Positions 1-64,000 of a stretch of 64,000 nucleotides of DNA are shown here, one piece after another. The position numbers and the translations under genes are program-made. Source of the DNA: Streptococcus infantarius subsp. infantarius ATCC BAA-102 (GTDB taxonomy: Bacteria; Bacillota; Bacilli; Lactobacillales; Streptococcaceae); NCBI RefSeq assembly GCF_000154985.1, contig NZ_DS572687.1, forward strand, positions 1 to 64,000, in the 5' to 3' direction. Numbering within the stretch: position 1 is the first letter of the stretch; every line of letters starts with the position of its first letter. Below the pieces are notes generated by a model. The model saw only the letters and a list, made by a program, of their open reading frames with translations, did no database searches and was not told the DNA's origin.

Positions 1-140
<140 letters not shown>

Positions 141-330
141 TCATAATGAGCAACAGACTCACAATACATCCAGAATGAGTATTTGTTGCATAATACAACT
201 ATCATAGTTTACCATAAAAGCAAGCTATTGGCAAGCCATATACGGCTTGAAAGAGTTTTTATTTTAGGCTTTTTGGAGCCTTTTGATAACTAAAAATAAC
301 CACTATATTTTCACGATTTTTTCCAAGATA

Positions 331-357
331 AAAACAAAAAAACTCGATTAATCGAGC
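331..357 (-). terminator. Intrinsic terminator after tRNA-Cys
   Basis: On the minus strand a perfect self-complementary CTCGATTAATCGAG stem (343-356) is followed by a long T run. It lies just downstream of the minus-strand tRNA-Cys gene and probably ends that transcript. Confidence 0.75.
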
Positions 358-373
358 TTACTTTGCATTATGA

Positions 374-444
374 AGGCGGTAGACGGATTTGAACCGACGA
401 TCAAGCTTTTGCAGAGCCGTGCCTTACCACTTGGCTATACCGCC
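374..444 (-). tRNA. tRNA-Cys (GCA anticodon)
   Basis: The minus strand folds as a complete 71-nt cloverleaf. The acceptor arms are GGCGGTA and TACCGCC, the D loop is GCCAAGTGGTAAGGC, the anticodon loop contains CTGCAAA with anticodon GCA, and the T arm carries GGTTCGAATCC. The discriminator base is T, as expected for tRNA-Cys. No CCA end is encoded, so it must be added after transcription. A terminator follows directly. Confidence 0.93.
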
Positions 445-545
445 ATAACAGATAATATTTTACCCTAAAATCAAAAACACGTCAAGCCTATTTCGTGAAA
501 TTCTGAAAGAGGATTATGAAAATAAAAGAATTCACGGCTTTACCC

Positions 546-573
546 TTGAAATTTCAACAATCTATGCTATAAT
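546..573 (+). promoter_or_regulatory. Sigma-A promoter of the LD-carboxypeptidase gene
   Basis: TTGAAA at 546-551 and a consensus TATAAT at 568-573 are spaced 16 bp apart, with TG one base before the -10. It lies 25 bp upstream of the coding start at 598, which also has a GGAGG ribosome binding site. Confidence 0.75.
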
Positions 574-597
574 ACTAAAAATCTTTGGAGGTGTTTT

Positions 598-1551
598 ATG
601 AAAAAACTAAGTCCTAACAGTCATATTCGTATCCTTAGTCCGTCATCTTCTATTGCTCGCTTAGGCGGAGTTGAAGCCAATCTTTCTGCCAAAGAAACCT
701 TAGAAAATCTGGGATTTCGTGTGTCATTTTCAGAACATTATTTAGAATCTGATATGCTCTATTCTTCTTCAATCAAGAGCCGTGTTGCTGATTTGCACGC
801 TGCTTTTGCTGATGACTCTGTTGATGCCATTCTGGCTACGATTGGTGGTTTTAATTCTAACGAACTGTTGCCCTATCTTGACTACGACTTAATTGCCAAA
901 CACCCCAAAATTATCTGCGGTTATTCTGATTCAACAGCTTTTTTAAATGCTATCTATGCTAAAACTGGAATGCTGACATACATGGGACCGTCATATTCTA
1001 GTTTTAAAATGAAAGAAGGTCAAGATTACCAGAGCAAGGCTTGGTTAAATGCCATGACAAAATCAGTTTATGACCTTGTTCCAAGTCAGGAGTGGTCAAG
1101 CGACCCTTGGTATGACCCAACACAACCACGTCATTTTATGCCAACAGAATGGAAAATTTACAACGCAGGGAAAGCTTCTGGAACCATTATTGGTGGAAAT
1201 TTGTCTACTTTTGGACTTCTTCGCGGGACACCTTACGCCCCTCAAGTCAACGATTATGTCCTTTTCTTAGAAGAGGCAGAAGAAGATGACTATCATGATT
1301 TTGACCGCAATTTAGCAGCCATTTTACAAGCTTACCCCAATCCAAAAGCAGTGCTTATCGGACGCTTCCCAAAGGAATGCCAAATGACACTCGAAATATT
1401 AACCTATATCCTAGACAAGCACCCACTTCTTAAAACCATTCCTGTCATGTATGACCTTGATTTTGCCCACACTCAGCCACTCTTTACAATCACTATCGGC
1501 GCCCAAGCAAGCATTGACACTGATGAATTATCTATCCATATCAAGGAATAA
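598..1551 (+). CDS. S66 family LD-carboxypeptidase / MccF-like peptidase
   Basis: A 317-residue cytosolic serine peptidase of family S66, which includes LD-carboxypeptidases that trim tetrapeptide stems in peptidoglycan recycling and the microcin C self-immunity peptidase MccF. Visible family marks are the N-terminal RILSPSSS segment, the nucleophile elbow GYSDST with Ser near residue 110, the LFLEEAEED segment carrying the catalytic Glu, and DFAHTQP carrying the catalytic His. Length is normal. The start is fixed by GGAGG 7 bases upstream and by the promoter before it. It is monocistronic, ended by the strong hairpin at 1639-1674. The choice between wall recycling and antibiotic-peptide resistance cannot be made from sequence; the MccF-like internal insert (DPWYDPTQPRHF) slightly favours the MccF side. 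Confidence 0.85.
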   Translation: MKKLSPNSHIRILSPSSSIARLGGVEANLSAKETLENLGFRVSFSEHYLESDMLYSSSIKSRVADLHAAFADDSVDAILATIGGFNSNELLPYLDYDLIAKHPKIICGYSDSTAFLNAIYAKTGMLTYMGPSYSSFKMKEGQDYQSKAWLNAMTKSVYDLVPSQEWSSDPWYDPTQPRHFMPTEWKIYNAGKASGTIIGGNLSTFGLLRGTPYAPQVNDYVLFLEEAEEDDYHDFDRNLAAILQAYPNPKAVLIGRFPKECQMTLEILTYILDKHPLLKTIPVMYDLDFAHTQPLFTITIGAQASIDTDELSIHIKE

Positions 1552-1638
1552 AACTCCCCTGTAATGAATCACAATTCAGGAAACTAAAGAAGTTACAATA
1601 AAAAATAGAATAGTTGATGTTAAAAACCTCAATTCAAA

Positions 1639-1674
1639 AATACGCCCTTTCGTTTTAAAACGAAAGGGCGTATT
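1639..1674. terminator. Bidirectional terminator between convergent genes
   Basis: A perfect 18-bp-arm hairpin (AATACGCCCTTTCGTTTT with its complement) has A-rich and T-rich flanks on both sides. It lies between the plus-strand peptidase gene and the 3' end of the minus-strand thioredoxin-like gene, so it can serve both transcripts. Confidence 0.85.
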
Positions 1675-1684
1675 TATTTATCTT

Positions 1685-2191
1685 TCAGCTTTGACTAAAT
1701 GCAATCATTTTATCTAGGATTTTAACTAGACGTTGTTCTTGATCTTTAGTCATTTTATCTTTAGTGGCATCATGGTCATCGACCATACCAACGTGAACTT
1801 TAACATCTTCTGAACTATTAATTGCAACGACAAAAGGAACGTATAATTTGTCTTCTTTGGTATAAGTTTGAGAGAATTTTTTCACGATAGCATTGTCAGC
1901 GTCGCTATAATGTTTACCTCGAACATCGACTGTATAGGCTTTACCATGGTCTGCTTGTAATTCCTTGTCTAAGACAGGCAATAACTCAACACACCACGGA
2001 CAGGTTGGAAAGCCAGAATAATACATGCCTTGTTCTTTAGCTTCTAAGCGACTAACCACATCATCTTGATTATCTTTAACCAGCTGAGCCGTTTCATCAA
2101 CATAAGCACTTGTTCCGTTTAATTTATTGGTAACGATATAACTACCACCAAAAATAATCACAAACAAAATGATAAAGAGACCAAGTTTCAC
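1685..2191 (-). CDS. Membrane-anchored thioredoxin-like protein (CPWC)
   Basis: 168 residues: one N-terminal membrane anchor (about residues 4-20), a linker, then a thioredoxin fold with the redox motif CPWC at residues 64-67 and a probable cis-proline loop at LYVPFVV. The topology puts the active site outside the cell. It resembles bacteriocin transport accessory (Bta-type) proteins, which are thioredoxin-like proteins next to bacteriocin genes. It is the last gene of a tight minus-strand operon that begins with a 71-residue peptide containing three cysteines, so I infer a role in making or isomerising a disulfide in that peptide. A general extracellular thiol oxidase remains possible. Confidence 0.75.
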   Translation of the reverse strand: MKLGLFIILFVIIFGGSYIVTNKLNGTSAYVDETAQLVKDNQDDVVSRLEAKEQGMYYSGFPTCPWCVELLPVLDKELQADHGKAYTVDVRGKHYSDADNAIVKKFSQTYTKEDKLYVPFVVAINSSEDVKVHVGMVDDHDATKDKMTKDQEQRLVKILDKMIAFSQS

Positions 2192-2197
2192 AGTTTT

Positions 2198-2572
2198 TTA
2201 TTTTTCACTATTTTTCTCCTTTTGAATCAGTTGAACAATTGACAGTAAAATCACCTCGCCATCTGCTGTGAATGGTAAGAGGTTAAACAGATTCATTAGA
2301 CAAGTTACCTTCAATACGAGGGTGTAGTAATTTAGAGGGATTAAAATGCCAATTAGAGTTAACAGAAATGGTGATATAAAAGCAATTAAGAAATTGTCTA
2401 AGGGACGGTTTTGATTTCTATACTCTACTTGAAAAGCCAGAACACCAACGTGTTTAAAACACGCTTGGTAATGCAATGCTCGTGCCACCAAGTAATGCAA
2501 TATCTCATGTAATCTGACCGCAGCATAAACTGACAGAATCGTAACAACGACTAGAATGAATAACTCAGTCAT
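2198..2572 (-). CDS. Minimal HExxH membrane metalloprotease (M50/S2P-like)
   Basis: 124 residues, strongly hydrophobic with about three or four membrane segments. HEILH at residues 22-26 is inside the first segment, and NLLPFTADGE at residues 97-106 matches the N-x-x-P...DG third-ligand motif of site-2-protease (M50) intramembrane metalloproteases. It is much shorter than typical M50 enzymes. It sits 6 bases before the thioredoxin-like gene and overlaps the upstream gene by 8 bases, so it belongs to the same operon. The inferred job is to cleave the membrane-embedded leader of the 71-residue peptide, or to act on a toxin as immunity. Function is not established. Confidence 0.6.
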   Translation of the reverse strand: MTELFILVVVTILSVYAAVRLHEILHYLVARALHYQACFKHVGVLAFQVEYRNQNRPLDNFLIAFISPFLLTLIGILIPLNYYTLVLKVTCLMNLFNLLPFTADGEVILLSIVQLIQKEKNSEK

Positions 2573-2840
2573 GTTTCTTTTCGCTGAATTTATCAGTGAG
2601 ATAAGTTAAAGCACAGACAAGGCAAAAAGAAATGATAAATGCAATTAATGTTTGCCAAGACAAGCCAAACGTTGTGGAAATATTATGCTCAGTAATTTTG
2701 TTATCAATGGTGATGCCTAACAAAGTTTTTACTGAAGCTGACGATCCGCCAAGCTGAAATAATTTCCAAAGGCTTGTAAACACAACTAAGGCAGCATAGG
2801 TCACTACACTAATCCCAAGACAACGACTAAAATCTTTCAT
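2565..2840 (-). CDS. Small two-helix membrane protein, unknown
   Basis: 91 residues with two predicted membrane helices (about residues 9-28 and 65-85) joined by a polar loop of about 35 residues, and a short charged C-terminus (KFSEKKHD). I do not recognise a family. It overlaps the upstream 62-residue gene by 14 bases and the downstream protease gene by 8 bases, the pattern of translational coupling. In bacteriocin-type operons, genes of this size and topology are often immunity or transporter-accessory proteins; that is only inference here. Confidence 0.55.
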   Translation of the reverse strand: MKDFSRCLGISVVTYAALVVFTSLWKLFQLGGSSASVKTLLGITIDNKITEHNISTTFGLSWQTLIAFIISFCLVCALTYLTDKFSEKKHD

Positions 2841-3015
2841 ATCTTAACCTCCTAAGAAGACTATAGTGAATACCTGCTAATAGGATAATAACTATCAAAC
2901 CCAAGCTCGCGTTTTTCACAACAAGCGTGACTAAGATAAAAACAATCCCTAATAAAAACATTGACGTGATCTCATTGAGATTTCCGCGTGATTTTGGGAA
3001 AAGATAGCCCAGCAT
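2827..3015 (-). CDS. Small membrane protein, unknown
   Basis: 62 residues with two closely spaced hydrophobic stretches (about residues 17-34 and 37-53) and a basic end (RRLRYERF). I do not recognise a family. The ATG at 3015 has only a poor ribosome binding site; a second in-frame ATG 18 codons later would give a shorter protein. It lies 51 bases after the ABC permease gene and overlaps the next gene, so it is probably a real member of the operon and a candidate immunity peptide. Confidence 0.45.
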   Translation of the reverse strand: MLGYLFPKSRGNLNEITSMFLLGIVFILVTLVVKNASLGLIVIILLAGIHYSLLRRLRYERF

Positions 3016-3066
3016 AAAAGCAGATTAAACAAAAGCAACTGACACCATCACTTGGTTAATGGTAGC

Positions 3067-4185
3067 TCAATGAAAGGCAAAGCAAATCAATAAAGATATT
3101 TCCAACAATACAAGAAGTAAATACTGACCAAAGTATTCTTCACATACTGTAATCCTCAGGAGATTATACTGATTTCGGAAATTCTCTGTGCTATCGCCAT
3201 GTGAAAGTAATAATAAGCCATTAAATGCAAGTAATGTTGGTAAGACTGCCAGAACTGCTTTTACACCACTCTGATAAGCCATAATGTCAATAACAATCAC
3301 AGGAAAAATCAAGTAATACCAATTTGTTTTATAACGAAAGGTGACTTTATCAAGAACAGGTACTTTAATAAAGCGACTGCGACTAGTAACTAAAGTGTCA
3401 GCCAAAGGCAAATGTAAAAGCAAATAAACAACGAAAACTAGACAGCCAAAACTACCAAGGAATGCCCCTAGAATCAACTCATGAATGGAAAATGGAGAAG
3501 AAGCTAATCGTGATTCTAGTGCATAACGCCATTGAAAGAAATAAGCCAAACTAGTTATTAAAATTAAATTTGCTAGGAGTAGTTTAATCACAAGCAAGTG
3601 TTTTATCTGATTTTGCAAAAGCCTGTCTAGCCCTAAAGATAAGCATTCTAAGCTGATGATAACAAGAAAGAACGAAAAATGTTGACTAAGGAAAAACAAG
3701 CCAAAATCTCCCACAGAAGTTGTAACCAACTTGATAGCAGGCGTTGCAATGATCATGACTAATTCATAAATCCCAACCATTAACAACAAACGAAACAAAG
3801 AGTAAGCCCTTTGAATATCACGCTTTCGAAATGGTAAAGCTTTAACGAAATACAAAGACGTCTTGTCCAAAGCCAAGGTTGCCTCAACGAAAAGGAAGGG
3901 CAAGCAACCCAAGACAAAAGTATTGCTGAAATAGCTAAAAAAGATTTGCTTTTGCCCTGTTTCCAAAATAGCAAGAGGAACATTTGTTCTGATGGATGAT
4001 ATTTTTGCCAGCTCTTTCATGTTGTAGAGATAATACAAAATATAAAGCAGGCATAGGAAAGTGACAAAGGAACGTCTTACCCATTTTGATTTGAAAATCG
4101 GGCGATTTAAGAAACCTTTCAAAGCATTATTCAGAAACATTGTCATCAAAAGTTGCGTATCTTTGAATGAACGTGATTTTATCAT
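3067..4185 (-). CDS. ABC-2-like transporter membrane subunit
   Basis: Up to 372 residues with about eight to ten hydrophobic segments, and a polar cytoplasmic N-terminus followed by the first helix. It shows no similarity that I recognise to a named exporter, but position directly after an ABC ATPase gene, with their reading frames overlapping, identifies it as the permease partner. The start is uncertain: the first ATG overlaps the ATPase by 59 bases, and ATGs at residues 14 and 16 give smaller overlaps. The pair probably exports, or pumps away, the product of the 71-codon peptide gene upstream. Confidence 0.7.
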   Translation of the reverse strand: MIKSRSFKDTQLLMTMFLNNALKGFLNRPIFKSKWVRRSFVTFLCLLYILYYLYNMKELAKISSIRTNVPLAILETGQKQIFFSYFSNTFVLGCLPFLFVEATLALDKTSLYFVKALPFRKRDIQRAYSLFRLLLMVGIYELVMIIATPAIKLVTTSVGDFGLFFLSQHFSFFLVIISLECLSLGLDRLLQNQIKHLLVIKLLLANLILITSLAYFFQWRYALESRLASSPFSIHELILGAFLGSFGCLVFVVYLLLHLPLADTLVTSRSRFIKVPVLDKVTFRYKTNWYYLIFPVIVIDIMAYQSGVKAVLAVLPTLLAFNGLLLLSHGDSTENFRNQYNLLRITVCEEYFGQYLLLVLLEISLLICFAFH

Positions 4186-4855
4186 GAACAGACTCCGTGC
4201 GTAACACCTCTGCTTTCAATTGACTAGCATCGCCAGTAAAAGGAACTAATTTCCCATTAGACATCAAAAAGATATGGTCACAAAAGTGATTGATTATGGT
4301 CATATTATGTGAAATTAAGACAAAACTGCGATGATCAAGTAAAGCCTGAAATAGTTTTACTGTAATCAAAGTGGTTTCAAAATCCAAACCATTAAAAACT
4401 TCATCTCCCAAAACATAAGGAGCATTTGATAAGACAGCAGCGATAATTTGAACTTTCTTTTTCATCCCAAAAGAATAAGATTCTAAAAGCTGATTCTTAG
4501 CTTCCTTTAAATTATATAATTCAAAGAAAGAATCGACCTTATCAAGGTCTGCATTTTGATAACGCGCCAAAACAAATTGAATGTATTCATCTCCTGTCAT
4601 GTAATCCGGAAGATAAAAATCAGATGGAATGTAAAAGACTTGCTCCTTGAAGGGATCAGATTGATTATGGTGACTATCAATCCAAATCTCTCCTTCACTC
4701 GGGCGTTTCAAACCAACGACACAATCTAAAAATGTCGTCTTACCGCTACCATTAATACCAACAATAACACTCACTTGTCTTTCAGGGAAAGTCACTGAAA
4801 TATCATTTAAAACCAAGCGCTTATATGTTTTAGATAAGTGTTCAATCTTAATCAT
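4127..4855 (-). CDS. ABC transporter ATP-binding protein
   Basis: 242 residues with all nucleotide-binding motifs: Walker A GINGSGKT (residues 34-41), Q-loop region FYIPSDFYLPDY, a degenerate signature SYSFGMKKKVQ, Walker B YVLGDEVFNGLD and the switch His in LISHNM. The overall form is that of ABC-2 exporter/immunity ATPases such as those in lantibiotic and bacteriocin loci. The gene follows the 71-codon peptide gene by 49 bases and overlaps the permease gene. The signature Gly-Gly is replaced by Gly-Met, which is tolerated in this class. Confidence 0.9.
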   Translation of the reverse strand: MIKIEHLSKTYKRLVLNDISVTFPERQVSVIVGINGSGKTTFLDCVVGLKRPSEGEIWIDSHHNQSDPFKEQVFYIPSDFYLPDYMTGDEYIQFVLARYQNADLDKVDSFFELYNLKEAKNQLLESYSFGMKKKVQIIAAVLSNAPYVLGDEVFNGLDFETTLITVKLFQALLDHRSFVLISHNMTIINHFCDHIFLMSNGKLVPFTGDASQLKAEVLRTESVHDKITFIQRYATFDDNVSE

Positions 4856-4904
4856 AAATTCCTTATTCTAACACCTTCTCTTAAAAATAAAAAGAAGAGC
4901 GATA

Positions 4905-5120
4905 TTATTTAGTACAGTTAAATGTTACATGAATAACATCAGGAACACCTAACTTGATTCCACCAGCAAAATTCCCTGATTGTGACGTACAATAAGCCGC
5001 ATAACCAATGACAGCAATGACAGAGACAAGAGCGCAAACTGCCCAAACCCACTTAACAGTCACTTTTGAAGCATATTTAGCTTGCAAAGCAACCAAGTAG
5101 TTATCCATAAATCCCAACAT
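4905..5120 (-). CDS. Candidate bacteriocin-like precursor peptide, 71 residues
   Basis: First gene of the operon. The ATG at 5120 has AAAGGA upstream; an earlier in-frame ATG at 5174 has no ribosome binding site. The peptide has a polar N-terminus (MLGFMDNYLVALQAKYASKV), a hydrophobic helix (about residues 24-43) and a Gly/Ser/Thr-rich tail ending TFNCTK. Cysteines are at 29, 44 and 69; the last two could form a disulfide enclosing a 24-residue loop. I recognise no known bacteriocin family, double-glycine leader or YGNGV box. Its place ahead of ABC, small membrane, HExxH protease and thioredoxin-like genes makes it the likely substrate of the locus. It could instead be a membrane accessory protein. 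Confidence 0.55.
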   Translation of the reverse strand: MLGFMDNYLVALQAKYASKVTVKWVWAVCALVSVIAVIGYAAYCTSQSGNFAGGIKLGVPDVIHVTFNCTK

Positions 5121-5279
5121 AATCTTATGTTTTCCTTTCAACTTTTTAAAAATAAGTGGACAAAAAATGCCCATACAAATGGCAAATCACTCTTATCTAT
5201 CAGGTGTTCTTTTTCGAAAAATAATTACCGATAACGTAAACTATCTAAACAGATTACACTAACATCATATCATCCTAAA

Positions 5280-5313
5280 GTTAAGATTTCTGAAAATTGT
5301 ATATTTTCTTAAC
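5280..5313. repeat. Spaced inverted repeat in divergent promoter region
   Basis: GTTAAGA at 5280-5286 is mirrored by TCTTAAC at 5307-5313, with 20 bases between. It lies in the shared upstream region of the peptide/ABC operon (minus) and the two short peptides (plus). It may be an operator; the spacing would suit a dimer bound two helical turns apart. Confidence 0.35.
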
Positions 5314-5320
5314 AAAAAAA

Positions 5321-5346
5321 GTTTATTTGCGTATTTGCAAATAAAC
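5321..5346. promoter_or_regulatory. Perfect palindrome upstream of the short peptide genes
   Basis: GTTTATTTGC (5321-5330) and GCAAATAAAC (5337-5346) are exact inverted repeats around a 6-base spacer. The right arm ends where the -35 element of the plus-strand promoter should be. No T run follows, so it is an operator candidate rather than a terminator. Rgg binding is an inference from its proximity to the rgg gene. Confidence 0.5.
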
Positions 5347-5364
5347 CGATTTTAATATTTTCGC

Positions 5365-5373
5365 TGATACAAT
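5365..5373 (+). promoter_or_regulatory. Extended -10 of short peptide promoter, no -35
   Basis: TGATACAAT is an extended -10 element. The matching -35 position has no TTGACA-like sequence and instead abuts the palindrome at 5321-5346. This is the usual layout of an activator-dependent promoter. The first short peptide gene starts 31 bases downstream. Confidence 0.5.
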
Positions 5374-5403
5374 GAAGACATAACATTAAGGAGGATACTA
5401 CTA

Positions 5404-5478
5404 ATGCTTAAACTAACCCTTAAACAATTACTTAAAACAGTCGTTCTGGTACTTACATTCTTTGTACATTACCCGTAA
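5404..5478 (+). CDS. Short hydrophobic peptide 1 (24 aa), SHP-like candidate
   Basis: A 24-codon ORF with a strong ribosome binding site (AAGGAGG, 9 bases upstream) and its own promoter. The product starts MLKLTLKQLLKT, with a basic N-terminus, and continues into a hydrophobic C-terminus ending FFVHYP. Size, charge and hydrophobic profile resemble the short hydrophobic peptide pheromones that partner Rgg regulators in streptococci. The acidic residue typical of many SHPs is absent, and no WW motif of ComS type is present. A second, related peptide gene follows at 5605. It could also be a small toxin-like peptide. Confidence 0.5.
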   Translation: MLKLTLKQLLKTVVLVLTFFVHYP

Positions 5479-5507
5479 AACCTATTCAAAATAATCAATC
5501 AGCCCCA

Positions 5508-5553
5508 AGTAATAACATTCATCCCTTCCCCTGCCCTAATAAATGTTATTACT
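5508..5553 (+). repeat. Long stem-loop between the two short peptide genes
   Basis: AGTAATAACATT (5508-5519) and AATGTTATTACT (5542-5553) form a perfect 12-bp stem with a 22-base C-rich loop. No T run follows, so it is not a classical terminator; it may act as an RNA stabiliser or processing site that sets the ratio of the two peptides. Confidence 0.5.
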
Positions 5554-5604
5554 CACAAAACTTATGAATAATACGTAATATATAAAATTTGGAGGATACT
5601 TATT

Positions 5605-5694
5605 ATGTTCACATTGAAAAAAACCGCTAAACAATTGGTTAACTATGCTTTGATTGGTCCTGCTGTTCTTCTCCCCATTATCTTTATGTTTTAG
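5605..5694 (+). CDS. Short hydrophobic peptide 2 (29 aa), SHP-like candidate
   Basis: A 29-codon ORF with GGAGG upstream. The product starts MFTLKKTAKQLVNY and ends LLPIIFMF. It shares with peptide 1 a hydrophobic-basic start, a K-Q-L-[LV] core and an almost identical leader (GGAGGATACT then T/A-rich bases before ATG), so the two probably arose by duplication. The stop codon lies 13 bases from the stop of the convergent rgg gene. Convergent SHP/rgg pairs are a known arrangement in streptococci, which supports a pheromone role without proving it. Confidence 0.5.
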   Translation: MFTLKKTAKQLVNYALIGPAVLLPIIFMF

Positions 5695-5707
5695 AATCCA
5701 GTCAATA

Positions 5708-6580
5708 TCATTTCTCACTATTATTAGTAATTCTTAATAAATTCATCTTGAGATACGAAGCAACTAAAGGGTTCCCAATCTCTTCAACACAGACAATAAA
5801 ATGCTCCAAATCCGATAAGTCATCTGTCCCGTCTTCAAGATTAGCAATTAATTTTTTTAAAAAATTAAGATAAGTCATGGCAAGCATGTCTTGGTAAGTA
5901 ATTATTTTTTCTAGAGATTCAATAAAATAAGTAGCTTGATAAAACTTTCGATAAGTAACCAATAAGACAATTAGGTTTAAGAAAACAACTTCTGCATTTT
6001 TTTTATGACTTGTAAGTGATTGATAAAGCTTATCTCGATCCACAAAAGCTTTTCCCAAAAAAATCAAATCCGACTCTGATAGAATGGACATAGTATTTCC
6101 AAAAATAAATAATTCAAATTCTGTCCATTCTTCAATTTCGTAAAGATACGAAGTCAAAAAATTTGTCTCTTCTTCAGGTATTACATAAGTGGGATCAAGA
6201 TTATAAATATAAGCTTTTATAATCAATCCGTTTAAACGCTCATAAACATCAAAAACTTCAGATCCTTTTTCACTTTCAAGTAAAGCTTTAAGACCTTCAA
6301 TATCTTGTTTGTTATATAACTCAGCTATTTTCGTTGATAATTGAAAATATTTCGGTTCTTGATAGTTATTAATCGCGTGGCCAAATTCTGAGAAGGTCAT
6401 GTGGATTCCTGAGATGGCGATTAAGAGTTTATCTGCGGCAAGCATGGATTGTCCATTTTCAAAACGTGAGAGTTGAGATACAGAGAGGTTTTCTCGTGCA
6501 ACGTCTTTTAGTTTCAAACCACGCGCGATTCGCAGTTCGCGATAAAGTTCACCCAATTGCATTGATTTTTCGAGTTTCAT
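5708..6580 (-). CDS. Rgg/MutR family transcriptional regulator
   Basis: 290 residues: an N-terminal XRE-type helix-turn-helix (about residues 9-60, containing LKLKDVARENLSVSQLSRFENG) and a C-terminal all-helical peptide-binding domain typical of Rgg proteins. The start at 6580 is chosen because AAAAGGAG precedes it; the upstream in-frame ATG at 6625 has no such site. Length matches the family. It converges on the two short peptide genes, which end 13 bases away, and is the obvious candidate to sense them and control the peptide/ABC operon. Its C-terminal codons overlap no other gene. Confidence 0.88.
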   Translation of the reverse strand: MKLEKSMQLGELYRELRIARGLKLKDVARENLSVSQLSRFENGQSMLAADKLLIAISGIHMTFSEFGHAINNYQEPKYFQLSTKIAELYNKQDIEGLKALLESEKGSEVFDVYERLNGLIIKAYIYNLDPTYVIPEEETNFLTSYLYEIEEWTEFELFIFGNTMSILSESDLIFLGKAFVDRDKLYQSLTSHKKNAEVVFLNLIVLLVTYRKFYQATYFIESLEKIITYQDMLAMTYLNFLKKLIANLEDGTDDLSDLEHFIVCVEEIGNPLVASYLKMNLLRITNNSEK

Positions 6581-6757
6581 ACAGTCTCCTTTTTTGAATC
6601 TATGATTTTCAAATTCTCCCAGCAAAAAAGGTCTTTAGCTGTTATCCTAAACAACTTAGAAAAATCATAGTCTATATTTCTATTTTAAAAATCTAGGTAT
6701 ATTCTAGGTATACTAATGTTTATTGTATCACATTTTTAAAAAAGGAATAGCAAAAAA

Positions 6758-6784
6758 CAAGAACTTGGTTAAACCAAGTTCTTG
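6758..6784 (-). terminator. Terminator after pepO
   Basis: CAAGAACTTGGTT and its complement form a 13-bp stem, and on the minus strand it is followed by a T run. It lies directly after the pepO stop. Confidence 0.8.
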
Positions 6785-6809
6785 TTTCTCACGATTTTAT
6801 CGATAATAG

Positions 6810-8705
6810 TTACCAAATAATAACTCGATTTTCTGGTGCACGCCACATTGGGTCACCTGCTTTGATGTCAAATTCTTCATGGAAGTCATCGAAGTTTGGC
6901 AAAGTGACATTGGTACGAAGTTTGGCTGGTGCGTGCACATCAATGCTTGCTAGCATTTGCATGTATTCATCACGCGCCTTCATGCGCCAAATGGTTGCAA
7001 AGTTGATAAAGAAATCTCGTGCTGAGAAATCGTCATCCTGTTTTGCTGCTTCAAGCGCACAAGCCACACCACCAAGGTCAGCCACATTTTCAGAGACTGT
7101 CAATTTACCATTGACCTTAGCGCCATAAGAATCTAGCCCATCAAATTGTTCAACGATTTTATCGGTACGTTCCGTGAAGGCTTTGTAATCTGCCTCAGTC
7201 CACCAGTTGTTTAGGCTACCATTTTCATCAAATGATGCTCCATTAGTATCAAAGGCATGTGAAATTTCATGGGCGATAACCGCTCCAATCCCACCATAGT
7301 TAGCAGATGAACTTTGTTCCAAGCTATAAAATGGAGCTTGTAAGATAGCCGCTGGGAAGACAATTTGGTTTTGTTGTGGGTCATAATAAGCATTGACCAT
7401 GTGAGCTGGCATGTGCCATTCACTACGATCAACAGGCTTGTTCCACTTGCTCCAGCTGTGTGCGATAGAAATCTTAGCAAGGTTTTGCGCATTTTCAACG
7501 AGTGACAAAGACTCATTAATGATTTTCTTCGCATAAGTTTCTGGTAATTTTTCCGGATAACCAATGTGAGGCGTGATGACATTGAGTTTGACAATCGCTT
7601 TATCACGTGTTTCTTTAGCTAACCAATCTGCAGATGCGAGACGTTTCTTGTAAACATCAATCATCGTTGCAACCTTATGTTCTACGTCAGCTTTTGCTTC
7701 AGGTGAGAATTTTTGACCTGCATACCAAAGACCAAGGGCTTGGCTATAGGCACCAGATGCTAGATAGTAAGCTGCTTTCTTCTTATCCATGGCTTGTGGT
7801 GTTCCTGAAAGAGCACGACTGTAAGTCCCTGAAAGCACTCGAATCTCATCTGTCAAATAGCTATTATAACTTGTCGCTGCTGAAACAATCAAATCTGCTT
7901 TAAGCAATTCCCAGTTCTTTTCAGAATAATATTCTGCCGCAAATTCTTTCCAAAAACGTTCTTCTGGAACATTGACTTTGTCAGGAATTTCCCCAAGAAT
8001 TTGTGTGAAGATGCTATCCAAAGGAAGATTTGGTGCTAGTTTGGTAAAATCAGCCCAATCATAAGGGTGATAAAGCTTAACATACTCAGAAGATTCTTCG
8101 CGTGACAAGACATATTTAGCTAATTTGGCATCGAGTTCGATGGTTTTATCCAGCAAATCTTTGATTTCTTCTACTGAAAAATCAAATTTTGCTAACAATT
8201 CTTCTTGCATCTGACGCCATGTCGCTAACAATTCTTTACCTTTTTCGTTGTCTTCAGCGTAATAAGTTGTATCAGGCAAAATTGTTCCAGGTGCGTCTGC
8301 CCACAAAACATTAAGCTGCGCATTCATAAAATCTGGTGCCACACCAAATGGAAATTCATTTGGTTTTCCAGCCATTTCAAAATCCGCAATTTGTCCGGCA
8401 AAATCCGCAAAAGAAGACAATTTCTTATATTCTTCAATCAAAGGAAGAACTGGTGCTACACCAACAGCTTCACGTTTTTCATAATCTGATGTCATGCGGT
8501 GGAATTTAACAAAATTTTGCAAAATGCTATCGTCTGGAAGATTTTTACCAGCCAACCACTCATCTGTGGTTGCTAGCATTAAGTCTTCAATCTCATCAGC
8601 TAAATCTGAAAAACCTCCAGTACGCGGTTTATCATCAGGAATGACAGCTGTCTTTTCCCATTCGCCGTTGACGGCTTCATAAAAATCATCTTGGTATCGA
8701 GTCAT
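6810..8705 (-). CDS. pepO: Oligoendopeptidase PepO (M13 neprilysin family)
   Basis: 631 residues, the normal length for streptococcal and lactococcal PepO. The zinc site HEISH lies in VIAHEISHAFD near residue 480, and the third ligand Glu lies in ENVADLGG. The C-terminal family signature VRxxxxxxN is seen as MWRAPENRVIIW. There is no signal peptide, in keeping with a mainly cytosolic endopeptidase that degrades oligopeptides; streptococcal PepO can also reach the surface and, in other species, degrade SHP or XIP pheromones. That known activity is notable because this gene directly follows the rgg/short-peptide locus. A good SD (AAGGAG) precedes the ATG. Confidence 0.95.
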   Translation of the reverse strand: MTRYQDDFYEAVNGEWEKTAVIPDDKPRTGGFSDLADEIEDLMLATTDEWLAGKNLPDDSILQNFVKFHRMTSDYEKREAVGVAPVLPLIEEYKKLSSFADFAGQIADFEMAGKPNEFPFGVAPDFMNAQLNVLWADAPGTILPDTTYYAEDNEKGKELLATWRQMQEELLAKFDFSVEEIKDLLDKTIELDAKLAKYVLSREESSEYVKLYHPYDWADFTKLAPNLPLDSIFTQILGEIPDKVNVPEERFWKEFAAEYYSEKNWELLKADLIVSAATSYNSYLTDEIRVLSGTYSRALSGTPQAMDKKKAAYYLASGAYSQALGLWYAGQKFSPEAKADVEHKVATMIDVYKKRLASADWLAKETRDKAIVKLNVITPHIGYPEKLPETYAKKIINESLSLVENAQNLAKISIAHSWSKWNKPVDRSEWHMPAHMVNAYYDPQQNQIVFPAAILQAPFYSLEQSSSANYGGIGAVIAHEISHAFDTNGASFDENGSLNNWWTEADYKAFTERTDKIVEQFDGLDSYGAKVNGKLTVSENVADLGGVACALEAAKQDDDFSARDFFINFATIWRMKARDEYMQMLASIDVHAPAKLRTNVTLPNFDDFHEEFDIKAGDPMWRAPENRVIIW

Positions 8706-8813
8706 AGGAATCTCCTTCTAATCTGTTAAGAACATTCTATCAAAAATTCAGAAGAATAACAGTTACAAGGATTTTTAAAAATAAATTTCCAAGCTCTGCT
8801 TTTATCGCCCAAA

Positions 8814-8858
8814 CAAAAAAATCCAAAAGCCAGCCTATCTCTAAGCCAACTTTTGGAT
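8814..8858 (-). terminator. Terminator after the sortase gene
   Basis: On the minus strand ATCCAAAAG (8850-8858) pairs with CTTTTGGAT (8821-8829), with inner TTGGCTTAG/CTGGC pairing and a T run after it. It ends the sortase transcript. Confidence 0.8.
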
Positions 8859-8868
8859 AACTCACACC

Positions 8869-9696
8869 TTAGTACCGCAGTTTACGATAAACGGCAATCA
8901 CCAACAAAAGCAAAATGAGGATAAAGATTGCTAAAATCGGTGCAACCAATAACGGTTCAACACGACTAGCCTCAGAAATCACACGCGCATTCTTAATTTT
9001 ATTTGGAATACGGTGACCACGCACCAAGAGACGGTGACTATTAACACCATAAGGCGTACACGTCACCAAGGTCACATAATCTTGATTTGGGTCAATGGCT
9101 AGCGCTGAAACATCATCTGGCAAGACCGTCAGAATTTGGTCAACCTCATAAGTCAAGGATTCATCTAAGACCTGAATCATGAAGGTATCACCATCAACCA
9201 AACGGTCGATGTCTGTAAAGAGCTTAGCCGATGGCAAACCACGGTGACCTGAAATCACAGCGTGTGTTCCCTTGCCACCAACCGGTAAAGATGTTCCAGG
9301 AATATGACCAACAGCGACCTGCAAAATCGCATCATCCGTACCATGGTAGATTGGCAAAGTCGTGTTAATCTTTGGAATATCGACATAAGCCATAATTCCT
9401 GTACCAGTCACATCAAGGGTTTTATTATAAACAGACTTCTCAGCATTTGATAAATTCAAATCAGGCATAACACCCTTAGCCAAGGTCTGATTATAAGACT
9501 TAGCTGCTGCCAACATGTCATCTTTCTTTTGCTGACCCATGTCCTGAACCTTCTGGACATATCCTGCTACCGCTTCTGATTGGTGAAATGAGTTCCAATA
9601 ATCGCTAACTGTCGGATACAACAAGAGAGACAGCCCGATTATTAAGATAAAAATAAGTGAATTTGTCAAAAAATTTTCTTTGAATTTTTTCAACAT
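8869..9696 (-). CDS. Class C (pilus-type) sortase
   Basis: 275 residues from the ATG at 9696, which has GGGGAGAG upstream; the earlier start at 9723 lies inside the upstream stub. An N-terminal membrane helix (about residues 14-32), the sortase barrel with catalytic His in ISGHRG, catalytic Cys at about 213 in TLVTCTPYG and catalytic Arg in NSHRLLVRG, then a C-terminal membrane helix and basic tail (VYRKLRY), as usual for class C enzymes that polymerise pilins. A DIPKINTTLPI segment is present. Its expected pilin substrates are missing: only a stub of one pilin-like gene remains upstream, so the sortase may be an orphan. Confidence 0.93.
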   Translation of the reverse strand: MLKKFKENFLTNSLIFILIIGLSLLLYPTVSDYWNSFHQSEAVAGYVQKVQDMGQQKKDDMLAAAKSYNQTLAKGVMPDLNLSNAEKSVYNKTLDVTGTGIMAYVDIPKINTTLPIYHGTDDAILQVAVGHIPGTSLPVGGKGTHAVISGHRGLPSAKLFTDIDRLVDGDTFMIQVLDESLTYEVDQILTVLPDDVSALAIDPNQDYVTLVTCTPYGVNSHRLLVRGHRIPNKIKNARVISEASRVEPLLVAPILAIFILILLLLVIAVYRKLRY

Positions 9697-10265
9697 ATTA
9701 AAGAGCTCTCCCCACCGTTGCAAGAGTAAAGGGAGCAGAAAGTGAGCTCGTGCTCCTTGCCACCATCAGTGATAAATGAAATATCATAAGAATGTGCTTG
9801 TGACAAGCTTTGCTTGCTTTCGCTTAAAAGCGATGTTAACTTGTTATCAATGGCAGTCGTGTCAGAAACAGGCTTTACCTTTAATTGAACTGGCTCTGTA
9901 AAGGTATCTCCCTCATACGAGACCGTTACCGTCACATCTGACGTTTCAGTAGTCAAAGTACCTGCTTGTGACATGTCCTTCTTTTCTTGACTTGAGTCAG
10001 TCGGACTGGCTTGTGAAGAAGCTTCTGTCTGGTTATTTTCTTTTTGAGAATCATCCGTCGGAGACTCAACCTGCGAGGAGGTACTTTCCGAGGATTGGAA
10101 AACAGATGAACTATTTCCCGTACTAATTGTTAGGGCTGGTAATATTAGAAAGTAAGTCGTACAAAAGACAACGACTAGAGATAGCACCAAAGCAATCTTT
10201 GCAATGATACTATCTCGGACTCGCTTTTTTACTAAAATTGCTAACCTTGCCCATAGCTTTAACAT
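9690..10265 (-). pseudogene. N-terminal stub of a pilus/adhesin protein
   Basis: 191 codons. The N-terminus has a long signal/anchor segment ending in TTYFLILPALTIS, a form typical of large pilus-associated or Cna-B adhesins in streptococci. A Ser/Thr/Gln-rich linker follows (about residues 52-100), then the start of an extracellular domain (VTVTVSYEGDTFTEPV). After ISFITDGGKEHELTF the frame runs into an unrelated Cys-rich tail and stops inside the sortase ribosome binding region. No LPxTG signal, no Cna-B repeats. The rest of a probably large adhesin gene has been lost by deletion. AAAGGAG upstream fixes the start at 10265. Confidence 0.75.
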
Positions 10266-10301
10266 CCAAACTCCTTTCTAAACATAATTTTTGTTAACTC
10301 T

Positions 10302-10916
10302 CTAATCGATTGACCCCATACGGTTAAGTGGCCAAATTCTTAAGATTAGTTTCCCAACTAACTATTCACTGTCTACTGGGCCGACAGCTTCATTACGTGA
10401 ATCGACTGAAACCTCACGGTGGTCTCCCATCACAAAGTACTTTCCATCTGGTACTTGATAAGGTAACTCGATATTGGTTTCTCCATAATTTTTTTCACCG
10501 CTTTGTAGGTAAGGCTCATTAATCTTTTTCCCATCAACAAAGACATTACCTTTTTTGTCAATGTTGACCCACTGTCCTGATGTGGCAATAACACGTTTAA
10601 CCAAAACTTTATTGTTATAATAAAAAGCGACCACATCACCTTGTTTCAAATTCTTTTTACTAACAGAAACAACCATGTCTCCAGCTTTCAAAGTAGGAGT
10701 CATCGAATTTCCATAGATTTGCAAAACAGGTAACCAAATTGTCGCAACCAATACAGCCAAAGCTGCTACGGTTACTAGGGTGAAAACAGTGCTACGTAAG
10801 GTGCGCATGTAGCGCTCACGATACTTAATTTTTCCTAACTCTTTTGAAAGCTCCTCAGCTTTCGGTAAGTCAGCTAAGGCAATTTTCTCTGATTTTTTCT
10901 CAAATAGTGGTTTCAT
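10302..10916 (-). pseudogene. Type I signal peptidase with in-frame amber codon
   Basis: S26 family leader peptidase of the kind found in pilus loci. The N-terminal region is cytosolic, one membrane helix covers about residues 43-62, the catalytic Ser is at 71 in YGNSMTPT, the general-base Lys at 107 in VLVKRVIA, and the GDHREVSVDSR box follows. The reading frame ends at TAG (10362-10364) after residue 184, but the same frame continues LVGKLILRIWPLNRMGSID and stops at 10302. The TAG falls where CAG (Gln) is expected, so this is probably a C-to-T nonsense mutation. The catalytic core is intact, and partial activity is possible. Confidence 0.75.
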
Positions 10917-10933
10917 TTAAAAAGCTTAACCCC

Positions 10934-11212
10934 TTAGGCCTCATCCTCAGTATTCTTTTTTGCATCCGCCATACGTTTGACGTTATAAAGATACGTGTCT
11001 GCCGCAGCCTGAACTTCTTCAAAAACTTTACTAATTGCCAAGGCTGCTTCAGCGATGGAACCCTCATCAGTGACTTCTAGCTCACGACTCTCAAGTTTAC
11101 CTTCAAGTTCTTTTACTTGATTTTGAAGCTCTTCAATTTCTTTAGCTTGCTCTACAAGCAGCTCAAACAAATCTGAACGACGAAGTTTTCTTAATTGTTT
11201 AGCATCAAGCAC
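10934..11212 (-). CDS. Coiled-coil protein at head of pilus operon, unknown
   Basis: 92 residues, GTG start at 11212 with AAGAAGG seven bases upstream. The N-terminus is basic (LDAKQLRKLRRSDLFELLVEQ) and residues about 20-50 form a clear heptad coiled coil rich in Glu and Lys. No membrane segment. It is 17 bases ahead of the signal peptidase gene, in the same direction, so it is the first gene of the signal peptidase-pilin-sortase transcript. Similar small coiled-coil proteins sit in streptococcal sortase loci, but I know of no proven function. Confidence 0.65.
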   Translation of the reverse strand: MLDAKQLRKLRRSDLFELLVEQAKEIEELQNQVKELEGKLESRELEVTDEGSIAEAALAISKVFEEVQAAADTYLYNVKRMADAKKNTEDEA

Positions 11213-11617
11213 GTTAGGGCCTTCTTTTTAGTATTCGTTTTCACATAAAACTCACATAATTTTAAATGTATATTTATTCTAATTTTGAAAAAATAAAGAC
11301 TAGATAAACATTTTTCATTTTGTCGTTTTATATATAGGCGTTTTGAAGAGCATTATAATATTTTTCGCGATTTTGAAAAGGGATTTTGTACAAGTGATAC
11401 TTTTTTAAGATTTTGTTTCCTAGTTCTAATTTTCTTAATATTTCGTCCTCTATCATTGTTAGGAAAGCTAACAATGATAAATATCTAAAGTCATATATTG
11501 TTAATTTCGTAGGATTGATGTAGCTTAATTTTTAGCTTTATGTTACAATGCTAAATTGATTAGGTATAATTTTTTGTCTTTTCAGAAATATTACATCATT
11601 CAAGTAGAGGATTGTTT
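11213..11617. other. A+T-rich divergent intergenic region with promoters
   Basis: About 400 bases with no convincing ORF. It separates the leftward pilus remnant operon from the rightward TetR gene. It holds the perfect inverted repeat at 11451-11479 and a plus-strand extended -10 (TGTTACAAT, 11541-11549), with another -10-like TATAAT at 11565-11570 closer to the TetR gene. Confidence 0.5.
11451..11479. promoter_or_regulatory. Perfect 12-bp inverted repeat upstream of TetR gene
   Basis: TATCATTGTTAG (11451-11462) and CTAACAATGATA (11468-11479) are exact inverted repeats around GAAAG. There is no T run on either side, so it reads as an operator for a dimeric repressor, plausibly the TetR protein encoded 140 bases downstream, or an element controlling the leftward operon. 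Confidence 0.5.
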
Positions 11618-12229
11618 ATGACAAATTTATCAAAAAAACACCAACAAGTTTTAGAAACTAAACACCGTTTATCAAAAGCACTTTATCTACTGATTACTGA
11701 ACGACATTATGACAAAATCACTATCTATCAAATCTTAGATAAGGCCACTATCTCACGTCGAACATTTTATCGCTACTTTGATGATAAAACTGATTTAATG
11801 GATTTCTGTCTAGAAAACTTTGTCAGAGGATATTATCTTCAGCGAGATAATTTTATCTTGGCGAAAAAACCTGAAGATGTATTCTTAGTTACTTTGAATT
11901 TTATGTATGAAAACAAAGCCTTTATTTCATCACTTGTTGAAAGTGGGCACTTTTCATTACTAACAAAAAAATTCAATCAAAAATCTGCTCAAATCTATAA
12001 AACCATCAATCTGCCATGGTGTGTTGATGATACTGTAGATAGCAATATCGATTACATTTCCAAAGGTTTATTCGGTGCTTATCTTAACATCCTACAATTT
12101 TGGCTAAGTAAAGACGAGCCTGAAGAACCTGAACTCATTGCAAAAAACTTATCCCTTCTTTTTAATTCTATCCCTAGTTACTTCAATGCCCCTTCAGAAG
12201 AACATATAAAGATAAGAAATAAAAGATAG
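11618..12229 (+). CDS. TetR/AcrR family transcriptional regulator
   Basis: 203 residues with an N-terminal TetR helix-turn-helix: the segment YQILDKATISRRTFYRYFDDKTDLMDF is the classic form. The C-terminal ligand-binding part is diverged, as usual. The ATG at 11618 is preferred over the TTG at 11612 because GTAGAGG lies at the right distance. It has no obvious partner gene downstream; the perfect inverted repeat at 11451-11479 may be its operator, linking it to itself or to the pilus remnant. Confidence 0.85.
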   Translation: MTNLSKKHQQVLETKHRLSKALYLLITERHYDKITIYQILDKATISRRTFYRYFDDKTDLMDFCLENFVRGYYLQRDNFILAKKPEDVFLVTLNFMYENKAFISSLVESGHFSLLTKKFNQKSAQIYKTINLPWCVDDTVDSNIDYISKGLFGAYLNILQFWLSKDEPEEPELIAKNLSLLFNSIPSYFNAPSEEHIKIRNKR

Positions 12230-12278
12230 GGATATTTATTTTCTGAAATTTTCGTAATCATGCCTATACCCACCTTTC

Positions 12279-12381
12279 TTGACATCTTTTTACCATAAAG
12301 TTGACAAGAAAAACGCTAACATTGACAGATTTACCGTTCCCATTTTCCTATAAGTTGACACTATGCCATTGTTAGTTGACA
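12279..12381 (+). repeat. Helically phased array of five TTGACA repeats
   Basis: TTGACA occurs at 12279, 12301, 12322, 12355 and 12376, all in the same direction. Spacings are 22, 21, 33 and 21 bases, which are two, two, three and two DNA turns. Three copies are preceded by AGTT rather than random bases, and two extend to AGTTGACAAGAA-like forms. The sequence between copies is not repeated. It looks like an array of binding sites on one DNA face in a region without genes. Confidence 0.45.
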
Positions 12382-12511
12382 AGAATTCAATACTTAGTTA
12401 GCTAAGCAATCACTAATAGTATTAACTTATTCATAGTTTAAAAGGAAATCGTTCAGTAAAACTTACTTGATAAACTATTCTTTATTTTCTGTTCCCGTTT
12501 ATAATAAGTCT

Positions 12512-12571
12512 CTTTGGAGATCTTAAATAGATAAAAGTCGGTAAAAACTTCTTTTTGCCGGCTTTTTTACA
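12512..12571 (+). ncRNA. Candidate small RNA with strong terminator
   Basis: A consensus -10 TATAAT lies at 12500-12505 (poor -35). About 30 bases on, a hairpin AAAGTCGGTAAAAA-CTTC-TTTTTGCCGGCTTT is followed by six T residues. No ORF fits between them, so a transcript of about 60 nt would be made. The nearest upstream gene ends 280 bases away, so the terminator is not obviously that of the TetR gene. Existence as a discrete RNA is inferred. Confidence 0.35.
12534..12571 (+). terminator. Plus-strand intrinsic terminator
   Basis: A long G-U-containing hairpin (AAAGTCGG...CCGGCTTT with an A/T inner stem and CTTC loop) followed by TTTTTT. It ends either read-through from the TetR gene or a short independent RNA. 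Confidence 0.7.
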
Positions 12572-12637
12572 TGAAATTTTCATATCATTTAAGCCTATTT
12601 TATTAAAAATGGTAAAATATCTTGAAAATTCGCTTAT

Positions 12638-12758
12638 TTTTACACAATTTACACAGAGTTATTCACAAGTTGTGGATAAGTATGGCTATATATTGGGGAT
12701 AACTTGTGTATAAACTAAGAACAAATACCTTTATATCAAGCTTTGAGAGCTATCCACA
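12638..12758. promoter_or_regulatory. Cluster of DnaA boxes
   Basis: Within 120 bases: TTATTCACA (12659-12667, plus), the perfect consensus TTATCCACA (12671-12679, minus), TTATCCCCA (12694-12702, minus), TTATACACA (12705-12713, minus) and CTATCCACA (12750-12758, plus), with a weaker TTTTACACA near 12638. The surroundings are A+T-rich. No dnaA, dnaN or parB gene is nearby, so this is not the usual oriC position. Confidence 0.6.
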
Positions 12759-12807
12759 TTTTTGGAAAACTTTCTGTTAATAACTTCTATTTTTAGGTTA
12801 TTTTGGG

Positions 12808-12848
12808 CAAAAAAAAGGAGCCAATTCTTGAAAATCAGCTTCTTTTTC
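12808..12848 (-). terminator. Terminator after nrdG
   Basis: On the minus strand a G-U-containing stem (GAAGCTGATT with AATTGGCTCC) is followed by seven T residues. It lies directly after the nrdG stop. Confidence 0.65.
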
Positions 12849-12853
12849 CACAT

Positions 12854-13468
12854 TTATAGTAAGTCATCACGACTAACTTGTTCAAATTTTTGATCGCCAT
12901 CATTTAATTTATCCCAAATCACAACTTTTCCGGCTTTCAAAGATTTCTGAACATCAATGATACGTTGGTTAGATGACCCACGGAATTGTAGCATCAAGTT
13001 TTTCTTAGTGATATCAAAGCGACCATCTACCAAAATATCAATTAGGCTTAGCATTTCTAGTTTATCTGGTGTTTCTTGCATCATTTCTTCCCAAGTATAT
13101 CCAGTCCAAGACCAAATATCTTTTTCAGGAAGTTCACGGCGAACACGCTTAATTAGTGGCAAGAGAAAACCTGTATTTAAGAAAGGTTCTCCACCAAGAA
13201 GCGTCAAGCCTTGAACATAAGGCTGCGCCAGGTCAGCCATAATTTGCTCTTCTAACTCTTGTGTGTAAGGCTGCCCTGCCTTAAATGACCAAGTTGCAGC
13301 ATTATAACACCCTTTACAGTGGAACATACAACCTGATACGTAAAGTGAGTTACGCACCCCTTCACCATCAACAAAGTTAAAGGCTTTATAATCGATAACG
13401 CGACCTTCACTTAAATCTTCTGACTTCCATTCACCAGGCTTGGGAGTATTCCAGTTTTTTTCTTCCAT
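12854..13468 (-). CDS. nrdG: Anaerobic ribonucleotide reductase activating protein
   Basis: 204-residue radical SAM enzyme that uses S-adenosylmethionine and a 4Fe-4S cluster to place the glycyl radical on NrdD under anaerobic conditions. The cluster motif CMFHCKGC (CxxxCxxC) lies near residue 50, preceded by the GEGVRNSLYVSG segment typical of NrdG, and followed by the LLGGEP motif. It is on the same strand as nrdD, separated by an acetyltransferase gene and a 48-codon ORF, an arrangement seen in streptococci. Confidence 0.96.
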   Translation of the reverse strand: MEEKNWNTPKPGEWKSEDLSEGRVIDYKAFNFVDGEGVRNSLYVSGCMFHCKGCYNAATWSFKAGQPYTQELEEQIMADLAQPYVQGLTLLGGEPFLNTGFLLPLIKRVRRELPEKDIWSWTGYTWEEMMQETPDKLEMLSLIDILVDGRFDITKKNLMLQFRGSSNQRIIDVQKSLKAGKVVIWDKLNDGDQKFEQVSRDDLL

Positions 13469-13507
13469 CCTAGCCTTCTTTCTACCTTTTTATTTCTATT
13501 ATACTGA

Positions 13508-14014
13508 TTAATCAGTCTCCAAAGTTATCCAGTAACGCTCAACAGCATCTAAAACATCTTCAAGCTGGCCACCATTGGCTAATATTACCTTACGACTACT
13601 TTCATTGTCATCATGACATGTGACCAAAGCTTTGGTGATATTTTTCTTCTTCGCTTCTAATAATCCTAAGCGTAGCTGTTCTTTAGCATATCCTTTACGA
13701 CGTTCAGATGGACGGATAGAATACCCAATATGTCCACCTTGCTTCAAAAGATTCTCATTTAAGCGTAAGCGCAAATGCAAAAATCCTAAAGCCCTGCCAT
13801 CATCAGAAAAAGACACAAACTGAACGGCTGGAACAAAGTTGGCAGGCACATTAATCCCCATCTCACTCAGGCGATTGCTTTCAAGCCAATCCTCGTAATC
13901 AAAGTTATCCACATCCCAGAAACCACCATCGTGGGCAGACTGGCTCATTTCAAACTCTTTCATCATCTCAATAACGGCTGCTTTATCTGATAATTCAGGT
14001 CTTCGTAATTGCAT
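13508..14014 (-). CDS. GNAT family N-acetyltransferase
   Basis: 168 residues with a GNAT fold. The acetyl-CoA-binding region is recognisable as GYSIRPSERRKGYAKEQLRLGL, with the R/Q-x-x-G-x-A form (RRKGYA). It sits between nrdG (40 bases downstream) and the 48-codon ORF in the anaerobic reductase cluster. The substrate is unknown. The final residues (VERYWITLETD) are like those of small-molecule acetyltransferases of streptococci. Confidence 0.85.
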   Translation of the reverse strand: MQLRRPELSDKAAVIEMMKEFEMSQSAHDGGFWDVDNFDYEDWLESNRLSEMGINVPANFVPAVQFVSFSDDGRALGFLHLRLRLNENLLKQGGHIGYSIRPSERRKGYAKEQLRLGLLEAKKKNITKALVTCHDDNESSRKVILANGGQLEDVLDAVERYWITLETD

Positions 14015-14025
14015 AAGCTTACCTC

Positions 14026-14172
14026 TTATTTACTTTTTTTCTTCGCTTTTTCCAAAAATTGTGCTTTCAATTCATTGACACGCGCTTTTTTATTACCTTT
14101 AGCAGTTGAATGTTTTTCATGAAAACGCTCAACCTGTTGCATGCCTTTATAATCTAATTGGTATTTTCCCAC
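14026..14172 (-). CDS. Small basic protein (48 aa) of the nrdD-nrdG cluster
   Basis: A 48-codon ORF with GTG start at 14172 and AAAGGA upstream. The product, starting MGKYQLDYKGMQQVERFHEK and ending EKAKKKSK, is very basic and probably helical, with no membrane segment. It is a few bases ahead of the acetyltransferase gene in the same direction. Small ORFs at this place are conserved in streptococcal nrdD-nrdG regions, to my recollection, and the ribosome binding site and codon use look genuine. Function unknown; nucleic-acid or ribosome binding would fit the charge. Confidence 0.7.
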   Translation of the reverse strand: MGKYQLDYKGMQQVERFHEKHSTAKGNKKARVNELKAQFLEKAKKKSK

Positions 14173-14212
14173 GATTTTTTCCTTTCTTCAAGTTTTTTAT
14201 CAATATAATAAA

Positions 14213-14239
14213 GAAGCTGGGACAAGCGTCTCCAGCTTC
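14213..14239 (-). terminator. Hairpin after nrdD
   Basis: GAAGCTGG (14213-14220) pairs with CCAGCTTC (14232-14239), followed on the minus strand by TTTATTATA. It is a weak terminator or attenuator between nrdD and the downstream small ORF. Confidence 0.5.
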
Positions 14240-14288
14240 AATATGTCATGAAACTGTCTAAACCATAATTATTGGTTAACGAGTCTTA

Positions 14289-16514
14289 TTAACAACTCTT
14301 ATCTTTGTGCATGTGGTAGTCACCAGAATTTTTAATTGTTGATCCGTTCATGTGTTTTACACGAGCAGAAATTTCTTTGTGACGACCATTAACCATTGGA
14401 CGAGCTTGTGGGTTTCCAAGATAGCCACAAGTACGTTTAACTACATCTACTGTTTTAGGATCGCTGTTACCACAGTTTGGACAAACAAAACCTCGTTCAG
14501 TTGGTGTAAAATCACCCTCAAATCCACAATTATAACAATGGTCAATTGGCGTATTTGTTCCAAGGTAACCAACACGGCTGTAAGCATAATCCCAAACAGC
14601 TTCTAGAGCTTTTGGATTTTGTTGAAGAACTGGGTATTCACAGTAGTGAATAAATCCACCTGTTGCACCTGCTTCTGGATAAGCTTTTTCAAAGTCTAAT
14701 TTTTCAAATGGTGTTGGGTTCTTACGAACATCATAGTGGAATGAATTTGTGTAATATTCTTTATCTGTAATGTCTTTAACGATACCGAATTTTTCTGTGT
14801 CAAGACGGCAGAAGCGGTCTGTCAAGCTTTCAGACGGTGTTGAATAGATTGAGAAATGATAATCAAATTCATCTGACCATTCTGTACACAATTTTTTCAT
14901 CTTACGAATGATATCAACGGTGAATTCTTTGGCTTCTGGATTTGTTTCCCATTCTGGACCATAAAAGACTGTACCAACTTCGTAAAGTCCGATATAACCA
15001 AGTGAAACCGTTGCACGGCGATGACGGAAAAGTTCATCAACATTATCATATCTGCCGAGACGTTTACCAAAAGCACCGTATTGGTAAAGAATTGGCGCAT
15101 TTGCTGGTGTCGCTTCTTTGACACGTTCTACACGATAAACAAGTGCATCTTTAGCAATACCCATACGTTCGTTGAAGATTTCCCAGAATTTATTGATGTC
15201 GCCATTTGATTCCATAGCAATACGTGGAAGGTTTACAGTCACAACACCAAGGTTCATACGACCTGAGTTAACTTCGACACCATTTTCATCTTTCCAACCT
15301 TGTAAGAATGAACGGCATCCCATTGGTGCTTTAAATGAACCTGTCAATTCAACGATTTTATCGTATGAAAGAACGTCTGGATACATACGTTTTGTCGCAC
15401 ATTCCAAAGCTAATTGTTTAATGTCATAGTTTGGTGTTCCCACTTCAAGGTTAAGACCACTCTTCAAAGTGAAGATAAGTTTAGGGAAAATAGCTGTGCG
15501 GTGTTCGCTTCCAAGACCTTTTATGCGGATTTCAAGAATCGCTTTTTGAATTTCACGTTCAAACCAGTTCGTTCCTAGACCAAATCCAAGAGAAGTAAAT
15601 GGTGTTTGTCCATTTGATGTAAACAACGTATTAATTTCATATTCAAGACTTTGCATAGCATCATAAATATCTTTTTTCGTTTTTGTACGAGCATAATCTT
15701 CACGACGGTCTTCTGCTACCCAATCTTGAGCATCTTTAAGGTGTTTTTTATAGTTAAGTTCAGCATATGGTGCCAAAAATTCATCTATACGGTTAGCTGT
15801 ACAACCACCATATTGGCTTGACGCAACATTCGCAATAATTTGTGAAATTTGCGCTGTTGCAGTTTGGATAGATTTTGGACTTTCTACCTCAGCATTACCA
15901 ATCTTGAAGCCATTTGCAAGCATACCCTTAAAATCAATCAAACAGCAGTTTGTCATCGGAGTGTATGGGCTGTAATCAAGGTCATGATAATGAATATCAC
16001 CTTTTTGGTGAGCATTGGCAACGTGAGCTGGTAACATTTTAAGGCCAATTGATTTACCAACAATACCTGCAGTCAAGTCACGTTGTGTATTGAAAACTTC
16101 ACTATCCTTGTTAGCGTTTTCATTTACGACAGTTTGGTCTTTTTTCAATAGTTTATCAATCGTAAAGTTGATGTCTGTCGCTTGAGAGCGCGCAAAATCA
16201 CGTTTTGTACGATAATTAATATATTCTTGTGCAATCGCGTATTCATTTGCTTCTAAAAGTTCATGCTCAACGATATTTTGAATTTCATAAATTTTGACAT
16301 TATCTTTGAAGCGATCAAAAATTTCAGCAATGATATTATCTGAAATAGCTTCCAATTTTGCTTCAACAACTGGTGACATTTTTGTCACATTATTACTTGC
16401 TTTAACCAAAGCATTATAAATTTTATCTGCATCAAAGTTCACAGAACGTCCATCACGTTTGATAACTTTGACAGCTGGTTGAGTCGCAATTGTTTCTTTT
16501 TCTAATGTAATCAT
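14289..16514 (-). CDS. nrdD: Anaerobic ribonucleoside-triphosphate reductase
   Basis: 741-residue class III reductase, which makes dNTPs from NTPs without oxygen. The N-terminal ATP-cone is seen in VIKRDGRSVNFDADKIYNAL; the large barrel follows. Near the C-terminus are the zinc site (CYNCG...CPNCG) and the glycyl radical loop RTCGYLG, about 30 residues from the end. Length is normal. AAGGAG seven bases before the ATG fixes the start. It has its own promoter, and is followed by a small ORF, an acetyltransferase gene and nrdG. Confidence 0.97.
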   Translation of the reverse strand: MITLEKETIATQPAVKVIKRDGRSVNFDADKIYNALVKASNNVTKMSPVVEAKLEAISDNIIAEIFDRFKDNVKIYEIQNIVEHELLEANEYAIAQEYINYRTKRDFARSQATDINFTIDKLLKKDQTVVNENANKDSEVFNTQRDLTAGIVGKSIGLKMLPAHVANAHQKGDIHYHDLDYSPYTPMTNCCLIDFKGMLANGFKIGNAEVESPKSIQTATAQISQIIANVASSQYGGCTANRIDEFLAPYAELNYKKHLKDAQDWVAEDRREDYARTKTKKDIYDAMQSLEYEINTLFTSNGQTPFTSLGFGLGTNWFEREIQKAILEIRIKGLGSEHRTAIFPKLIFTLKSGLNLEVGTPNYDIKQLALECATKRMYPDVLSYDKIVELTGSFKAPMGCRSFLQGWKDENGVEVNSGRMNLGVVTVNLPRIAMESNGDINKFWEIFNERMGIAKDALVYRVERVKEATPANAPILYQYGAFGKRLGRYDNVDELFRHRRATVSLGYIGLYEVGTVFYGPEWETNPEAKEFTVDIIRKMKKLCTEWSDEFDYHFSIYSTPSESLTDRFCRLDTEKFGIVKDITDKEYYTNSFHYDVRKNPTPFEKLDFEKAYPEAGATGGFIHYCEYPVLQQNPKALEAVWDYAYSRVGYLGTNTPIDHCYNCGFEGDFTPTERGFVCPNCGNSDPKTVDVVKRTCGYLGNPQARPMVNGRHKEISARVKHMNGSTIKNSGDYHMHKDKSC

Positions 16515-16538
16515 ATGAACACTCCTTCTTACTCGTCT

Positions 16539-16547
16539 ATTATAACA
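16539..16547 (-). promoter_or_regulatory. Extended -10 promoter of nrdD
   Basis: On the minus strand TGTTATAAT is a consensus extended -10, 25 bases before the nrdD start. The -35 region falls in the T-rich tail of the upstream terminator (TTGATT). The terminator stem itself contains AATATCTTGTG, faintly like an NrdR box, but I would not claim one. Confidence 0.6.
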
Positions 16548-16552
16548 CGCAA

Positions 16553-16605
16553 GAAAAAAAAATCAATATCTTGTGGTCGTTTTTTTATTAGACCACAAGA
16601 TATTG
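16553..16605 (-). terminator. Strong terminator upstream of nrdD
   Basis: Fifteen-bp perfect arms CAATATCTTGTGGTC (16564-16578) and GACCACAAGATATTG (16591-16605) are followed on the minus strand by nine T residues. It ends the transcript of the membrane protein gene. Confidence 0.9.
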
Positions 16606-16615
16606 CGTTTAGTCT

Positions 16616-18204
16616 CTATTTTTTATGATAGACGGTAAAGCCTGATACACCGCTGATTGAGACCTCTTCATAGTTTGAAGAAATATCATTTTTTATCGTA
16701 TCAGAAATTTTTTCATCATTATTAACCACAATATATGACGCTAGATTTTGTAACAACTCATCTTCTAATATTTTTTCATTAGATGTTTTAGTTGTATTCA
16801 CAACAGGTGATGTAAATTGTGAACTACTTGCTAATTGACTCTTAATACCAATCTTAGATGACGTATCCCAGACATAAATCTTATCGTTACTAGATGTTTG
16901 TTTTTTCAAATAGCTTGCAATAGTCGAGCGTTCACTATCAGTACCAGATGATAAGAAATAAGAAACCACAGGTTGCCCTACACCGATAATAAGCAACAAA
17001 ATCGGAAAATAAAGATGACGACTTAGATATAATCCAAAAATGCCTTTGTCATCACTAGATGATTTTTTACGACGATGTGATATTTTCGTTAAATGGCGTT
17101 GATAACATTCACTCAATACCATTGCAGTTAACAACAAACCAAAAGGCAATACTATTAATAAATGATAGAAATGGTAACTTTGTGACAAAAGATCTATGAT
17201 TAAGAAGCCTAAAAAAACAAGAAAAATAAGCCATTTAGATACCTTGTCATTAGCTCCCTTGATGATTTTTCCAAAAGAAAAGGCACCAAGTAAAATCCCT
17301 GAAACTAGAGCCACAACAACTTGGAATAGCAATGTCAAGATAAAATTACTATCACTTGTCGCAAAATACGTAAATTGATAAACAATTGCTTGAGAAATAT
17401 AGGATGATAATACCTGCAAATTTAGGATAAAGTAACCAACTGTGTAAAAGACAAGAATTGTTCCGAAAATGATACACAATAATTGATAAAATCCTCGAGC
17501 AAAATGTTTTTGTGTTAAATTATAAACGATAATAGTTAGGAAAGAAATTCCCCAGAACACCAAAGTACGTGGCTCTAAAAGCATTGCTGCTGCGCCAGCA
17601 AATCCATAAAGGATAAAGGCTTCGTCTTTGATAATATCCGCAAAATATTTTGTTAGGAACCACAAAGATACCATGACAAATGGCATCGCAAATTGGATAG
17701 GGTACAGACCACCAAAACCAAGAGCAATGTTTAATAGGTAAAAAATACCACTAAAAGCAACTGCTACACGTTGACTGCTAGTAAAGTAATTGACCAATTT
17801 ATAGAAATAGATTCCTGACAAGTAGAATGTTGCAATTTGAATTGGCACCAACCACAACGTAGAACCAAGATAGTAAGCCAAAGCAATCAAAGCATAATAA
17901 AGAAAACCACCTGTCGCAAACATATCTGTAAACGGAAGTTGTCCTTTAGTAAACATTAAACCAATGTAAAGGTTTTGAGATTGCACACTATTTGCCATAT
18001 CTGTAAAGACTGGCATTGATACAGACAAACAACTAATAACAACACTCAATATTAAAGGTAAAGTTTATGAGGTTGTGGGACTTTTGTTCTTCTAGACGCC
18101 TCTTGGTGACTTTTGTTCTCACTAACCTTACGAGCTGAACGACTTGAACAGCTGTAAGATTGTGCAGTACTCTGATCTACATTTACTTGTTCTGATGTAT
18201 TCAC
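16616..18204 (-). pseudogene. Polytopic membrane protein, split by a frameshift
   Basis: The main frame (stop at 16616) encodes about 477 residues with some ten to twelve membrane helices and a C-terminal extracytoplasmic domain of about 100 residues, like multi-pass glycosyltransferase or hypothetical membrane proteins next to nrdD in streptococci. It lacks a good start: only TTG at 18049, mid-helix. Upstream, a GTG at 18204 with AAGGAG opens another frame (start VNTSEQVNVDQS, 50 codons, TAA at 18052-18054). A single -1 shift at the A run in CATAAAC joins the two as ...PHK-TLPLILSVV and restores a complete first helix. It is either a one-base deletion or a sequencing error. Confidence 0.7.
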
Positions 18205-18246
18205 TTATTCTCTCCTTGAATTATCATACTTTAAGTATAACAGAAA

Positions 18247-18375
18247 CTAATCATTAGTCAATTTAGGGAGTATAGCACAGTAAACTAAAATTTCCCTAAA
18301 ACGGTGATAAGGCTTGGTTTTATAGCGCTTCAAGAAGCTTCTTTCTTCTTGGCTCAAACACGCTTTCTTTATCAT
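18247..18375 (-). CDS. Small ORF (42 aa) with consensus Shine-Dalgarno
   Basis: ATG at 18375 is preceded by AAAGGAGGTG, a near-perfect ribosome binding site, 6 bases away. The 42-residue product starts MIKKACLSQEERSFLKRYKT and ends LPKLTND; it is basic and has two cysteines. I recognise no family. It lies between the DUF1292 gene and the split membrane protein gene on the same strand. The promoter-like TGTTATACT that serves the membrane gene lies just after its stop. It may be a real small protein, a leader peptide or the start of a lost gene. Confidence 0.45.
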   Translation of the reverse strand: MIKKACLSQEERSFLKRYKTKPYHRFREILVYCAILPKLTND

Positions 18376-18466
18376 GATTCACACCTCCTTTACTTAGTAT
18401 TCGTAAAAGAGCATGAAAAAAAGCATAGGCACAACCTACACTTCCCTTCAACATATCAAGACAATA

Positions 18467-18784
18467 TCAGTCCTCATCTAAAAAACTATTGAAAACTTCT
18501 TCAATCATATCCCACTCAGCATCTGAATCTTCAGGAATTGGTTGAAGGTCTCCTTCAGTTCCATCTTCATTTTCAGTAAATGAGTAAGCTTGAATTTCAA
18601 TTTGTCCTTGTTCATCTTCTTCAGCACCCGCTGGTACCAAGAGAACGTAGTTTTTACCAAATTCTTCACGACCATCAATAGTCAAAAGAATTTCAAAAAG
18701 TGTTTCATTACCTTGTTCATCTACAAGTGTAATAACTTCATGTTCGTGATCATGATTATGATCGTGATTATGGTTATGTGCCAT
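18467..18784 (-). CDS. DUF1292 family protein
   Basis: 105-residue acidic protein with a His/Asn/Asp-rich start ([16 protein letters not shown]), followed by the DUF1292 core ([20 protein letters not shown]). Found in the conserved Firmicutes cluster ireB-ruvX-DUF1292, as here. Function is not known; the His-rich start suggests metal binding but may only be a compositional feature. AAAGGAG upstream of the ATG. Confidence 0.93.
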
Positions 18785-18816
18785 AAAGTTTCTCCTTTAA
18801 TGAATTAATGATTAGA

Positions 18817-19236
18817 TTAAAACATTCTATCTAAATAATTTTGCAAAATAAGCTGTGCAGCCAGTTTATCAATAACTTTCTTACGTTTTCCACGGCTAAT
18901 ATCAGCTTGTTCAACCAGCATTCGCTCTGCTTGGACAGTTGTCAAACGTTCATCTTGATAATCAACAGGAATATTGAAAAGTTTGTTGATTTTATCGCCG
19001 TATACTTTACTAGCTTCCACGCGAGGGCCTTCTGTATTATTCATATTTTTAGGCAAACCAACAACAAACTTATCAACCTTATACTGTTTAACTAACTCTC
19101 CAAGTCGTTCAAAACCAAATTCGCCAGCTTCTTCATCAATTCTGATAATTTCTACGCCCTGTGCTGTAAAGCCTAGCGGATCACTGATAGCAACGCCAAC
19201 TGTTTTTGAGCCAACGTCTAGTCCCATGATTCTCAT
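18817..19236 (-). CDS. ruvX: RuvX/YqgF family Holliday junction resolvase-like
   Basis: 139-residue RNase H-fold protein. [19 protein letters not shown] holds the first catalytic Asp, and the remaining family segments [14 protein letters not shown] and [12 protein letters not shown] are present. Proposed to process Holliday junctions or pre-16S rRNA ends; the latter (YqgF/RuvX) has good support in E. coli. It overlaps the ireB stop by 4 bases and is followed by the DUF1292 gene. Confidence 0.95.
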
Positions 19237-19502
19237 TTCAAGTCAATTCCATTTCCTTTGAGATAGTAGCGGACAAGCTCTTCAACAATTTCATCTCGTT
19301 CGTATTTACGAATTTGATTTCTGGCATCATTGTAACGAGGAACATAAGCAGGGTCCCCACTTAAGACATAACCAACAATCTGATTGATTGGATTATACCC
19401 TTTTTCATCGAGAGAACGATACACAGTTGTTAAGGTTTCACTAATTTCTTTCTTGTTGCTATCGTCTAAATTAAAGCGTACAGTTTCATCTGTAAATCCC
19501 AT
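19233..19502 (-). CDS. ireB: IreB family regulatory phosphoprotein (UPF0297)
   Basis: 89 residues, matching IreB, the small substrate of the Ser/Thr kinase IreK/StkP that affects cephalosporin resistance in enterococci. The family start [20 protein letters not shown], with phosphorylatable Thr near the N-terminus, and the [17 protein letters not shown] segment are both clear. First gene of the ireB-ruvX-DUF1292 operon. Confidence 0.94.
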
Positions 19503-19791
19503 ACTTACACCTTCTTTCTAAAATAGCTGTCACCATTCATTATAGCTTATTCACAAAGATTTCACAAGAATCTGACTTTATTTCACCAAAGTTTATTTTC
19601 ATTTTCAAATCCTTCGTTTCAATTGTCCCATTAAGCAACCTTTGCTCCCCATACCTCAACTATCACCGAACTTTTTACTATCTTTATAAAAATAAAAAAG
19701 AGCAAAGCACTCGTTTTTTCCACGCGCAATCAACTACTATAACCTTTAAAAATTCTTTGGTTCTAACAATCCACGCTAAGGAAAATATTAA
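19503..19791. other. Intergenic region without genes
   Basis: About 290 bases between ireB and the spx terminator. No ORF with a ribosome binding site. A second hairpin-plus-T-run on the minus strand around 19697-19722 (arms around GAGTGC/GCTCT) could end a short independent transcript, but I see no convincing promoter for one. Confidence 0.35.
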
Positions 19792-19814
19792 AAAAGCTCC
19801 AAAACGGAGCTTTT
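19786..19814 (-). terminator. Terminator after spx
   Basis: AAAAGCTCC (19792-19800) pairs with GGAGCTTTT (19806-19814), with a T run on the minus strand. It directly follows the spx stop. Confidence 0.85.
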
Positions 19815-19823
19815 AGATATTTA

Positions 19824-20222
19824 TTACAGTGCTGCACGAAGGCGAGCTTCTGCATTTTCCACATTACGAATGGAACGTGGCAAGAAAGCACGAATATCAT
19901 CTTCTTTGTACCCTACTTGAAGGCGTTTATCGTCAATCAAAATTGGACTTTTTAGGATACGTGGATTAGCTTGGATAAGGTCGATAACCTCACTTAAACT
20001 TAATTCCTCAATATCGCAGTCAAGTGCTTTTGCATAACGGTTTTTAGATGAAACAATACTTTCAATACCGTTTTCTGTTTTTGTTAATATCGCTAAGATT
20101 TCTTCTCGTGATAGTGGTTCTTTTCCTAAATTCTGTTCTTTATAAGGGAGCTGATGAGCGTTGAGCCATGTTTTGGCTTTCTTACAGCTTGTACAACTTG
20201 AAATTGTGTAAATTTTAATCAT
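19824..20222 (-). CDS. spxA: Spx family transcriptional regulator
   Basis: 132 residues from MIKIYTISSCTSCKKAKTWL, with the redox switch CTSC at residues 10-13. Spx proteins bind the RNA polymerase alpha C-terminal domain and control oxidative and envelope stress genes. The start at 20222 is the family start; the ORF extends four codons further upstream. Streptococci carry two Spx proteins, and the locus next to recA and ireB fits SpxA1. Final residues (SIRNVENAEARLRAAL) match the family end. Confidence 0.93.
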   Translation of the reverse strand: MIKIYTISSCTSCKKAKTWLNAHQLPYKEQNLGKEPLSREEILAILTKTENGIESIVSSKNRYAKALDCDIEELSLSEVIDLIQANPRILKSPILIDDKRLQVGYKEDDIRAFLPRSIRNVENAEARLRAAL

Positions 20223-20371
20223 GTGCACTCTCACTTTCTATCCCATGATAGTTGTATTATAGCACACATACATAATGGAGCACATGGGACCTAAGACCTA
20301 TTTTTTTCGAAAAGTCAATTAAAAAGATTTATTTTTTTGCAAAAATTAACGACTTTTGAACCACAGATAAC

Positions 20372-20400
20372 AAAAAAAACCTGAAACGCATCGTTTCAAG
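20372..20400 (-). terminator. Terminator after recA
   Basis: CTTGAAACG and CGTTTCAGG form a stem with ATG loop on the minus strand, followed by eight T residues. It directly follows recA. Confidence 0.85.
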
Positions 20401-20419
20401 CTTTAAAGTGCTTTCAAAA

Positions 20420-21574
20420 TTATTCTTCAATTTCAATCGCATCATCCAAATCAAGAATAACTTCATCTACATTTTCAGTAGTTACTGCTGATTCTTCAGA
20501 AAGTTTTGCTGCTTTTTCATCTTCAGTTTCTTCAACAAGTCCATAATGAACACGAACTTTGTGGTCGATTTCGTCAAAGATTTCTGGGTGATCTGCCAAA
20601 TATTTCTTAGCATTTTCAGAACCTTGACCAATCTTCTCACCATTGTAAGAGAACCAAGCACCAGCTTTTTTAATGATATCCAAATCACTAGCGATTTTAA
20701 TCAATTCACCAGTGCGTGAAATTCCTTCACCATACATGATTTCCACTTCAGCAGTTTTAAATGGTGGAGCAACTTTGTTTTTAACAACTTTGATTTTAGT
20801 TTCTTTACCAATGTTGCTATCTTTTTGATCACCAGTACCTTTGATTTGTGTGTTTCCTCGCACATCTAGACGAACTGAAGAGTAGAATTTAAGGGCACGT
20901 CCACCAGGTGTAGTTTCTGGGTTACCAAACATAACACCAACTTTTTCACGCAATTGGTTGATAAAGATGGCAATTGTTTTTGTTTTATTGATAGAAGCTG
21001 ATAGTTTACGCATAGCTTGACTCATCATACGAGCTTGCAAACCAACGTGGTTATCACCAATATCACCATCGATTTCGGCACGTGGAACAAGAGCTGCAAC
21101 AGAGTCGACAACAACAAGATCAACCGCACCTGAATCAATCAATTTTCCAGCGATTTCAAGACCTTGTTCTCCTGAATCAGGTTGTGACAAAAGAAGTTCA
21201 TCAATATTAACACCAAGGGCTGCTGCATAAGCTGGGTCAAGGGCATGTTCAGCATCGATAAAGGCTGCGATACCGCCTTCTTTTTGAGCTTGTGCTACAG
21301 CATGAAGGGCAACAGTTGTTTTACCTGAACTTTCAGGACCATAGATTTCAATGATACGTCCTTTAGGGTAACCACCTGCACCAAGAGCGATATCAAGAGC
21401 CAAACTACCTGAACTCATCACTTGAACTTTTTGTTCAGCGCGTTCGCCAAGGCGCATAACAGCTCCCTTACCAAAATCTTTTTCAATTAATTTCAAAGCA
21501 TCATCAAGTGCTTTTTTACGCTCATCACCGAATTTCTTCGTGATAGTTTCTGTTTTCTTTGTCTTTTTAGCCAA
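20420..21574 (-). CDS. recA: Recombinase RecA
   Basis: 384 residues from a TTG start at 21574 ([10 protein letters not shown], the usual streptococcal N-terminus), with AAAGGG seven bases upstream. The open frame goes back to another TTG at 21598, but that lies just below a TATAAT box. Walker [10 protein letters not shown] is at about residues 79-87, with the DNA-binding loops and the [15 protein letters not shown] segment. The C-terminus is acidic ([10 protein letters not shown]). RecA drives homologous recombination, SOS-type responses and competence. It lies just after cinA, as in other streptococci. Confidence 0.97.
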
Positions 21575-21607
21575 ATTTTTCCCTTTCTGTTTGTTCAAAC
21601 TAGCTCT

Positions 21608-21613
21608 ATTATA
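21608..21613 (-). promoter_or_regulatory. Internal -10 box for recA
   Basis: TATAAT on the minus strand lies between the cinA stop and the recA start, 34 bases before the TTG. The -35 is weak. It would let recA be transcribed separately from cinA. Confidence 0.4.
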
Positions 21614-21620
21614 GCAGAAT

Positions 21621-22880
21621 TTAATCTTGTAATAAAGCTTGACGTACTAAGTTAAATGCATACAAACATGCAATATGACGCACATCTGAACGGCTTCGTC
21701 CACCTATGAGAACACGAATAGAATGAACTTTTTCTCTAGTAGCAATACCAATGAAAACTGTTCCCGCTGGGTGACCTTCTAAGCTATCTGGTCCTGCAAC
21801 TCCTGTCAATCCAATCCCAAAATCAGCATCTGTTAACTTGCGAGATTGCTCAGCCATTTTCTCAGCTGTAAAGTGACTAACAACCCCGTGTTCTTGCAAC
21901 TCTTCTAATGGAATCTGAAGCATTTTTGATTTTTCTTCAATGCTATAAGTCACAAAACCACCATTAAAGACTGATGAAGAGCCTGAGAAGTCTGCAATAC
22001 TTGATTGAAATAGCCCTGCTGTTAAACTTTCTGCAGCTGTGATAGTCTTGTGTTTTTTCTTAAGCAAATCAAAAACAACACGCGCCATACTATTGTCATC
22101 ACCATAACCATAAAGCAAATTCTCAAGCGGAATGCTATTTAAAGTCTTCTTAGAAAGAATTTTTTGCTCTAGCTGGTCTAGTTTTTCCTTAGCTGATTCA
22201 ATGTCGTCTGCTTTCGTTGACAAACGCAGCGTTACTTCACCTGTCTTAGCATATGGCGCAATGGTTGGATCAGTTTGGTTGTCAATCAAATCTGATAAAA
22301 CAGTTACCAGTTGGCTTTCTCCTATGCCAAAGAAACGCAAAACACGTGAATAAAGTTGCTTATGGTCGCTAGATAACAAAGGCACTAAATAATCCCAGAC
22401 CATGGGCTTAAGCTCACTTGGTGGGCCAGGAAGAACAACATAAGTGACGCCGTCAACTTCAATCACTCCACCTACAGCCAAACCAGTGCTATTTTGCAAA
22501 GGAGTTGAACCTTCAATCAGTTGAGCTTGGCGTTCATTGTTAGCTGTTCTTGTAAATTGAGGACGTGTCGCAAAGAACTCATTTAGACGTTTACTTGCCT
22601 GTTCGTCAAAGACCAGGTTACGCCCTAAATATTTTGCTAAGGTTTGCTTTGTCAAATCATCCTCAGTTGGTCCTAAACCACCACAGAGAACAACTAAATC
22701 GCTACGCTTACTTGCCAAATCAATGATAGACAAAAGACGCTCTTCATTGTCCCCAACAGCTGTTTGGAAAAAAACATCAATCCCTAACTTGGCAAATTCT
22801 GCAGATAAAAATTGCGCATTGGTATTTGTGATTTGTCCTGTTAAAATCTCTGTTCCTACAGCGATAATCTCAGCTTTCAT
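21621..22880 (-). CDS. cinA: CinA competence-damage inducible protein
   Basis: 419 residues from ATG at 22880 (AGGTGG five bases upstream; a GTG three codons earlier is less likely). The N-terminal MoaB/MogA-like domain ([36 protein letters not shown]) is followed by the C-terminal CinA domain ([30 protein letters not shown]). CinA-family enzymes have nicotinamide mononucleotide deamidase or ADP-ribose pyrophosphatase activity. In streptococci the gene is co-transcribed with recA during competence. No ComX box was recognised upstream. Confidence 0.95.
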
Positions 22881-22993
22881 AATTGCCACCTACTTATCTA
22901 TTCGTAATTTAGTTTTATTCTATCAAAAATTGCTGAAAATTAACGTTTTTTTGCAATAAGCTTCACGTAAACAAGTGTAAAAATGTTGTAAAC

Positions 22994-24196
22994 TTACTTT
23001 ACATCACTGTCAACGACAGTTTTTTTCATAATTATCACAGACAAGACTACAAGCAAAACCAAAGATAGCATAAAGTTGATTGCCATGACTGCTGAAACAG
23101 ACATTTGCTTCACCATAAAACTTAATATGCATAGTAGTAAAACACTTCCTATACGACTTACTGTTGACTTAAATGAAATCAAAGAAGAAATATTCTCAAC
23201 AGAAACCATTTTGTTAAATTGATAATTTAAAATAAATTCAATCACATAAAAGACAAAAACAAATATGAAATAAGCTGTCAAGAAAATCTCAATCTTCCCT
23301 AAAAAGAATGTCAACGGTAGAAAAACAATCAACGGACTGAACTTAAGCACACCAGCATACTTTTTAACACCATCAATGTTGATAGAATATGAAAAAAGCG
23401 TGATGACTTGAAAAGTAATATAAAAGAACGGAAAATACTGACTATCAATCCCCTTGCTTAAGAAAAATGATTGCCAAAGCTGAAAATGTGTCTGAAAGAA
23501 AATCTGAGTTAGAAAATCAAAAATTAGAATTAAACTCAAACGTGGCTGCTTGCGAAGTTCTTTAAAACTATCAGTAATTTGCTTTTTCAAAACCATTACA
23601 TGACTATCTTGTAGTAAGTCTGACTTTGTTGTTTCCTTAAAAAAGAAAAAACTGATAAGGGTTGAAGCCACAAGAAAAACTGTTCCTAAGACATAAATGT
23701 TAATCCCGATAAAGTGATAAAGAATCCCACCTAAACTACTTCCTAGTAAGAGTCCAACGATTTCTAGACGATTACTTAAGGCCAGAAATTTTCGAAGTTC
23801 TGCTCCATGGTGTGCTAATTTAAGCTGATTAATAATGTAAGCATCAAGCGTTCCACTATCTAAAGCTGCGGCAATCCCGTAACAAAACCAAGCCGCAAAA
23901 ATCAAGTAAAACTGATTGCTAAATAGCACAATCAAAAACATGATGATTAAAAATAGCTTTGACAGGCTGTAAAGATTTTTTCTGGAATAATTATCTGCTA
24001 ATAGTCCACTTGGAAATTCAAATAAGACGATAGCAATACTATAAGCTGACTGAATGATTAGAATTTGTGATAAACTTAAACCTTTTGCTAATAAAATTAC
24101 TGTCAAAATAGAATGCGGCAGCGAATAAGCCACACTAACCAGAAAATTTGATAGTAAAAAAACTAATGTGTTCCTTTTTATACTTAAACTTTCCAT
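22994..24196 (-). CDS. Major facilitator superfamily transporter
   Basis: About 400 residues with twelve membrane helices. The MFS loop motif between helices 2 and 3 appears as FEFPSGLLADNYSRKNLY. Resembles drug or small-molecule exporters of streptococci near cinA-recA. ATG at 24196 is chosen; GTG at 24208 is an alternative, and both share AAGGA upstream. The gap to cinA (114 bases) suggests a separate transcript. Substrate unknown. Confidence 0.85.
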   Translation of the reverse strand: MESLSIKRNTLVFLLSNFLVSVAYSLPHSILTVILLAKGLSLSQILIIQSAYSIAIVLFEFPSGLLADNYSRKNLYSLSKLFLIIMFLIVLFSNQFYLIFAAWFCYGIAAALDSGTLDAYIINQLKLAHHGAELRKFLALSNRLEIVGLLLGSSLGGILYHFIGINIYVLGTVFLVASTLISFFFFKETTKSDLLQDSHVMVLKKQITDSFKELRKQPRLSLILIFDFLTQIFFQTHFQLWQSFFLSKGIDSQYFPFFYITFQVITLFSYSINIDGVKKYAGVLKFSPLIVFLPLTFFLGKIEIFLTAYFIFVFVFYVIEFILNYQFNKMVSVENISSLISFKSTVSRIGSVLLLCILSFMVKQMSVSAVMAINFMLSLVLLVVLSVIIMKKTVVDSDVK

Positions 24197-24290
24197 ATCC
24201 CCCACCAATCCTTCACAGAATTTTCTTTACAAAATACCTTATTTCACTAATACTGTCAAGATGTTTTACAGATAATTGACAAGAGTGTCA

Positions 24291-24317
24291 AAAAAAGCCA
24301 CCTGACACTATCAGATG
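24291..24317 (-). terminator. Terminator after tag
   Basis: CATCTGA and TCAGGTG form a stem (one G-U pair) on the minus strand, followed by GGC and six T residues, right after the tag stop. Confidence 0.75.
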
Positions 24318-24318
24318 A

Positions 24319-24876
24319 CTAAATTGATTTAAAATCACAATCTACTTCATGGTCATTTACCAAACCTGCTGCCTGAAGAAAAGAATAAACACAAACAGGA
24401 CCTACAAATTTAAAGCCACGTTTTTTTAAATCCTTAGAAAGATTTTCAGATAAAGGCGTGCTAGCTGGAAAATTCGCGTAATCCTCCACCTTATTTACGA
24501 TAGGAGCGTAACCACCCCAACGCCAAAGATACTCATCAAAAGAGCCAAACTCTTTCTGAATCTTGATAAAAGCTTTAGCATTTGTACGTGTCGCATAAAT
24601 CTTACGACGATTTCGAACGATTGCTGGATTTTGAAGAAGAACCTCAAGTTCATCATCAGACATCTGCGCTACCTTTGCCACATCATAATCATAGAAGGCT
24701 TGGTTAAATGAGGCGCGTTTATTAAGAATGGTCCCCCACGAAAGACCAGCTTGATAAGTTTCAAGGCACAAAAGTTCAAACAATGCTTGATCATCATGCA
24801 ATGGTTTTCCCCACTCCGTATCGTGGTAAGCAACATATAAAGGATTACTTTCCTTTACCCAACTACAACGTTTCAT
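24319..24876 (-). CDS. tag: DNA-3-methyladenine glycosylase I
   Basis: 185 residues, starting MKRCSWVKESNPLYVAYHDT. Conserved family segments are ELLCLETYQAGLSWGTIL, the catalytic-site Glu in LCLE, and the zinc-snap ligands Cys4, His175-type (VNDHEVDC). It removes 3-methyladenine from alkylated DNA in base excision repair. AGGAG ten bases before the ATG at 24876 fixes the start. It is the last gene of the mutL-ruvA-tag group, 29 bases after ruvA. Confidence 0.95.
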   Translation of the reverse strand: MKRCSWVKESNPLYVAYHDTEWGKPLHDDQALFELLCLETYQAGLSWGTILNKRASFNQAFYDYDVAKVAQMSDDELEVLLQNPAIVRNRRKIYATRTNAKAFIKIQKEFGSFDEYLWRWGGYAPIVNKVEDYANFPASTPLSENLSKDLKKRGFKFVGPVCVYSFLQAAGLVNDHEVDCDFKSI

Positions 24877-24905
24877 GTGAAACATCTCCTAAAATTCCTT
24901 GATTC

Positions 24906-25499
24906 TTAGCCTTTCATCAGCATCTTAAGGCTTGATTTGATGTATTGTTCTGCTGTTTCATTTGTGCCTTCAAAGAACTTACGAATTTTCTTAAGCTCTG
25001 CTGCTTTGTAGCCAAGTGCCAAAAGAGCTTCCATGGCTTCTTCAAGCTGCTCGTTTGCTGCCGCTTTGGTCTGAGAAACTTTGCCATTTTCCACAGAAAC
25101 ATCGACGAATTTTCCTGCCAAATCCAATACCATTTGTTGGGCAGTCTTTTTCCCGATTTTCGGAAATTTCATCAAGTATTTGATGTCGCTTGTGTCGATA
25201 GCATTGACCAAACCTTCATTATCATCCACTGCGATAATAGCTAGCGCAGTTGTAGGACCAATCCCAGAAACTGAAATCAGATTAAGAAAAACAGCCTTTT
25301 CGTCTTCAGTATGAAAGCCAAACAAAAGTTGAGCATCTTCACGAATTACTTGATGAAGGTAGACTTGGATATCCTGATTCATCAAATCTGAAAAGCTGTA
25401 AGGATTAGCAACATTGACAATATAGCCTAATCCCCCTACTTCAATGACAATGTATTTCGCAGTAATTTTAGTTAATTTTCCTTTGATATAATCGTACAT
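24906..25499 (-). CDS. ruvA: Holliday junction helicase subunit RuvA
   Basis: 197 residues starting [20 protein letters not shown]. The central helix-hairpin-helix motifs are [15 protein letters not shown] and [16 protein letters not shown], and the C-terminal domain III contacts RuvB. It recognises Holliday junctions and loads RuvB for branch migration. It begins right at the mutL stop, so the two are coupled; ruvB is elsewhere. Confidence 0.97.
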
Positions 25500-27440
25500 T
25501 TAGTATTTTCCTAACTCTCTTAAACTTGTGTGATTTTCTTGAATACGACGGAACATTTTTTCCATGTCTGACTTGGTAAAATTAACAAGTACTGGACGTC
25601 CGTGTGGGCAGTTATAAGGGTTCTTACATTGAGATAATTGAACAATGAGTTGTCGGGCTGAATAGTCATCAAGTGTATGGTTAGCCTTGATTGATCGTTT
25701 ACATGACATCATAATCGCTAACTCAGCGCGGTATTTCTTGACAGAAACTCCATTGGTCAACAGCAACATGTCGCACATTTCATAAACAGCTGTCTCAATC
25801 TCCTCTTCCTTCATCCAAATAGGATGCTCGCGAAGGATAAAAGTATTATTGCCGTATGGTTCTAAATTAATGCCAACTTGCTTTAGAAGCTCCATTTTTT
25901 CTTGAATTTTGATGAAATCTGCCCCAGAAAACTCAAATAGATATGGCATCAGCAACTGTTGTAATGAATCATCAACTTCGCCAATTTTGTCACGATAATA
26001 CTCATACTTGACACGTTCCTGAGCCGCATGCTGGTCAATGATATAAAGCCCACCATTGCCTTGCGCAAAAAGATAAGTGCCGTGCATTTGCCCAAAGTAC
26101 TCTAACTCAGGGAAAGTAGAAACTTCCTCCTTATCAAGACTTTCAATCATGCGATTGATTTTCGTTTTATTTTTAAAATCAAGATCATCATGCTCATCAT
26201 ACGCTTGACCTGCCAATGAACGCTGTGCATACCTAACTGAAGATTGCTTGTCAACTTGCTTGACAGCTTTGTCAACCTCATTAAATAACTGCGCTGGCTC
26301 TTCTTCAACCGTATCTGATTTCACAAAGAAATCGTGACGTTCCTTATCATAGTAAAGGTTGGTTTGTTTTAAAGGCAGACTCGTTTGCTGAGGTTTTGAA
26401 AAACCTCGAGTACTTGACTTAGCTAGATTTTCAAGAGCATCTGGAATCAAATCTTGCTCACGCAAACTCTCTGCAATAGCTGAGCTAATTAAGCCCATGA
26501 GTTCTTTTTCTTTTGAGATACGAACTTCTTGTTTAGTTGGGTGAACATTGACATCGGCAAGATAAGGGTCGATTTGAATGTCAATGACCGCAATTGGGAA
26601 ACGACCAACCATCAATTTTGATCCATAACCATCCAAAATCGCACGGTTGAGCAAGAAGTTTTTGATGTAGCGACCATTAATTAAAATGGTAATGTAATTG
26701 CGATTTGCACGCGTCAATTCTGGTAAACTAATATAACCTGAGACTTCAAAATCAAGGTCAGCATTTGAGATTTCAATCATTTTCTTAGCTGTATTTAAAC
26801 CGTAAATACCAGCGATGGCTTGACGCAAATCACCTGTCCCAGAAGTCGTTGTCATTTGACGACCATCATTAATCAAAGTAAAGGCAATTTCTGGGTGAGC
26901 TAGGCTCAAGCGATTAACCACATCAACGATATGAGCCAACTCTGATTGCAAGCTCTTCATATATTTGAGACGAGCAGGAGTGTTGTAAAAAAGATTTTCA
27001 ACGGTAATTTTTGTCCCGACAGGTGTTGAAATTGCTTCTTGTCGCTCAATCTCGCCCCCCTTTGCCACTAAAAGCGTTCCATAGTGTTCATCAGCAGTCG
27101 CTGTTTTCACTGTAAAGTGGCTAATTGAGGCAATGGAAGGAATGGCCTCACCGCGGAATCCCAAAGTTCTGATACGAAAAAGGTCAGCTTGGCTTTTAAT
27201 CTTACTTGTAGCATGGCGATGCAAACTTAAAGCCACATCCTCTTGAGAAATTCCCTCACCATTATCAGTGACTTGAATATTCTTAAGACCTGATTCTTCA
27301 ATCTCGATGGTAATCTGACTACTTCCAGCATCAATCGAATTTTCAACCAATTCTTTAACCACACTGGCCGGTCGTTCAATCACTTCACCTGCAGCAATCT
27401 GGTTGGCCAAAACCTCTGGCAACTCAATAATTTTGCTCAT
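25500..27440 (-). CDS. mutL: DNA mismatch repair protein MutL
   Basis: 646 residues. GHKL ATPase motifs: [17 protein letters not shown] and TLGFRGEA; the [10 protein letters not shown] segment ends the N-terminal region. The C-terminal dimerisation domain carries the endonuclease motifs [12 protein letters not shown] and CPHGRP, so it is a nicking-type MutL, as expected where MutH is absent. It lies downstream of mutS, separated by a terminator, and upstream of ruvA. Confidence 0.97.
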
Positions 27441-27525
27441 AATTTATCTGATAGAATGCAGTTTTGAAGCGGCATTCCTTTTCCTTTCATTCAGGATTGT
27501 TTACCTTTAATTATAACACAAAGTA

Positions 27526-27555
27526 AAAAGGCAATCTGCTTTTAGATTGCCTCTT
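27526..27555 (-). terminator. Terminator between mutS and mutL
   Basis: AGGCAATCT (27529-27537) pairs with AGATTGCCT (27544-27552), with a T-rich tail on the minus strand. Confidence 0.8.
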
Positions 27556-27559
27556 ACTT

Positions 27560-30127
27560 TTATAACATGTTTTTCAATTCATAAATGACATTCATAGCTT
27601 GCATTGGTGTTAGATTCATCAAGTCCACTTTTTTAAGAGCTTCAATCACTTCTTGGTTACTTGAGTCATCTGCAAATAAGCTAAGCTGCTCTGCAACAGG
27701 TTCTGCCGCTTCTGTCTTCACTTGAGTTTTCTCTTCAGTTTCTGCTGTCAAATGAAGCTGCGCAGCACCTGATTCGAGATTGGTTAAAATACTATTTGCT
27801 CGTTGCAACAAATCTTCTGGCAAACCTGCAATTTTCGCAACGTGAATACCATAAGATTTGTCAGCTGGTCCTTCTGCGATTTTATGAAGGAAAGTCACAT
27901 CACCATTACGTTCAAGCGTTGCAACATGGACGTTGACAAGGTGTGTCAAGGCAGTTGACAGCGATGTCAACTCATGATAATGGGTCGCAAACATGGTCTT
28001 AGCACGAATGTGATCGTGGATATACTCAATAATAGATTGTGCTAAAGCCATTCCATCGTAAGTTGCTGTCCCGCGTCCCAATTCATCAAAGAGAATCAAA
28101 GATTTTTCACTGGCTCGTTTGATGGCTTGGTTGGCTTCCATCATTTCCACCATAAAGGTTGATTGACCTGAAATCAAATCATCCGCCGCACCAATACGTG
28201 TGAAAATCGCATCAAAAACGGGAAGACTGACACTCTCAGCAGCAACGTATGACCCCATCTGCGCCATGATAACCGTCAAAGCTAACTGACGCATATAAGT
28301 TGACTTACCACTCATATTTGGACCAGTAATCAGCTGAATATTAGTATTTCTGCCAAATGTGATGGTATTTGGGATATATTCTTGCGTACCCATGACTTTT
28401 TCAACAACCGCATGGCGACCTTTTTCAATCTTTATTTCATGGCTATCATTAAAGCTTGGACGAACATAATGGTTGTTTTCCGCAACCACTGCCAAACTTT
28501 GCAGAACATCGACTGTAGAAATAGCTTTTGCCAAATCTTGCAGACGTGAAATATAACGTTCCACCTGTGCGCGAACGCGCATGAAAATATCGTATTCCAG
28601 ACTCGCTGATTGCTCACGCGCCTCAAGCATTTCACCTTCAATTTTAGCTAATTCTGCCGTACCAAAACGCTCTGAATTCTTCAAAGTTGCTTTACGGAAG
28701 AAGTAATCTGGCACCAAAGAAAGGTTAGAATTTGTTACATGGAAATAGTAACCATCTTTTTTATTGTAATCAATTTTTAGGTTTGTAATACCACTTGCCG
28801 CACGTTCTTTGGCTTCAATCTCAGCAATCCAGCTTGTCCCTTCGCGCATGACTTTACGATATTTGTCCAAAGTCTCATCAAAACCAGTTCTGATAATACT
28901 TCCTTCCGTAATCACTGCTTGAGCATCTGGGTCAATAGCAGAGCTAATCAATGACTCTAGCTCTGGTAAAGTGTCAATGCTGTTGACAAGCTTGTCAAGG
29001 TAAGGACTATCAAAAGATTCCAAGATAGCTTTAATAGTTGGCACTTGTCCCAAAGTGTGACCAAGTTGAAGCAAATCTTTTGGATTGGCTTTTCCAAATG
29101 ACACACGACTAGCCAAACGCTCAATATCATAAACGCCTTTTAGACTGTCCGTCAAATCACTACGTTCAAAGAAGTTGTCTAAGAAAACTTGGACAATATT
29201 TTGGCGTTCCTCAATTTGTTCTTGATTAACCAATGGACGATCAATCCAGTTACGCAACAAACGCATCCCCATAGCCGTCTTAGTTTCATCAAGCAACCAG
29301 TAAAGACTACCGTGCTTCTTGCTTGTGCGGGCATTTTCTAGTAAATCAAGACTTGATTTTGTCGTATAAGACATTTGAAGATAGTCTTTGATTTCATAGT
29401 GAACCAGCTTTTGCAGGTGACTGAGTTCACGTTTTTGTGTCGTATGAACGTATTGAAGTAATTTTTCAGCAGCAGAAATCTCTAACGCTGTTAAATTCAG
29501 GTCAATCAAATGCACATCTTCATAGCGCTCTTGCTCAAACGATAATAAGAGATTGAGTTGTTTAACCAAGCTGTGTTGCTCATCTTCAGAAAGGTCATAA
29601 CCAACCACGATTTCACGAGCCTTGAGGTTTAAAATCTCACTTTTTAGGCTTGTAAAATCAGACAAACTTGTCGCGTAAAACTCACCCGTTGACACATCCA
29701 TATAAGCCAAACCAAAGTTTTTGCCATCAGAATCAATAGCTACCAAGAAATTATTAGCATTATCTGGCTTAGAAGAATCAACCGCTGTCCCTGGTGTAAT
29801 CACCTGAACGACTTCACGCTTAACCACACCAACTGCCTGCTTCGGATCTTCCATCTGCTCAGCAATGGCAACCTTATACCCCATCTCAACTAAGACATCA
29901 ATGTATTGTTGGGCTGAATGATAAGGAACACCAGCCATTGGAATAGGATTGTCAGCATTTTTATTACGACTAGTTAAACTAATCTCTAAAATCTGTGCCG
30001 CCTTAACAGCATCCTCATAAAATAGTTCGTAAAAGTCTCCCATGCGGAAAAGTAAAAAAGCATCTGGATAGTCTTTTTTGACATCCAAATACTGTTGCAT
30101 GCCTGGAGAAATTTTATCTTTTGCCAT
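27560..30127 (-). CDS. mutS: DNA mismatch repair protein MutS
   Basis: 855 residues, normal length. The mismatch-binding domain has the Phe-x-Glu motif in [12 protein letters not shown], the ATPase has Walker [10 protein letters not shown], and the Walker B segment is [11 protein letters not shown]. It recognises mismatches and recruits MutL. It overlaps the upstream YlbF-family gene by 14 bases, so argR, the ylbF-like gene and mutS form one unit. Confidence 0.98.
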
Positions 30128-30467
30128 TACTTAACTCCTCGTTAATTTTCGTTTCCAAGCTATTTGTAATATATTGAACTAGGTCACTGGCATCCTGCAT
30201 TTTTGCACGATAATCTTTGACAATTGGAAGGTCTGATAGTTCTTCTTGCAACTGGTCAGCTTGCTCACCAGCTTTTTTCTCAGCGTGCGCTTTATCAATC
30301 TTGTGAAAAAGCACAGCCTCCTGCTGATAAGCCTTCATATCTTTGATCAATTCTTCTAGTTCTGGAAAGTCCTTTATTTTTTCTTCAGCCTTTTGAAATT
30401 CGATGACGCTATCATGCTTTTTTATGACTTCTAGCAATCGTTCTACGGCTTCTTCATAGTTGCTCAT
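30114..30467 (-). CDS. YlbF/YmcA family helical protein
   Basis: 117 residues, almost all helix, with a heptad-rich centre ([35 protein letters not shown]). Belongs to the YlbF/YmcA (DUF964) family; in Bacillus YlbF, YmcA and YaaT form a complex that affects RNA processing with RNase Y. Position between argR and mutS is conserved in streptococci. It overlaps argR by 4 bases and mutS by 14. Confidence 0.9.
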
Positions 30468-30901
30468 AAGCCTGTTGACAAGTCACTTTCAAAGGCTTTT
30501 GCTGTTTCTTCATCTTTACAAATGACCAACAAAGTATCAGCGCCAGCCACAGTTCCTAAAATTTCAGCGATATCGCTGCTGTCAATCAAGTTGGCTAAAA
30601 CATCAGCTTCCCCAAGATTAGTATGAAGCACAAGCATGAAACCAGCACGAGCCACTTTCAAAATATATGAGCGAATGTTAGCTCCAAAAGTGGTCTCTGA
30701 CGTTTCAGACAAACTGTAATAAAGTTTTCCAGAAGCATCGCGCAATTTCAACAGTCCAATTTCACGAAGGTCACGTGACAAGGTCGCTTGAGTGACGTTA
30801 ATGCCTTCTTCCTGCAAATGTCGCTTGATTTCCTCTTGTGTGCCGATATGGCCTGATTGAATCAAACGTTTGATTCGATTTTGACGTTCTATTTTATTCA
30901 T
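30464..30901 (-). CDS. argR: Arginine repressor family regulator
   Basis: 145 residues. N-terminal winged helix ([38 protein letters not shown]) and C-terminal oligomerisation and arginine-binding domain ([17 protein letters not shown]). It is divergent from argS with about 190 bases between, which points to regulation of argS or itself; I could not identify a convincing ARG box by eye. Confidence 0.95.
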
Positions 30902-31090
30902 TTAACTTTCCCTTTGTGTATATTTATCCTTAAAATTATACCAAAAAAATGGAATTTTTTCACCTTTCCTTGGGCTATCTTCCTTATAAAGTCTTAATTT
31001 TTACTCCTTCAAACGTTTTCTTGTCACTTGCCTCGTTTATTTCTTATTTTTATGTTAAAATAATGTGACTAACTAATTTAGGAGAAAATC

Positions 31091-32782
31091 ATGGATACTA
31101 AACGTACAATTGCAGAACGCATTCACACTATTGTTCCAGAATTAGACCAAGAACAAATTGTTAATCTGCTTGAAGTGCCAAAAAATTCTGATATGGGGGA
31201 CCTTGCCTTTCCAGCATTCTCATTGGCTCGAATCCTTCGTAAAGCACCACAAATGATTGCAGCAGAAATTGCTGAAAAAATGGACACAGCTGGTTTTGAA
31301 AAAATCGAAGCTGTTGGACCATACATCAACTTCTTCCTTGACAAAAAAAGCATCTCTGCTGATGTCCTAGGGCAAGTTATCGCAAACGGAAGCGACTACG
31401 CTAGCCAGGATGAAGGACACGGCCGCAATGTTGCTATCGATATGTCTAGTCCAAACATCGCTAAACCATTCTCAATTGGACACCTTCGTTCAACTGTTAT
31501 CGGTGATAGCTTGGCTAACATTTTTGAAAAACTTGGTTATAAAGCTGTTAAAATCAACCACCTCGGTGACTGGGGTAAACAATTCGGTATGTTGATTGTT
31601 GCCTACAAAAAATGGGGTGACGAAGAAGCTGTTAAAGCTCATCCAATCGACGAACTCTTGAAACTTTACGTTCGTATCAACGCTGAAGCTGAAACTAAAC
31701 CAGAACTTGATGAAGAAGCTCGCGAATGGTTCCGTAAATTGGAAGCAGGCGACGAAGAAGCTATCTCACTATGGCAATGGTTCCGTGACGAAAGTCTTGT
31801 AGAATTCAACCGCCTTTACAATGAACTTGGTGTTTCATTTGATAGCTTTAACGGTGAAGCTTTCTACAATGACAAAATGGATGAAGTTGTCGATATCTTG
31901 ACTGAAAAAGGCCTTCTTGAAGAATCTCAAGGTGCTCAAGTTGTTAACCTTGAAAAATACGGTATCGAACACCCAGCATTGATTAAAAAATCTGATGGTG
32001 CAACACTTTACATCACACGTGACTTGGCTGCCGCTCTTTACCGCAAACGTACTTATGACTTTGCCAAAGCTATCTACGTTGTTGGTAACGAACAATCAGC
32101 TCACTTCAAACAATTGAAAGCCGTTCTTAACGAAATGGACTTTGAATGGAATGAAGACATCACTCACGTGCCATTTGGTCTTGTTACTAAAGAAGGTAAA
32201 AAACTTTCAACTCGCAAAGGTAACGTTATCCTTCTTGAACCAACAATCGCTGAAGCTGTTAAACGAGCTGAAGATCAAATCAACGCTAAAAACCCTAACC
32301 TTGCTGATAAAGAAGCTATTGCTCATGCTGTCGGTGTCGGCGCTATCAAATTCTACGATTTGAAAACAGACCGCTTGAACGGTTACGACTTCGACCTTGA
32401 CGCTATGGTATCATTTGAAGGTGAAACTGGACCTTACGTGCAATACGCTCACGCTCGTATCCAATCAATCCTTCGTAAAGCCAAGTTTACACCATCTGTA
32501 AACGACGTTTACAGCCTTGATGATGCTGAAAGCTGGGAAATTGTGAAACTTATCCAAGACTTCCCACGCATTATCAAACGTGCAGCTGACAACTTTGAAC
32601 CATCAATCATTGCAAAATTCGCTATCAGCCTTGCACAAAGCTTCAACAAATACTACGCACACACACGTATCCTTGACGAAAGTCCAGAACGTGACAGCCG
32701 TCTAGCCCTCAGCTACGCAACTGCTACAGTTCTTAAAGAAGCACTTCGTCTTCTTGGCGTTGAAGCACCAAACGAAATGTAA
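31091..32782 (+). CDS. argS: Arginyl-tRNA synthetase
   Basis: 563 residues, class I synthetase that charges tRNA-Arg. The HIGH motif is seen as [16 protein letters not shown], and the KMSK counterpart as [11 protein letters not shown]-terminal Add-1 domain and C-terminal anticodon-binding domain ([13 protein letters not shown]) are present. AGGAGAA precedes the ATG; -10-like TATGTTAAAAT lies upstream. Codon use is strongly biased, as in highly expressed genes. Confidence 0.98.
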
Positions 32783-32800
32783 TCATTTCTGACAATATAT

Positions 32801-32836
32801 AAAAAAGAGAGTTGGAATCTGTCCACTCTCTTTTTT
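32801..32836 (+). terminator. Terminator after argS
   Basis: AAAAAAGAGAGT and ACTCTCTTTTTT pair around a short loop. It directly follows argS. Confidence 0.9.
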
Positions 32837-32896
32837 CTTGATCTTTTTGAGCTAAAATAATAAACTATTGCCATAATCATAAAGGAGATTTTTATT

Positions 32897-33195
32897 ATGA
32901 CAAGGGAAAATCATCTCATGGAATTGCTCGGTAAAGCTTATGCTAGCTTACCTGATAGCGAACCGAACCTCTAAAAGCAGACATCTTTGCACTTGCTAAA
33001 GATTTGGAAAAAAACGAACACGATCAACTAGCACGTACCAAACTGGCTCATGCCATTTCTATGTATTTGCTAACGCATAAACTCAAGACATCACCTGAAA
33101 TTACAGCACTTTACAAAGAAATTGCTGACAGCCCTGAAAAATATAAAGGTCATGCCGCTACTGCTATTATGCTAGGCAGCCTCTTTCATCCATAG
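32897..33195 (+). pseudogene. Bacteriocin immunity protein, frameshifted
   Basis: ATG at 32897 has AAAGGAG upstream and reads MTRENHLMELLGKAYASLPD before a TAA at 32972-32974. A second frame continues KADIFALAKDLEKNEHDQLA and the rest to 33195; together they match small helical immunity proteins of the enterocin A/pediocin immunity type (about 98 residues). The break is a tandem duplication of GAACC (GAACCGAACC at 32960-32969); removing one copy gives SDSEPLKADIF and a complete protein. No bacteriocin gene lies beside it, so it was an orphan immunity gene before it broke. Confidence 0.7.
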
Positions 33196-33197
33196 TC

Positions 33198-33225
33198 AAA
33201 AAGACCATTTTAACGGTCTTTTTTT
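33198..33225. terminator. Bidirectional terminator
   Basis: AAAAAGACC and GGTCTTTTTTT pair around ATTTTAAC between two convergent genes, with A and T runs on both sides. Confidence 0.8.
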
Positions 33226-34642
33226 ACGCTTTCTTCTGGTCATTTAACCAATCAAAGATATTGTGATAGGTTTTCCCTGAGACTTTAGTTGTGCTTGTGC
33301 CGCCTTTTCCTTTATTACTTGGAGAAAAGCCTGATAAGTCTTTCGCACTTTTGATAGCAGAGGCATCCTGCACCCCTGACACTTGGTCTTTAAAGAAATA
33401 AATCCAAGACAAATGCCCAATGTAAGAGACACCTTGCATGTCTGTTCCCTCGACACTTTCAAAGTAAGAAAACCACTTGTTCTCAGCTCCACTATCTAGC
33501 AAAGTCTTATAAATAGGCAATGAATAATCCTTTGGATTGACAATAGTGTCATTGGCTGCGTGAATAAACCACATTGGTGTCTCTTTTAACGCTAGCATTT
33601 TTTCCTCATCAAAATAAAGGGCATCTTTACGAATGAAGCTATTAGAAAAAGGTGAAGTGGCGTATGAACCGTCAGCGTTTCTCTCATATTGATAATAAGA
33701 ATAGGCTGCCGCTTGAGGAACTAGAGCCGCAAAATAACCAGGATTTGAAATAGCAAGATTAATCGTCATGTAGCCACCATTTGAACAACCTGCTAGGTAA
33801 ATGCGATTGGTATCCACAGCAGGCGTACTCGCAACATAATTTTTGATGATATCCATCAGAATCTCTGTGTAACACGAATCGCCAGCGCCAGCACCATTGT
33901 TCCCATCGCCCTCATCCATCCAATATGTTGGGGTTTGAACCGCTAAAACATAAAGTCCTTTTTGATCATTTATTGAAAAATGCGATTGAATCTCAGGTCT
34001 TGCAAGAGCTACAACTTCATTTCCAAGAAGGGTAATGTCCGTGTCTACCCCACCTTCACCTTGACCATGCAACCAGATTAACAAAGGAAAACTTTCTCCC
34101 GATTTTAAGTGCTTAGGTTCGTAAGCCACATAATGAAGGGTGAGTTTTTCTGTTTGCTTCGTTAATGGATTGAGGTAAGTCCCAGAATAAAAGCCACGCT
34201 TATTAAAGACATCAGTATCAGGTGATAGACGGTTATGAATAATATCATAGCTTCCAGATAGTTCAGCCACTTCACCGTCACAAATTACCTCTAATCCATT
34301 TATAGTAACTGGATAATCTTCCAACCAAGTGTTATGCAAGGTTTCTAGATTGTAATAAAATGGACAAGCTATAGCTGCATTTTTCTGATTATCAAAAGTC
34401 ACTGGCATTTTGATAACTAGATACTCACTGGCACTGCTGACTTCTTGTCCCTTATCATCTGACAAGTACACTCTACTAATCTGACGTTCTTTACCTGCAG
34501 TCCTGACTAGGAGCTTATCAGCAACAACTCCTGACACTTTATGCGTTAACTGTACCAAAAGTTTTGGAACACCTGGTCCACATTCATAACCTTTAATAAT
34601 CATGGAAACTTTGGCAATTGTGATATTAATTCTTTTTGCCAT
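33224..34642 (-). CDS. Alpha/beta hydrolase (esterase/peptidase-like), cytosolic
   Basis: 472 residues. An N-terminal beta-rich domain (about 1-145) precedes an alpha/beta hydrolase core. The oxyanion segment is LLIWLHGQGEGG, the nucleophile elbow is GCSNGG near residue 290, the acid lies in HAANDTIV and the His in GHLSW. Similar two-domain proteins are annotated as PHB-depolymerase-like, feruloyl or prolyl-oligopeptidase-type hydrolases; I cannot choose. There is no signal peptide or anchor. A CcpA-type site upstream suggests carbon control, which favours a plant-polymer or sugar-ester substrate. Confidence 0.75.
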   Translation of the reverse strand: MAKRINITIAKVSMIIKGYECGPGVPKLLVQLTHKVSGVVADKLLVRTAGKERQISRVYLSDDKGQEVSSASEYLVIKMPVTFDNQKNAAIACPFYYNLETLHNTWLEDYPVTINGLEVICDGEVAELSGSYDIIHNRLSPDTDVFNKRGFYSGTYLNPLTKQTEKLTLHYVAYEPKHLKSGESFPLLIWLHGQGEGGVDTDITLLGNEVVALARPEIQSHFSINDQKGLYVLAVQTPTYWMDEGDGNNGAGAGDSCYTEILMDIIKNYVASTPAVDTNRIYLAGCSNGGYMTINLAISNPGYFAALVPQAAAYSYYQYERNADGSYATSPFSNSFIRKDALYFDEEKMLALKETPMWFIHAANDTIVNPKDYSLPIYKTLLDSGAENKWFSYFESVEGTDMQGVSYIGHLSWIYFFKDQVSGVQDASAIKSAKDLSGFSPSNKGKGGTSTTKVSGKTYHNIFDWLNDQKKA

Positions 34643-34662
34643 CTCAAATCACTCCTATGCAT

Positions 34663-34676
34663 TGTAATCGTTTTCT
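34663..34676 (-). promoter_or_regulatory. Catabolite-responsive element (CcpA site)
   Basis: TGTAATCGTTTTCT matches the cre consensus TGWAANCGNTNWCA at 13 of 14 positions. It lies 21 bases upstream of the hydrolase start, where CcpA binding would repress transcription. Confidence 0.55.
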
Positions 34677-34745
34677 TTAGTTTATGAATTTTCCGCACTT
34701 ATGTCAATCAAAAAAAAGACGGGTGAAATCACCTCGTCTTTTTGA

Positions 34746-35612
34746 CTATTTATCGTAGTTGTTTCTTCTGATTTTAAAGTCAGAAGAAACAACTTCGTCA
34801 ACATCTATAATGGAAATAAAAGCATCTGGATCCAAATCAGCCATGATAGCTTTGACATTACGAACTTCACCTGGATTCAAAACAACGTACAAGATATTTT
34901 TTTCATTTCCTGAGTAAGCCCCTTGTCCATTTAGGTAAGTGACACCACGGTTAATACCATTCAAAATAGCATCCGCAGCTTCTTGCGATTTTTGGGTAAT
35001 GATAATCATACCACGTACTGTATAACCACCATTTTGCACAATTGTTAGCACTTGGCTGTACACAAAACTTGCTACCAAAGTGTAAAGCATGTGTTGCAAA
35101 TCAATGTAAACAAGTGACGCTGTCAATACAAGGGCATCCACAAATAGAAGCGTTTGACCTAATTTAAAGCCAAATTTTTCCTCAATCACGCGTCCAATGA
35201 TATCTGTACCACCTGTCGTTGCACCATATCGAAAAACCAGTCCACTACCTGCACCAGCAAATAAACCAGCAACAACAGCAACCAACATCATGTCATTTTG
35301 TAACACAATTTTCACTGGTACTTGTTGCCAAAACCAGATAAAGAAGGAAAGTAAAACTGTCCCATAAATGGTCAAAGCTAATGATTTTCGCCCCAAAACT
35401 CTAGCTCCCATGATAAACAAAGGAATATTTAAAATGAGAGAAGTATAAGCTGGGTCAATTTTATAAAGCGCATGGATAATCAAGGTTACCCCTGCAACTC
35501 CACCTTCAGCAAGAGCGTTTGCCATATTAAATTTAACAAAACCAAAGGTATACATTGCTACACCAAGAGCAATCAACAATAAACTTCGTACTTGTCTAAG
35601 CTTTTGAGCCAT
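34746..35612 (-). CDS. YitT family membrane protein (DUF2179)
   Basis: 288 residues with five or six N-terminal membrane helices (DUF161) and a C-terminal cytosolic DUF2179 domain (about 215-280, VVLNPGEVRNVKAIMADLDP). GATTGGTDIIGRVIEEKFG is the family's conserved loop. Function is unknown in general. A second member of the same family lies directly upstream on the same strand (44 bases away), so the two may form a heteromeric pair. Confidence 0.9.
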   Translation of the reverse strand: MAQKLRQVRSLLLIALGVAMYTFGFVKFNMANALAEGGVAGVTLIIHALYKIDPAYTSLILNIPLFIMGARVLGRKSLALTIYGTVLLSFFIWFWQQVPVKIVLQNDMMLVAVVAGLFAGAGSGLVFRYGATTGGTDIIGRVIEEKFGFKLGQTLLFVDALVLTASLVYIDLQHMLYTLVASFVYSQVLTIVQNGGYTVRGMIIITQKSQEAADAILNGINRGVTYLNGQGAYSGNEKNILYVVLNPGEVRNVKAIMADLDPDAFISIIDVDEVVSSDFKIRRNNYDK

Positions 35613-35656
35613 ATTACACTCCTCCTAAAACTAATTATAGGAAATTAATCAAAAGG

Positions 35657-36595
35657 TTAGTCATCAACAAAACGTCCAATAATATGAACATTTTCAGCAA
35701 CCGAAACAAAGGCCTTAGGATCTGTTTTCCTCATCAAATATCTGAAATCATTGTACTCTTCACGAGTAATAATAGCTAGCAGAACTGCTTTCTTTTCATG
35801 ATTGTAAGTTCCCTCAGCATTATTTATCTGTGTCGCTCCACGATGAAGTTTAGTGTGAATCATAGCGATAACTTTTTCTGGGCAGCTGGTTACAATCATT
35901 GCCTGCATTTTCTTTTGTTTTGTGAAAATCGCATTCGTCACACGACTTGAGACGAAAATAGTCACCATTGAGTAAAGGGCATACTGCCAACCAAATAGGA
36001 TGCCCGCAAAAATCATGATGACGCCATTTACCACAAGGGAAATACTTCCGACATCACGTCCCGTTTTTTTACGAATGGTCAAGCTGACAATGTCAGTACC
36101 ACCACTAGAAATACGTGATTTCAAACTAAATCCAACCCCAGTACCCATAACCAAACCACCAAAAATAGCATTGACAAGTGGATCCGCTGTTAGCGTAATC
36201 TCTGGAACAATTTGGATGAAGAATGAACTCATAGAAACTGTAATCAGAGTAAAAACGGTAAATTTATGACCAATTTTATACCAAGCCAAGATTAATAGCG
36301 GCAAATTAATGGCATAAAAAACGATAGAAATCGGTAATCTAAAACCAATCAAACGCTCGCTAATCGCTGACAAAACCTGTGCCAAACCAGTTGCGCCACT
36401 TGAATAGACATGTCCTGGTTGGAAGAAGAAGTTTACCGCGATAGCTGAAAGCAAACCATAAAAAAGAGAAGCGGAAATTTTTTCCGCGTACTTCTCTCTT
36501 GAAATGCTTTGCATCGTTTTTAAAAGGCCATATTTCTTAGCCCAACGGCTAACGATATACTTTGTTTTCTTTTTTAAAGATGCTTTTTTAATCAT
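35657..36595 (-). CDS. YitT family membrane protein (DUF2179)
   Basis: 312 residues with a basic N-terminal extension (KKASLKKKTKYIVSRWAKKY), the multi-helix DUF161 region with RISSGGTDIVSLTIRKKTG, and the DUF2179 tail (AIITREEYNDFRYLMRKTDP). It is a diverged paralogue of the gene that follows it. Its start overlaps the aspS stop by one base, so it is in the aspS transcript. Confidence 0.9.
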   Translation of the reverse strand: MIKKASLKKKTKYIVSRWAKKYGLLKTMQSISREKYAEKISASLFYGLLSAIAVNFFFQPGHVYSSGATGLAQVLSAISERLIGFRLPISIVFYAINLPLLILAWYKIGHKFTVFTLITVSMSSFFIQIVPEITLTADPLVNAIFGGLVMGTGVGFSLKSRISSGGTDIVSLTIRKKTGRDVGSISLVVNGVIMIFAGILFGWQYALYSMVTIFVSSRVTNAIFTKQKKMQAMIVTSCPEKVIAMIHTKLHRGATQINNAEGTYNHEKKAVLLAIITREEYNDFRYLMRKTDPKAFVSVAENVHIIGRFVDD

Positions 36596-38343
36596 TAGTT
36601 ATTAGTTTTAGTTGCTAAGGCCAATTCTTCTAATTGTTTGTCTGAAACAAGGCTAGGTGCTTGTGTCATTGGGTCAGTTGCTTTGTTATTTTTAGGGAAG
36701 GCAATAACTTCACGAATGTTGTCTTCACCAGCAAGAAGCATAACGAAACGGTCAAGACCGATAGCAAGTCCACCGTGTGGTGGGAATCCGTAATTCATAG
36801 CTTCTAGCAAGAAACCAAATTGGTCAGCTGCTTCTTCAGCTGTAAAGCCAAGAGCTTTGAACATACGTTCTTGCAATTCACGTTGGTTGATACGTAGGCT
36901 ACCACCACCGAGTTCATAACCGTTAAGAACGATATCGTATGCAACAGCACGAACTTTAGCAAGGTCACCTTCTAATTCGTGAGCTGATTCTTCAGTCGGC
37001 AATGTGAATGGGTGGTGAGCAGACATGTAACGCCCTTCTTCTTCAGACCACTCAAACATTGGCCAATCAACAACCCAAAGGAAGTTGAATTTAGAGTTGT
37101 CAACCATATCAAGTTCTTTAGCGATACGTGTACGAAGTGCACCAAGTGTGTTGTTAGCTACTTCAAGTGTATCAGCAACGAAAAGTACCAAATCATTGTC
37201 TTCAAGTTGTAAACTTGCTGTCAACTTATCTTCAATACTTGTCAAGAATTTGGCAACAGGTCCGTTAAGAGAACCATCAGTAAATTTAACCCAAGCAAGA
37301 CCTTTGGCACCAAATTGTTTCGCGAATTCTGTTAATTTATCAATGTTCTTACGTGAATATTTGTCTGCGTTACCTTTAACAACGATAGCTTTTACAACTG
37401 GAGCTTGTGAGAAGACTTTGAAGTCAACATCCTTGACAACTTCTGTCAAGTCTTGTAAAAGCATTTCGAAACGAGTATCAGGTTTATCTGAACCGTAGTT
37501 GTTCATTGCATCATCATAAGACATACGTGGGAATGGCAATGTAACGTCGATTCCTTTAGTATCTTTCATGACTTTAGCAATCATTCCTTCAGTGATATCT
37601 TGGATATCTTTATCTGACAAGAATGAAGTTTCCATATCGACCTGTGTAAATTCAGGTTGACGGTCACCACGCAAGTCTTCATCACGGAAACATTTAACGA
37701 TTTGATAGTAGCGGTCGAAACCAGCGTTCATCAACAATTGTTTTGTGATTTGTGGACTTTGTGGCAAAGCGTAGAAATGACCTTGGTTCACACGGCTTGG
37801 TACCAAGTAGTCACGCGCACCTTCTGGAGTAGATTTTGTCAACATTGGTGTTTCAACATCAATAAACTCTAAACCATCCAAGTAGTTACGGATTGAGTGA
37901 GTAACTTTTGCACGTAATTTGAAGTTATTAAGCATTTTTGGACGACGAAGATCCAAGTAACGGTAACGAAGACGGTTATCATCACTAACTTCCACATCAT
38001 CTTTGATTTCAAATGGTGTTGTTTTAGCGGTGTTCAAAACTATCAATGCTGATACTTTCAATTCAACAGCACCAGTTGGCAAGTTAGTGTTTTCTTGTTC
38101 ACGTTGTGCAACGACACCAGTTACTTCGATAACAAATTCGTTACGAAGGCTTTCTGCAGTTGCCATAACATCACTTGAAACTTTCTCTGGGTTGATGACT
38201 AATTGCATGATACCTTCGCGGTCACGAAGATCGATGAAAATAAGTCCACCGAGGTCACGACGACGTCCGACCCAACCTTTTAGAGTAATTTCTTGGCCAA
38301 TATGTTCGCTGCGAACACGACCAGCATACATTGTACGTTTCAT
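36595..38343 (-). CDS. aspS: Aspartyl-tRNA synthetase
   Basis: 582 residues, class II synthetase of bacterial type. N-terminal OB-fold for anticodon binding ([20 protein letters not shown]), motif 2 [19 protein letters not shown], bacterial GAD insert (about 290-400), and motif 3 [16 protein letters not shown]. Just downstream of hisS with a terminator between them, the conserved streptococcal hisS-aspS order. Confidence 0.98.
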
Positions 38344-38402
38344 TTGATATGATTCTCCGTTTTAAATTTATTCATTCCCATCTATTATAGCAAAAAGCAA
38401 AG

Positions 38403-38431
38403 AAAAACCCCACCCATGTGGGGGAGTTTTT
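38403..38431 (-). terminator. Hairpin between hisS and aspS
   Basis: AAAACTCCCCCAC and GTGGGGTTTTT pair on the minus strand, with a T run. It ends or attenuates hisS transcription before aspS. Confidence 0.8.
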
Positions 38432-38498
38432 CAAATTCTTTTCTCATTAAGCCTTTTCATTAACAAAGAGCTCATAACTTTTTGCAAAGATTGCTTTC

Positions 38499-39776
38499 TT
38501 AGCTTAATTTAGCAAGGATTTCTGCAAAGTTTGTTTCGATATCTGCAAAGCTGACTGAAACTTCTTCACGTGTTTTATTATTTTTAACAGTGACTTGACC
38601 TGCTTCAATTTCGCTTTCACCTAATGTGATGACTGTTTTAGCATTGAAAGCGTCAGCTGATTTGAATTGTGCTTTAATCTTGCGTCCAAGGTAATCACGT
38701 TCAGCTGAGAAGCCTTGGTTACGGATAGCTTGTACCAATTCCAAAGCTTTAATGTTAGCACCTTGTCCCAAGACAGCGATGTAGGCGTCCATTTCTTTTT
38801 CAACTGGTAATTCAATACCTTGTTTGTCCAAGATAAGAAGCAAACGTTCAAGACCAAGTCCAAAACCAAATCCAGGTGTTTCTGGTCCGTCAAAGTATTC
38901 AACAAGGCTATCGTAGCGACCACCTGCACAGATTGTCAACTCAGATTTATCAACAGTTGTGATGAATTCAAAGATAGTGTGGTTGTAGTAGTCAAGTCCA
39001 CGAACCATATTAGTATCAATTACATATGGGATGTTAAGTGTTTCAAGCATTTCACGCACGGCATCAAAGTGAGCTTGACTTTCTTCATCAAGGTAATCAA
39101 GGATTGATGGTGCATTTTCAACAGCTACTTTATCTTCTTTTTCTTTTGAGTCAAGAACACGAAGTGGGTTTTCATCCAAACGACGTTGGCTATCTGCTGA
39201 CAATTTGTCACGCATAGGTGTCAAATAATCAATCAAAGCTTGACGGTAAGCAGCACGGCTAGCAGCACTTCCTAGAGTGTTCAAGTGAAGTGTCACATCT
39301 TTAATACCCAATGTTTGGAACAATTGGTAAGCCATAGCGATTGTTTCAACGTCTGTAGCTGGATTTGCTGAACCAAAGCACTCAACACCGACTTGGTGGA
39401 ATTCACGTAAACGACCAGCTTGTGGACGTTCGTAACGGAACATTGAGCCAATGTAGTACATTTTAACTGGTTTTTGAACTTCTGGTGCAAATAATTTATT
39501 TTCCACAAAAGAACGAACCACTGGCGCTGTTCCTTCTGGACGCAAAGTGATATGGCGGTCACCTTTATCATGGAAATCATACATTTCTTTTGTTACGATA
39601 TCAGTTGTATCACCGACTGAACGACTGATAACTTCATAATGTTCGAACATTGGTGTACGAATTTCACTGTAGTTATATTTTTTGAAGGTTTCACGTGCAA
39701 CAGCTTCGATATATTGCCATTTAGCGCTTTCGCTAGGTAAAATATCTTGTGTTCCTTTAGGTTTTTGTAATTTCAT
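38499..39776 (-). CDS. hisS: Histidyl-tRNA synthetase
   Basis: 425 residues, class II synthetase. [20 protein letters not shown] is the family start; motif 2 is [19 protein letters not shown]; the histidine-binding segments [11 protein letters not shown] and CAGGRYDSL are present; the C-terminal anticodon domain is complete. The upstream region has no T-box that I can recognise and faces the divergent rpmF gene. Confidence 0.98.
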
Positions 39777-40064
39777 AAATAAGATATACCGGCACCAAAT
39801 TTTTGCAAATTCAGCCCATTAATTCCTTTCTACTATTGTAGCTATTCAATCACTCTTTATTTTATCATAAAAAGGGCAGCTAAAGAAGAAGGGACTATTT
39901 ATTTTTCGTATTTTATTAAATCCAAACTCGCCTGAAAACGTTAAATTGCCAACTTTTTCAATTTTTTTGTCAAGTAACTTTACTTTACAAAAAAGATATG
40001 TTATTATGTTAAAGTTGATTCAAAATCAAGAACAAATTAAAAATATTATCGGAGGAAATAAAAC

Positions 40065-40241
40065 ATGGCAGTACCTGCACGTCACACTTCAAAAGCGAAG
40101 AAAAACAAACGTCGTACACACTACAAATTGACTGCTCCATCAGTTAAATTTGACGAAACTACTGGAGATTACTCACGTTCTCACCGTGTATCACTTAAAG
40201 GATACTACAAAGGACGTAAAATCGCTAAGGCAGCTAAATAA
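40065..40241 (+). CDS. rpmF: 50S ribosomal protein L32, cysteine-free form
   Basis: 58 residues starting [20 protein letters not shown], the typical L32 start, and ending [10 protein letters not shown]. There is no CxxC zinc motif, as in other streptococci. GGAGG nine bases before the ATG. Followed 15 bases later by rpmG, with which it forms an operon. Too short to be found by length alone but unmistakable by sequence. Confidence 0.97.
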
Positions 40242-40256
40242 TAGAAGGGAGATACC

Positions 40257-40406
40257 ATGCGCGTAAATATTACACTTGAACACAAAGAATCTGGTGAACG
40301 CTTGTACCTTACTTCAAAAAACAAACGTAACACTCCAGACCGTCTTCAATTGAAAAAATACTCACCAAAATTGCGTAAACACGTAATCTTTACTGAAGTT
40401 AAATAA
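40257..40406 (+). CDS. rpmG: 50S ribosomal protein L33, cysteine-free form
   Basis: 49 residues starting [20 protein letters not shown], matching L33. It has no cysteines, so it is the zinc-independent paralogue; genomes of this group usually carry other L33 copies with zinc ligands. GAAGGGAG precedes the ATG. Second gene of the rpmF-rpmG operon. Confidence 0.96.
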
Positions 40407-40545
40407 ATAGGTCATTACACGTCAGTTGACGTTTAAAACCTTGATTTTATGCGATTATTGATTTTTTTAATTTCAGTATATTGCATTAAAAATCAACCAA
40501 ATGACTACATTTTTTGTGAAATAAAATTAGAAATTTGAATATTCA

Positions 40546-40577
40546 AAAACACCCTAGCAATAATGCTAGGGTGTTTT
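40546..40577 (+). terminator. Terminator after rpmF-rpmG
   Basis: AAAACACCCTAGCA and TGCTAGGGTGTTTT form a perfect 14-bp stem with a 4-base loop and T run, 140 bases after rpmG. Confidence 0.9.
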
Positions 40578-40667
40578 TTATTTGAAAGATACAGCATATA
40601 AAGTAATTTAGTACTTTTTTCAACCTTCACTAATCTAATAGAATATGTCTTAGTGGATCCGCATAAT

Positions 40668-41315
40668 CTAATAACTTTTGATAAGTAGGTAGTTGAGAAT
40701 CATCAAAACTTCTAATAATTCAAAACCACTTGAAGAAAACAAATACAACAAAAAGTGATTGTCATATTCAGTTAATAGATATGCCTCAAAATCTGTGCCA
40801 AACAATTCCCTATATTCTGCTAATGTTCCAAACCAATACTGCAAATTCTTGTTAATTATCTTTAACATTTTATCAAATGCTATTGCTTCATCAGTATAAA
40901 AACGAAATGGGAAAAATAATAATAAATTCTTTTGGGTTTCCATCGTTTTTAATGTATTAAGGATATCATAGTCATGGATATCTTCAGAACTTATATTTTC
41001 TTCTTCGTTACGTATCAAAAGTAAATCATTTAATTTCTTATCTTTAAATAAATTATGAAGCCAAGTCATTTTCTGACTTTCTCTCGTTCTTGCATTACCA
41101 TAACCAATACCCATTATAGTTTTTTTAATTGAATTACTTGTTAATCTCAACGCTTTACAACAAGATGGTGAAACTAATAACTTAAAATCTATACTATACT
41201 CAATAGAGATGGCATCACATTCTCCATTACTTTCCTTGACTGGCTTTTGATATAAATTATACTTCGATTTCCCTTGAAAATATTTAGAACGATTAAGAAA
41301 CTCCAATAAAAACAA
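40668..41315 (-). CDS. Hypothetical protein, accessory region
   Basis: About 215 residues; I recognise no family. The product is soluble, slightly acidic and mostly helical in the second half, with a Cys pair (PSCCKA) near residue 53. The start is uncertain: the first codon is TTG with no clear ribosome binding site, and an upstream remnant in the same strand ends at its start. Base composition is more A+T-rich than the ribosomal protein genes beside it, and it marks the left edge of an accessory island. It may itself be truncated at the N-terminus. Confidence 0.5.
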   Translation of the reverse strand: MFLLEFLNRSKYFQGKSKYNLYQKPVKESNGECDAISIEYSIDFKLLVSPSCCKALRLTSNSIKKTIMGIGYGNARTRESQKMTWLHNLFKDKKLNDLLLIRNEEENISSEDIHDYDILNTLKTMETQKNLLLFFPFRFYTDEAIAFDKMLKIINKNLQYWFGTLAEYRELFGTDFEAYLLTEYDNHFLLYLFSSSGFELLEVLMILNYLLIKSY

Positions 41316-41432
41316 CTAGTAATTGGAATCTTCTTCATTCTTAACAAAATTGTTCAACACAACCGCTGCTTGAATTGTTTCAACTCCCCATTTAGCATCA
41401 TCCACTACACTAATAACCTCATTCTCTAAATT
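41316..41432 (-). pseudogene. Short coding remnant
   Basis: An open frame of 38 codons, ending KNEEDSNY at 41316, contains a protein-like stretch (VVDDAKWGVETIQAAVVLNN) but has no start with a ribosome binding site. It probably is the C-terminal remnant of a gene that preceded the hypothetical gene at 40668-41315. Confidence 0.3.
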
Positions 41433-41779
41433 TTATCTTACTTATTATTTTATCACTAATGTAACTGCTTTTAATAGATTTATAAAAAGATAGACGAAAC
41501 CCTTTATATCAGCTTTTGAAACGTTAGAAATTCAAAAAATCTATCATAGGAAAATTCGCTATCTTTTTTCAATTGAAATTCATATAATTAAAGTGGCAAG
41601 ATTTAAATCTTGTAATTTTATTTTTTTAGTTAAAATTGATGCGCATCAAATGAACAGATTGAAACAAAATACAGTTATATGCAAAAACAGCTGTATCTAA
41701 AAAGTTTTTATCACTTGTTTGGTGCGCTTTTTGTGCTGCTTTCGTTTCTTTCTGTTCTTTGAACAAGAACAGGACAAAA
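41433..41779. other. A+T-rich stretch without recognisable genes
   Basis: About 350 bases between opposite-facing remnants. I see no ORF with a start and ribosome binding site, and no structured RNA. Long A and T runs. Confidence 0.4.
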
Positions 41780-42272
41780 ATGACATATACAAAATTAATA
41801 GCATCAATTTACTGTAAAATTTTAGGTAAAACAATTAAAAATAAGTTAAAAGAAGCGAATATTTTGCAAAATCAGATTTGTTACACTGATACTGATGAAG
41901 AGACTGTATTGCTTTCTGAAACATCGGTTTGTCAAATTTTAAATGGTAATCGAAACATAACTTACAATGCTGCTCTTGCTTTTCAAGAAACGCTTAATTA
42001 TCGCACACCAAAGATTCTTTTTTATACAAGATGATTCTTTTAAAATTAAGTTGCTAATTCAATTAGTGACACTTATTTTAATAGACTCTAACTTTAATAA
42101 CACGTTTTTACGACAAAATTTAAGTCAAAAAATCGACGGATTTTCTGAAAAAAATATTCAAAATTTTATTCAATCTCACAAAAAAATATTTCTCACTTCT
42201 CTTTCAAATTTTTTCCCTGATTTTTTAGAAGAAGAAACTTCTTACGAAGTTGCTGAAAAAATAGCTGATTGA
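41780..42272 (+). pseudogene. Small helical (HTH-like) protein, frameshifted
   Basis: Frame 1 begins MTYTKLIASIYCKILGKTIK (AGGACA upstream) and contains a helix-turn-helix-like stretch (LLSETSVCQILNGNRNITYN) before a TGA at 42032-42034. Frame 2, offset by one base, continues IQDDSFKIKLLIQLVTLILI to 42272. The switch is at a run of six T in ATTCTTTTTTATAC; with five T residues the frames join as TPKILFIQDDSF, giving one protein of about 164 residues. I do not recognise the family; an XRE-like regulator is possible. Confidence 0.5.
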
Positions 42273-42330
42273 TTTTCTGAGTTTGCTTGCTTAATATCAC
42301 AACTGTGAAATTCATTGAAATATAATATCT

Positions 42331-43770
42331 TTAGTAGTCTTGACAGTCATATTCCATCTCCAATTCTTGATAGATATAATATCTCAAAACTTCTTGAAGA
42401 AGTAATTTGGTTTCATACATTTCATTAATATCTGTAATTAATTCTGAATATTTTTCTTTTGAATCTCCGTGAGTAAAATAATTACGTGTATCAACTAATT
42501 TTTTTATTAGTAGTTCTTTATCTCTATCTGAAAAAATTTTATCTTGATTAACTTCATCTATTGAATCAAATAAATTTTTCAAACGTTCAGCAAGCCTTGG
42601 CTCCTTTTTTTTAGTTTTTAGCCTACCTCTAAATTTTTTTCCAAATTCTTCTAAAATATGTGTATTTATAAAATCAATCAAAGATTGTCTAGCCATTTCT
42701 TCATCATCAGATAAACATTGTGGAATTTCAAAGTTTTTAAAATTCCTAGAGTAAACTTCTAAATTCCTAATAGTATCAACTAGTTGATCTTCCAAGTATA
42801 AATTACCATGAAGATTCTTTGAAAATTGTCTTACTATAAATTCAAGTTCCTCGGATTTATCAAACCATTGATTTAAAATTTGTTCAAAATTACCTCCTAA
42901 TTTCCTCAAAGAAATATCTTGCTGAGAATTTATTTTCCATTTTTTTAACTTTCTGTCATGCTGCACAAAGAATTTTCCTGTTATAAGCGGTAACCGTTTA
43001 TCTTCTACCATTTTGTAATGAACAAGAAATCCAATATTAGTAAAAGATAATGGTATATTTGATAAAATCTCAATAAAATCTTTAAATTTACGCGAAGCTT
43101 GGTAATATTCATCAAAACATCTTCTATCTGAATCAGCTGAGGTAAGTTTGATAAAATAGTCACTTCTAAAAAATTTAGTTGTAAATGAAGAATGTAAAGT
43201 CGCTGTATCTTCAAAATTCATTTTCAAGGATTCTATTAACACATTTGTTGATTGATATTCATCTACTGCACTTTCAAAAACAGTTTTGTTTTCACTAGAT
43301 TTGATAGTCACCAATGATTTATCAATCCATTCCTCAATATGTTCGAAACTAAATTTATACATATCGATTTCTTCACGATTCAATTTATTAAGCAAATCTT
43401 TGAAAGCTTTCGAACTACCATCAAAATTTTCAAGTTCTTGATAAAAGACTTTATAAATTTTAAAATTCTTCACCCTATATTTAGTTATAGGAAATCCTGG
43501 ATATGATAAGTTGGACATTGGTTCACCATAAGTATTTAAAATTAAAACTTCACCATTATTTGAAAATCCATATATTTTTTCCAAATACTTACTAAAACCG
43601 AATGGGTTTCCCTCTTCTTCAAACTCACCAAATAATTCTAGTACAATTTCTCTTGGCGAATAATGTAAAATACCACTTAAGTTATTCTTGTTTGCAATAT
43701 CATCAGGAGATTCTGAAAAATAACCTTTTATTTTAAACTCCTTATCCCAACTATAATCTTTAAATTTCAT
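42331..43770 (-). CDS. ApeA-like HEPN-domain anti-phage protein
   Basis: 479 residues. The N-terminal half is beta-rich and resembles the ApeA N-terminal domain (KFKDYSWDKEFKIKGYFSES, GILHYSPREIVLELFG); the C-terminal half is helical and ends in a HEPN ribonuclease-type domain, with the R-x4-H motif RNYFTH at residues 429-434. ApeA proteins are single-gene phage-defence systems that act by abortive infection, probably by RNA cleavage. It lies alone, leftward, in an island with ICE and IS remnants, as expected for defence cargo. It appears intact. Assignment rests on domain pattern by eye, not on a search. Confidence 0.7.
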   Translation of the reverse strand: MKFKDYSWDKEFKIKGYFSESPDDIANKNNLSGILHYSPREIVLELFGEFEEEGNPFGFSKYLEKIYGFSNNGEVLILNTYGEPMSNLSYPGFPITKYRVKNFKIYKVFYQELENFDGSSKAFKDLLNKLNREEIDMYKFSFEHIEEWIDKSLVTIKSSENKTVFESAVDEYQSTNVLIESLKMNFEDTATLHSSFTTKFFRSDYFIKLTSADSDRRCFDEYYQASRKFKDFIEILSNIPLSFTNIGFLVHYKMVEDKRLPLITGKFFVQHDRKLKKWKINSQQDISLRKLGGNFEQILNQWFDKSEELEFIVRQFSKNLHGNLYLEDQLVDTIRNLEVYSRNFKNFEIPQCLSDDEEMARQSLIDFINTHILEEFGKKFRGRLKTKKKEPRLAERLKNLFDSIDEVNQDKIFSDRDKELLIKKLVDTRNYFTHGDSKEKYSELITDINEMYETKLLLQEVLRYYIYQELEMEYDCQDY

Positions 43771-43955
43771 ATTATCCTTTCTAATAGCTTTTCAGAACTC
43801 TTTCATGACACTACTTTTTACATTAGTAATCACTATAAAATATACATTTCAACAAATACTATTTTTAAACATCAGTACTGATATTATACTCCAATTATCA
43901 AATTTCTATCAATGGAACTTCCTTATGTGTAGCTAACTCATATCACAATTATGAA

Positions 43956-43986
43956 AATAGACTGTCAGAAATTCTGACAGTCTATT
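43956..43986. terminator. Large palindrome, probable bidirectional terminator
   Basis: AATAGACTGTCAGAA (43956-43970) and TTCTGACAGTCTATT (43972-43986) are exact inverted repeats with one base between. Both strands run into short T tracts. It separates the ApeA-like gene promoter region from the ICE genes. It could also be a protein-binding palindrome. Confidence 0.5.
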
Positions 43987-44051
43987 TTGTCAAAACCAGA
44001 TAAACTAAAAGTATTCTTAGCTAAGACAAGAAAATTTACGAGGTAAAAATT

Positions 44052-44366
44052 ATGAAAACAAATAACCGAAAAATTGGATATTCTTCTAATACCGCCAATA
44101 ATTATATTGACAACAAGCAAGCAATCTATTTCTTAAGTACTGAACTTGAACAACAAATTAGATTTGAAAATGGACAACCAACCCGCGAAATCATCGCCTA
44201 CAAATCTTGGTTTTCTCAAAAGGGACTACCGCCATTTCAAGTGAAATTTGAATCTGAAGTGGTGCTTCCAGCTTATATGGCAATGGTAGAGTTTGATAAA
44301 TTGGAAGCCTGTGAAGTGGGCTATAATGTCTATTTCCGTGCAAGTGGTATCAAGGAGATAAAATAA
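44052..44366 (+). CDS. ICE conserved protein (YdcP/DUF961-like)
   Basis: 104 residues, soluble, with a beta-rich C-terminal part (FQVKFESEVVLPAYMAMVEFDKLEACEVGYNVYFRASGI). The pattern resembles the small DUF961/YdcP-type proteins that open the conjugation module of Tn916/ICESt-like elements. It is followed, with a one-base overlap of stop and start, by a coupling-protein gene, exactly the order seen in such ICEs. ACGAGG lies upstream of the ATG. The element is otherwise gone. Confidence 0.65.
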   Translation: MKTNNRKIGYSSNTANNYIDNKQAIYFLSTELEQQIRFENGQPTREIIAYKSWFSQKGLPPFQVKFESEVVLPAYMAMVEFDKLEACEVGYNVYFRASGIKEIK

Positions 44367-44854
44367 TGGCCAGCAAGGAGATATCCCAGTATCTGCTCCA
44401 AAGTCTCGATATGGGACTTGGAGCTCTCATGCAGGGGGAAACAAGTTATACAAACAGTTTTGATATTAAAATTATGTCTAATGGCTTTCTGTTTATTCCT
44501 CGCTTACCAGCAGGCTATATCATTGATGATGACCTTTATCAGAAAATTTTTCTAATCGCTAATGCTGCTCTTTATCCACGTTATACCCTATTAAAGCAAA
44601 ATTCAGCCTATTTTATGGCGCTTGATACAGATGATATTCACGTTCAGCGTGGTCTCTTCTTTCCGTGGAAAAAAGGAGTTTCCGAACGTCTTATCATCTC
44701 AGATTTAGAGGAATTTTCAAAAAAGCAAGAAAAAGATATCCTTCCAATTATGAAAAATCTCACTCTAAAATTTAACAAATTGACATCTCTAGCTATTGCT
44801 GGCAATAGTGGCTCTGGGAAATTATATGCGCTTACTTCTTTTCTGAGTTTATAG
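44366..44854 (+). pseudogene. FtsK/SpoIIIE-type ICE coupling protein, truncated
   Basis: 162 codons of a protein usually over 400 residues. It holds the N-terminal part of an FtsK/SpoIIIE ATPase of the ICE conjugation machinery and ends within the Walker A region: AIAGNSGSGK (GNSGSGK at 146-152) is followed by only ten codons before a stop. The stop comes from an IS end that joins here at about 44848. The ATPase domain is missing, so the protein cannot pump DNA. Confidence 0.75.
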
Positions 44855-44940
44855 ATGCCTAGTTTATCTTCATAAGTTAATTTCATACAAAAAGCACCCC
44901 AATCGTTAGATTTTGTGTCTAACTTTTGGGGTACGGTTCA
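44851..44940 (-). mobile_element. IS3-family end remnant
   Basis: About 90 bases matching the right end of the IS at 50867-52307: the terminal repeat (ACCCCAAAAGTTAGAC on the minus strand) and the start of its first ORF (MKLTYEDKLGIYKL) are nearly identical. The rest of the element is absent. It abuts the truncated coupling-protein gene, so an insertion followed by deletion removed both most of the IS and the ICE. Confidence 0.75.
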
Positions 44941-45079
44941 ATTTTCAAGCGTTTTTTCTTTTTGCCAAATAAGATATATTGCACGGTATTTCAATTCAAA
45001 CTCTATCTTTTTCTTAATTGATTTCTGTTCATACTGAGCCAAGTCAACTTAATCATGATTAAATAATAGTAATTATATC

Positions 45080-45349
45080 TTATCTAATACTTTTCCTGTA
45101 ATTAATATACTCGGTTAATGTCATAATTGACAAATTTCCAGATTTATCTTCAACAATATACAAATCATTTAGACCTTCATTGCTATTGTTATCGAGAATA
45201 CATTTTGCTTCGATAATTTTTTCTATGGACTCTTGTAGTCCATAGTTAGGAATATCGCATGGCACTTCTAGATATATTGTTCCTTTATCGGTATTAGATT
45301 TAATGGTCAGTTTAACAGGTTTTTCATTTTGTTTAGCATCAAGTATCAC
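45080..45349 (-). CDS. Hypothetical protein, 89 aa
   Basis: GTG start at 45349, overlapping the end of the upstream broken gene (TGA at 45339-45341), a coupled arrangement. Soluble, beta-rich product with alternating hydrophobic residues (VKLTIKSNTDKGTIYLEVP) and a C-terminal YINYRKSIR. I recognise no family. As its upstream partner is a pseudogene, it may be poorly translated. Confidence 0.5.
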   Translation of the reverse strand: MILDAKQNEKPVKLTIKSNTDKGTIYLEVPCDIPNYGLQESIEKIIEAKCILDNNSNEGLNDLYIVEDKSGNLSIMTLTEYINYRKSIR

Positions 45350-45599
45350 TACGTTCTTTTTTTATTTTAGAAATAATCTTAATAATATCTTTCAAAATAT
45401 CTACACATAGAGCTATTTTAAGTTCATTTAAAAAGTCATTATTAACCAATATCTCAATAAAAGAATAAAACGAAGCTTGAATCTGATCATCCCTAAGGAA
45501 AGCAACTTCAATATCATTACTTTTTAATCGTTCTTAAATTTCTAACTGTTCGTCAACTGTAAAAAGATCTGGAGCTTTAATTAGTATTCCCTTTGTCAT
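45339..45599 (-). pseudogene. Hypothetical gene with internal TAA
   Basis: ATG at 45599 with GGAAGGG upstream opens an 87-codon frame starting MTKGILIKAPDLFTVDEQLE. Codon 22 is TAA (45534-45536); the same frame then continues ERLKSNDIEVAFLRDDQIQA to the TGA at 45339. The stop falls in EI-stop-ERL, where Gln (CAA) would fit, so it is probably a C-to-T nonsense change. Without the stop it would be an 86-residue helical protein. It is coupled to the 89-residue ORF downstream. Confidence 0.6.
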
Positions 45600-45658
45600 A
45601 AATACCCTTCCTTAGATTAATTAAATAGAACTAATGTCTAATTATCAATATTAATACT

Positions 45659-46540
45659 CTATTCTTTCATGCCTGAAAACACTTCGATATGGTTCCCTAG
45701 TATTTTTATATCTACTGGAAGATTATCCGACTTATCTCCATCAACATCTGACTCTAACTTAACCTCTGAAGAAATCCTAATATTACGCGCTTTGATATAT
45801 TCGATATTATCGTTACCTACTAGATCCCCTTTTAACAAATCTGGGATAGTCGATAGTTTAGAAATGATAGTTGCATCTTTTAAAATCAAGATATTTCCAT
45901 ATCCATCTGTATTTTCATCAAATAGTTTTTTGTCTGCATAGTAATTAGATAGAAGAACTAAGACCTGACTAGCTTCACCTTCATAATTGCCATTTTCGCT
46001 TTCAATACGAACATTAAATACATCGTCTTCCACAACGGACTTCATCGTATTGATTGCATATGCAAAGATACCGTACTTTGTTTTATCTTCAATATTAACG
46101 TTATGAATAGCTTCTGGTAAAGATCCAACACTAAAAATATAGCCAAAATAATTTTGATTAGCTTTTCCAATATCAATGGTTTTAGTAAAATTGAAATCAA
46201 GTTCTTCTATCGCTTGATCAATACTTTGGTTGATCTCTAAAAGCTTTGTGATTAGATTACCAGTTCCACCAGGAATAATACCAAGTTTTGGAATGTGATT
46301 TTTTTCAGCAATCCCTGAAATAACCTCATTTACAGTACCGTCCCCACCAAAAACAATTACTGCATCATATTTTTCTTGAGAGGCCCTTTCAGCAAATTGA
46401 GTTGCATCTTTGGCTTTTTGCGTAATCTTAGTTTCAACATAATCAAAATACTTTTTAGCCTTATTCTCCAGGCTCTCTTTATAATCTAATGCTGTTTCTC
46501 CTCCAGAAGTTGGATTAATAATTATCATTACTTTTTTCAT
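45659..46540 (-). CDS. Diacylglycerol/lipid kinase family protein
   Basis: 293 residues of the DagK/YegS/BmrU family: ATP-binding IIINPTSGG at the start, the GGDGTVNEV motif near residue 68 and PGGTGN near residue 94. The C-terminal beta domain is intact. It phosphorylates lipids such as diacylglycerol. It is 76 bases downstream of the DUF389 gene on the same strand, so the two may be co-transcribed. GGAG upstream of the ATG supports the start. Confidence 0.9.
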   Translation of the reverse strand: MKKVMIIINPTSGGETALDYKESLENKAKKYFDYVETKITQKAKDATQFAERASQEKYDAVIVFGGDGTVNEVISGIAEKNHIPKLGIIPGGTGNLITKLLEINQSIDQAIEELDFNFTKTIDIGKANQNYFGYIFSVGSLPEAIHNVNIEDKTKYGIFAYAINTMKSVVEDDVFNVRIESENGNYEGEASQVLVLLSNYYADKKLFDENTDGYGNILILKDATIISKLSTIPDLLKGDLVGNDNIEYIKARNIRISSEVKLESDVDGDKSDNLPVDIKILGNHIEVFSGMKE

Positions 46541-46616
46541 TGATATTTTCTCCTATGGACTACTAGTGACAATACTTTTCAACGATTTCTTATGCTTATC
46601 AAATTAATATCTCACA

Positions 46617-47669
46617 TTACTTGTTGTTATTTGAGGATTCTTTATACTTATCCTTTTCTATTTGTTGAAGATCATCATCATTTTTATATTGAATGATGTA
46701 GTCGACTAATTCTTTTTCAGTTAATCTATCATTTGTTAATTGTGAAACCTGAATCGAGATATTTTTCAAACCATATTCATTTTGTTTGTTAATGATACTT
46801 TGTAACTCAGATTCTGAAAGATACTTACCTGAAATGGTTAGCTTTAGTGTATTGTTTTCTTTACTATATTTCTTTTTCAAAATAGTATGGTTTTCAAATT
46901 GATCAGATAGATAATTATTGATAGACTCATTGATTAGTGTATCTCTAACTAAGGTAGTTGCAGAAGCCAAACTTGGAATAATAAGAACAAGCGAGACTAA
47001 AATTAATATTTTTCGCATTTTAGAGGCTTCACGATTATGTTTAAAATAAGGATTTTTAACCATCATCACATTAGTGCCGATATATGTAGCAATCATAATA
47101 AAACTGCAGTTAATGGAGAACAAATATGACGCCCCTATCATATACTCAAGATTTCCTGTGGCAATAGAATACCCCACGGTACAAACGGGTGGCATAAGAG
47201 CAGTTGCAATGGCGACACCAGGAACAATGTTATTAGCTTCTTTCTTTCGTGCTCCAATAATGCCGGCTAATCCACCGACGAATGCGATTACAACGTCCCA
47301 AATTGTGGGCGAAGTTCTAGCAATAATTTCCGTACTTGCGTAAGAAATGGGCGAAAGTAAAAAATAAAGTGTAGAGGCTAAAAGGCTTACTGCAACTTGA
47401 ATAAAAAGAACTTTAAACGATTTTTTGAGAAGTTCTGTATCTAATATTGCTAACGCAAAACCTACTCCAAGGATAGGTGTCATCAATGGAGAAATCAACA
47501 TTGCCCCTATGATTGTTGGAATAGAATTCATATTCAAACCAATAGATGCAATCAACATCGCACACAATAAAGTGGTTAAGTCACTTTTTGATAATTCTAA
47601 ATCCTCATAGATTTTTTCCCTAAATTCAATTAAAGAATGAAGTTTATCATCCTTCAAAATTTTTTCCAT
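46617..47669 (-). CDS. DUF389 (TIGR00341-like) membrane protein
   Basis: 350 residues. The N-terminal half has six or so membrane helices with the DUF389 hallmark region (TLLCAMLIASIGLNMNSIPT, GAMLISPLMTPILG, GVAIATALMPPVCTVGY), and the C-terminal part is cytosolic or extracellular and acidic/basic mixed (KDKYKESSNNNK). Function is unknown. Located with the lipid kinase next to the Gls24 stress operon, which suggests a shared envelope-stress role. Confidence 0.88.
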   Translation of the reverse strand: MEKILKDDKLHSLIEFREKIYEDLELSKSDLTTLLCAMLIASIGLNMNSIPTIIGAMLISPLMTPILGVGFALAILDTELLKKSFKVLFIQVAVSLLASTLYFLLSPISYASTEIIARTSPTIWDVVIAFVGGLAGIIGARKKEANNIVPGVAIATALMPPVCTVGYSIATGNLEYMIGASYLFSINCSFIMIATYIGTNVMMVKNPYFKHNREASKMRKILILVSLVLIIPSLASATTLVRDTLINESINNYLSDQFENHTILKKKYSKENNTLKLTISGKYLSESELQSIINKQNEYGLKNISIQVSQLTNDRLTEKELVDYIIQYKNDDDLQQIEKDKYKESSNNNK

Positions 47670-47711
47670 AACAGTACTCCCTCTTTGTTAGTATAGTCAC
47701 TTTTTAAGAAG

Positions 47712-48202
47712 TTAATCGGTATCATTTGATCTCTTTTGTAAGGAAAGGATTTCCTGAAGAAATAACTTTTTAGCTTCATCCTCTGATGATGTTTCTAAAT
47801 CGTCAATCATTATTTTTGCAACTTCTTTACGAGAGCTTGTTCCATATTCTTCTTTCAATTCATAATCAATTCTCTCCTCAAAATTGGTATAAGGATAATG
47901 ACCAAGTAGTGCATTGATACGTTGATCAAATTCATAATTAATCCACCACTTCTCAAACAATTCTTTGAAAGCTTGCAAATCTGGTTCAGAATCCCATAGG
48001 GGTAATGCATCCATAAAACCAATTTTATATCCATTAACTTATGAGCATAAACCAACGCCTCATCCTTATTAATTTTGGCCAATTCCTAACGCATTTCAAG
48101 CAAATCTTTGTCTGCAAAGAGTCGTTCAAAACCCTCAAGCTGTTTACTAAATTCGTCTAATTTAGTGTAATCCTGACGATTCAATGTTTCTCTAATATCC
48201 AT
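47712..48202 (-). pseudogene. Hypothetical helical protein, nonsense plus frameshift
   Basis: ATG at 48202 starts MDIRETLNRQDYTKLDEFSK and meets TAG at 48086-48088 after LLEMR; the same frame goes on ELAKINKDEALVYAHKLMDI, and then a -1 shift at the A run in GATATAAAATTGG leads into IGFMDALPLWDSEPDLQAFK and the rest to 47712. Both defects repaired, the protein would be about 163 residues, soluble and helical. I recognise no family. It lies just upstream of the DUF389 gene. The TAG fits a CAG-to-TAG change. Confidence 0.65.
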
Positions 48203-48665
48203 AATTATCTGCTTTTTGAATTTTAAACTCCTACTGAAAATAACACAGTATCCTGTGTATGATTTAGGCTTTTCATTGGATGATACTTCATAAAGAAAAA
48301 GTATGTAATTGTTTATATATTTCAATTATACATTTTATTTCCACTTTCGTCACTCTCGCTTCTTAGGGAGTTTTTTTAACGTTTTAATTAACTAAAAATC
48401 TTATGGATATACCAACATAATCAAATGTTTTATTGATGAATCATTTAATTATCAGAATGGTCTGATAATAATAACTATATATTTAGAGTATTTACAAAAC
48501 TGTTCAAAAAACTACAAGAATCATAACATAAAATACTTATAAATCTATGCAATCATTTGCAAAAGCGATTGATGCTTTTTATTCTATTTTTTTTTGTAAA
48601 CGAAAACATTTTAATTGACTTATCATTTTGGTTGACTTATACTGTTGTCAACAGGTATATCTAAC

Positions 48666-48692
48666 ATTAATCTTATGATTGTTAAGATTAAT
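48666..48692. promoter_or_regulatory. Inverted repeat upstream of glsB-like gene
   Basis: ATTAATCTTA (48666-48675) and TAAGATTAAT (48683-48692) are exact inverted repeats around seven bases. Lacks a T run. Likely operator for stress control of the Gls24 operon. Confidence 0.45.
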
Positions 48693-48722
48693 ATAAAAAT
48701 GTTTTAGCTAAAATATAACTCT

Positions 48723-48752
48723 TTAGATTATTTGATTTTCCAAATAATCTAA
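48723..48752 (+). promoter_or_regulatory. Perfect hairpin in the Gls24 operon leader
   Basis: TTAGATTATTTG (48723-48734) and CAAATAATCTAA (48741-48752) are exact 12-bp arms around ATTTTC. It ends 16 bases before the ribosome binding site of the first gene and has no T run, so it may be an operator or an mRNA structure affecting translation or stability. Confidence 0.5.
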
Positions 48753-48782
48753 CTTTCCACAATTTAGAAAGGGGAAGACATT

Positions 48783-49022
48783 ATGCTTTGGGCTATTATC
48801 GTAGGAGGACTTATCGGTCTTATTGCAGGTGGAATCACTAAAAAGGGAGATTCCATGGGAATAATCGCTAATATTATTGCAGGTTTAGTCGGTTCATCTG
48901 TTGGACAATCACTTTTCGGTGCATGGGGACCTAGTCTAGCTGGAATGGCATTAATTCCATCAATCTTAGGAGCGGTTATTGTTGTTTCAGTAGTATCATT
49001 TTTCCTAGGGAGAAAAGATTGA
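48783..49022 (+). CDS. GlsB/YeaQ/YmgE family stress membrane protein
   Basis: 79 residues, three hydrophobic segments with Gly-rich packing motifs (MLWAIIVGGLIGLIAGGITK, GLVGSSVGQSLFG, SILGAVIVVSVVSFFLG). Belongs to the transglycosylase-associated/GlsB family, which opens Gls24 stress operons in enterococci and streptococci. GAAAGGGG upstream gives a strong ribosome binding site. First gene of a five-gene operon. Confidence 0.93.
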   Translation: MLWAIIVGGLIGLIAGGITKKGDSMGIIANIIAGLVGSSVGQSLFGAWGPSLAGMALIPSILGAVIVVSVVSFFLGRKD

Positions 49023-49084
49023 ACTTGAACCTTTCTTGACAGGAATAGATTAAAATTCAAATTCTATTGATGAAAGGATTCAAT

Positions 49085-49651
49085 ATGTCAAAAAACAAAA
49101 AAATATTTTACCTTATTTTATGTATTATAATCTTGACAATTTTGATTCCTATTTTACTAGATTATCTTAAATTCAGTGGCTTAGGACTTCATTTAGTTGG
49201 TTGGAATAAAAATTCCTTTTTAGAATTTTATCTTTCAAGATATATTTTCTGGGGTGCTCTAGTACTTTCAGCTGTAGTGTTGTTTCTAATGCTTGTTACA
49301 CTCTTTTATCCTAAACAATATTTAGAGATTCAGTTACCTGATGTCGATGGGAACCTAAAATTAAAAAATTCAGCTATTGAAGGATTTGTACGTTGTGTGG
49401 TTGCTAATCACAATTTTATAAAGGATCCTACTATTAAGGTAGACTGTCGTAAGAATAAATGTTTAGTTCACGTAGAAGGACAAATGCTTCCATCAGACAA
49501 CATTATTAAACGAACTCAAATAATTAAAGATGAGATAGCTGATGGATTGAAACAGTTTTTTGGAATGAATCATCGTGTAAAACTGTATATTTCTGTAAAA
49601 GAATACAAGCCTAAACCACCACGTAAAAAAACTGTTAGTCGTGTAAAGTAA
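49085..49651 (+). CDS. amaP: Alkaline shock response membrane anchor AmaP
   Basis: 188 residues from ATG at 49085 (AAAGGA upstream; the frame is open six codons earlier). Two membrane helices (about residues 7-26 and 56-78), then a cytosolic domain like the Asp23 fold and a very basic tail (KPKPPRKKTVSRVK). AmaP anchors Asp23/Gls24-type proteins at the membrane in Staphylococcus. The companion Gls24-family gene is two genes downstream. Confidence 0.9.
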   Translation: MSKNKKIFYLILCIIILTILIPILLDYLKFSGLGLHLVGWNKNSFLEFYLSRYIFWGALVLSAVVLFLMLVTLFYPKQYLEIQLPDVDGNLKLKNSAIEGFVRCVVANHNFIKDPTIKVDCRKNKCLVHVEGQMLPSDNIIKRTQIIKDEIADGLKQFFGMNHRVKLYISVKEYKPKPPRKKTVSRVK

Positions 49652-49663
49652 GGAAGTAAAAAA

Positions 49664-49834
49664 ATGGAATGGTTTAAAAAATACCAATATCTATTTCTTT
49701 CCGGATTGGCGGGTGCTATCTTAGCGTGCTTCATCCTATCCTATGGTTTTTTTAAGACTTTATTTGTCTTGATTTGCGCCACTCTAGGAGTTGGAATTGG
49801 ATATTATATTCAACAAAAACAATTATTTAAATAG
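49664..49834 (+). CDS. DUF2273 small membrane protein
   Basis: 56 residues starting MEWFKKYQYLFLSGLAGAIL, with two membrane helices separated by a short loop and a polar end (YYIQQKQLFK). This is the DUF2273 protein found between amaP and asp23/gls24 genes. AAGGAAG upstream of the ATG; 12 bases after amaP. Function unknown, presumed to aid membrane anchoring of the Gls24 complex. Confidence 0.9.
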   Translation: MEWFKKYQYLFLSGLAGAILACFILSYGFFKTLFVLICATLGVGIGYYIQQKQLFK

Positions 49835-49848
49835 TAAAGGTGATTTAT

Positions 49849-50418
49849 ATGTCAAATGTAGAACAAAAAGTAAAAGAAGTAAAAGAAGTAAAAGGCGAAT
49901 TGACCTATGAAGATAAAGTCATTCAAAAAATTATTGGTCTTTCTTTAGAAAATGTTCCAGGTTTACTGGATATTGATGGCGGCTTTTTCTCAAAACTAAC
50001 TGGAAAACTTATCAATACTGATAACGTTGCAAGCGGAGTCAATGTGGAAGTCGGTAAAAAGCAAGTTGCTGTTGATTTGAACGTAATTGTCGAATATCAA
50101 AAGAATATTCCTGAATTATACAAGAAAATCAAAGAGATTGTTGTTTCAGAAATTTCTAATATGACTAATTTGGAAGTAGTTGAAGTTAATGTAGATGTTG
50201 TTGATATCAAGACTAAAGAGCAACATGAAGCAGACTCAGTAAGCCTGCAAGATCGAGCAACTGGAGTTGTTGAATCAACAAGTAAATTTACTTCCGATAA
50301 GTTTGAAAGCGCAAAAGAGGGATTGAGTGATGGCTTCTCAGCTGCAAAGGAAAAAGTTAGTGAAGGTGTTGGAACTGTCTCTGAAGCGACAGCTAAAGCA
50401 GAACCAAGAGTTCACTAA
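49849..50418 (+). CDS. gls24: Asp23/Gls24 family envelope stress protein
   Basis: 189 residues from ATG at 49849 (AAAGGTG upstream). The Asp23 core is clear: LTYEDKVIQKIIGLSLENVP, GGFFSKLTGK, VEVGKKQVAVDLNVIVEYQK. The C-terminal 60 residues are a low-complexity helical extension. Gls24 proteins are induced by starvation, bile and envelope stress and bind the membrane through AmaP. Confidence 0.93.
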   Translation: MSNVEQKVKEVKEVKGELTYEDKVIQKIIGLSLENVPGLLDIDGGFFSKLTGKLINTDNVASGVNVEVGKKQVAVDLNVIVEYQKNIPELYKKIKEIVVSEISNMTNLEVVEVNVDVVDIKTKEQHEADSVSLQDRATGVVESTSKFTSDKFESAKEGLSDGFSAAKEKVSEGVGTVSEATAKAEPRVH

Positions 50419-50490
50419 ATTCTTTTATGCCTAAAAAAGTTTAAAAACGTTCATTTTCAATAATCTAATTTCCCAATGGAGGATAACACT

Positions 50491-50694
50491 ATGTCAGTAG
50501 AAGAAAAATTTAATCAAGCTAAAGGTACTATTAAAGAAGGTATCGGAAAAGTAACTGATGATAAAAAAACTGAAAAAGAAGGAGCTGCTGAAAAAGTAGT
50601 TTCAAAAGTTAAAGAAGTTGCCGAAGATACCAAAGAGGCTGTTGAAGGGGGTATTGAAGGCGTTAAAAATATGGTTAAAAAAGACGATAAATAA
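50491..50694 (+). CDS. CsbD family stress protein
   Basis: 67 residues from ATG at 50491 (GGAGG eight bases upstream). [20 protein letters not shown] is the CsbD start, followed by charged helical repeats (K/E-rich). CsbD-like proteins are general stress proteins of unknown mechanism. Last gene of the Gls24 operon. Confidence 0.92.
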
Positions 50695-50707
50695 TTCTAA
50701 AATCGAT

Positions 50708-50843
50708 TGATTTTTCACTTAAAACATGGAAATTACTCTACAAGAAATTTAAGGTTGTTTTACTCCTAACTACTCACTTTTAAAACAACACCAAAAACTA
50801 TGACAAATCCCTAACATTACATTATTACTCAGGTGAAAAATCA
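50708..50843. repeat. Long-spaced inverted repeat after csbD-like gene
   Basis: TGATTTTTCAC (50708-50718) and GTGAAAAATCA (50833-50843) are exact 11-bp inverted repeats 114 bases apart, ending 24 bases before the IS. They may be remnants of an older insertion or a long-range hairpin. Confidence 0.35.
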
Positions 50844-50896
50844 GCTTTCTTTAGTTTAATTTGATATGTACTGACCCCCAAAAGTTGGACACTTAA

Positions 50897-51787
50897 TTAT
50901 GATAAGGATTTAGTTCTGTATTGCACAGGACTGAGTCCTTTTAATTTTGCCTTGATACGTTTATTATTTTAATAAAAAATATAATCTGTAATGGCTTGTT
51001 CCAGCTTGTCAAGCGACTTAAGAGTCTTTTCATAACCGTAAAACATCTCAGATTTTAAGATGCCAAAGAAAGACTCTATTATCCCATTATCTGGGCTATT
51101 CTCTTTCCTAGACATAGACGGACGGATTCCCTTGGATGCCAAAAAATCATGATAAGACTCATGTTGATATTGCCACCATTGATCGCTGTGAAGAATAGTC
51201 CATCTGTAAGAGTCAGCTGGAAAGGCTTTTTTAAGCATGGTTTGGACCTGTTTTAAATCAGGTGAGCGTGATAAGGTAAAGTCAATAATCTCACTATTGT
51301 AGTCATCAAGAATAGGAGATAAGTAGAGCTTCTCCTTAATGTTTGGTAGAGCGAATTCAGTGAAATCTGTATAACATTTCTCATAAGGCTTAGTCTCTTC
51401 AAACTGAAGTTGAATTAGTTTATCAGCTCTTTCCCCAATCTCTCCCTTGTAAGACGAGTATTTACGCTTACAACGAGTACGAGTAGCGAGTCCCATGACT
51501 GTCATTAACCGTTGAACCTTCTTATGATTGATAACAAATCCACGATTTCTTAGTTCTAAATGAATACGACGGTAACCATAGTTACCCTTATAGTCAACGT
51601 AAATGGTTTGAATCATCTCTTTGACTTTCTCATCTTTATTAGCTCTATTAAACCGTTTCAACTGATAATAGTTGGTAGAGCGAGCTAGCTTAGCGGTTTT
51701 CAGTAAGAGGTCTAATCGAAATCCTCCTGAGACCAGTTCTCTAACTGTCTCCGCCTTTTGCGCTGTAAGGCCTCGTCCCTCAAGCAT
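50897..51787 (-). pseudogene. IS3-family transposase OrfB, premature stop
   Basis: The integrase-type DDE core is complete: YTDFTEF (first Asp), HSDQWWQYQ (second Asp) and NSPDNGIIESFFG (Glu 35 residues on). The frame stops at TAA 50969-50971, in YIFY-stop, but the same frame continues NNKRIKAKLKGLSPVQYRTK to TAA at 50897. The stop probably came from TAC. The missing 24 residues are a conserved C-terminal element, so activity is doubtful; OrfA is also broken. Confidence 0.8.
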
Positions 51788-52249
51788 AATTCTCTCAACT
51801 TTTTTAGATAAGCATTCTCCGTTCTAAAACGTTCATTCTCTTCAAAAACACGTTCTAGTTCAGTTATCTCTTCCCATTTTTCTTGGGTTTACGTCCCATC
51901 TTACTTGGTCTCCCTCTTGTTTTCTCAACAATAGTATACCTGTTTTTCTTGTATTGTGCTATCCAATTTGTGAGTATAGACACTGGTGGGGAAGAGCATA
52001 ATCAAGCGATACAGTGAGCTGAGATTGGCCTTCAATAAGAACTTTATTAATGATTTCCTGCTCTAAGTCTGGAGAATAATAGTTATTTTTACCTTTTCTA
52101 ACCACTTCAACGCCATGTCTCTCCATAAGCCGTACCATGTATTTAAGATTGGAGAGACACACACCGTACTTTCGACTAATATAAGACTAGAAAAGGCTGT
52201 CCTGTCTTAACTGATATATTTCGAGTTTATCTTCATAACTTAATTTCAT
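51788..52249 (-). pseudogene. IS3-family OrfA, multiply disrupted
   Basis: ATG at 52249 starts MKLSYEDKLEIYQLRQ; TAG at 52187-52189 follows after 20 codons, the frame continues SYISRKYGVCLSNLKYMVRL with the HTH-like repeats expected of OrfA, then a frameshift near 51985 leads to [20 protein letters not shown] and further stops. It was the DNA-binding subunit that is normally joined to OrfB by frameshifting. Confidence 0.75.
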
Positions 52250-52327
52250 ACAAAAACACCCCAATTGTTAGATTTTTTTCTGTCTAACTTTTGGGGTGCA
52301 GGTCACAATGCGATACCTTTTATTTTA

Positions 52328-52681
52328 TTAAAATAAAAATGTTAACAAAGCTAAAATAGCTAGGCCACCTTGCTTAAGTATGATTTTTTTATCAGCCGTC
52401 AAGCTACCATAAATTGCTGACAAAATAACGTTCAAAAGAAAAATAACCACAATACTAATATTTTCTGTAAAGATACCGTAAAGTAAAAATACCGCAATCA
52501 AGCCATTGTAAACACCTTGATTTTTAAATAAAATACTTACAGACTCACGTTTTAACTCTTCTTGCGGTAGTCCAAAAACACGCGCTGTCGCAGGTGATTG
52601 TGTTGCAACTGTTTCTAAATACATAATATAAAAATGTTCCAAAGCAACCAATAATGACAAAATAATAGTAATAAGTGACAT
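52328..52681 (-). CDS. DUF1304 family membrane protein
   Basis: 117 residues with four membrane helices. The DUF1304 features are LVALEHFYIMYLE near the start and VFGLPQEELKRESVSILFKN with the NQGVYNGLIAVFL helix. Small membrane proteins of unknown function, common in streptococci. It lies between the IS and the YhgE gene, on the same strand as both. Confidence 0.9.
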   Translation of the reverse strand: MSLITIILSLLVALEHFYIMYLETVATQSPATARVFGLPQEELKRESVSILFKNQGVYNGLIAVFLLYGIFTENISIVVIFLLNVILSAIYGSLTADKKIILKQGGLAILALLTFLF

Positions 52682-52900
52682 CGTTTTCTCAATCTAAATA
52701 GCAAATTAATTATTTACATCGCTGTAAATATATTGTAAAAAAAGGCTGTCTTAATCAGCATTCTCTAGTTAACTCTTTAAGTGTATAAAAGTTTCCTTCG
52801 TTTTTCAAATAATCTGATTGTAAAAACTGAGAACATCGTTTACAGCAAAAAAAGATTGAAGAAATTGTCCAAAATGAACGTTTTCCTCAATCTAGTAATC

Positions 52901-55228
52901 TTAATTTCCTGTTTTTGGTTGTCTGTAAATGATAAGTCCAAATATCATGAAAGCAACAAGGAATGCTGAAAGAACACCGACTTGTGTACCAATTGAACCT
53001 GTCATCGAAATGGTTTGACGTAAACCTGTTACAATGTAAGTCATTGGCATATATGGGTGAACAACTTGGAAGAACTTAGGACTAAGCTCGATTGGATATG
53101 AACCACCTGCAGAACCGACTTGAAGTAATAACATAACAAGCGAAAGGAATGAACCGTAACGATTATCCCAACCAACTAGAGCCGTTACAAGAGCCATTAA
53201 TGTCCAACCACCTAAGATGATAAGGAAGATTGTTCTCCATTCATAGTTGGCCTCAAATCCAAGGAATTGAATAGCACCATACAATACTAATGAACCAACA
53301 GTTGAAATCAATCCATTAATAAAGAGTTTTTGTTTGGCCCATTCAAAACGATTTTTCACTGGGCGTCCTGACAATGAGCTGGCAAAGATAACGTTCGTTG
53401 AAAGGGCAACTACCATAAGTGATACCGCAATCATGTAAGGTGCCATACCAATACCATTTACTTTCACGTTATCATTGTCTGTTTCTTTTGTTGATACAGG
53501 ATTGGAAACCAACTTGGCGTTCTTATTTGTTACAGAAACAAGTGATAATTGCTTACTTGCATCTGTAAGTGAAGAGGACAATGTTGAAAGACCGCTTGTC
53601 AAGGTTGTCAAGCCACTTGTCAATGTGCCACTGCCAGCAGCTAACTGACTTGAACCAGAAGCTAATGCTTCTGCACCAGATTGCAATTGAGAAGCACCAC
53701 TTGTTAGCTGAGTATTATTAGCAACCAATTGGTTAGCACCAGAAGCGATTTGCGAGACAGCGTTTGTATAGGTTGTTGCCCCTGTCAACAATTCATTTGC
53801 ACCACTACTTAATTTTGTGTTAAGCGTTGAGACTCCTGAAGCGATTTGACTACTTCCAGGAACAAGTTGTGTAGTGGTAACTGTATTAACCTTAGTTAAA
53901 CCAGCAGATAATTTTGTTAAAGCTGCAACAGATCCAGGTAAAGCAATATTTGATTGGCTTGCAATTTGTGAAACTCCCGCCTGCAATTCGGTTACCTTAC
54001 TTGATAAAGGTGATAACGCTGTTAAAGAAGCCTTCATTGTTTGAACATCTGTTAAAATTTGCTGTGCTTGTTGACTAACACTGTTTCCTGAAGTATTTAA
54101 TGCATTAACCAGTTCAGCCTGCTGACTTGCATCTAAACTTTGGTAAGCAGCTGTTGCTTGAATAGCAGCTAATCTGTCTGAACTATCCTTTTCTTCTGCC
54201 TTCAAAATTCCCTGAGCTTGTGAAGCAATATCACTTAAAACAGTCGAAATTTGTGTGATACCAACATTAGTAGAAATCTCAGAAACTGAAGCATTTAATT
54301 GTTGAATTCCAGCATTTAATTGAGGTAAACCTGAAATTAATGACTGAATATTTGCAGATTCTTCTGCTGAAAGTGTTGTAGAGGTTGCCAGTTGCTGTAA
54401 ACCATCTGTTAAACTATTAGCCCCATCAACTAGTCGTTGTACTTGTGTAGAACTTTCTTTTAGCTGAGCGATACCACTGATAAGAGCCACTGAGTTACTA
54501 TTTAATTCATTTGCACCACTCGCCAAAGTGGATACTCCATTTGTATAAGTTGTCAAGCCGCTTGAAAGTGTTGCTGTTCCGTCTGCTAAAGTTTGGCTGC
54601 CTGATGCTGCTGTGTTGAGATTATCTGTAATGGTTTGACTACCAGATTCAAGCTGTTGGCTTCCCGAGAGCAATTCATTGCCACCGTCACTTGCTTCTTG
54701 TAAACCATCTTGTAAACTAGACATGCTCTTGAATACAGCTTTTGTATAAGTTTCTGTGATATTTTCAGAAACAGTATCTTTAAGCTTGGTCATCGCAGAT
54801 TCGCTCATTTTAGAAGCGACAAAGCTACGTCCAGCTGTTGTTTGATACTTAATGTTTAATTTCTTCGGATTATCCGTTAATAAGCTAGAGGCTTTCTCTG
54901 ACAAATCTTCTGGTAATGTGATAACCATGTAGTAATCGCCATCCTTTAAACCTTTATCAGCTTTTTTCTGGCTGACAAAGTGATAATCAAGGGCTTTATT
55001 TTTAGACATACTGTCTACCATGTCATCACCGATTGTCAATGTTTTATCATTTAGCGTTGCTGACTTATCCTCGTTAACAACTGCCACTGGCAAATTCTCT
55101 ACATTCCCATAAGGGTCCCACATAGAGCCTAAGAATGACAAGTTATAAAGAGCTGGAATAAGCGCAACCCCAATCATTGTTACCCAAAGTTTGGGACTTT
55201 TAATAAGTGCTTTTAATTCTTCTAACAT
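52901..55228 (-). CDS. YhgE/Pip family ABC-2-like membrane protein
   Basis: 775 residues from ATG at 55228 (AGGAG upstream). One membrane helix at about 14-34, a very long extracellular region (about 35-560) with many degenerate heptad-like repeats of the form L-x-S-G-x-x-x-L-x-x-G (typical of YhgE/Pip phage-infection-protein homologues), and five membrane helices at the C-terminus. Such proteins are exporter-like; the Lactococcus member Pip is a phage receptor, and related ones secrete toxins or lipids. The repeats make alignment slip-prone. Divergent from, and probably repressed by, the TetR gene at 55360. Confidence 0.88.
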   Translation of the reverse strand: MLEELKALIKSPKLWVTMIGVALIPALYNLSFLGSMWDPYGNVENLPVAVVNEDKSATLNDKTLTIGDDMVDSMSKNKALDYHFVSQKKADKGLKDGDYYMVITLPEDLSEKASSLLTDNPKKLNIKYQTTAGRSFVASKMSESAMTKLKDTVSENITETYTKAVFKSMSSLQDGLQEASDGGNELLSGSQQLESGSQTITDNLNTAASGSQTLADGTATLSSGLTTYTNGVSTLASGANELNSNSVALISGIAQLKESSTQVQRLVDGANSLTDGLQQLATSTTLSAEESANIQSLISGLPQLNAGIQQLNASVSEISTNVGITQISTVLSDIASQAQGILKAEEKDSSDRLAAIQATAAYQSLDASQQAELVNALNTSGNSVSQQAQQILTDVQTMKASLTALSPLSSKVTELQAGVSQIASQSNIALPGSVAALTKLSAGLTKVNTVTTTQLVPGSSQIASGVSTLNTKLSSGANELLTGATTYTNAVSQIASGANQLVANNTQLTSGASQLQSGAEALASGSSQLAAGSGTLTSGLTTLTSGLSTLSSSLTDASKQLSLVSVTNKNAKLVSNPVSTKETDNDNVKVNGIGMAPYMIAVSLMVVALSTNVIFASSLSGRPVKNRFEWAKQKLFINGLISTVGSLVLYGAIQFLGFEANYEWRTIFLIILGGWTLMALVTALVGWDNRYGSFLSLVMLLLQVGSAGGSYPIELSPKFFQVVHPYMPMTYIVTGLRQTISMTGSIGTQVGVLSAFLVAFMIFGLIIYRQPKTGN

Positions 55229-55241
55229 ATTTTCTCCTAAT

Positions 55242-55337
55242 TTAGACACACTGTTCAAAAATTATGATAAAATATATTATACAAGGATATGAAATAATTT
55301 CAAGACAAAAGAAGGAGATTTTGGACACTCTGTCTAA
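55242..55337. promoter_or_regulatory. Two palindromic operators between yhgE-like and tetR genes
   Basis: Consensus TTNGACA-N3-TGTCNAA: TTGGACACTCTGTCTAA at 55321-55337 matches both arms, and TTAGACACACTGTTCAA at 55242-55258 matches with two changes. They flank the two divergent promoters (-10-like ATTATG/TATTAT). This is the expected layout for a TetR repressor of both genes. Confidence 0.6.
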
Positions 55338-55359
55338 AAGTGTTCAAAAGAAATTGTTT

Positions 55360-55896
55360 ATGGCACATGACAACCGCAAAGCAAACACTAAGAGGGCTAT
55401 TCAAGAAGCTATGGTTAGCCTCCTAAAAACAGAAAGTTTTGATGATATTACAACGATTAAGTTGGCTAAAGAAGCTGGTATTAGCCGTTCTAGCTTCTAC
55501 ACTCATTACAAGGATAAATTTGAGTTGATTGATTCTTGCCAACAAACGCTCTTTAATCAGGTTGAATACATTTTTGAAAAGCACGAAGATAATAAAGCTC
55601 AAGCCTTTTTAGAAATTTTTGAATTTCTAAAACGTGAGCAGCTCTTATCTGCCTTGATTTCAGCTAACGGAACTCGTGAATTCCAAGCTTTTATCACTAA
55701 TAAAGTACGTATTTTCATTAATACTGATTTACAAGACCGTTTTGGCCGTGATGAATTAAGTCCTGTTGAGAGAGAATACAGCAGTATTTACTTCGCCTAT
55801 GCCTTTTTCGGCCTTTGCCAATCCTGGATTGCTAAAGGTAAAAAAGAATCACCATGCCAAATGACTAATCTCATCCTGAAACTTTTGCCGCTTTAA
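55360..55896 (+). CDS. TetR/AcrR family regulator of yhgE-like gene
   Basis: 178 residues from ATG at 55360 (MAHDNRKANTKRAIQEAMVS), where the helix-turn-helix begins (DDITTIKLAKEAGISRSSFYTHYKDKFELID, given here in part). The frame is open to 55264, but the upstream part covers promoter and operator; a TTG at 55321 with GAAGGAG four bases before it is an alternative start. The C-terminal part is the DUF-type ligand domain. Divergent to the YhgE/Pip gene, which it probably represses. Confidence 0.75.
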   Translation: MAHDNRKANTKRAIQEAMVSLLKTESFDDITTIKLAKEAGISRSSFYTHYKDKFELIDSCQQTLFNQVEYIFEKHEDNKAQAFLEIFEFLKREQLLSALISANGTREFQAFITNKVRIFINTDLQDRFGRDELSPVEREYSSIYFAYAFFGLCQSWIAKGKKESPCQMTNLILKLLPL

Positions 55897-55901
55897 CAGA
55901 A

Positions 55902-55924
55902 ACCACCATAAAGGTGGCTTTTTT
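55902..55924 (+). terminator. Terminator after tetR
   Basis: ACCACC and GGTGGC-type arms around ATAAA, followed by seven T residues. Confidence 0.75.
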
Positions 55925-55943
55925 ATATTCAATAAGAAAACAA

Positions 55944-55967
55944 AAAACCACGGAAAACCGTGGTTTT
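55944..55967 (-). terminator. Terminator after rpsD
   Basis: AAAACCACGG and CCGTGGTTTT around AAAA, with a T run on the minus strand, directly after rpsD. Confidence 0.85.
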
Positions 55968-55989
55968 AAATACTTCAATAAACAGTGAA

Positions 55990-56601
55990 TTAAAGCATTT
56001 TGTTGTAGTATTCAACGATAAGAGCTTCGTTGATTTCTGGGTTGATTTCGTCGCGTTCTGGAAGACGAGTCAATGAACCTTCAAGTTTTTCAGCGTCGAA
56101 TGATACGAATGCTGGACGCCCAAGAGTAGCTTCAACAGCTTCAAGGATAGCAGGTACTTTAGCTGATTTTTCGCGAACTGAGATAACTTGACCTGGAGTT
56201 ACGCGATATGAAGGGATATCAACACGTTTACCATCAACAAGGATGTGACCGTGGTTAACGAATTGACGAGCTTGACGACGAGTAGTTGCAAGACCTAGAC
56301 GGTAAACAACGTTGTCAAGACGACGTTCCAAAAGAACCATAAAGTTGAAACCAAGAGTTCCACCTTTAACTTTAGTAGCTTGTACGAACAAGTTACGGAA
56401 TTGTTTTTCACCTACACCGTAAGTGAAACGAAGTTTTTGTTTTTCAGCCAATTGCAAACCGTATTCAGAAAGTTTGCTACGGTTGTTAGGACCGTGTTGA
56501 CCTGGCACGTAGTTACGACGTGCTAATTCTTTACCTGAACCTGTAAGAGACAAGCCAAGGCGACGAGATTGTTTCCATGATGGACCTGTATAACGTGACA
56601 T
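55990..56601 (-). CDS. rpsD: 30S ribosomal protein S4
   Basis: 203 residues starting [20 protein letters not shown], with the S4 RNA-binding domain ([40 protein letters not shown]). Primary 16S rRNA-binding protein. No zinc-binding cysteines, the usual form in streptococci. The upstream 250 bases have several hairpins, and S4 autoregulates its own gene in Firmicutes through a leader, but I could not match the leader structure by eye. Confidence 0.98.
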
Positions 56602-56857
56602 TTAAAATGTCCTCCTATAAAATAAAAATTTTGTAGGAAATAACAATTTAGAGAATCCTGATTCGTGCAGGTGACTTTCATCTAAACAGCCAAGATTACT
56701 TTTCCGACTTCTAGAAGCTTTTCTATAGAAAGAAAAACTATAGAAGAGCCAACTGTTGACGAGCTTCATACTCTCCCGCTATTATTTCACACGGAATTTA
56801 GTTTAACATAAAAAAAAGGCTCTGTAAAGCCTTTTGTATGTTAATTCTTAGATAAAA

Positions 56858-57130
56858 TTAATCAAAATAACGAATCAATGTTTTTTCAGTTAAAATGTCT
56901 GAATAAGTGTATGATTCAACGTATGAATTATTAATCGCACCTGGAACATCAGAGTTTTCATTGTATTCAACGATAAACAATGATGGGTAAACTTCAGTCA
57001 AACGACCAATTTTATTTTTTTCGCGTTTACGACCATTTTCGAGTGTCAATTCAACCAATTGACCTTCGTGGGCTTTAATATCTTCTTTGATTTTTTTCAT
57101 TTTTGCTACATCTGCAAATGCATCACTCAT
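56858..57130 (-). CDS. veg: Veg family protein
   Basis: 90 residues starting MSDAFADVAKMKKIKEDIKA, with the Veg signature VELTLENGRKREKNKIGRLT and VYPSLFIVEYN. In Bacillus Veg stimulates biofilm formation; its role in streptococci is unclear. Conserved next to dnaB in streptococci. Confidence 0.94.
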   Translation of the reverse strand: MSDAFADVAKMKKIKEDIKAHEGQLVELTLENGRKREKNKIGRLTEVYPSLFIVEYNENSDVPGAINNSYVESYTYSDILTEKTLIRYFD

Positions 57131-57163
57131 CTTATCGTTTGCTCCTTATAAAAGTTTTTTTGC

Positions 57164-58525
57164 TTAACGCTCTTCAAATTGCGCAATACTAGAGAATTTA
57201 TTATATTCCTTTTGAAAGATTAATTTCACCGTTCCACGCGCACCTGAACGGTTTTTCTCTAAGATAACTTCAATCGTATTATCCTCAACAGCATCATCGC
57301 TTTCTTCACCTTCACGACGATAATAATCATCACGGTATAAGAAAGCTACAATATCCGCATCCTGCTCGATAGATCCAGATTCACGAATATCTGACAAAAC
57401 TGGTCGTTTATCTTGACGTTGTTCAACACCACGAGACAACTGACTCAAGGCAATAACAGGAACCTTCAATTCCTTAGCCAAAATCTTCAATTGACGAGAA
57501 ATATCAGAAACCTCTTGTTGACGGTTCTCAGGACGTATCCCTGTAATCAACTGAAGATAGTCAATTACAATCAAACCAAGACCACCTTCGACCTCTTGAG
57601 ACAACTTGCGGGCACGTGCACGAATTTCAGTAATCTTGATACCAGGCGTATCGTCAATATAGATTGGTGCATCAGCCAAAGCTCCCTGAGCAATGGTAAT
57701 GTTATTCCATTCTTGATCGGTTAGCTGACCAGTTCTAAGGTTGTGAGAATCAACCATCCCTTCAGCAGCCAACATACGGTCAACCAAACTTTCAGCACCC
57801 ATTTCCAGAGAGAAGATAGCTACAGGTCTATTTTGCTTAGTCCCAACATTTTGAGCAATGTTCAAAGCAAAGGCTGTTTTCCCGACGGCTGGACGGGCAG
57901 CTAGAATAACTAACTGATCTGGATGTAAACCTGTCGTAATCTTATCCAAATCACGAAATCCTGTTGGTAAACCAGTAACATCACTCGTTTGACGTGAACG
58001 AATTTCCAAGTTTTCGTAGTTAACTTTCAAGACATCCGAAATCTTACGGAAACCACTACGGTTGCTGTGCTCATTAATTTCAATAAGTGCTTTTTCAGCC
58101 CCCGCAATGACATCTTCTGAATCAGTTGCCCCTTCATAAGCAAGGTTTACAGTCTCTGTCAACCTAGAGATGATATTACGCAACATTGCTTTTTCAGCAA
58201 CAATCTTAGCATAATATTCAGCATTGGCACTTGTCGGTACACTGTTGACCAATTCAACAATATAAGACAAACCACCAATATTTTGTAAGTCTCCTTGGTC
58301 ATCAAGAATCGTTCTTACAGTCGTTGCATCGATAGCCTCATTACGATCACTCAAAGTAATCATAGCTTTAAAAATTACGCGGTGCGAGTATTTGTAAAAG
58401 TCATCTGGGCTAACAAATTCACGAACAGTAATGAGTTTATCTGGCGAGATAAAAATAGAACCTAAGACAGATTGCTCTGCTAATAAATCCTGTGGCTGAA
58501 CTCTCAATTCTGGCTCTTCTGCCAA
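57164..58525 (-). CDS. dnaB: Replicative DNA helicase
   Basis: 453 residues from a TTG start at 58525 (MAEEPELRVQPQDLLAEQSV), chosen because a near-perfect GGGGAGGTG lies seven bases before it; the frame opens further up at 58552. The N-terminal DnaB domain is followed by the RecA-like ATPase with Walker A AARPAVGKTAF and the LSQLSRGVEQRQDKRPVLSD motifs. It unwinds DNA at the fork. Located with rplI and gdpP as in other streptococci. Confidence 0.97.
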   Translation of the reverse strand: MAEEPELRVQPQDLLAEQSVLGSIFISPDKLITVREFVSPDDFYKYSHRVIFKAMITLSDRNEAIDATTVRTILDDQGDLQNIGGLSYIVELVNSVPTSANAEYYAKIVAEKAMLRNIISRLTETVNLAYEGATDSEDVIAGAEKALIEINEHSNRSGFRKISDVLKVNYENLEIRSRQTSDVTGLPTGFRDLDKITTGLHPDQLVILAARPAVGKTAFALNIAQNVGTKQNRPVAIFSLEMGAESLVDRMLAAEGMVDSHNLRTGQLTDQEWNNITIAQGALADAPIYIDDTPGIKITEIRARARKLSQEVEGGLGLIVIDYLQLITGIRPENRQQEVSDISRQLKILAKELKVPVIALSQLSRGVEQRQDKRPVLSDIRESGSIEQDADIVAFLYRDDYYRREGEESDDAVEDNTIEVILEKNRSGARGTVKLIFQKEYNKFSSIAQFEER

Positions 58526-58558
58526 TTTTTTCACCTCCCCTAATAAGCTCAAATATTA

Positions 58559-59011
58559 TTATGCTTCTTTAATATTTAATTTGATTTCAGCAGTAACTTC
58601 TTTATGTAATTTCACAGGTACTTCAACAGAACCAATTGCACGAATTGGATGATCCAAATTAATCGCGCGTTTGTTGATTTTTAGACCAAATTGTTTTGAT
58701 AATTCTTCAACAATTTTCTTAGCAGTAATTGAACCAAATGTACGTCCATCAGGTCCAACTTTTTCAGTAAACTTAACAACAGTTTCTTCTTTTTCAAGCT
58801 CAGCTTTAAGAGCTTTAGCTTCAGCCAAGACTTCAGCTTGAGCTTTTTCTTCTGATTTTTGTTTACCTTTTAGTTCACCAATCGCTTGGTTAGTAGCTTC
58901 TTTTGCAAGATTTTTCTTAATCAAAAAGTTTTGAGCATATCCTGTTGGAACTTCTTTGATTTCGCCTTTTTTACCTTTTCCTTTAACATCTGCTAGAAAA
59001 ATTACTTTCAT
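58559..59011 (-). CDS. rplI: 50S ribosomal protein L9
   Basis: 150 residues starting [20 protein letters not shown], the typical L9 N-terminal domain, with a long central helix and C-terminal domain. It overlaps the gdpP stop by 4 bases and precedes dnaB. Confidence 0.98.
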
Positions 59012-60987
59012 CTCTCTGCCTCCATATTTTCTCTTAAATCATTTTCAATCACATCAAGTAAAGCACTCTCTGCTTGGCTCACTGACATATTTTCCAACTG
59101 ACATGCAGCTAGGGTAAAGTGACCACCACCACCGAGTTCTTCCATCATGCGCTGAACATTAATCTTACTACGACTACGCGCTGAAATAGCAACTTTATTT
59201 GGAGCAACTTGCACCAAAACAAATGTCGCCTCAATACCAGCTAAAGATAGCATGGTATCAGCCGCCTTACTAGCAACCACTTTACTATAATTGACACCAT
59301 CACGCCCGCTAGCAATGATAATGTTATCGTAAATTTTTCGGCCTCTAAGGATTAATTCATTAACCAATCGATATTCCTCAAAATCCGTTTGAGAAATATT
59401 TTGAATTTCAATACTATCACTTCCGTGAGCTCGAAGATAACTTGCAACATCAAATGTTCGACTTGTAACGCTTGCTGAGAAATTCTTTGTATCAAGCATA
59501 ATACCTGCCATCAAGACACTCGCTTGAATTTTACTCAAACGCTTCTTAGCATTCTGGAATTGAATCAATTCTGTAACTAACTCACTAGCACTGCTTGCTC
59601 CACTTTCAATGAAAGTGAGAACAGCATTTTCTGGGAAGTTCTCATCACGACGATGATGGTCTACAACAATCACATCTGTAAACTTATTGTAAAGCTTTTG
59701 CGATAAGGTCAAATCAATCTTAGAATGATCGACCATAATTAACAATGAGCGTTCTGTCATCATTGACATCGCCTGCTTAATAGTAATAAGTCGTGTCTTA
59801 GCATCTTCTTGCAATCTTTTAACAGCACGCGTAATATCAGGACTCATCTCATCTGGATTGTATACAACATAAGATTCTTTGTTGATATTACTTGCGAAAA
59901 ATTGCATCCCTACAGCTGAACCAAGAGCATCCATATCAATATTACGGTGACCAACCACAAAGACACGGTCAACACCTTTGATATGGTCTGAGATAGCTGT
60001 CATCATGGCACGTGTACGCGTACGTGTACGCTTGACGGTAGATACTGAGCCACCACCAAAATATAATGGTTTCTTATGCTCGTCGTTTTCACAAATAACA
60101 ACCTGATCACCACCACGAACAAGTGCTGTATTCAAATTCTGCAAAGCTACTTGTCCAATTTGTTGGTGATTGTCATCACCATAAGAAATACCCATACTAA
60201 GCGTTAATGGCAAATTATGTTCTTCTTTAGCTTGTTTTCGAAAAGCTTCCAAAACATCAAATTTATCGTCAATCAAACTACTCAACACAGCATAATCTGT
60301 AAAAAAGTAGAAACGGTCCATGTTGACACGACGATAAAAAATATTTTTTGACTTTGTAAAATTCGAAATAAAGTTGGCGATGAAGCTATTGATTTGTGAA
60401 ATCTCAGCGTCTGATAAATCATCTGTCACATCATCATAGTTGTCGATGGAAATAATCCCAATAACTGGACGTAAAAAGGCCGCATCCCCCAACTGACGAT
60501 TTCCCATAGATGTATCAAAGAAATAGAAAATCCCAGTTGAAGAATCGATGTAAGATGAGTACTTATTGCCATTTAACTCAAATGTCTGAGTGGCGTCCCC
60601 TTCTCGCTTAGCCCCAATAATTCTACGAATGACATCATCCTCAAACTCTCCTTCTTCACTAGTGAAAATGAGCTCTGCGTATGGATTGAACCATTCTACC
60701 TCATTTGTTTCTTGATCAAACTGAACAACCCCTACTGGCATTTGTTCCAACAAGTGTTTTAAACCAACTTCTGTTTGGTTGTTTAATAATTCAATTTGTT
60801 CAAGTTCCGATAACTCGTAATTTTCTTTTTGGTAGTAAAGCAAAGCTACAAGTAAAGAAAGCGCTAAAAAGATTGCAGCTAAAATAGCTGACTCCGTCTG
60901 AAAAAGTTTGACACAGATAGCCAAGATGCCAAATAAAATAAGGCCAATCATGACTAAGTGGATAGTTGCAAATCGAAATCTTTTCAT
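59008..60987 (-). CDS. gdpP: Cyclic-di-AMP phosphodiesterase GdpP (PdeA)
   Basis: 659 residues. Two N-terminal membrane helices, a PAS-like domain (about 85-150), a degenerate GGDEF domain, and a C-terminal DHH/DHHA1 phosphodiesterase with [23 protein letters not shown] and [12 protein letters not shown]. It hydrolyses c-di-AMP, controlling osmotic and cell-wall homeostasis; mutations raise c-di-AMP and beta-lactam tolerance. All catalytic motifs appear intact. Followed with 4-base overlap by rplI and dnaB. Confidence 0.97.
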
Positions 60988-61040
60988 TGGTTAACCTCTT
61001 AGCTTATAATTATACCATAAAATAGGCTTAATTTATAGTA

Positions 61041-61080
61041 GGAAAGCAGAAAAGCAACCCCAGTTAATAAGGGTTGCTTT
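61041..61080 (-). terminator. Terminator after mnmG
   Basis: AAGCAACCC and GGGTTGCTT arms with T run on the minus strand, right after the mnmG stop. Confidence 0.85.
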
Positions 61081-61102
61081 CTTGTTTTAATGATACTTAA
61101 TC

Positions 61103-63001
61103 TTATTGGTTACGATGGTGGTTTTGTTTACCTTCCAAGTAAACCATCAAGATAGAAATATCAGCTGGGTTAACCCCTGAAATACGGCTTGCTTGTCCGA
61201 TAGTTTCAGGATTAATTTTCTTGAATTTTTGACGAGCTTCTGTCGCAATAGAATCGATATCATCCCAGTCAATATTAGCAGGGATGCGTTTTTCTTCCAT
61301 GCGTTTCATTTTAGCCACTTGATCAAGTGCTTTGTTGATGTAACCTTCGTATTTGATTTCAGTTTCCAAAAGTTCAACTACTTTGCTATCCAGTTTTTCT
61401 TCCGCAGGACCGACAAAACTTGTTGCAATTTCATAATTGATTTCTGGACGACGCATGAATTCTTTAGCTGTCAAGGCGTCTGTCAATGGTTTGAAACCAA
61501 GTGCTTCAATACGTGCATTAGTTTCCTTGATAGGCTTGATTTTAAGACTTGACAGTCTTGTCAACTCCTTGTCAAATTGACGTTTACGGTTCAAGTAACG
61601 TTCATAGCGTTCTTCATCAACCAAACCAACACGGTGACCAATTTCAGTCAAACGCATATCAGCATTATCATGACGCAAAATCAAACGATATTCTGCACGA
61701 CTTGTCAACAAACGATAAGGTTCCAAAGTTCCTTTTGTTACCAAGTCATCAATCATAACACCAATGTAAGCATCACTACGTTTTAGAATCATTTCTGGTT
61801 TACCTTGAACTTTAAGAGCGGCATTGATACCAGCAACAATCCCTTGTCCTGCAGCTTCTTCATAACCTGAAGTACCATTAGTTTGACCTGCGGTAAAAAG
61901 TCCAGAAATTTTCTTAGTTTCAAGTGTTGCACGCAATTGGTGTGGCAAAACGATATCATACTCAATCGCATAACCTGTACGCATCATTTCAGCATTTTCA
62001 AGCCCTTTAATTGAGTGAACCAATTCTTTTTGAACATCCTCAGGAAGACTTGTTGACAATCCTTGAATGTACACTTCTTCAGTTTCACGTCCTTCTGGTT
62101 CTAGGAAAAGTTGGTGACGTTCTTTATCTGCAAAACGAACAATTTTATCTTCGATAGATGGGCAATAACGAGGACCGACACCTTTAACAATACCTGAGAA
62201 CATTGGGGCACGATAAAGGTTTTTATTGATAATATCGTGGCTTGTTTGGTTAGTATATGTCAACCAGCAAGGAATTTGATCTTTGAGATAATCTTCATCA
62301 TTTGACATGAATGAGAAATGATTTGGTTTTTCATCACCTGGTTGAATTTCTGTTTCGTCATAATTGATAGAACTTGCTTTAACGCGTGGTGGTGTTCCTG
62401 TTTTGAATCGACCAATTTCAAGACCAAGTTCTTTTAAGTTATCAGCAAGTCCGATAGAAGCCAAGCTGTTATTAGGACCAGATGAATATTTGAGTTCTCC
62501 TAAAATGATTTCTCCACGAAGAGCTGTACCAGTTGTGATAACGACAGCTTTAGCTGAAAATTTTTGATTAGTAGCTGTGCGAACACCAACAACTTTTCCA
62601 TCTTCAACTAAAACTTCTTCAATCATTGACTGACGTAATGTCAAATTCTCTTGCTGTTCAACAGTATGCTTCATTGTACGAGAGTAAAGCGCCTTATCAG
62701 CTTGTGCACGAAGAGCACGTACAGCAGGACCTTTACCAGTATTAAGCATTTTCATTTGGATGTAAGTCTTGTCAATGTTCTTACCCATTTCTCCACCAAG
62801 AGCATCGATTTCACGAACGACGATACCTTTGGCAGAACCTCCGATAGCAGGGTTACATGGCATAAAGGATAACATTTCCAAATTGATTGTTGCGAGCATT
62901 GTTTTACAACCCATACGAGCTGCAGCTAAACTAGCTTCTACACCAGCATGCCCAGCACCAACAACAATTACATCATAATTTTCAGCAAATTCATGTGTCA
63001 T
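61103..63001 (-). CDS. mnmG: tRNA uridine modification enzyme MnmG
   Basis: 632 residues. FAD-binding N-terminus [20 protein letters not shown], then the GidA motifs [20 protein letters not shown], and the [16 protein letters not shown] segment. With MnmE it installs carboxymethylaminomethyl-uridine at tRNA wobble positions. Length normal. Upstream 220 bases are A+T-rich with a small GTGCG...CGCAC hairpin, probably the terminator of the neighbouring sugar-phosphate isomerase gene. Confidence 0.98.
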
Positions 63002-63144
63002 GATTCAATTACAATATCAAGTAAACCTTTGCCATTCTTTTTATCAAATTAAAATAATCAAAAGATTAGCTAAGCTACTCAAAGCATTCCTTTCCAAATA
63101 TAAAATACGATTAGTAAAACAAAAAAACGATCAAAACCCTCGAA

Positions 63145-63170
63145 AACTGTGCGACAAAAACGCACAATTC
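63145..63170 (-). terminator. Possible terminator after rpiB-family pseudogene
   Basis: TGTGCG and CGCACA pair around a T-rich loop on the minus strand; a T run follows only about 20 bases later, so the terminator strength is doubtful. Confidence 0.4.
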
Positions 63171-63222
63171 TCATGAGCTTTGACCATCATGATTATTGTT
63201 ATGATTATTGTATCAAATTAAG

Positions 63223-63861
63223 TTAAATTGTCAATTTAATCGCCGATAATTTTTCGAGCAATAGTTGATTTTTCCCATTAGTCATAAGATAGTTATAAAA
63301 ACTTTCTCGACATAAGATTTTTCGGAGAAGGTTTTGATCGAGTTGATCTAGGATATCACTAAAAGAGCGTTTGGTGATAGTCGCTAACTTAACCAAGTTG
63401 TCAGCGTCTTGCCGTTTACGTTTAGCTTCTTCTTTTGGATATCCACAACCGAACTCATCTTCAAATAACTTATCTAGAGTGTACTGTAAATTTAGCTCAC
63501 CTGACCACCCAAAATTTAAGCCTAATGGCAAAGAAACAACATTGCCATTATTAATACGACCAAAAAGATAAGCATCTTGTGGTGTTTGAATAAAGCCACA
63601 ACACAAGCCAGGTAAACTATTACAAGCAAGCATCATCCCTTGACCAGATGAACAACCAGTCACCACAAAATCTAGACTTTGTGTTTCAATCAACAAGCTT
63701 ACCATAACAGCCACTTCAACATATGAAAAGTTTGCTGCTTTATTTGGGAACATTCCAAAGTTAACAACTTCGTGTAGTCACTTTACAGCTTTCTGCACTG
63801 ATTGAAACAAGAGGTCATTTATATCTGACCTTGTACTCGCTTGAATAACTCCCACTCTCAT
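63223..63861 (-). pseudogene. RpiB/LacA/LacB family isomerase, early TGA
   Basis: ATG at 63861 with AGGAG upstream starts MRVGVIQASTRSDINDLLFQ, meets TGA at 63778-63780 (codon 28), and the same frame then continues LHEVVNFGMFPNKAANFSYV to the end at 63223. The whole is about 212 codons, the length of the RpiB/LacA/LacB-like sugar-phosphate isomerase found with uronate (hyaluronan-derived) sugar genes in streptococci. Family segments are DFVVTGCSSGQGMMLACNSL, NNGNVVSLPLG and FGWSGELNLQYTLDKLFEDE. Restart at the ATG at 63753 would give a shortened protein lacking the N-terminal strand, so it is probably inactive. Confidence 0.75.
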
Positions 63862-63925
63862 AAGATAATCTCCTAGCATCATTCCCAAAAGTAAACCTGT
63901 CAACTTATCTTTACACCTTTGTCAA

Positions 63926-64000
63926 CTAGATATATTGGCAAGCAACGCCATTTTTATAAGCCATATCGATGATTCCGCCACCTAGGCATTCTTCACCATC
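63926..64000 (-). CDS. Unidentified CDS, C-terminal 24 codons
   Basis: An open frame at the right edge ends with TAG at 63926 and reads ECLGGGIIDMAYKNGVACQY near its end. The start lies beyond the window. I do not recognise it; in related streptococci an uronate-sugar gene precedes the RpiB-like gene, so a sugar-metabolism enzyme is likely. Confidence 0.35.
   Translation of the reverse strand, partial: DGEECLGGGIIDMAYKNGVACQYI

Follow-up and report, generated by a model that had tools for sequence, protein, structure and literature searches.

A probable TMcin-type bacteriocin gene cluster beside an Rgg regulator in Streptococcus infantarius

We analysed a 64,000-nucleotide stretch of DNA (the window) from Streptococcus infantarius subsp. 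infantarius ATCC BAA-102 (GCF_000154985.1, contig NZ_DS572687.1, positions 1-64,000, forward strand), and found a locus which, taken as a whole, is very probably a streptococcal version of the TMcin-type bacteriocin gene cluster, working by the mechanism proposed below. TMcins are a recently described class of antibacterial pore-forming peptides, published in August 2025 (PMC12328743), and their biosynthesis was shown experimentally for the staphylococcal system in a 2026 preprint (PMC13252029). In a one-to-one comparison with the published anatomy, the parts of the locus correspond to the TMcin core of TmcA, TmcB with TmcC, TmcE and TmcP. Membership of the class is proposed from this part-for-part match, in which S. 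aureus TmcA, TmcC and TmcE were compared by description and not aligned. The precursor has a single transmembrane helix and two conserved cysteines, the protease is of the DUF3267/PF11667 site-2 type with HExxH and distal Pro and Asp residues, and a two-helix protein of 91 aa, with a putative escort role, is encoded between the permease and protease genes. An earlier sequence-only reading had called this a peptide export locus of unrecognised type, fitting none of the known classes. That claim fails because the locus matches TMcin part for part; its genes do map to a known bacteriocin family, one that is recent and nearly without matching curated models. Among the TMcin-specific parts, the only match above a curated Pfam or NCBIfam cut-off was DUF3267, in the protease of one relative. 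The novelty of class is thus lost, but the disulfide, intramembrane cleavage and ABC transporter handling which the same reading proposed fit both the anatomy and the staphylococcal experiments. Three observations go beyond the TMcin literature: a thioredoxin-fold protein encoded within the cluster, an adjoining pherotype cassette, and loci that retain only the transporter genes. TMcins were found by phenotype and, according to their authors, had eluded genome-mining tools, which gives value to a survey of their distribution at the level of sequence.

Table 1. Features of the locus, by position in the window
Feature	Position	Strand	Evidence
Membrane-anchored thioredoxin-fold protein with CPWC, 168 aa	1685..2191	-	TIGR01295 PedC_BrcD, E 3.1e-6, below cut-off
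tmcP-like minimal site-2 protease, 124 aa	2198..2572	-	HEILH and distal N...P...DG motif
tmcE-like two-helix membrane protein, 91 aa	2565..2840	-	Two hydrophobic segments (crude scan); conserved beside permease
tmcC-like permease, interrupted	2827..4185	-	ORF 3067-4185 (372 aa) and remnant ORF 2827-3015 (62 aa)
tmcB-like ABC ATPase, 242 aa	4127..4855	-	Pfam ABC_tran, E 5.2e-21; Walker A GINGSGKT, Walker B YVLGDE
tmcA-like precursor, 71 aa	4905..5120	-	ORF; leader, one transmembrane helix, 28-residue C-terminal part
Perfect dyad, 10-bp arms	5321..5346	.	Upstream of 24-residue peptide
24-residue hydrophobic peptide ORF	5404..5478	+	GGAGG ribosome-binding site; nearly constant between pherotypes
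29-residue SHP-like peptide	5605..5694	+	GGAGG ribosome-binding site; covaries with Rgg ligand domain
Rgg regulator, 290 aa	5708..6580	-	Rgg_C Pfam, E 2.3e-29; TIGR01716, E 7e-55

The individual genes named in the sequence-only reading were largely recovered (Table 1), namely the 71-codon cysteine-containing peptide, the ABC ATPase, the minimal HExxH membrane protease, the anchored CPWC protein, and the two short hydrophobic peptides with Rgg. The C-terminal part of the window peptide consists of 28 residues from Cys44, and the second cysteine is Cys69, giving a spacing of 25. This spacing was found in 22 of 25 full-length peptides, the window included, and the remaining three, which form a clade (G017, G030 and G057), have a spacing of 22; the count excluded one genome whose contig starts inside the permease (G098) and one with a truncated peptide ORF (G252). 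In published TmcA, C25 and C50 are universally conserved in the mature peptide (PMC13252029), and the published antiserum peptide spans C25 to R52. In a crude hydropathy scan, each of the three peptides examined showed a single hydrophobic segment. Across genera the aligned peptides share a conserved core and differ in the N-terminal leader, and most rows have a cationic C-terminal part. Identity to the window peptide is 94-99% in G001 and G062, and 64% in a genome from another family (G147).

Coding differences in the peptide gene were mostly silent: 12-13 synonymous and 1 non-synonymous against S. equinus Sb04 or S. vicugnae, and 9 and 0 against S. equinus Sb05. The ratio dN/dS was about 0.02 or less in all pairs without G001, and 0.12-0.23 in pairs with that decayed copy. 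This pattern and the recurrence of the same gene order in other genera go beyond what chance would give. When 17 members of the peptide family were compared with Pfam and NCBIfam, the best matches (E 0.0026 and 0.0015) carried unrelated names, and the best match of the peptide profile to PDB sequences (E 0.42) was also unrelated. From a peptide search with 41 matches listed, we kept three strong matches and two weak ones that lie in a full operon (G030 and G017); one further match was inspected and dropped (G019). The same listing missed the divergent true peptide of G057, and is thus insensitive to absence.

The survey matched 15 Streptococcus genomes among 284. The gene order A-B-C-E-P-D, where D stands for the thioredoxin-fold protein, recurs, and in nine of the 15 all six ORFs are full length with usual start codons. 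In the other six, ORF calls show an incomplete or interrupted copy, for one of them (G098) at least in part through the end of its contig; several streptococcal copies, that of the window included, are decaying. All six genes were also found in G380 and G947, and the five core genes, in order, in G147, in G853 and in seven members of a single genus. The minus-strand operon first proposed from the window is real and conserved. An origin in a phage or plasmid was considered and rejected: there were no matches in 50,697 phage records or 72,556 plasmid records, and none in viral contigs searched with the peptide or permease patterns. A tblastn search of the same plasmid records with a relative's peptide also found none, although that set may not include the type plasmid.

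The protease of the window passes neither the DUF3267 nor the M50 cut-off (Peptidase_M50, E 0.0041). Of two relatives scanned, one exceeds the DUF3267 cut-off of 27.1 bits (L077, 28.1 bits) and one falls below it (L060, 19.9 bits). Residues H22, E23, H26, N94, P100, D104 and G105 are nevertheless invariant in 13 aligned protease rows. In two proteases the crude hydropathy scan gave three strong hydrophobic segments, against four published. The protease frame of G230 is open through HExxH, but none of the start codons ATG, GTG and TTG precedes the motif in it.

The permease gene of the window contains two in-frame stop codons, as seen in three-frame translation. The permease of the earlier reading is therefore only part of a broken gene, and of the two small membrane proteins that it listed, the one of 91 aa is real and the 62-aa ORF encodes the permease's C-terminal end. 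In S. equinus Sb04 and Sb05 and in S. vicugnae the permease is a single uninterrupted chain of 452, 452 and 455 aa from the equivalent start, and uninterrupted permeases in full-core loci form one chain of 449-475 aa. Two intact permeases gave 8-9 strong hydrophobic segments by the crude scan, against 12 published helices. Neither permeases of three intact relatives nor the TmcE-like protein had a match above curated cut-offs in Pfam or NCBIfam. Permease matches in two genomes of the family of G853 (G1302, E 3e-5; G651, E 2.5e-4) were dropped, there being no other system gene there. Since its permease gene is broken, the window strain is probably unable to release the peptide.

Two genomes carry TmcB-TmcC-TmcE only. 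In G1277 the three genes are intact and no peptide was found in the genome; in G071 the permease ends in a fused TmcE-homologous segment, the locus lacks a peptide, and the genome gave no protease match. These loci bear on the alternative of a peptide that is never secreted and instead regulates the ABC transporter or forms a small membrane subunit of it, with the protease and thioredoxin-fold protein serving the peptide's quality control. Such a role would agree with the position of the peptide, which in all complete loci seen adjoins the transporter genes, and with its mostly cationic C-terminal part, which by the positive-inside rule would favour a cytosolic C-terminus. We regard it as very unlikely, because in both genomes the transporter persists at a locus that lacks the peptide, the anchored oxidoreductase and two conserved cysteines point to a C-terminus on the outside, and in S. 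aureus a peptide with this architecture is described as secreted and antibacterial (PMC12328743). On the TMcin reading, retention of TmcB-TmcC-TmcE alone in two genomes makes this module a candidate for self-immunity. The preprint leaves both self-immunity and regulation of TMcins unstudied (PMC13252029), and the transporter-only loci make the immunity question directly testable. A broader and tentative proposal, which we hold somewhat less probable than its negation, is that TmcB-TmcC-TmcE serves both as exporter and as TMcin immunity, kept alone by non-producers as resistance, and that streptococcal TMcins are run by exchangeable Rgg, ComR or RNPP cassettes and a dedicated thioredoxin-fold oxidase.

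A cluster-encoded, anchored thioredoxin-fold CPWC protein was present in 14 of 15 Streptococcus loci and 3 of 11 others. Its TIGR01295 scores, 27.1 bits for the window and 28.9 and 32.4 bits for two relatives, are all below the curated cut-off of 120. The family profile matches PDB 1zma, the structure of a pneumococcal 'bacterocin transport accessory protein', at E 2.6e-5. The kinship to Bta-type thioredoxins that had been suggested thus holds as a weak profile relation to PedC/BrcD, below cut-off, and to 1zma. Among the matches listed for the window protein and two relatives there was no tmcD of the DsbA (CPHC) family, only thioredoxin-type proteins. According to the preprint, tmcD, the gene for a DsbA-type oxidase, is missing outside staphylococci, and distantly encoded enzymes or environmental oxidation may act there instead (PMC13252029). 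Most of the streptococcal loci seen here, by contrast, and some of the others, appear to have a thioredoxin-fold protein dedicated to the cluster.

The regulator beside the cluster is an Rgg with an adjacent short hydrophobic peptide, as in Rgg/SHP systems. In five loci of the bovis/equinus group, residues 1-60 of Rgg are identical in all five, the remainder is of three types, and the 28-29-residue peptide varies together with the ligand domain. Ligand domain and peptide are swapped as a pherotype cassette in this group. The 24-residue peptide ends in TFFVHYP in the window and PFFVYYP in the four other loci. The dyad upstream of it, a possible regulator site, is the single match in the window when up to 3 mismatches are allowed, was found in none of 100 shuffles, and is kept in the five aligned loci. 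On the strength of location and covariation alone, density-dependent activation of the cluster by Rgg and its cognate peptide of 28-29 residues is probable in the bovis/equinus group. A profile built from three Rgg rows labelled, at E 0.01, an Rgg ORF in all five bovis/equinus-group loci (window, G001, G062, G223 and G224) and in none of 24 other loci; the idea that Rgg defines the system was for this reason rejected. Regulators of other kinds lie beside the locus in G269 (ComR_TPR, PF18710, E 6.4e-58) and G017 (RNPP_C, PF18768, E 2e-7).

These peptide-sensing regulators, found alongside in three lineages, and the strong conservation of the peptide core across genera could also suggest that the product is a pheromone and not a bacteriocin. 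A core nearly identical across genera would, however, make a poor private signal, and a separate SHP-like peptide is already present in the bovis group. Bacteriocin loci are often incomplete or interrupted, as are six of the 15 streptococcal copies. A signalling product is accordingly given little credence here, and we retain a TMcin-type bacteriocin as the product.

By analogy with the S. aureus parts that it matches, the streptococcal cluster may act as follows. TmcA would be made as a membrane-inserted precursor, and the anchored CPWC protein, lying outside the membrane, would oxidise its two cysteines. TmcE would present TmcA to the DUF3267/site-2 protease TmcP, which would remove the leader, leaving a mature peptide predicted at 52 residues if cut at the S. 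aureus-equivalent place. The ABC transporter TmcBC would then extract the transmembrane peptide and release it, and the released peptide would insert into the membranes of rival Gram-positive bacteria and form pores. An antibacterial activity of the streptococcal peptide is likewise expected from this analogy. For the S. aureus TMcin these steps have been shown, with oxidation by a DsbA-like protein (PMC13252029, PMC12328743).

Among known systems, two that employ radical SAM enzymes share parts with this locus. As stated in the earlier reading, no radical SAM gene was found, none being matched among the nine region proteins scanned with Pfam, and a sactipeptide or epipeptide was rejected for that reason. 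The epipeptide (epe/yyd) system uses an epimerising radical SAM enzyme; it was compared here by description, not by alignment. It resembles the locus in having an intramembrane M50 protease in the cluster (PMC10885120). Bacillus subtilis skf has a small precursor, an ABC transporter pair, the thioredoxin-like SkfH and one disulfide in the product, together with a radical SAM enzyme, the product being a head-to-tail cyclic sactipeptide (PMC8172795); no gene for such an enzyme was found here. These shared parts would be explained if the locus were a relative of the sporulation killing factor or of the epipeptides that had lost its radical SAM enzyme, but peptide architecture and cysteine spacing match TMcin, with Skf and Epe proteins compared by description, and such a descent is extremely improbable. 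TIGR04403 was found in neither of two non-streptococcal relatives' genomes, and control genomes for B. subtilis skf also gave no locus.

The PedC/BrcD and Bta helpers share with the CPWC protein a thioredoxin fold, a bacteriocin context and the weak TIGR01295 and 1zma matches; the CPWC protein differs in lying far below the TIGR01295 cut-off and standing beside a TMcin-type precursor. Rgg/SHP quorum sensing is matched by an Rgg with a convergently encoded short hydrophobic peptide, and differs here in that it adjoins a TMcin-type cluster and has a second, nearly constant 24-residue peptide. The available part of a 2026 Rgg/SHP review mentions no such TMcin-linked system (PMC13361665), and the present loci place a quorum-sensing pherotype cassette beside the TMcin-type clusters of one group. 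The closest likeness is to the S. aureus G1905 cluster, which has the same five core protein types, a DUF3267/S2P-type protease and a two-helix TmcE; its TMcin, like the window peptide, has one transmembrane helix, two cysteines 25 apart and a 28-residue C-terminal part from the first cysteine. The S. aureus genes, tmcABCEP and tmcD, are described on plasmid pCT545 (PMC12328743, PMC13252029), whereas the locus here is chromosomal, and the preprint writes the staphylococcal operon from tmcB to tmcA (PMC13252029), against A-B-C-E-P-D here. In S. aureus the oxidoreductase, a CPHC protein of the DsbA family, is encoded in a separate operon; in the streptococcal cluster it is a thioredoxin-fold CPWC protein encoded in the same operon as the other parts. 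Unlike S. aureus G1905, the bovis group has Rgg and SHP-like peptides alongside, and the window strain a broken permease.

The published core of the TMcins, a bacteriocin class described from Staphylococcus aureus, consists of the precursor TmcA, which has one transmembrane helix and two universal cysteines (C25 and C50; the antiserum peptide ran from C25 to R52), the ABC ATPase TmcB, the permease TmcC, the two-helix protein TmcE and TmcP (PF11667, site-2 clan) (PMC13252029, PMC12328743). Each of these parts has a counterpart in the window locus, which the sequence-only reading had described as an Rgg-linked peptide export system of unrecognised type. Its probable membership in this class is drawn from the architecture, from the motifs and from a single match to DUF3267 that exceeds the cut-off (in the locus stretch L077). 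Two of the papers listed by a literature search on TMcin concern this class, and no description of streptococcal TMcin clusters was found in the searches made, although the figures or supplementary tables of the founding paper may list them. In the main text of a 2026 rumen bacteriocin survey covering S. equinus, a word search found neither TMcin nor tmcA (PMC13289728).

The DNA of the window is chromosomal and comes from a bovis/equinus-group streptococcus. Genes flanking the locus are common to the window, S. vicugnae and S. equinus Sb04; in S. equinus Sb05 they are shared on one side. Beyond the Rgg gene, the locus adjoins a large ORF resembling M13-type peptidases (6810-8705), followed by sortase- and pilin-like ORFs to 10265, all named by eye from sequence; the window's only tRNA gene, for tRNA-Cys (gca), lies nearby at 374-444.

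Genes and small ORFs of the locus, in window coordinates
Feature	Position	Strand	Arrangement
Peptide (tmcA-like)	4905-5120	-	first gene of operon
ABC ATPase (tmcB-like)	4127-4855	-	second in operon, followed by permease
91-aa membrane protein (tmcE-like)	2565-2840	-	after permease in operon
HExxH membrane protein, 124 aa (tmcP-like)	2198-2572	-	after 91-aa protein in operon
CPWC thioredoxin-like protein	1685-2191	-	last gene of operon
24-residue hydrophobic ORF	5404-5478	+	convergent with Rgg gene
29-residue hydrophobic ORF	5605-5694	+	convergent with Rgg gene
Rgg gene	5708-6580	opposite to the two hydrophobic ORFs	convergent with them

The HExxH-protein profile matched 15 of 284 Streptococcus genomes. 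A peptide was recognised at 14 of these 15 loci, 13 full length and one truncated (in G252); in G098 it is off the contig. Nine of the 15 loci have the complete set of six full-length ORFs, each with a usual start codon; another, G230, falls short only in that the uninterrupted protease frame has no usual start codon ahead of the motif. The permease profile was run on overlapping genome sets, with G001, the closest genome compared, counted in several: it matched 9/201 Streptococcus genomes, 4/395 of the order, 7/299 of the class, 2/329 of the phylum, 4/200 in the family of G853 (two of the four judged spurious), 1/61 in the genus of G380 and 1/3 in that of G147. In 11 non-Streptococcus genomes examined, the five core genes occur in order: peptide, ATPase and permease, then the TmcE-like protein and the protease. 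The peptide profile matched 7 of 19 genomes of one non-Streptococcus genus, where two clusters (L077 and L080) lie near genes that by eye resemble tyrosine recombinases, which suggests mobility.

Peptides from different genera share a strongly conserved core, and the cysteine pair is 25 residues apart in 22 of 25 peptides. Pairwise comparison of the gene among the window, Sb04, Sb05 and S. vicugnae gave 1-13 synonymous and 0-1 non-synonymous differences, against 4-5 non-synonymous differences from the decayed copy in G001. Cut at the place equivalent to that in S. aureus, the window peptide is predicted to yield 52 residues with cysteines at 25 and 50.

Two in-frame stops interrupt the permease reading frame of the window, and the 62-aa ORF at 2827-3015, previously taken for a small membrane protein, is the C-terminal end of this interrupted permease. 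The frame is uninterrupted in Sb04, Sb05 and S. vicugnae. G001 is likewise decayed, with ATPase and permease interrupted and a protease motif of YEILH versus HEILH.

Two genomes carry transporters of this type apart from a complete cluster. G1277 has the ATPase, permease and TmcE-like protein, but genes for a peptide, a protease and a thioredoxin-like protein are absent from the neighbourhood, and its genome gave no credible match to the peptide family profile (best E 0.7). G071 has the ATPase and a 577-aa permease with a TmcE-like C-terminal part (segment E 4e-21); a search of the surrounding 16 kb found no peptide, and G071 is not among the HExxH-profile matches of the genus-wide survey. G071 was also absent from the peptide matches, in a search that missed the divergent but real peptide of G057, so a distant peptide may exist. 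Both ATPases contain Walker A and Walker B patterns; the ABC signature pattern matches that of G1277, and finds no match in G071 or in four complete systems. The permeases are 50% (G1277) and 44% (G071) identical to those of the nearest complete systems. The simplest reading is that these loci confer resistance to TMcins of neighbours. The window counts against such an immunity role, since its peptide and protease look intact beside a broken permease, an arrangement that may be tolerated if the peptide is unexpressed or kept bound by TmcE. Alternatively, the transporter-only loci may export another substrate.

Rgg residues 1-60 are identical in five bovis/equinus loci, and the remainder falls into three types that track the 28-29-residue peptide. 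Identity was compared in 150-column windows of the aligned loci. From position 5583 to about 6300 it was 0.99-1.00 between the window and Sb04, and 0.58-0.84 when the window was set against each of the three remaining loci. Across the greater part of the operon (about 1850-3790) the window and Sb04 were only 0.83-0.96 identical, while S. vicugnae and Sb04 reached 0.94-1.00 even though their pherotypes differ. This pattern suggests that the pherotype cassette moves independently of the operon. Besides the perfect dyad at 5321-5346, a second inverted repeat (5508-5553; 15-nt arms, 93% complementary) upstream of the 29-residue peptide could be a terminator or a regulator site.

The 24-residue peptide is nearly constant across pherotypes, ending PFFVYYP in four loci and TFFVHYP in the window. 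By eye its usual ending, LPFFVYYP, resembles VPFFMIYY, the ComR ligand of S. vestibularis (review PMC13361665), and the peptide may act as a signal for another regulator, of ComR type. In G269 a ComR_TPR regulator (L058 11216-12127; PF18710, E 6.4e-58) precedes the TMcin-type cluster, with one 96-aa ORF between. In G017 (L038) an RNPP_C regulator (PF18768, E 2e-7) and the gene of a small peptide that ends GELYYCRYLK lie upstream of the cluster, at 4135-4320 and 4488-5357, in place of Rgg/SHP. For the regulator next to the G380 cluster, the sole match was a weak one to a helix-turn-helix family. The competence CIN-box is TACGAATA (PMC6224593). A CIN-box-like TTTTT[AT]?CGAAT occurs within 220 bases upstream of tmcA at 5 of 15 streptococcal loci, the window included, against 0.0067 expected per stretch, a value measured on the same loci; the five share about three insertion sites and are not independent. 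A perfect box is present at one of the 15. In G202 the match lies at the distal limit of the 220-base stretch, and the start in G252 was placed by hand because its peptide is truncated.

The thioredoxin-like protein is present at 14 of the 15 Streptococcus loci, at most of those examined within the operon; G219 is the locus where no such gene was found, and the G281 protein has lost the first cysteine of CPWC. At the otherwise decayed G252 locus, protease and thioredoxin-like protein form one 300-aa ORF (L061 7979-8881). Among the 11 non-Streptococcus genomes with the core, three have such a gene (G147, where it is divergent with motif CSFC; G380; and G947, with CLWC) and none was seen at the locus in the other eight. 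The protein gave weak matches to PedC/BrcD and to PDB 1zma, and we infer that it oxidises TmcA. In staphylococci the TMcin core is accompanied by a DsbA-like protein, TmcD (PMC13252029, PMC12328743). According to the preprint, tmcD is absent outside staphylococci, where distantly encoded enzymes or environmental oxidation are suggested instead (PMC13252029), whereas most of the streptococcal loci examined encode an anchored protein that has a thioredoxin fold and belongs to a different family.
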